Part shown: positions 1 through 17,175 of the stretch, in pieces | How positions within the stretch are numbered: position 1 is the first letter of the stretch | Layout: each line of letters opens with the position of its first letter | Assembly: GCA_024278345.1 (NCBI GenBank) | Contig: JAJRTK010000322.1 | Coordinates: 1 to 17,175, forward strand | Length of the DNA stretch: 17,175 nt | Reading direction: 5' to 3' | DNA from: a bacterium | Lineage (GTDB): Bacteria > CSSED10-310 > JAJRTK01 | Translations under genes and position numbers: made by a program | Notes under the pieces: generated by a model | Database searches by the model: none | Told to the model about the DNA's origin: nothing | The model's input: the letters and a program-made list of their open reading frames with translations, nothing else

Positions 1-187
1 AATTCGATACTCTTTTACGTTCTGCCGGCGCCTCGCGTTGCTCGGCGGTCGTCCGGGGACGCCGTCCCCGGTCCCCTGGCAAGGCTTCGCCCTGCACCCA
101 CCAGGGAGCTTGCTCCCTGGACCCACATTTTGTGCGCTGCGCGCCTTTTTCTTACGTTTCTTCAGTGTCCCGCCTTACGTGGATACC
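1..187 (+). mobile_element. MITE-like repeat, copy 1 (right part)
   Basis: A GC-rich repeat also found near 15.1-15.4 kb and 16.2-16.5 kb in the same orientation. It contains two near-perfect hairpins: CCGGGGAC (53-60) with GTCCCCGG (64-71), and CCAGGGAGC (101-109) with GCTCCCTGG (112-120). It ends in a 23-bp terminal motif at 165-187 (GTGTCCCGCC...GTGGATACC) that recurs at the right ends of the other copies. The matching left inverted end is not visible, so the element either starts before the window or is truncated. No transposase is encoded, hence MITE-like. The right end supplies the last codons of the neighbouring minus-strand gene. Confidence 0.6.
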
Positions 188-752
188 CGGGGGCTGAGAG
201 TGAGGCAGGCCCTTGAAGCGGCCAGCGGTCGGAAGGCGGGGAACCGTCCATGCCATCGCGGCGACGCTTTTCGCGCTCGGCATCATCGCCATGGGCGGGT
301 TCCTTCTTCGACGAAGGCGGATGGAACGGGCTCTTGCCCGGCCACACGAAGTGCCGGGCGTAGGCCTCCTCGACCTTGGGATCGCCGGTCTTGGTGAATC
401 GGAGTCGCTGCTTCGGCCCCTTGCCCCAGCGCGCGTATGCCGTGACGGAGGGTACGAGCTTGAGGTCATGGGCGTGAAACCGGAGGATCCGCAGGAGCCT
501 GGACAAGCGAGTGAGGTTGCAATCGATGACGGCCTCCAAGTAAGGCACTCGTCCCCGGCGCCAGTCCTCGACCCGCGACGAATCGAGCATTCCCATGGCG
601 ACCAGGACGTCGATGGGAGCCACTACCTTGCCGTGCGCCAGTAGCTTGTCCACGGCGGCAGCCACTTTTGGATGGAGCGGGTCATGGCGAAACGTATGGA
701 CGCTGACGGTCCGGTTTGACCGTGCGTGTCTGTGCTTCCCTCTTCTCTTCAT
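162..752 (-). CDS. Conserved hypothetical protein with repeat-derived C-terminus
   Basis: A 196-aa soluble protein of unknown function. Its body, roughly residues 15-130, has features I associate with a widespread uncharacterised bacterial family: a segment like VEDWRRGRVPYLE, then LTRLSRLLRILRFHAHDL, then a RWGKGPKQRLRFTKTGDP motif and EEAYARHFVW. No enzyme motif is recognised; the basic, Trp- and Arg-rich motifs could suit nucleic-acid binding, but that is a guess. The ATG at 752 follows a GGTGAGAG Shine-Dalgarno-like stretch. Residues after about 130 are low-complexity, and the last eight codons (GYPRKAGH) are the terminal inverted repeat of the adjacent MITE, with the stop one base beyond it. 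The natural C-terminus was therefore probably replaced. It lies downstream of tRNA-Asn on the same strand. Confidence 0.75.
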   Translation of the reverse strand: MKRRGKHRHARSNRTVSVHTFRHDPLHPKVAAAVDKLLAHGKVVAPIDVLVAMGMLDSSRVEDWRRGRVPYLEAVIDCNLTRLSRLLRILRFHAHDLKLVPSVTAYARWGKGPKQRLRFTKTGDPKVEEAYARHFVWPGKSPFHPPSSKKEPAHGDDAEREKRRRDGMDGSPPSDRWPLQGPASLSAPGYPRKAGH

Positions 753-835
753 CTCTCACCGTTTTTGCGCCCTGCGGCTTTTCGGAGGGTGGCCAAACCG
801 ATGACCGGTCCCGTGCCACAGCCGCCCTACATGCC

Positions 836-867
836 GAAAGCCGGCGATCTTGCGGCCACCGGCTTTC
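836..867 (-). terminator. Stem-loop downstream of tRNA-Asn
   Basis: A perfect 9-bp inverted repeat, GAAAGCCGG (836-844) and CCGGCTTTC (859-867), with a 14-nt loop, beginning about 10 nt past the tRNA 3' end on the minus strand. It is placed as a terminator or processing signal, but no U-tract follows on the transcribed strand, so intrinsic termination would be weak. Confidence 0.45.
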
Positions 868-877
868 CAAAGCAAAA

Positions 878-950
878 CTCCCCCGGACGGACTTGAACCG
901 CCGACCCAGTGGTTAACAGCCACTCGCTCTACCGACTGAGCTACAGGGGA
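878..950 (-). tRNA. tRNA-Asn (anticodon GTT)
   Basis: The minus strand folds into a standard 73-nt cloverleaf. The acceptor TCCCCTG pairs with CGGGGGA, including one G-U pair. The D-arm is GCTC...GAGC, the anticodon stem AGTGG/CCACT carries loop CTGTTAA with anticodon GTT, and the T-arm GGCGG-TTCAAGT-CCGTC contains TTCAA. The discriminator base is G. CCA is not encoded (TTTT follows), so it must be added by CCA-transferase. Confidence 0.97.
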
Positions 951-972
951 TCACTTTCGATTAACGGTTTGG

Positions 973-1002
973 AGGGTAATCCATTTTTTGTTTAGGTGTC
1001 AA
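973..1002 (-). promoter_or_regulatory. Sigma-70-type promoter of tRNA-Asn
   Basis: On the minus strand a perfect -35 TTGACA (997-1002) and a -10-like TACCCT (973-978) are separated by 18 bp. Transcription would start near 966, giving a leader of about 16 nt before the tRNA. The -35 is strong and the -10 only fair; position relative to the tRNA supports it. Confidence 0.6.
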
Positions 1003-1165
1003 GAACCGGTTCGCGGCTCGCTCAATTGGCAGGAATTTTCTTTTGTTTGTTTACTGTTGCACTCCATGGGCAATTGTCTTTTGGATCTGGTAAGTTCGGT
1101 ATTGCTTTTTGGCGCCCCCGAAAGGTTGGGATAGTCGCTTGCCCCCCCGAATCGTACAGCGCTCT

Positions 1166-1181
1166 CCCCGATGATTCGGGG
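1166..1181 (+). other. Short hairpin upstream of ligase-domain-like gene
   Basis: CCCCGA-TGAT-TCGGGG, a perfect 6-bp stem with a 4-nt loop, ending about 23 bp before the start codon at 1205. It could shape the 5' leader or be a regulator site; there is no direct evidence for either. Nothing else is recognised between 1003 and 1204. Confidence 0.3.
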
Positions 1182-1204
1182 ACGCTGATTATCGAGGTTA
1201 TGGT

Positions 1205-1852
1205 ATGCTTCGACTTGCGACGTTGATCCAGGAGCTGGACATCAGCCCCAGTAGCCAGGGTCGGATCGAGCTTCTGACCAATTATTTGCTTGTGCTTCAA
1301 GATCCCGACGAGCTGCGGGTGGCCGTAGCCTGCCTGGCTCTTGCGGGGCGGAAGATCGAAGGGGGCGATCCCCTGTCGCAGTTTGGGGATGCTTCGGACT
1401 GGCTTCACCCGGACTCCTTTTCGAAGACTCACCCTGAAACGCCCTGTGGTCCAGCTTCCTCGATCCGGGCGGAGGCGGATCCCGTAAGGCTTCAGGCATC
1501 CGCCATCGCGGCGGGAATTGAGAAGATCGCCCGGCTTTTGGGGGCTCCCGCCGGGGAGAAGTCCCTGAGCTTGGGACGGCTCATGGATGTTGTTCGCCAG
1601 CTTTCCAGGGCGAACCATCCGGGGCTGGAGATGGAATTGCCCATCTCGCCGCTGGCGCCAATTGCTACCTCGATGCTGGTGCGCCTTCTGAGCATGCGGT
1701 CCCTTTCGGAGAATTGGGAAGAGGAGCTCCGCGAGGCGCTGGCCCGGGCAAGCCGACGACCGCTGCCGGAGGCCAGGAAAAGTCTCCAGGAGTCAGACGA
1801 CCTGGCGGAGGCAGCGGTGGACCTGTTGTTGCCGGGGATTCTGGCGATCTAG
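1205..1852 (+). CDS. Protein resembling the N-terminal domain of ATP-dependent DNA ligases
   Basis: A 215-aa protein. Its start has the pattern of the non-catalytic N-terminal DNA-binding domain of ATP-dependent ligases (DNA_ligase_A_N): a helix with RIELLTNYLLVLQDPDELRVAVACLA, then a G-R segment (AGRKIEGGDPLSQFG) like the GR.FP...LGIG element, and near the end EEELREALARASRRPLPEARKSLQESDDLAEAA, like the ALA.A......V......GDLGEAA helix pair. No KxDG nucleotidyltransferase motif or OB-fold follows in any frame, so it cannot be a ligase by itself. It may be a stand-alone DNA-binding module, a ligase partner or a remnant. The ATG is preceded by GAGG at a 7-nt spacing. The assignment rests on motif resemblance only; otherwise it is hypothetical. 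Confidence 0.45.
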   Translation: MLRLATLIQELDISPSSQGRIELLTNYLLVLQDPDELRVAVACLALAGRKIEGGDPLSQFGDASDWLHPDSFSKTHPETPCGPASSIRAEADPVRLQASAIAAGIEKIARLLGAPAGEKSLSLGRLMDVVRQLSRANHPGLEMELPISPLAPIATSMLVRLLSMRSLSENWEEELREALARASRRPLPEARKSLQESDDLAEAAVDLLLPGILAI

Positions 1853-1962
1853 CCGCTACCTGGCGGGCGGAGGATCTTTCGGCTTCGGTCATGGGTTGTG
1901 CCTTCGGTGTCTGTCGCTTGGGCCCGGCCATTCGGCCCCTTGCTCGGGTTTTGGCGGGGGAT

Positions 1963-1977
1963 TGGGGTTTGATTTGC
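1963..1977 (+). promoter_or_regulatory. Possible sigma-54 promoter for the NtrC-type regulator
   Basis: TGGGGTTTGATTTGC carries the two essential elements of a -24/-12 site: TGG, and GC inside TTGC, with exactly 10 bp between GG and GC. Compared with TGGCACG-N4-TTGC, the middle CAC is absent. It would give a leader of about 210 nt running through a REP element. It suggests self-activation by an RpoN-dependent regulator, but with so few fixed positions a chance match is possible. Confidence 0.3.
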
Positions 1978-2022
1978 GAGTGGCCCGCAGCGGCTGCGAG
2001 GGACGGGAGCGGAATGCAACCC
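1976..2022 (+). repeat. REP-like element, copy 1
   Basis: A short extragenic repeat ending in GGGAGCGGAATGCAACCC, preceded by GCGAGTGG and a degenerate GC-rich palindrome. Related copies lie at 12846-12893 (plus) and 14161-14209 (minus), all between genes. Confidence 0.55.
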
Positions 2023-2199
2023 GAAAAAGGTTCTTCATTGCGGGGATCGACGGGCTAGAATCTGTTCTTTTCTGATCGCTTGCGTGCATTTGCGGGGTTT
2101 TTCTGGTAGAAAATCTTGGTCTTGGGGAGAGACGATGACGGTTGGCTGAGATCCGGTTTCCGGGAAGGGATCTGGTGATGAGGCGGGCAGAGAGGGGTC

Positions 2200-3600
2200 A
2201 TGGCGCACCGATTTCCAATCAATGTGCTCTTGGTGGACGACGATCGGCAGGTGTTGAGTTCGATTTCGTCGGCTTTGGCGACTCGTGGTCTGACGAGTGA
2301 AGTTGCGGCATCGGGGGAGGAAGCTCTGGAGAAGCTGGGGGAACATGTTTTCGAGATGATGCTTGCGGACGTGTCGATGCCGGGGATGAGTGGGATCGAG
2401 CTTCTGGAGAGGGCGCGTCGGCAGTGGCCGGGGATGGCTGTTGTGATGCTGTCGGCGCATCAGTCGGTGCCCACGGTTGTGGAGGCTCTCAAGAAGGGTG
2501 CCATCGATTACTTGGTGAAGCCGTTCCGGCTGGAAGAGTTGCTCGTTCGGACGGAGAATGTGCTTCGGCATCGGCGTTTGGAGCAGGAGGTGGAAGAGCT
2601 CCGGGCGAAGATGCAGGAGTCCGAGGAGCGGCCCAAGAGGCTCATCGGGCAAAGCAAGTCTCTTCTGGCGGTATTGGAGCAGATCTCCATGGTTGCCCGA
2701 AATGACGTAGCGGTAGTGATTTATGGTGAAAGTGGAACGGGCAAGGAGTTGGTGGCGAGAGAGATCCACGATCAGAGTCCTCGGCGAGAGAAGCGGTTCG
2801 TGGTGGTGAACTGTGGTGCGCTGAGCGAAGAGTTGCTTCGGGATGAGCTCTTTGGTCACGAGGCGGGAGCTTTTACGGGGGCTCAGGCGCAGAAGAAAGG
2901 CCTTTTTGAGGTGGCGGATGGGGGGACGGTTTTCCTGGACGAGATTGGGGAGGTTTCCCACGGCGTCCAGGTGCAACTTTTGCGGGTGCTCCAGTCCCAC
3001 GAGTTCACTCGGTTGGGTGGGACTTCGACGATTCACGCCAATGTTCGGGTGATCTCGGCGACGAATCGGGATCTGGCGGAGGAGGTTCGAAACGGTCGTT
3101 TCCGGGAGGATCTCTACTACCGGATCAACGTGGTGCCGATCCAGGTGCCGCCGCTACGGGAACGGCGGGACGACATCCCGTTATTGGTGAACCACTTTAC
3201 GCACAAGTTCAAGGCGAGGCTTGACGTGCAGCCCGAGGGGTTCACACCCGAAGCGGTGGAAGCTCTGATGAGGCTCGATTGGGTGGGCAATGTGCGGGAA
3301 CTGGAAAACAGCATCAAGCGGCTGTTGGTGATGCGGAATGATCGTTGGATCGACCCGGCGGCACTCCAGTCCATCACTGGGCTGACGGAGCCGCGGGAAC
3401 CGGTGGGAAGCCTGCCGTACCGGGAGCAAAAGCGGAGGGTTCTTGAAGGTTTTGATCGAGAGTACCTGCGGAACTTGCTGACGCGGTGTGGCGGCAACGT
3501 GAGCAGGGCAGCCCAGGCTGCGGAGATTGATCGCAAGAGCCTGTGGCGGAAGCTCAAGCAGTATGGCCTCAACGCGGGGCAGTATCGAAGCCAGCTTTGA
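2200..3600 (+). CDS. NtrC-family sigma-54-dependent response regulator
   Basis: A 466-aa cytoplasmic transcription activator with the full NtrC layout. The receiver domain (about 7-120) has acidic pocket D13-D15, phospho-acceptor D57 in LADVSMPG and K107 in VKPF. A coiled linker follows (about 122-145). The AAA+ domain (about 148-375) has Walker A GESGTGKE (176-183), the sigma-54-contacting GAFTGA loop (223-228), Walker B GTVFLDE (242-248) and an intact arginine-finger region (FREDLYYRINV). The C-terminal Fis-type helix-turn-helix (about 428-458) contains GNVSRAAQAAEIDRKSLWRKLKQYGL. The start is ATG 2200 after GAGAGGGG. No histidine kinase is nearby; the kinase gene starts 61 bp downstream, suggesting co-transcription and possible Ser/Thr input. 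It is the natural activator for the sigma-54 site at 7837. Confidence 0.97.
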   Translation: MAHRFPINVLLVDDDRQVLSSISSALATRGLTSEVAASGEEALEKLGEHVFEMMLADVSMPGMSGIELLERARRQWPGMAVVMLSAHQSVPTVVEALKKGAIDYLVKPFRLEELLVRTENVLRHRRLEQEVEELRAKMQESEERPKRLIGQSKSLLAVLEQISMVARNDVAVVIYGESGTGKELVAREIHDQSPRREKRFVVVNCGALSEELLRDELFGHEAGAFTGAQAQKKGLFEVADGGTVFLDEIGEVSHGVQVQLLRVLQSHEFTRLGGTSTIHANVRVISATNRDLAEEVRNGRFREDLYYRINVVPIQVPPLRERRDDIPLLVNHFTHKFKARLDVQPEGFTPEAVEALMRLDWVGNVRELENSIKRLLVMRNDRWIDPAALQSITGLTEPREPVGSLPYREQKRRVLEGFDREYLRNLLTRCGGNVSRAAQAAEIDRKSLWRKLKQYGLNAGQYRSQL

Positions 3601-3661
3601 TCCGACACCTCCACCGGCCTCGTTCCGCCAAACAGCAGCGCAGGGAAAACCCGAGGAAGCC

Positions 3662-6600
3662 ATGTTCCAATCGCTACAGATCGGGCCTTATCGTCTTTCC
3701 GGCCTTTTGGGCCGGGGAGGCATGGGCGTGGTCTATCGCGGGGAGCATCGGGAGACCGGCAAGGTCGTGGCGCTCAAGACGGTTCGCGTTTTGCACGAGA
3801 CGATGTTACAGGGCCTTCGCCGGGAAATCCACGCACTGGCACGGGTCTCGCACCCGGGCATCGTTCGCATTTTGGAGGAAGGTGTCCACGAAGGTGCGCC
3901 CTGGTATGCCATGGAGCTGGTGGAGGGGATCGATCTCAAGAGGTACTACGCCCGGTTGGTGGGGCAGCCTCTGGGGAAGGCCACCGCGATGGAGTCGAGT
4001 TCTTCGACTCGCCAGAAGACCCAGTCGATCCGGCTGGACGAGACGTGGAGCGATCTGCCGGTCCATGAAGACGGTTTTGAAGAAGATGAGGCATCTGGTT
4101 CCGCGGCGTCTGAAAAGAGCGATAGCAGCGAGCTGACGAGCCTCTACACCTCTTCTGAACCCTTGAAACTGGACAGGTCCGGGCCGGTGGACACGGGGGC
4201 CTCGAAGATTGAGGCGAAGAGGCAAGAGGCGCGTCAGGAGCCACAACCGAGCCTCCTGCTCGGCAACCCCGAGGCGGCGCGGGCGATCCTGACGGTCATT
4301 CGGAGGCTGTGCGCGACCTTGGCCTACCTCCATGGAGAAGGGATCGTCCACCGGGATATCAAGCCCAGTAATATCCTGGTGCGAAGCTACGGGACGCCTG
4401 TTCTTGTGGATTTTGGGCTCATGTCGCATTTTCGGGGGAAGCAGAACCGCGAAGAGCTGGACCTTGGGCGAGGACCCGCGGGGACAGTCATTTACATGGC
4501 TCCGGAAGCGATTTTGAACCGCTCTTTCGACGCTCGGATCGATCTCTATGCCCTGGGCTGCATTCTTTACGAGTTGATCACGGGCCGGCCGCCGTTCGTC
4601 GGCAAAACCCCCAAGGATATTGTGCTGGGGCATCTGTACATCGAGCCCCTTGCGCCATCTCAGATCGTGAAGCCGCTCCCTTCGGAGCTTGACGATCTCT
4701 TGCTTTCCTTGCTTGCGAAGCGGCCCAGGGATCGCCTGGGCCATGCCGGACGGATCGATTCGGTCCTTGCCCGGATGGGGGCGGATCCTCCATCTCCAGA
4801 GGCGATACGGCCACCTCGAGCCTACCTTTACCGGCCGGAGATCGTTGGACGGCGGCAAGCTCTCGCAGTGCTCAACGGACTTTTGACCAAGATCCATACG
4901 TGGGGGGGGCAGTTTTTGCTCGTCAGCGGAGAAACGGGAATCGGTAAGACCCGTTTGGTTCAGGAGTTTGCCCGGAAAACCTCCACGGATGGGCTGCCGA
5001 CTTTCGTCGGCGAGTGCGCGCCTCCAGAGGCCCGTGCGTCGGAGGAAAAAATCGGGGGCACTCCCCTTTACCCACTCCGCCAGTTGCTCCAAGCCGTCGC
5101 CGACCGCTGCCGCGAGCACGGAGTTGAGGAGACGGAGCGGCTTTTGGGAGATCGCGGGCCTCTGCTTGCCCACTACGAGCCGGCATTGACTGGCCTTTCG
5201 TATTTAGATCCCCGCCCCGAGCCGGCGTCACTACCTCCCGGCGCGGCACGGCTCCGCCTGTTCGGTTATTTGATTGATCTCTTGGGAGCCCTTGCGGCGG
5301 AAAGGCCCGTGGTTCTGGCCATCGACGACCTTCACTGGGCCGACGAGCTCACCAGTGGTTTTCTGGAGTTTTTGGTGAAGAGCGGACGGCTCTCGAAAGT
5401 TCCGCTTCTTATCGTGGCAAGCTACCGTTCTGAAGAAAGAACTCCCGCCATTGAGCTCCTCCGCGGGCAGCGCACAGTCAAGGTTCTGGAATTGGGCCGT
5501 CTGGACGAAATCGGAGTGGGCGCCATGGTGGGAGACATGCTCGCCATGTCACCACCTCCCAAGCAGTTCGTCCGATTTCTTTCCCGTCAATCAGAGGGAA
5601 ATCCATTCTTCATCGCCGAATATCTTCAGACAGCGGTGTCCACTGGCTTGCTTTACAGAGACGAACTTGGCCATTGGCAGGTGAAGGAAGAGACGGAAGA
5701 TCCCAAGACCCTGGAGGCCATTTACGAGGCGCTTCCACTTCCAAGATCATTGCGCAAGCTTGTGGAAAGGCGCCTGGACATCGTATATCCCGCCGCGCGG
5801 ACTCTTCTTGAATGCGCTTCGATCCTGGGCCGCGAGTTTCCCCAGGATCTGCTGATGGAGGTTTCGGGGCTGGATGAAGAGGTTGTACTGGGTTTGATCG
5901 AAGATCTGCGAACGCGGGCGGTCTTTGAGGAGCAGCGGATGGGCTCCCTTAGCTTCGTCCACAACAGGCTCCGAGAAGCCGCCTATGACAGGGTGGGAAC
6001 CAGGCGCCGACGGGAACTCCACCGCCGGACGGCGGTAGCATTGGAACATCGGGGTCCCGCGAGTGAAGATGAGCGGTTGGCGAAGATCGGGCTCCACTGG
6101 CAAAGGGCTGGAGAAGAAGCCAAGGCCCGGCGTTGCTACTTGAAAGCCGCGAAGATTACCGTGGCTCACTACGCTCACAAGGCGGCCGAGGGCCTTTACC
6201 GTGCCTATCTGAGCATCACACGAGAGCCCACAACCGAAAGCGTCCTGGCTAGAAACGAGCTGGCCAACAGCGTCCTGGGAATCCAAGGCCGAAACGCCGA
6301 AGCCATCGAAGAGCTGACCAAAGCGTTGGCGGAAGCCGAGGAGATTGGGGATTCCGAGGCGCTGAAACAAACACTCCAAAATCTTGCCTTCTGCCACCGG
6401 ACAACCGGCGACTACGAACAGTCAAGGGGATTCATCAACAGGGCACTTTCGGTGGCACACCTCCGCGCCGACCGCCGCTTCGAAGGCGCCTGCATCCACC
6501 ACCAGGGAACTCTGGCATGGCTCCAGGGGGAGAACGAGGAAGCGGGACGGCTCTATCGGAGGGCCTTGGAGATCCTGCGAGAGGCAGGGGACCGCCAGGG

Positions 6601-7582
6601 AGAGGGCATGTGTCTCAGCAACCTGACCATCGTTCACTGGACGCGGGGCAACCTCGACGACGCTCGCAGGGTCGCCGAAGAAGCTCTTCACCTCAATCGG
6701 ACGATGAAAGACAGACGCCTGGAAGGGGCGACCCTCAGTCATCTGGCAGCCATCCACTGGAGCCAAGGACGCCTTGAGCTGGCGCAACAGATCTCGGAAG
6801 AGGCACTGGCCATCCAGCGCAAGATCGGCTTCCGCACCGGGGAAGGAGAGGCCCTGACCAATCTTGCGGAGATCCTCCGAGGTCGGGGCCACTTGGACGA
6901 TGCGAGAAAAATCGACGAAGAGGCCCTGTCCATCCACCGCGAAGTGGGAAACCGTCGAGCCGAAGGCGTGACCTTGGGAAACCTCGCGAGCTTCCACCAC
7001 CAGCGCGGAAAGCTCGACGCAGCTCTCAATCTGTACCAGCAATCTTTGCTCATCCATCGGGAAATCGGCGATCAACGATACGAAGCATCGGCCCTGAGCC
7101 ACCTTGGAAGCCTGGAGCGCGATCGGGGACGGCTCGATTCCGCCAGGCACCTTTTGAATGAAGCGTTGAGGCTCCACGGCAATGCCACCGATCAGTTGGA
7201 CACCGCCTTTACCTTTTGGAACATGGCGGTGTTGGAACGTTGGAGCGGCGGCCCGCTCCACCGGGTACTCCAGCTCGTGGAGCAGGCGGAGGCGATCTTG
7301 CGCCGGTCGAGCTCCTTCATGCTGGCGCTCTGTCTTTGTGAACGAGGCCATGTCGTCCTCGCGCGGGGGCACAGCGGCCGCAAGCGCCTGGAAGAGGCCC
7401 AGTCCTTCGCCGGGAAATCGAACATCCATCCCGACAGTATGGCAGGCCGGGCGATCCAGAGGCTTCAGCGGGCAGTAGAAGAGTTCGAGGCAGGCGGCAA
7501 GCTTCATCAGGGCGAAGCGGTTTCAGAGCTGCCCCCGACTCTTTACCAGACCTTGGTCAACTCGGGGATTCTCCGTCGCTAG
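3662..7582 (+). CDS. Ser/Thr protein kinase with AAA-type ATPase and TPR repeats
   Basis: A 1306-aa signalling protein, start ATG 3662 after GAGGAAG; a longer in-frame start would overlap the regulator gene. The Hanks-type kinase domain (about 10-365) has glycine loop GRGGMGVVY (17-25), catalytic K39, E55, HRDIKPSN with D232, DFG at 250-252 and APE at 280-282, so it should be active. Between the hinge (MELVEG) and helix E lies an unusual insert of about 105 residues (100-205), rich in Ser, Glu and Asp. Next is an AAA_16-type ATPase with Walker A GETGIGKT (423-430) and Walker B IDDLHWADE (554-562). About nine TPR-like units with a 40-residue period (about 864-1216) follow. No transmembrane segment is evident. 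The architecture matches PknK/MalT-like sensor kinases. It is probably in an operon with the regulator; its substrate is unknown. Confidence 0.95.
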   Translation: MFQSLQIGPYRLSGLLGRGGMGVVYRGEHRETGKVVALKTVRVLHETMLQGLRREIHALARVSHPGIVRILEEGVHEGAPWYAMELVEGIDLKRYYARLVGQPLGKATAMESSSSTRQKTQSIRLDETWSDLPVHEDGFEEDEASGSAASEKSDSSELTSLYTSSEPLKLDRSGPVDTGASKIEAKRQEARQEPQPSLLLGNPEAARAILTVIRRLCATLAYLHGEGIVHRDIKPSNILVRSYGTPVLVDFGLMSHFRGKQNREELDLGRGPAGTVIYMAPEAILNRSFDARIDLYALGCILYELITGRPPFVGKTPKDIVLGHLYIEPLAPSQIVKPLPSELDDLLLSLLAKRPRDRLGHAGRIDSVLARMGADPPSPEAIRPPRAYLYRPEIVGRRQALAVLNGLLTKIHTWGGQFLLVSGETGIGKTRLVQEFARKTSTDGLPTFVGECAPPEARASEEKIGGTPLYPLRQLLQAVADRCREHGVEETERLLGDRGPLLAHYEPALTGLSYLDPRPEPASLPPGAARLRLFGYLIDLLGALAAERPVVLAIDDLHWADELTSGFLEFLVKSGRLSKVPLLIVASYRSEERTPAIELLRGQRTVKVLELGRLDEIGVGAMVGDMLAMSPPPKQFVRFLSRQSEGNPFFIAEYLQTAVSTGLLYRDELGHWQVKEETEDPKTLEAIYEALPLPRSLRKLVERRLDIVYPAARTLLECASILGREFPQDLLMEVSGLDEEVVLGLIEDLRTRAVFEEQRMGSLSFVHNRLREAAYDRVGTRRRRELHRRTAVALEHRGPASEDERLAKIGLHWQRAGEEAKARRCYLKAAKITVAHYAHKAAEGLYRAYLSITREPTTESVLARNELANSVLGIQGRNAEAIEELTKALAEAEEIGDSEALKQTLQNLAFCHRTTGDYEQSRGFINRALSVAHLRADRRFEGACIHHQGTLAWLQGENEEAGRLYRRALEILREAGDRQGEGMCLSNLTIVHWTRGNLDDARRVAEEALHLNRTMKDRRLEGATLSHLAAIHWSQGRLELAQQISEEALAIQRKIGFRTGEGEALTNLAEILRGRGHLDDARKIDEEALSIHREVGNRRAEGVTLGNLASFHHQRGKLDAALNLYQQSLLIHREIGDQRYEASALSHLGSLERDRGRLDSARHLLNEALRLHGNATDQLDTAFTFWNMAVLERWSGGPLHRVLQLVEQAEAILRRSSSFMLALCLCERGHVVLARGHSGRKRLEEAQSFAGKSNIHPDSMAGRAIQRLQRAVEEFEAGGKLHQGEAVSELPPTLYQTLVNSGILRR

Positions 7583-7595
7583 TTGTGCGCCTGCG

Positions 7596-7646
7596 GCAAT
7601 CGTGGAGTGCCCGTCGCGCGACGGGGCACACACGCCCCACGATTGC
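7596..7646 (+). terminator. Nested hairpin after the kinase gene
   Basis: A perfect 10-bp outer stem, GCAATCGTGG (7596-7605) with CCACGATTGC (7637-7646), encloses a second stem, GTGCCCGTCG (7607-7616) with CGACGGGGCAC (7619-7629), one base bulged. It begins 14 bp after the kinase stop codon. No T-run follows, so it may be a rho-dependent or structure-stabilised end. It separates the kinase transcript from the independently promoted protease gene. Confidence 0.5.
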
Positions 7647-7836
7647 GGCATAAAAGCCCCACGCGGTTTCGTCGTTTTTCTGCAATTATTGGCAGATTCG
7701 CCGGTGAGCGTAGGGCATTTTTGCCCCAGCCAAGGAATTTCTTTCTAAATTCACAGAGATGAGTGGCGTCGAGATAATCTTCGATTCTCCGTGAGTTATG
7801 TGGATCATGGGCCACGCCGCCACCATTCCCAAAAAG

Positions 7837-7852
7837 TGGTCTGGATCTTGCT
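7837..7852 (+). promoter_or_regulatory. Sigma-54 (-24/-12) promoter of the repeat protease
   Basis: TGGTCTGGATCTTGCT matches the RpoN consensus TGGCACG-N4-TTGCW at TGG, at the G of position 7 and at all of TTGCT, with the invariant 10-bp GG-to-GC spacing. The expected transcription start is near 7863, about 40 nt before the protease ATG at 7903. Its placement between the NtrC-type activator block and an exported protease makes functional linkage likely. Confidence 0.65.
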
Positions 7853-7902
7853 AGCACTATTTATGCAAATCTGATTCAACCTGATGTTTATTGGAGAAAC
7901 CC

Positions 7903-10900
7903 ATGAATATGCCATGGTGGACCAGGAGTGGGCGGCGGGCGCGGGTAGAGTCCGGTTTGCCTCTCAAGCGGTTGGGTCTGGCGGTGAGCATGGTTCTGGG
8001 CGCTTTTGCGCTGGCGTTGGTTCCGGCCAACGGAGAAACCACGAGTTTCAGAGGGGAACAGGTCTCATCCCAAGAGGGAAAAAAATTAGAGTTCCTGGTT
8101 CGTTTGAACAGGGGGGCCGCGCAGGAAGTCGAGCAGTTCTTGGCGGATCACGATTTTGAGGAAGTGCCGGGAACTCCCAGGCTTCGGAAACGCGGGTGGA
8201 TCCGAATTCGCAAAGTGGAGAGTCGAGCTGCCGAGCTGGTGATGCTAGAGCTGAAGCGGGATCCGAGAGTGCGGAACGTGGTGGTGGATGCGGAGTTGGA
8301 AGCGAGTGGCGAGATCGACTTGAGCGATCCGTTCGCCAATCGACAGTGGAACCTTGAGGCAGTGGGATTCAAGAAGCTTTTGAAGAAGCAGGCAGTTGGA
8401 TCTGGGACGGTTGTGGCGCTGCTCGACACGGGGCTAACCCCAGGCCCCGATCTGCTGGATCTGTCGGTGTTACCGGGTTACGACGCGCTGAACGGCGACG
8501 ATGACGCATCAGATGATCATCAGCATGGCACGTTGATGGCGTCGATCCTCGCGTCAGCGGTGGACAATGGCGTTGCCGTCGCCGGTCTCGCGTCAGGGGT
8601 CACGGTCCTGCCGGTGAAGGTCTTGGATTCGGAGGCGAACGGGCGAACTTCCGCACTGGTTGAGGGCCTCTATTTCGCGGCGGAGCAAGGAGCCCAGGTG
8701 GTCAACATGTCGCTGGCTTACCCGCCGGGCTTCTATCCCGGAATCGTTCTGGACGAGGCTTTGGAGGAACTTAGCGGCCTGGGCATCTTGCTGGTGGCCG
8801 CGACGGGAAATTGGGGCTCTGGAGTGGTTTCCTATCCCGCGGCCTATCCGGCGGTGATCGCGGTGGCAGCCAGTGCTCCCCGAGGCAGCGAAGATTCGGA
8901 TGGCGAAGAGTGTCGTGATGATGACGGGGACGACGATGACGGGGACGACGATGACGGGGACGACGGCGAACATTGCGAAGATCATGGTGAAGATGGAATT
9001 GGCGGGAGTATCGAGGTCGCCAGCTACTCGAGCTTCGGGACGGCGCTGGACATCGTAGCTCCTGGAGGCGCCACGGAAGACGTGGATGGCGACGGACACG
9101 TGGACGGCATCCTGGGCGAGACCTTCAATTCTCAGTCTCCTCAAGATTACAGTGTTTGGGTCGTCGCCGGGACTTCCGGCGCCACGGTACATGTCACAGC
9201 GGCTTGCGCGGTGCTCCTCGGGGCGGGAGCCAACCCAAATGACGTCCGCTGGCTACTGGAATCCTCGGCCAAGGATGCTGGACCCGAAGGGTTCGACGTA
9301 GAAACGGGCACCGGCCATCTTCGGATCGACAAAGCCCTGAAAAAGTTTGAAAAAGGAAAGAGTCAAGCAGGAGAGCGCCCAACGAGTTCGGTAGAGCTTT
9401 TGGAAGAAACCTTGGGCGATGGCACCTGGCTCCGTGCCAAAGCCAGCCTCACCGTCACCAATGGCGACGGACACCCGGTAAAAGGAGCCTTGATCTACGG
9501 CCATTTTGCCGGAGCCGCCATGAGCAGCCATGCCGCCAAGACCGGCGATGATGGCCATGCGACGGTGAAATCCCTCCCCTATCCTGCGTCATTGCGAGCG
9601 GAGAATGACCTTCTTTTCGTGGTGGATCGGGTACTCGCCGATTGCCATGGAAACCCAATCGATCACGCCAATGATCTACGGCGGTGGATTGAGCAAGCTT
9701 ATGAGCGATGGCGCCTGCATTACCGGGAGGATTTCCTCCAGCTTATCGAGGACGCCCTGGCAGCCAGGGAAGAACAACTCCAGCAGTTGCTCGCTTGGCA
9801 GGAAGAGTTCCAGGCCCCGCTTCCCGAAGAGCTTCAGTATCTAGACGATCTGGCGGACCCCCTGTCCACGGATTGGCTTTCCACTGCTCCGGGGCAGCTC
9901 TGGCTCACCAGAAGCAATGGTCAGGACTGGCTCTTCACGCCAGCGGGCCAAGATTGGCTGCTTTCGCCGTCCAGCCAGGACTGGCTTTTCACTCCGGCGG
10001 GCCAAGTCTGGATCTTTTTGCCGGCGGGCCAAGACTGGCTCTTCACGCCGGCGGGCCAAGACTGGCTTATTTCTCCGTCCAGCCAGGACTGGCTCTTCAC
10101 ACCAGCTGGCCAGGACTGGCTCTTCACACCAGCTGGCCAGGATTGGCTTTTCACGCCAGCGGGTCAGGACTGGCTTCTCTCCCCCTCCAGCCAAGACTGG
10201 CTCTTCACGCCGGCCGGCCAGTATCTCACGTCTCGGCCCACGGCTCACGACTGGCTATTGACCCCGTCTGGCCAAGACTGGCTCTTCACGCCGGCGGGAC
10301 AAGATTGGCTTCTCTCCCCCTCGGGCCAGGACTGGCTTTTCACGCCAGCAGGCCAGGACTGGCTCCTCTCTCCCTCCAGCCAGGATTGGCTCCTCTCCCC
10401 TTCGGGTCAGGATTGGCTCCTCTCCCCCTCGGGCCAGGACTGGCTGCTTACCCCTGCCGGTCAGGACTGGCTCCTCTCTCCCTCCAGCCAGGACTGGCTC
10501 CTCTCCCCTTCGGGCCAGGACTGGCTTCTCTCCCCCGCGGGACAATTCTGGACAGTCACCACAACCGGTCAAGATTGGCTGCTATCCCCTGCTGGCCAAG
10601 ATTGGCTCCTGTCCCCTCTAAGTCAGGACTGGCTGCTTACCCCTGCGGGTCAGGACTGGCTGCTTACCCCTGCCGGACAGGATTGGTTGCTGTCTCCCGC
10701 GGGTCAAGACTGGCTCCTCACGCCCGGCGGGCAATTGTGGGCGTTGGATCCAGTTCGCCAGGATTGGCTGCTCTCCCCTAGCGGCCAAGACTGGCTCCTC
10801 TCTCCCGCGGGACAGGACTGGCTCCTGTCTCCCGCGGGACAGGGGTGGTCTGTATCCCCTCTGGTTGAGGACTGGTTGCTGCCCCTTGCCGGGGAAGCCT

Positions 10901-11058
10901 GGCTTGCGGCAGACCAGGGAATGGACTGGCTACTCAGCCCGGCTGGCCAGTCCTGGCTCGGCACCGGACCAGGACTGCTTTGGAGCCAAAGCCAAGCGGG
11001 CACCGACCTCCTGACGACACCGGGAACGGCAAGCATCGTCTTGTCGCAAGCCTGGTGA
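7903..11058 (+). CDS. Secreted subtilisin-like (S8) protease with 43 C-terminal nonapeptide repeats
   Basis: A 1051-aa exported protein. ATG 7903 follows GGAGAAA; the upstream in-frame TTG lies inside that site. Residues 1-45 form a Sec signal: a long basic start, then a hydrophobic core (LGLAVSMVLGAFALALV) and a cleavage-like ANGE. A propeptide-like region (about 60-135) precedes the S8 catalytic domain (about 165-485) with D175 (DTG), H208 (HGT), oxyanion N303 (GNWG) and nucleophile S425 (GTSGATVHV, where the family usually has M and P at two positions). An Asp/Gly insert sits at about 331-366. Residues 495-580 look like an Ig-like domain (VTNGDGHPVKGA), followed by a helical linker. Residues 655-1041 are 43 tandem 9-residue units, consensus GQDWLLSPA/GQDWLFTPA, then TASIVLSQAW. 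I know no characterised family with this repeat; surface attachment, a beta-solenoid or peptide release are possibilities. Confidence 0.93.
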   Translation: MNMPWWTRSGRRARVESGLPLKRLGLAVSMVLGAFALALVPANGETTSFRGEQVSSQEGKKLEFLVRLNRGAAQEVEQFLADHDFEEVPGTPRLRKRGWIRIRKVESRAAELVMLELKRDPRVRNVVVDAELEASGEIDLSDPFANRQWNLEAVGFKKLLKKQAVGSGTVVALLDTGLTPGPDLLDLSVLPGYDALNGDDDASDDHQHGTLMASILASAVDNGVAVAGLASGVTVLPVKVLDSEANGRTSALVEGLYFAAEQGAQVVNMSLAYPPGFYPGIVLDEALEELSGLGILLVAATGNWGSGVVSYPAAYPAVIAVAASAPRGSEDSDGEECRDDDGDDDDGDDDDGDDGEHCEDHGEDGIGGSIEVASYSSFGTALDIVAPGGATEDVDGDGHVDGILGETFNSQSPQDYSVWVVAGTSGATVHVTAACAVLLGAGANPNDVRWLLESSAKDAGPEGFDVETGTGHLRIDKALKKFEKGKSQAGERPTSSVELLEETLGDGTWLRAKASLTVTNGDGHPVKGALIYGHFAGAAMSSHAAKTGDDGHATVKSLPYPASLRAENDLLFVVDRVLADCHGNPIDHANDLRRWIEQAYERWRLHYREDFLQLIEDALAAREEQLQQLLAWQEEFQAPLPEELQYLDDLADPLSTDWLSTAPGQLWLTRSNGQDWLFTPAGQDWLLSPSSQDWLFTPAGQVWIFLPAGQDWLFTPAGQDWLISPSSQDWLFTPAGQDWLFTPAGQDWLFTPAGQDWLLSPSSQDWLFTPAGQYLTSRPTAHDWLLTPSGQDWLFTPAGQDWLLSPSGQDWLFTPAGQDWLLSPSSQDWLLSPSGQDWLLSPSGQDWLLTPAGQDWLLSPSSQDWLLSPSGQDWLLSPAGQFWTVTTTGQDWLLSPAGQDWLLSPLSQDWLLTPAGQDWLLTPAGQDWLLSPAGQDWLLTPGGQLWALDPVRQDWLLSPSGQDWLLSPAGQDWLLSPAGQGWSVSPLVEDWLLPLAGEAWLAADQGMDWLLSPAGQSWLGTGPGLLWSQSQAGTDLLTTPGTASIVLSQAW
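8920..8964 (+). repeat. Three tandem 15-bp units encoding an acidic loop
   Basis: The unit GATGACGGGGACGAC is repeated three times without change (8920-8934, 8935-8949, 8950-8964). It encodes an Asp/Gly run inside the protease domain between the oxyanion Asn and the catalytic Ser. Perfect identity points to recent slippage expansion. The acidic loop could bind calcium, and its cysteines (CRDD, HCED) could form a disulfide. Confidence 0.85.
9865..11025 (+). repeat. 43 tandem 27-bp repeats encoding nonapeptides
   Basis: The units are exactly 27 bp, so frame is kept through the array. About 30 carry QDWL. Units in the first half tend to be LFTPA and those in the second half LLSPS or LLSPA. Degenerate units lacking the Asp (for example GQVWIFLPA, GQFWTVTTT, GQLWALDPV) are scattered and become frequent in the last seven. 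The pattern suggests internal duplication with decay towards the C-terminus. Because 27 is a multiple of three, other frames also stay open here and give misleading long ORFs. Confidence 0.95.
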
Positions 11059-11356
11059 GGTTCCGGCCAACGCACGGGTTGCCCCTCGAAAGAGTTCAAT
11101 AGACGCGACAATAACCCGAGCGTTGACCGGTTTCCTCGCCAGACCCTTCTCCCGGTAAAACTGCCCTCCGTCGGCGCAGAAGACCGGTCACCGCTGATGA
11201 ACAGACCCCTCTCTCGACGCCCTCATGCACCCTGGCAGGACACTGCCACGCCCCAAAGCAACTGCTGACAGCCAGCTCCCGCGACCCACTGCTTCGCCAC
11301 GATCCGCCTCAAAAACACCGGGGCCAACCCGTCAAGGGACACTGTGTGGCAAAAGG
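11059..11356. other. Intergenic space between convergent protease and cyclase genes
   Basis: No gene, RNA or strong terminator is recognised. A distant CGGGTT/AACCCG inverted repeat lies around 11077-11121 but the loop is long and there is no T-run. Confidence 0.4.
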
Positions 11357-12013
11357 TCAGCTCTTCGCGGGATCAGGAATCGGTTCCAGGAGAAGAGCGC
11401 GAACCGGGGAGGCTTCGACACCGGACAACCGAAGAGGAAGTGCCATGAACTCGTACTGTCCGGCGGGAACTCCATGGAGATTCAGCGCAACGAAAACCGG
11501 CAAGCCAGCCCGCGCCAAGATCGAATGGGAAGGATAGGAAGAGCCGCCCACCGGATCCAGGCTATAGCTGTCAAACCCCACCGATCGGGGCGCTCTTTCC
11601 ACTATTGCCCTCGTGGCCGAGGGAAGAAGACTCACGGACGGAAAAACGGAACCCTTCCGCTCCCAAAAAAGAGAGTTGTCCGTCTTCAACAGCAGGTGGA
11701 ATCTTGAAGGAACTGACTGGATGAGCTCAGAGATATCAGAGGAATGGATTTCCCTCAGGCCTGTGAGATCGAAGACCACCGCCGTGCCGAAAAAGGACTC
11801 CAGGGGTAGTTGGTCAAGAGTTTCTCCCGACCCGATAAAATGGGCCGGAGCATCAACATGAGTTCCCACGTGGCAATGAAGAGAAAGATGGGAAACGGTC
11901 AGGGCATCTCCTTTTTCAATCTCTTGGATGCGCCGAATTTCCGGCTTCGGATCGCCGGGATAGACAGCGGTCTCTTCCGAAAGCTCCAGAGTCAAGTCAT
12001 ACAATGCACGCAT
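11357..12013 (-). CDS. Cyclase family / kynurenine formamidase-like metal hydrolase
   Basis: A 218-aa protein of the Cyclase fold, which includes bacterial arylformamidase KynB and polyketide-type cyclases; length is typical. It has the early YPGDP motif (18-22) and the metal-binding signature H48-x-G-T-H52-x-D54-x-P-x-H58, followed by a conserved-looking SH near SYPSHSILARAG and the terminal PLRLSGVEASPVRALLLEP segment. In KynB-type enzymes a Glu precedes the NL of the late beta-strand (VENL); here the sequence is VALNL, so one metal or catalytic residue may be missing and kynurenine formamidase activity is uncertain. ATG 12013 has GGGAG 8 nt upstream; an upstream in-frame ATG lacks such a site. 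It is divergent from the alpha/beta hydrolase, the starts being 62 bp apart. Confidence 0.88.
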   Translation of the reverse strand: MRALYDLTLELSEETAVYPGDPKPEIRRIQEIEKGDALTVSHLSLHCHVGTHVDAPAHFIGSGETLDQLPLESFFGTAVVFDLTGLREIHSSDISELIQSVPSRFHLLLKTDNSLFWERKGSVFPSVSLLPSATRAIVERAPRSVGFDSYSLDPVGGSSYPSHSILARAGLPVFVALNLHGVPAGQYEFMALPLRLSGVEASPVRALLLEPIPDPAKS

Positions 12014-12075
12014 GGCCAATCTCCCGAAATCGTGTAAATCGAACCATCCCATCTTCCATTATAAGGGGAATCGCG

Positions 12076-12753
12076 GTGAACCGAACGGTATTGCTTCTTT
12101 TGGCAGCTTCCGCGCTGCCAATCTTGACCCCGGCCACGGCCAAAAGCGACGACAAGACCAGGACCATCCACTTCCAGACCACCGATGGCGTCACGATCTA
12201 CGGCGATCTCTGGGGAAGCGGCACGCGAGGTGTCCTTCTTGCCCACGGCGCGGTCTTCAACCGGACGAGCTGGCGCCCCCTGGCTATCCAACTTGCCGAC
12301 GCGGGTTTCCTGGTCCTGGCCATCGACTTCCGGGCTTATGGCCAGTCCGCCACCAACGGGGATCCAAGGGCACTTTGCGAAGATATCCTTGGAGCGGTCC
12401 TGACTCTCAGGAAGGCCGGAGCCAAGTCCGTCCGCGTCCTTGGCGGGAGCATGGGTGCCGGCGCAGCCGCCAACGCCGCATCGCGGAAACCGAAGGCCAT
12501 CGACAGCATGATCTTGCTCTCTCCTCCCCCCATCGACGCACTGCAAGAGCTTCCCATGGCAAAACTCATCGTCTGGAGTCAGGGCGAACGCCTATCCGAC
12601 CCGCTCTCAAGAATCTTCAAGGCCATCCCGGAACCCAAGCAAAGCCTGATACTTCCAGGATCGGCCCACGCCCAACACATCTTCAAGACGGATCAAGGAC
12701 CGGTCCTCACCAGGGCAATTCTAGAATTCCTTGGCCCGGCAACGGGAAAATGA
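12076..12753 (+). CDS. Exported alpha/beta hydrolase
   Basis: A 225-aa alpha/beta-hydrolase-fold enzyme, probably an esterase or lipase-like hydrolase of unknown substrate. The chosen GTG start (12076) follows AGGGG by 7 nt and begins directly with a signal peptide (NRTVLLLLAASALPILTPATA), ending at about residue 22. An earlier ATG at 12004 would overlap the divergent gene and bury the signal. The oxyanion HG is at 57-58, the nucleophile elbow GGSMG has S125, and late residues D175 and H198 or H201 (GSAHAQH) are candidates to complete the triad. A single promoter region of about 60 bp serves this gene and the divergent cyclase. Confidence 0.85.
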   Translation: MNRTVLLLLAASALPILTPATAKSDDKTRTIHFQTTDGVTIYGDLWGSGTRGVLLAHGAVFNRTSWRPLAIQLADAGFLVLAIDFRAYGQSATNGDPRALCEDILGAVLTLRKAGAKSVRVLGGSMGAGAAANAASRKPKAIDSMILLSPPPIDALQELPMAKLIVWSQGERLSDPLSRIFKAIPEPKQSLILPGSAHAQHIFKTDQGPVLTRAILEFLGPATGK

Positions 12754-12845
12754 CTGGCGGAGTTGGGAGCCACCAGGGCCTTCGCCGGCAGTCTCCGCCT
12801 GTGGCGGATCGGGTGGGCACGGGGAGGGGCCCGGGGCGATCACGG

Positions 12846-12893
12846 GCGAGTGGCGGCGGACGGACTGCCGCCGCCGGGAGCGGAACACAACCC
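12846..12893 (+). repeat. REP-like element, copy 2
   Basis: Contains CGGCGGACGGACTGCCGCCG, a palindrome with 6-bp perfect arms, followed by GGGAGCGGAACACAACCC. It lies between the convergent hydrolase and TipAS reading frames, where it may also act as a bidirectional transcription end. Confidence 0.6.
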
Positions 12894-12910
12894 AATGCCC
12901 GACCTTGAAC

Positions 12911-13300
12911 CTACGGCTCCCGCTTGGCAAGGGCTTGACCCACATACTCGGTCAGCTTCGGATCAAAGCTATAGCCACGGTGAGCGACAAACTCAGGTTC
13001 TTCCCGGTACATGCGCCGAAGGGATGCCGTGATCCCTGGGTCACCGCCGGTAAACTCCTCCACGAGCCCCTTCCAACGCAAAGCCAACGCCCACACCTTC
13101 TCACTGGCCGGATCCGAACCCTTCTCCATCTCCGCCCTGACCTCCGCGATGAGCTTCGGCCACACCCGTTGAGCCTGTTCGATCTTCTCCTGACCAAGAA
13201 GCTCACCTCGCTTCGCCAAAGCCTCCAACTGCTCTTGTGTGTAGTACTTTTCCATGTTTCGCGTCTCCTGCATCAACCGGAGGAAATCCTCCGTGCTCAC
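12911..13300 (-). pseudogene. TipAS effector domain, 3' fragment of a broken MerR/TipA regulator
   Basis: 129 codons from a possible GTG at 13300, or an internal ATG at 13255 giving MEKYYTQEQ. The sequence is typical of TipAS drug-recognition domains attached to MerR-type regulators: EVSTEDFLRLMQE, MEKYYTQEQLEALAKR, WPKLIAEVRAEMEKGSDPAS, FTGGDPGITASLRRMY. It is out of frame with the DNA-binding part that precedes it. In intact relatives about 50 residues of helix and dimerising coiled coil lie between the two parts; here the junction is immediate, indicating an internal deletion plus frame change. Streptomyces tipA makes a free TipAS from an internal start, so translation of this domain alone cannot be excluded. 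Confidence 0.75.
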
Positions 13301-13314
13301 CTCTCCCCCATCTC

Positions 13315-13506
13315 TCAGGGAACCCCAAACCCCAACGCCCGAAAAGAGAGGATCTGCTGCAATCGGACAATCTCCTCCCGCCCATACAGCCGATACCCGC
13401 ACTCCGTCCGCGCACGCGGGCAAAGCAGCCCGATCTCGTCGTAGTAGCGCAACGTCCGAACCGTGACGCCCACGCGCCTGGCCAGCTCGCCAATCTTCAG
13501 AACCAT
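13315..13506 (-). pseudogene. MerR-type DNA-binding domain, 5' fragment of the TipA-like regulator
   Basis: 63 codons from ATG 13506. It begins with the standard MerR winged helix: KIGELARRVGVTVRTLRYYDEIGLL, then a GYRLYGREEIVRLQQILSFRALGF segment, ending in GVP and a stop where relatives continue with the SLEEI helix and coiled coil. Without the dimerisation helix it should not bind its operator as a normal dimer. The ORF remains open far upstream of 13506, but that extension covers the operator/promoter and is not part of the family. With the TipAS fragment the locus spans 12911-13506 on one strand. Confidence 0.85.
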
Positions 13507-13555
13507 CTGACACTCTCCATCGACTCTGGCCAAGACTTTCCCGGCCCCAATGGGA

Positions 13556-13586
13556 TCCATAATCCCTGACGTAACGTGAGGGTCAA
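13556..13586 (-). promoter_or_regulatory. MerR-type operator and promoter of the TipA-like gene
   Basis: On the minus strand a -35 TTGACC (13581-13586) and a -10-like TATGGA (13556-13561) are separated by 19 bp, the over-long spacer typical of MerR-regulated promoters. Between them sits the dyad CCCTCACG-TTA-CGTCAGGG (13564-13582), arms matching at 7 of 8 positions. This is the expected autoregulatory arrangement, about 43 nt before the start codon from the predicted +1, and it looks intact although the gene is broken. Confidence 0.75.
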
Positions 13587-13672
13587 GAGGTCGGGGAAGG
13601 TAAATTGACTTTTTTCGGTACGCGGCTCCAAGGGCACGTTCACGATCTGCCACCACTTCTTCCAATAATCTC

Positions 13673-14119
13673 TCAGTCCGCCCGGCAAATGGGATCGCCC
13701 ACGCGAATCTCACCACCCCGCGCCACCTCGCCATAAACGCCACCTGCCCAATCCCCGGACAAGGCCTTCCGCAAGCCGGGAAAAACGGCATCCATCACGT
13801 AGCAAGGCGTTGATTCCCCAAGAACCCGGAGCTGACAAGAGCCGATCTTCAGGACGCAACCGCGGCTCCCGGCCAAAGAGAATCCGCGAATCAGCAAATT
13901 GGCCCGGCGTTTCACGGGATCGAGCTCCACGTCAAGGCGCTGGCACGCATCCCGCCAAAGCTCAGCCTCCAGGAGCGTCACCTGCCGCTTCCCCCCTTGC
14001 TCCACATTGCCGGCGATACCGCCACCCTCCACGAAAATGACCGAATCCCGCGCCTCCATGGGTTCCCGGTGCTCCCGCTTGATCCAAATCGCTTCGACTC
14101 GCCCCACTTGCTTCTCCAT
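13673..14119 (-). CDS. MOSC-domain protein
   Basis: A 148-aa stand-alone MOSC domain, related to the C-terminal domain of molybdenum cofactor sulfurase and to YiiM/YuaD-type proteins that handle molybdopterin-linked chemistry. Visible features: VEAIWIKREHREPM at the start, RRANLLIRG (71-79), the conserved cysteine C106 in GESTPC, and the closing GGVYGEVARGGEIRVGDPI. ATG 14119 has GAGGGAG 4 nt upstream; the frame runs further upstream but through a REP element, so the longer start is rejected. It lies 104 bp after the DprA/AbiGi-like gene and 166 bp before the broken regulator, all on the minus strand. Its substrate is unknown. Confidence 0.88.
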   Translation of the reverse strand: MEKQVGRVEAIWIKREHREPMEARDSVIFVEGGGIAGNVEQGGKRQVTLLEAELWRDACQRLDVELDPVKRRANLLIRGFSLAGSRGCVLKIGSCQLRVLGESTPCYVMDAVFPGLRKALSGDWAGGVYGEVARGGEIRVGDPICRAD

Positions 14120-14160
14120 CGCTCCCTCGTTCTTACCAGGTTGGACAATTCTCATCTTTC

Positions 14161-14209
14161 GGGTTGCATTCCGCTCCCATCGGCGGCAGTCCGTCCGCCG
14201 CTGTCCGCC
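14161..14209 (-). repeat. REP-like element, copy 3
   Basis: On the minus strand it reads CGGCGGACGGACTGCCGCCG then ATGGGAGCGGAATGCAACCC, closely matching copy 2. It fills the gap between the stop of the DprA/AbiGi-like gene and the MOSC gene. Confidence 0.65.
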
Positions 14210-14223
14210 AGGTTCACCGCTGG

Positions 14224-16002
14224 TTACGGCAGACGTTCCGCCGAGTTCTTCCAACCGCTCTCCAGAAGCACCGGAAGACCTTTTCCAAGCAGATGAACCC
14301 GGGCAGCCGCCGCCCTGGAAGGAACAATAGCCAGGAGATCTTCCGGTCTGGCGTCGGAAAAATCAAGGTCACCGTGACAACGCCATTCGCCTTCCCGGAT
14401 CCGGTCGCACCGGGGCGGCTCGTACCGCTGGAAACGAAACCGCTGCTCCAAGGAAAGCTCCCCGTAGGCGGATCGGGGCAGGTGGAGAACCGGCAAAAAC
14501 CCCTTCCTTCGGGCATAATCCTTCCGAAACCCCACGGCATAAGGCAGAAAGTTCCGGCGGCAAAGACTCCGATCCCAGGCGGCAATGCCCCGGATCTCCC
14601 ATGGAGGCCGATCAGAAAAACAACAGACGCGGTGCTTCCCCCGAATCATCTTGGAGCTGGCCCGGATCCGCTCCTCGCCCAGGATGCGCAAAAGGGTGTC
14701 CAACGCCGTGTGGGCCGAGGAAGGATCGCCGGTCACCAGGGCTTCCAGGTATTCGCCGACGGATTCTCCGGGCCAGGGGCCAAAATGCTCCCTGGTGTAG
14801 TGGTAGATGTAATCCGCGGGACGCGGGCCGGGAAGCGCGGCGGGACCGGCAGCATGGCCTTGGTCATCGTTGGTGCCTTCGGCAGCTCTCGCTGTCGCTC
14901 GGACCCGGCCACCCTGCAGAATCTCAGGCGCCGCCCCGGGGCCTCCGGCCCTGGAACCCGGCGAAGGCTCCGCCTTCGGACCTCCACCGGAAGAAGGCTC
15001 CAAGCGCGCGGGGGCAACCGGGAGCGCCCCACGGGGAGCAAGCTCCTCCGCGCCCCGGATTTCGACGGCCAGATCGAGTTCCACGGGTGTCCATTCAAGG
15101 GGGGACAGCTTTGCGGTCGTCCGGGGACTCTGACTGCGGTGCTGGCCTTCGGCCATGTTCTCCGCTTCACTCCGGCTCGCTCCTGCTCGCCGGGCGGTCG
15201 GCCGGGGACTCTGTCCCCGGTCCCCTGACAGGGCTTTGCCCTGCACCCACCAGGGAGCTCGCTGCGGACCCGTTGCAATTGGAAGGCAACGAGTTCCCCA
15301 CCCACGTGGTTGGGCGCTTCGCGCCTGTTCTTTTCTTTCTATACTGTCCCGCTTGAAATGGATACCTAGCTCCACCGGGCCCTGGCGGAGAAGTGCCCGG
15401 TTTCCCGCCGTGGCGGCGCCGCCGCGATCCGGACAGCAGACCACGCGCCGGCCCTCCCGGAGCCTTCTTTCCAGGAGTCCGAACCAGACGCCGCCGGCCC
15501 GGATCTCAACGCCACACACGAGATCCGCCAGACCGTCCACCACCCGGTCCCGTTCCCGCATCCGGGCGGCGCGGGATGCCCTTTTCGTGGTGGAAACCCG
15601 TCCATCCCCTTCTCCCCGCGCTTCCGGAGCAATGAGAAGGGTCTTCCCGAAGTCCAAGAATGCCCCATAATCCCGATGCCAAGCGGCCCGTTTCGCCTCT
15701 GAAAAATCCTCGGGCAGCCGTTCCATAACCAGGATCAGGGGCCGGCCTTCCCGGATCGCCACCCAGGCGGGAAGCTCGTAGATCAGGGATCCCAGGCTGG
15801 AGACCAAGACGCCAGAAGAGAACTCCTCGCAGTCAAGCGCCGCCAGAGTCGAGCGGAGCCAGCGGCTAGAAGGGCCAACGCGCCGGGCCTTCCGGGAGTT
15901 CACCACGGCGTGGGTCGCCCCTGCCAAGATCTCCAGCGGCCCGCACCAGCGAATACGGACGCCCAGGGATTCCCGGATCCCGTGAATGCGCTCGTTTTCC
16001 AA
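14224..16002 (-). CDS. DprA/Smf-like domain fused to AbiGi-like domain, interrupted by a MITE
   Basis: A 592-codon ORF starting at TTG 16002 with GGGAGG nine bases upstream. Residues about 25-212 resemble the Rossmann-like DprA/Smf domain of the SLOG superfamily: HAVVNSRKARR, GVLVSSLGSLIYELP, RERDRVVDGLADLVCGVEI (cf. RRNRIIAGLSD.VVVVE in DprA), EGRRVVCCP and GNRALLRQGPVEL. Residues 213-309 are encoded by the inserted repeat. A Pro/Gly-rich linker leads to a C-terminal domain (about 396-580) like the abortive-infection protein AbiGi: YIYHYT (398-403), ILGEERIRAS, VCCFSD (459-464), YAVGFRKDYARRKGFLPVLH (488-507) and EWRCHGDLDF (539-548). In AbiG the AbiGi protein is one of two components; here it is joined to a putative nucleotide-sensing domain. 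The insert preserves the frame, but whether the protein still works is unknown. Confidence 0.65.
   Translation of the reverse strand: MENERIHGIRESLGVRIRWCGPLEILAGATHAVVNSRKARRVGPSSRWLRSTLAALDCEEFSSGVLVSSLGSLIYELPAWVAIREGRPLILVMERLPEDFSEAKRAAWHRDYGAFLDFGKTLLIAPEARGEGDGRVSTTKRASRAARMRERDRVVDGLADLVCGVEIRAGGVWFGLLERRLREGRRVVCCPDRGGAATAGNRALLRQGPVELGIHFKRDSIERKEQARSAQPRGWGTRCLPIATGPQRAPWWVQGKALSGDRGQSPRPTARRAGASRSEAENMAEGQHRSQSPRTTAKLSPLEWTPVELDLAVEIRGAEELAPRGALPVAPARLEPSSGGGPKAEPSPGSRAGGPGAAPEILQGGRVRATARAAEGTNDDQGHAAGPAALPGPRPADYIYHYTREHFGPWPGESVGEYLEALVTGDPSSAHTALDTLLRILGEERIRASSKMIRGKHRVCCFSDRPPWEIRGIAAWDRSLCRRNFLPYAVGFRKDYARRKGFLPVLHLPRSAYGELSLEQRFRFQRYEPPRCDRIREGEWRCHGDLDFSDARPEDLLAIVPSRAAAARVHLLGKGLPVLLESGWKNSAERLP
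15086..15366 (+). mobile_element. MITE-like repeat, copy 2, inside the DprA/AbiGi-like gene
   Basis: Bounded by inverted ends of 23 bp: left 15086-15108 (GGTGTCCATTC...GGGGACAG) and right 15344-15366 (CTGTCCCGC...ATGGATACC). The interior has the family hairpins CCGGGGAC-TCT-GTCCCCGG (15202-15220) and CAGGGC-TTT-GCCCTG (about 15229-15243). The imperfect 12-bp flanks 15076-15087 and 15367-15378 match at 9 of 12 positions and both encode PVEL on the minus strand, so they look like a decayed target duplication. No coding capacity for a transposase. Confidence 0.65.
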
Positions 16003-16150
16003 GTCTTCTATCCTCCCGGAAGGCGATGGGGGTATGCCGGAACAGCGGATGGAATTTAAAGATCGATCCTGGAAATTCTGGCGGCGCCACCATCAAGGCC
16101 GCCGCCGCACAAATTTCTTGGCACTCTAAAGAGCGTGAACGTCATCTGGA

Positions 16151-16516
16151 GAGTATCCACGCAAAGCGGGACACTCCGGGAATTGGGAATCGCGAGCGGC
16201 AGGGGGCGCCTCACTCCGCTCGGCGGGTCACGTTTGCGTGACTCGAAGGGTCACGTTTGCGTGACTCGAAGGGTCACGTTTGCGTGACTCGAAGGGTCAC
16301 GTTTGCGTGACTCGAAGGGTCACGCTGCGCGTTACCCGGCGGTCGTCCGGGGATTCCATCCCCCATCCCCTGGCAGGGCTTCGCCATGCACCCACCAGGG
16401 AGTTACCTCCCTGGACCCACGTTTTTGTACGCTCCGCGTCTTTTCTTGGTTTTGTTGCGTGTCCCGGCTTAGGTGGATACCCTGTTTCCTTGCTTGTCCC
16501 GCTTTGCGTGGATACC
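16151..16516 (+). mobile_element. MITE-like repeat, copy 3, with doubled right end
   Basis: The left inverted end is at 16152-16174 (AGTATCCACGC...GCGGGACAC). Two right ends follow in the same orientation at 16459-16481 and 16494-16516, 35 bp apart; the outer one matches the left end best. CTGGA lies at 16146-16150 and again at 16517-16521, fitting a 5-bp target duplication around the outer end. The interior contains the hairpin tandem array and the core shared with copies 1 and 2, including CCAGGGAG-TTAC-CTCCCTGG. Subterminal repeats are known at the ends of some IS families (IS21 for example), but the family is not identified. Confidence 0.6.
16225..16325 (+). repeat. Tandem array of four 23-bp hairpin units
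   Basis: Four identical 23-bp units start at 16225, 16248, 16271 and 16294, followed by a 9-bp partial unit. Each contains GTCACG-TTTG-CGTGAC, a perfect 6-bp stem with a 4-nt loop, then TCGAAGG. It lies inside MITE copy 3 and is absent from copies 1 and 2. Perfect identity suggests recent expansion. It is not a CRISPR: there are no variable spacers. Confidence 0.9.
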
Positions 16517-16865
16517 CTGGACATTGAGGCCCCCGAGCTCTACCTTGAAGGCATTGTTCATCGTACGATCCACCGCGCCATAGAGACGACGTGTATATCA
16601 CTTGTCTGATTGCGGCAAAATGGGGCCTGGCGCACCCTTTCCATACAGATGGATGGATCAAACGATGAACAAGGCCCCTTTCGGCACTGGACCGGCTCTC
16701 CACCGCCGAAAAGCTCTCTTCCCAGAAAAAGCGCAGGCCGCCTCTGGCCCCCGGGTCGCCTCAGACGAAATTGACTTCGGACCTGCCTCCACTCCTTGCC
16801 GGGGAGCTCTATCCATAAACTTCCATACCTCCCCTGGCAGCGGGGGAGTTGAGTCAAACTTCCAG
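16517..16865. other. Region with no recognisable gene
   Basis: Both strands carry short overlapping open frames here but none has a recognised motif or a convincing ribosome binding site. It may be decayed intergenic or mobile-element DNA. Confidence 0.4.
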
Positions 16866-17041
16866 ATCGAATAGACGGAACCTATCAGATCCGGTTGACA
16901 ACTTCACCGCTGGGGCGGGGCTCCTTCCCGGCTCCGTGCAGCCCAGAGGGCGCTACACCGGCAAGATGCCGGTGCCACCGTTTCGGCGAAGAAAATTGTA
17001 AAGCAAAAACACAACAATTTGATAGGTCCCGTCTACTCGAT
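16866..17041. mobile_element. 176-bp element with 25-bp terminal inverted repeats
   Basis: The left end (16866-16890) and right end (17017-17041) are inverted copies matching at 22 of 25 positions, core TAGACGG(A/G)ACCTATCA. Between them is a perfect CACCGGC-AAGAT-GCCGGTG hairpin (16956-16974) and no ORF. This looks like a second, unrelated MITE family or a pair of IS ends. It abuts the reverse-transcriptase frame. An alternative is a long-range stem in an RNA belonging to that retroelement. Confidence 0.5.
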
Positions 17042-17042
17042 A

Positions 17043-17175
17043 GTGAACCTCCGAGCGAGCTTTTCGAAGGTCAGCCGGAACCGAGGCGGTGCCGGAGTGG
17101 ACAGGCAAACAGTGGAGATGTTCACGGGAGATGAGGAAAACAAGCTCCGTCGTCTGCAGCAGGAGCTGCGGGAGG
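17043..17175 (+). CDS. Group II intron-type reverse transcriptase/maturase, N-terminal part (cut by window end)
   Basis: The frame from GTG 17043 reads LRASFSKVSRNRGGAGVD, RQTVEMF and then KLRRLQQELREG, still open at the window edge. This is the hallmark N-terminal RT0/RT1 region of bacterial group II intron-encoded proteins (F.KV..NRG.AGVDG.TVE.F ... L..L...L..G.Y). The start is uncertain: no good Shine-Dalgarno precedes 17043, and the codons just upstream belong to a 25-bp inverted repeat, so the true N-terminus may have been removed by an insertion. Intron RNA domains could not be recognised by eye. Confidence 0.75.
   Translation, partial: MNLRASFSKVSRNRGGAGVDRQTVEMFTGDEENKLRRLQQELRE

Follow-up and report, generated by a model that had tools for sequence, protein, structure and literature searches.

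A subtilase with a conserved C-terminal nonapeptide array and a candidate sigma-54 activator encoded nearby

The subtilase gene and its domain order

The window, which is the whole 17,175-nucleotide stretch of bacterial DNA that was analysed, contains at 7903-11058 a single intact open reading frame on the plus strand, with a GGAG sequence at 7892-7895 preceding its ATG at 7903. It encodes a subtilase of 1051 residues, which ends in a tail of nonapeptide units. The assignment of its parts was as follows:

7903..11058, plus strand: subtilase with nonapeptide tail, 1051 aa (ORF, Pfam, repeat count)
7903..8037, plus strand: probable Sec signal peptide, residues ~1-45 (basic n-region, LGLAVSMVLGAFALALV, PANG)
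8074..8316, plus strand: propeptide, residues 58-138 (structural alignment of the model to prodomains)
8398..9315, plus strand: S8 catalytic domain, residues 166-471 (Pfam, subtilase structures, ortholog alignment)
9370..9642, plus strand: beta-sandwich domain, residues 490-580 (AlphaFold2 model, VIA-align)
9655..9864, plus strand: helical connector, residues 585-654 (AlphaFold2 model; largely missing in the relative described below)
9865..11025, plus strand: 43 nonapeptide units, consensus GQDWL[LF][ST]P[AS], residues 655-1041 (repeat count)
11026..11055, plus strand: final 10 residues beyond the array

The protease itself is an S8 enzyme, as judged from its sequence. The Pfam Peptidase_S8 profile (PF00082) matched residues 166-471 with an E-value of 5.6e-33 and 114.9 bits (cut-off 21.8), and it was covered completely, from 1 to 288 of its 288 positions. 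In alignments with solved subtilases the residues Asp175, His208 and Ser425, together with the oxyanion residue Asn303, matched the catalytic and oxyanion positions, and all four were also retained in the ortholog from genome G003, which agrees with the complete S8 catalytic set that an earlier note had read from the DNA. The same note described the protein as a secreted subtilase, and this description is supported by the PF00082 match and by the probable signal peptide, which was assigned by eye from the sequence. The predicted propeptide aligned with the prodomain of PC1/3 (Z 8.6, rmsd 4.0, 76 aligned residues) and with prosubtilisin (Z 7.1) in VIA-align comparisons, which in the model gives residues 58-138 the I9-like character of Peptidase S8 propeptides. 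Residues 490-580 were similar to macroglobulin and Ig-like domains (VIA-align Z ~7). The motif around the catalytic serine is GTSGAT/GTSGAA in place of GTSMA, which makes the protease activity uncertain.

The ortholog is encoded on contig C68 of G003 (JACPHN010000023.1, from a MAG deposited under Candidatus Schekmanbacteria), which belongs to another family of the same little-known phylum. The catalytic parts of the two proteins are 56% identical, the identity over the alignment is 50%, and the domain order is the same. A 15-bp exact tandem repeat at 8920-8965 of the window encodes DDGDD runs in the catalytic domain, and the acidic insert with these runs (residues ~338-370) is missing in the relative. 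The genome of the window (G000) contains several more subtilase-like genes, none of them with the tail.

Several other features of the window were noted. On the minus strand, at 12914-13791, Pfam detected MerR and TipAS domains in two overlapping frames, as if one TipAL-like gene had been split by a frameshift. A 592-aa frame at 14224-16002 on the same strand had no Pfam or NCBIfam match, and is perhaps a chance product of high-GC DNA. At 16225-16324 the 23-bp unit GGGTCACGTTTGCGTGACTCGAA is repeated 4.3 times with 100% identity.

A candidate regulator and conserved upstream sites

The region upstream of the subtilase gene contains the following features:

2200..3600, plus strand: NtrC-type response regulator, the proposed regulator
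3662..7582, plus strand: Ser/Thr kinase with AAA and TPR (Pfam)
7622..7639, no strand: inverted repeat 1, CGGGGCACACACGCCCCA, putative activator site, 12/14 matches to TGGGGCA-N4-TGCCCCA
7644..7661, no strand: inverted repeat 2, TGCGGCATAAAAGCCCCA, putative activator site, 12/14
7711..7728, no strand: inverted repeat 3, TAGGGCATTTTTGCCCCA, putative activator site, 13/14, the highest score in the 17 kb window
7837..7852, plus strand: sigma-54-like promoter TGGTCTGGATCTTGCT (GG-N8-TTGCW)

The gene at 2200-3600 encodes a receiver, a sigma-54 AAA+ domain (Sigma54_activat) with the GAFTGA motif and a Fis-type HTH, which are the elements that define an NtrC-type activator. Its single outstanding match in the phylum was located at 26385-27755 of the same G003 contig that carries the subtilase ortholog (527 bits, 56%), while the other matches did not exceed 376 bits. 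Both regulators have GAFTGA and near-identical recognition helices, and the distance from the regulator to the subtilase is 4.3 kb in the window and 3.3 kb in the relative. The Ser/Thr kinase gene, which starts 61 bp past the regulator, was rejected as a conserved partner, because its 27-38% identity, in pieces, to the kinase of the relative's locus is at paralog level.

Upstream of both subtilases there are TGGGGCA-N4-TGCCCCA inverted repeats, three in the window and two in the relative. These repeats score highest in each 17-18 kb locus, with one equal-scoring site of other spacing in the locus of the relative. As the motif was derived by visual inspection of the two upstream regions together, its enrichment there is partly built in; the stronger points are the position and the uniqueness of the cluster, as a genome-wide search of both genomes found no second close cluster of these repeats. 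With up to two mismatches 28 sites were found in the 6.06 Mb genome of the window (control 15), and 21 in the 9.2 Mb genome of the relative (control 22). A wider regulon was considered and rejected, as the sites elsewhere are isolated, and their number is close to that of the control for the relative and roughly double the control for the window's genome. Each genome has one other site with a single mismatch: in the window's genome it falls within an oxidoreductase-like gene, and in the relative it belongs to a contig region that also contains an Rhs-like repeat gene.

The sigma-54-like site is located 65 nt before the ATG in the window and 55 nt before the start codon in the relative, and its distance to the nearest inverted repeat is 110 bp and 125 bp, respectively. 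A GG-N8-TTGCW site arises in 1.9% of shuffles of the window region and 1.5% of those of the relative, and rpoN is present in both genomes. Because in both genomes the protease gene is located near a one-to-one orthologous activator gene, behind a sigma-54-like promoter and inverted repeats, it appears that the protease is controlled by a regulator of its own, as far as orthology and regulation can be read from two genomes. The linkage and the conservation of the sites suggest that the regulator could bind the TGGGGCA-N4-TGCCCCA repeats. With a host or a heterologous system available, the conserved regulator and sites would make the biological role of the tail testable.

Composition, history and distribution of the nonapeptide array

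The array consists of 43 units of nine residues (387 residues, 655-1041) with zero indels. The residues counted at the first five unit positions (n=43) were Gly in 33, Gln in 36, Asp in 34, Trp in 41 and Leu in 37 units, and those at positions six to nine were Leu/Phe in 33, Ser/Thr in 37, Pro in 36 and Ala/Ser in 32. Hence, the description of the units as exact holds for their period, but not for their letters, as 41 window units comprise 23 different peptides, encoded by 40 different DNA sequences. Of the Q-D-W-L that the earlier note called near-invariant, the aspartate is not a defining residue, because the relative has alanine in its place. The tail of the relative contains ~33 units with the consensus GQAWLSSPA, which can be aligned to the window tail; its spacing includes two 14-residue units (9 plus 5) and one 10-residue unit. 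Among 31 of its units Ala occupies the Asp position in 22 and Asp in none, Trp is present in 29 and Gly in 27, and the overall Trp content of both tails is 10-11%.

The synonymous and nonsynonymous differences between the units were compared. The units used for these values were picked by consensus in both arrays, which lowers pN somewhat: for 29 QDWL units of the window pS was 0.735 and pN 0.108, and for 20 units of the relative, all 20 of which differ in DNA, pS was 0.679 and pN 0.095. For all 41 window units pN/pS was 0.34. At positions with the same residue the codon identity was 0.381 in the window, versus 0.367 (sd 0.007) after codon shuffling among units, and 0.363 in the relative, versus 0.354 (sd 0.008). 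Thus, the synonymous sites between units are randomised almost to saturation in both arrays, while the amino acids are retained. The near-shuffled codons and the low pN indicate that there was no recent slippage and that replacement changes were purged. A DNA pattern of three units matched the window 10 times but none of 200 shuffled versions, and the array is neither a chance product nor a slippage product. The two arrays probably expanded separately, because their consensus sequences differ (Asp versus Ala, Leu/Phe versus Ser), and we infer that both then probably persisted long after the expansion. Such arrays would show how a repeat can be old at the DNA level and near-uniform at the protein level.

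The tail was missing from the other six of eight genomes of the phylum that were examined (E <= 0.001), and a profile of both arrays had no further match in 386 genomes. When the genomes of 84,980 bacterial and archaeal species were scanned with the three-unit DNA pattern, this array was found elsewhere only in G003, and a looser WLxSPxG array was found in one Endomicrobiia genome. The three matches of this pattern on viral contigs, and most of those in genomes, were short frames or unrelated low-complexity repeats. Matches on Borrelia and Salmonella plasmids were on the strand opposite to annotated genes and were rejected as chance, and phage matches to the relative's tail were of low identity, with collagen-like or lectin annotation. 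Pfam, NCBIfam and PDB contained no true-member match to the tail, as the Pfam matches were driven by composition and no stretch passed alone, and the repeat sequence was not found in the literature searched. The view that the repeat belongs to no described family is thus upheld for these databases and for the bacterial and archaeal genomes searched, and the rarity of the array holds for the bacteria, archaea, plasmids and phages searched. Arrays similar to W-L-[AT]-[ST]-P-x-G-Q may occur in fungal proteins.

Two adjoining Endomicrobiia proteins (locus L038, 818-2584 and 3373-4305) have W-L-[RK]-S-x-D-G-x-x repeats of 9-10 residues, and one of them carries a C-terminal DnaJ domain. They bear a suggestive resemblance to the tail and may be homologous to it. 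One WLNSPQGQSWAL stretch was found in the mitoribosomal protein mS60 (PDB 7aor chain an, E 0.04), and its solved conformation could reveal the behaviour of the unit.

Because the relative keeps such a tail and the units have long been under selection, the tail looks like a genuine, undescribed protein module. The alternative named in the earlier note, a disordered tail without conservation in relatives, fails on conservation. A natural nine-residue unit in more than 40 copies, selected and conserved across families of one phylum, would be a ready-made minimal block for designed rods.

Predicted fold and role of the tail, and comparison with known systems

In the full-length AlphaFold2 model, each unit formed a seven-residue helix followed by a two-residue break. 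This block, with pLDDT 70-88 across most of 660-940, was the best part of the model, which was built from two sequences only; the catalytic domain was poorly modelled because the alignment had only two rows. The helices start at the Pro following Ser/Thr, and Ser/Thr before a helix start is a classical N-cap. In the relative, units with substitutions (TEDG, TDEG, SEAG and TADG) fit a [ST]-[PEA]-[AED] helix-cap pattern, and the Gly-free units AAREWLL and HFAMAWL, as well as the 14-residue variants PAGQAWQLAAWLAT and PAGQAWMWSAWLAT, look helical. On the other hand, a conserved Gly within a helix is unusual, and S-P-A-G is also compatible with a beta-turn. The high and regularly spaced Trp and Leu suggest a packed core. 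A helical solenoid is tentatively favoured over a beta fold. A Foldseek search with the full model gave no matches at E <= 0.001, although a missing structural match is not evidence for a new fold.

The explanation which accounts best for the data, and to which we give about even credence, is that of an exported subtilase with a rigid repeat rod and dedicated NtrC-type regulation. The exported enzyme would mature by self-removal of its propeptide, and its C-terminal units would fold into a regular rigid rod or superhelix. The unit would most likely be a two-turn helix ([ST]-P-A-G-Q-D-W-L) with an N-cap Ser/Thr, and successive helices could stack as a solenoid with Trp and Leu inside the core. 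The rod may tie the protease to its target, or space it from the target, which could be the own cell surface, matrix or an insoluble substrate. Expression would be switched by the NtrC-type activator, which would bind the upstream inverted repeats and drive the sigma-54 promoter. The most likely role of the tail would be that of a rigid stalk or binding platform of the secreted protease. With somewhat less than even confidence, the tail may represent a new structural repeat class: a solenoid of single two-turn helices at a nine-residue period, which acts outside the cell as a modular stalk or binding surface on a protease controlled by a sigma-54 activator of its own.

Doubtful, in our assessment, is a calcium-free beta-solenoid or beta-roll, in which each nonapeptide would contribute a WLL or WLS strand and an S-P-A-G turn, and the flat outer faces, lined with ladders of Trp, could attach to a polysaccharide or mineral surface. 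S/T-P-x-G is a frequent type I turn, and the period of nine is that of the RTX beta-roll. Gly is retained in 33/43 window and 27/31 relative units, designed beta-rolls with stacked pairs of Trp have been made (PMC2174480), and AlphaFold2 placed strands at a nine-residue period when 12 units were modelled alone. However, this model had pLDDT 40 and pTM 0.25, the full-length model was helical at far higher pLDDT, and the relative has 5-residue insertions and Gly-free units. The beta-solenoid of the earlier note is therefore not the best model. An unfolded tail that serves as a flexible spacer of low complexity is improbable. The composition of the tail is indeed of low complexity (Leu, Ser, Trp, Gln, Pro, Gly) and the isolated 12 units were modelled poorly, but Trp is kept in 41/43 and 29/31 units, the unit residues are under purifying selection, and spacer sequences usually diverge. 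The repetition and the protease within one chain would fit a polyprotein precursor from which the protease releases many copies of one peptide, as also considered in the earlier note. This is very improbable, because there is no spacer and no recurring cleavage motif, Lys/Arg occur only 3 times in 387 residues, nine of nine positions are constrained without a separate linker, and the relative shows 5- and 10-residue spacings.

The suggestion that the tail is a divergent RTX calcium-binding array is hardly credible, even though phmmer matched it to CyaA and RTX lipase chains and tblastn to calcium-binding proteins. These weak matches arise because G-x-D-x-L recurs at a nine-residue period, and they almost disappear with the units of the relative; by simple counting, G-x-D-x-L arises in ~1/28 random cyclic orders of these nine residues. 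RTX arrays (PF00353, HemolysinCabind) thus have in common with the tail the period of nine and, in the window copy, the G-x-D-x-L spacing. The tail differs in that Ser/Thr (37/43) and Pro (36/43) replace Gly1-Gly2 of the GGxGxDxUx consensus with its Gly1, Gly2 and Gly4, Asp is not conserved in the ortholog, PF00353 scored 13.8 bits against a cut-off of 23, and the N-terminal signal is, by eye, of the Sec type. Asp is required for calcium binding in RTX, while in the relative this position is Ala (22/31; Asp 0/31). Hence, the earlier statement that the array has the RTX period and yet is not RTX was confirmed.

The protease resembles Peptidase S8 enzymes (thermitase/AK.1-like) in its predicted signal peptide and propeptide, the Asp-His-Ser triad, the oxyanion Asn and the full-profile Pfam match, while it differs in the motif of the catalytic Ser, where GTSGA replaces GTSMA, and by the acidic insert. 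None of the S8 enzymes found in this search has been described with a nonapeptide tail. The regulator has the same receiver, GAFTGA AAA+ and Fis-type HTH as other NtrC-type sigma-54 activators, with candidate sites 110-215 bp upstream of the sigma-54-like promoter. It differs in seeming devoted to one protease gene, and in the adjoining gene, which encodes a Ser/Thr kinase; a separate gene for a histidine kinase was not seen next to the regulator in the window. The Endomicrobiia WLxSxDGxx proteins are like the tail in their ~nine-residue units with W-L-x-S and Gly, and unlike the window protein in their variable spacing, their charge and the lack of a protease. Finally, the predicted curved stack of helices is similar to HEAT/ARM alpha-solenoids. 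VIA-align of the tail gave generic matches, with HEAT-like chains such as PP2A B56 (Z 7.9) and MO25 (Z 7.5) in the chance range for helical repeats, and Pfam gave no match of the tail to the named alpha-solenoid families (HEAT, ARM, TPR etc.). In those families a unit spans ~30-42 residues and comprises two or three helices (PMC11514114), while the predicted tail has one helix per nine residues.
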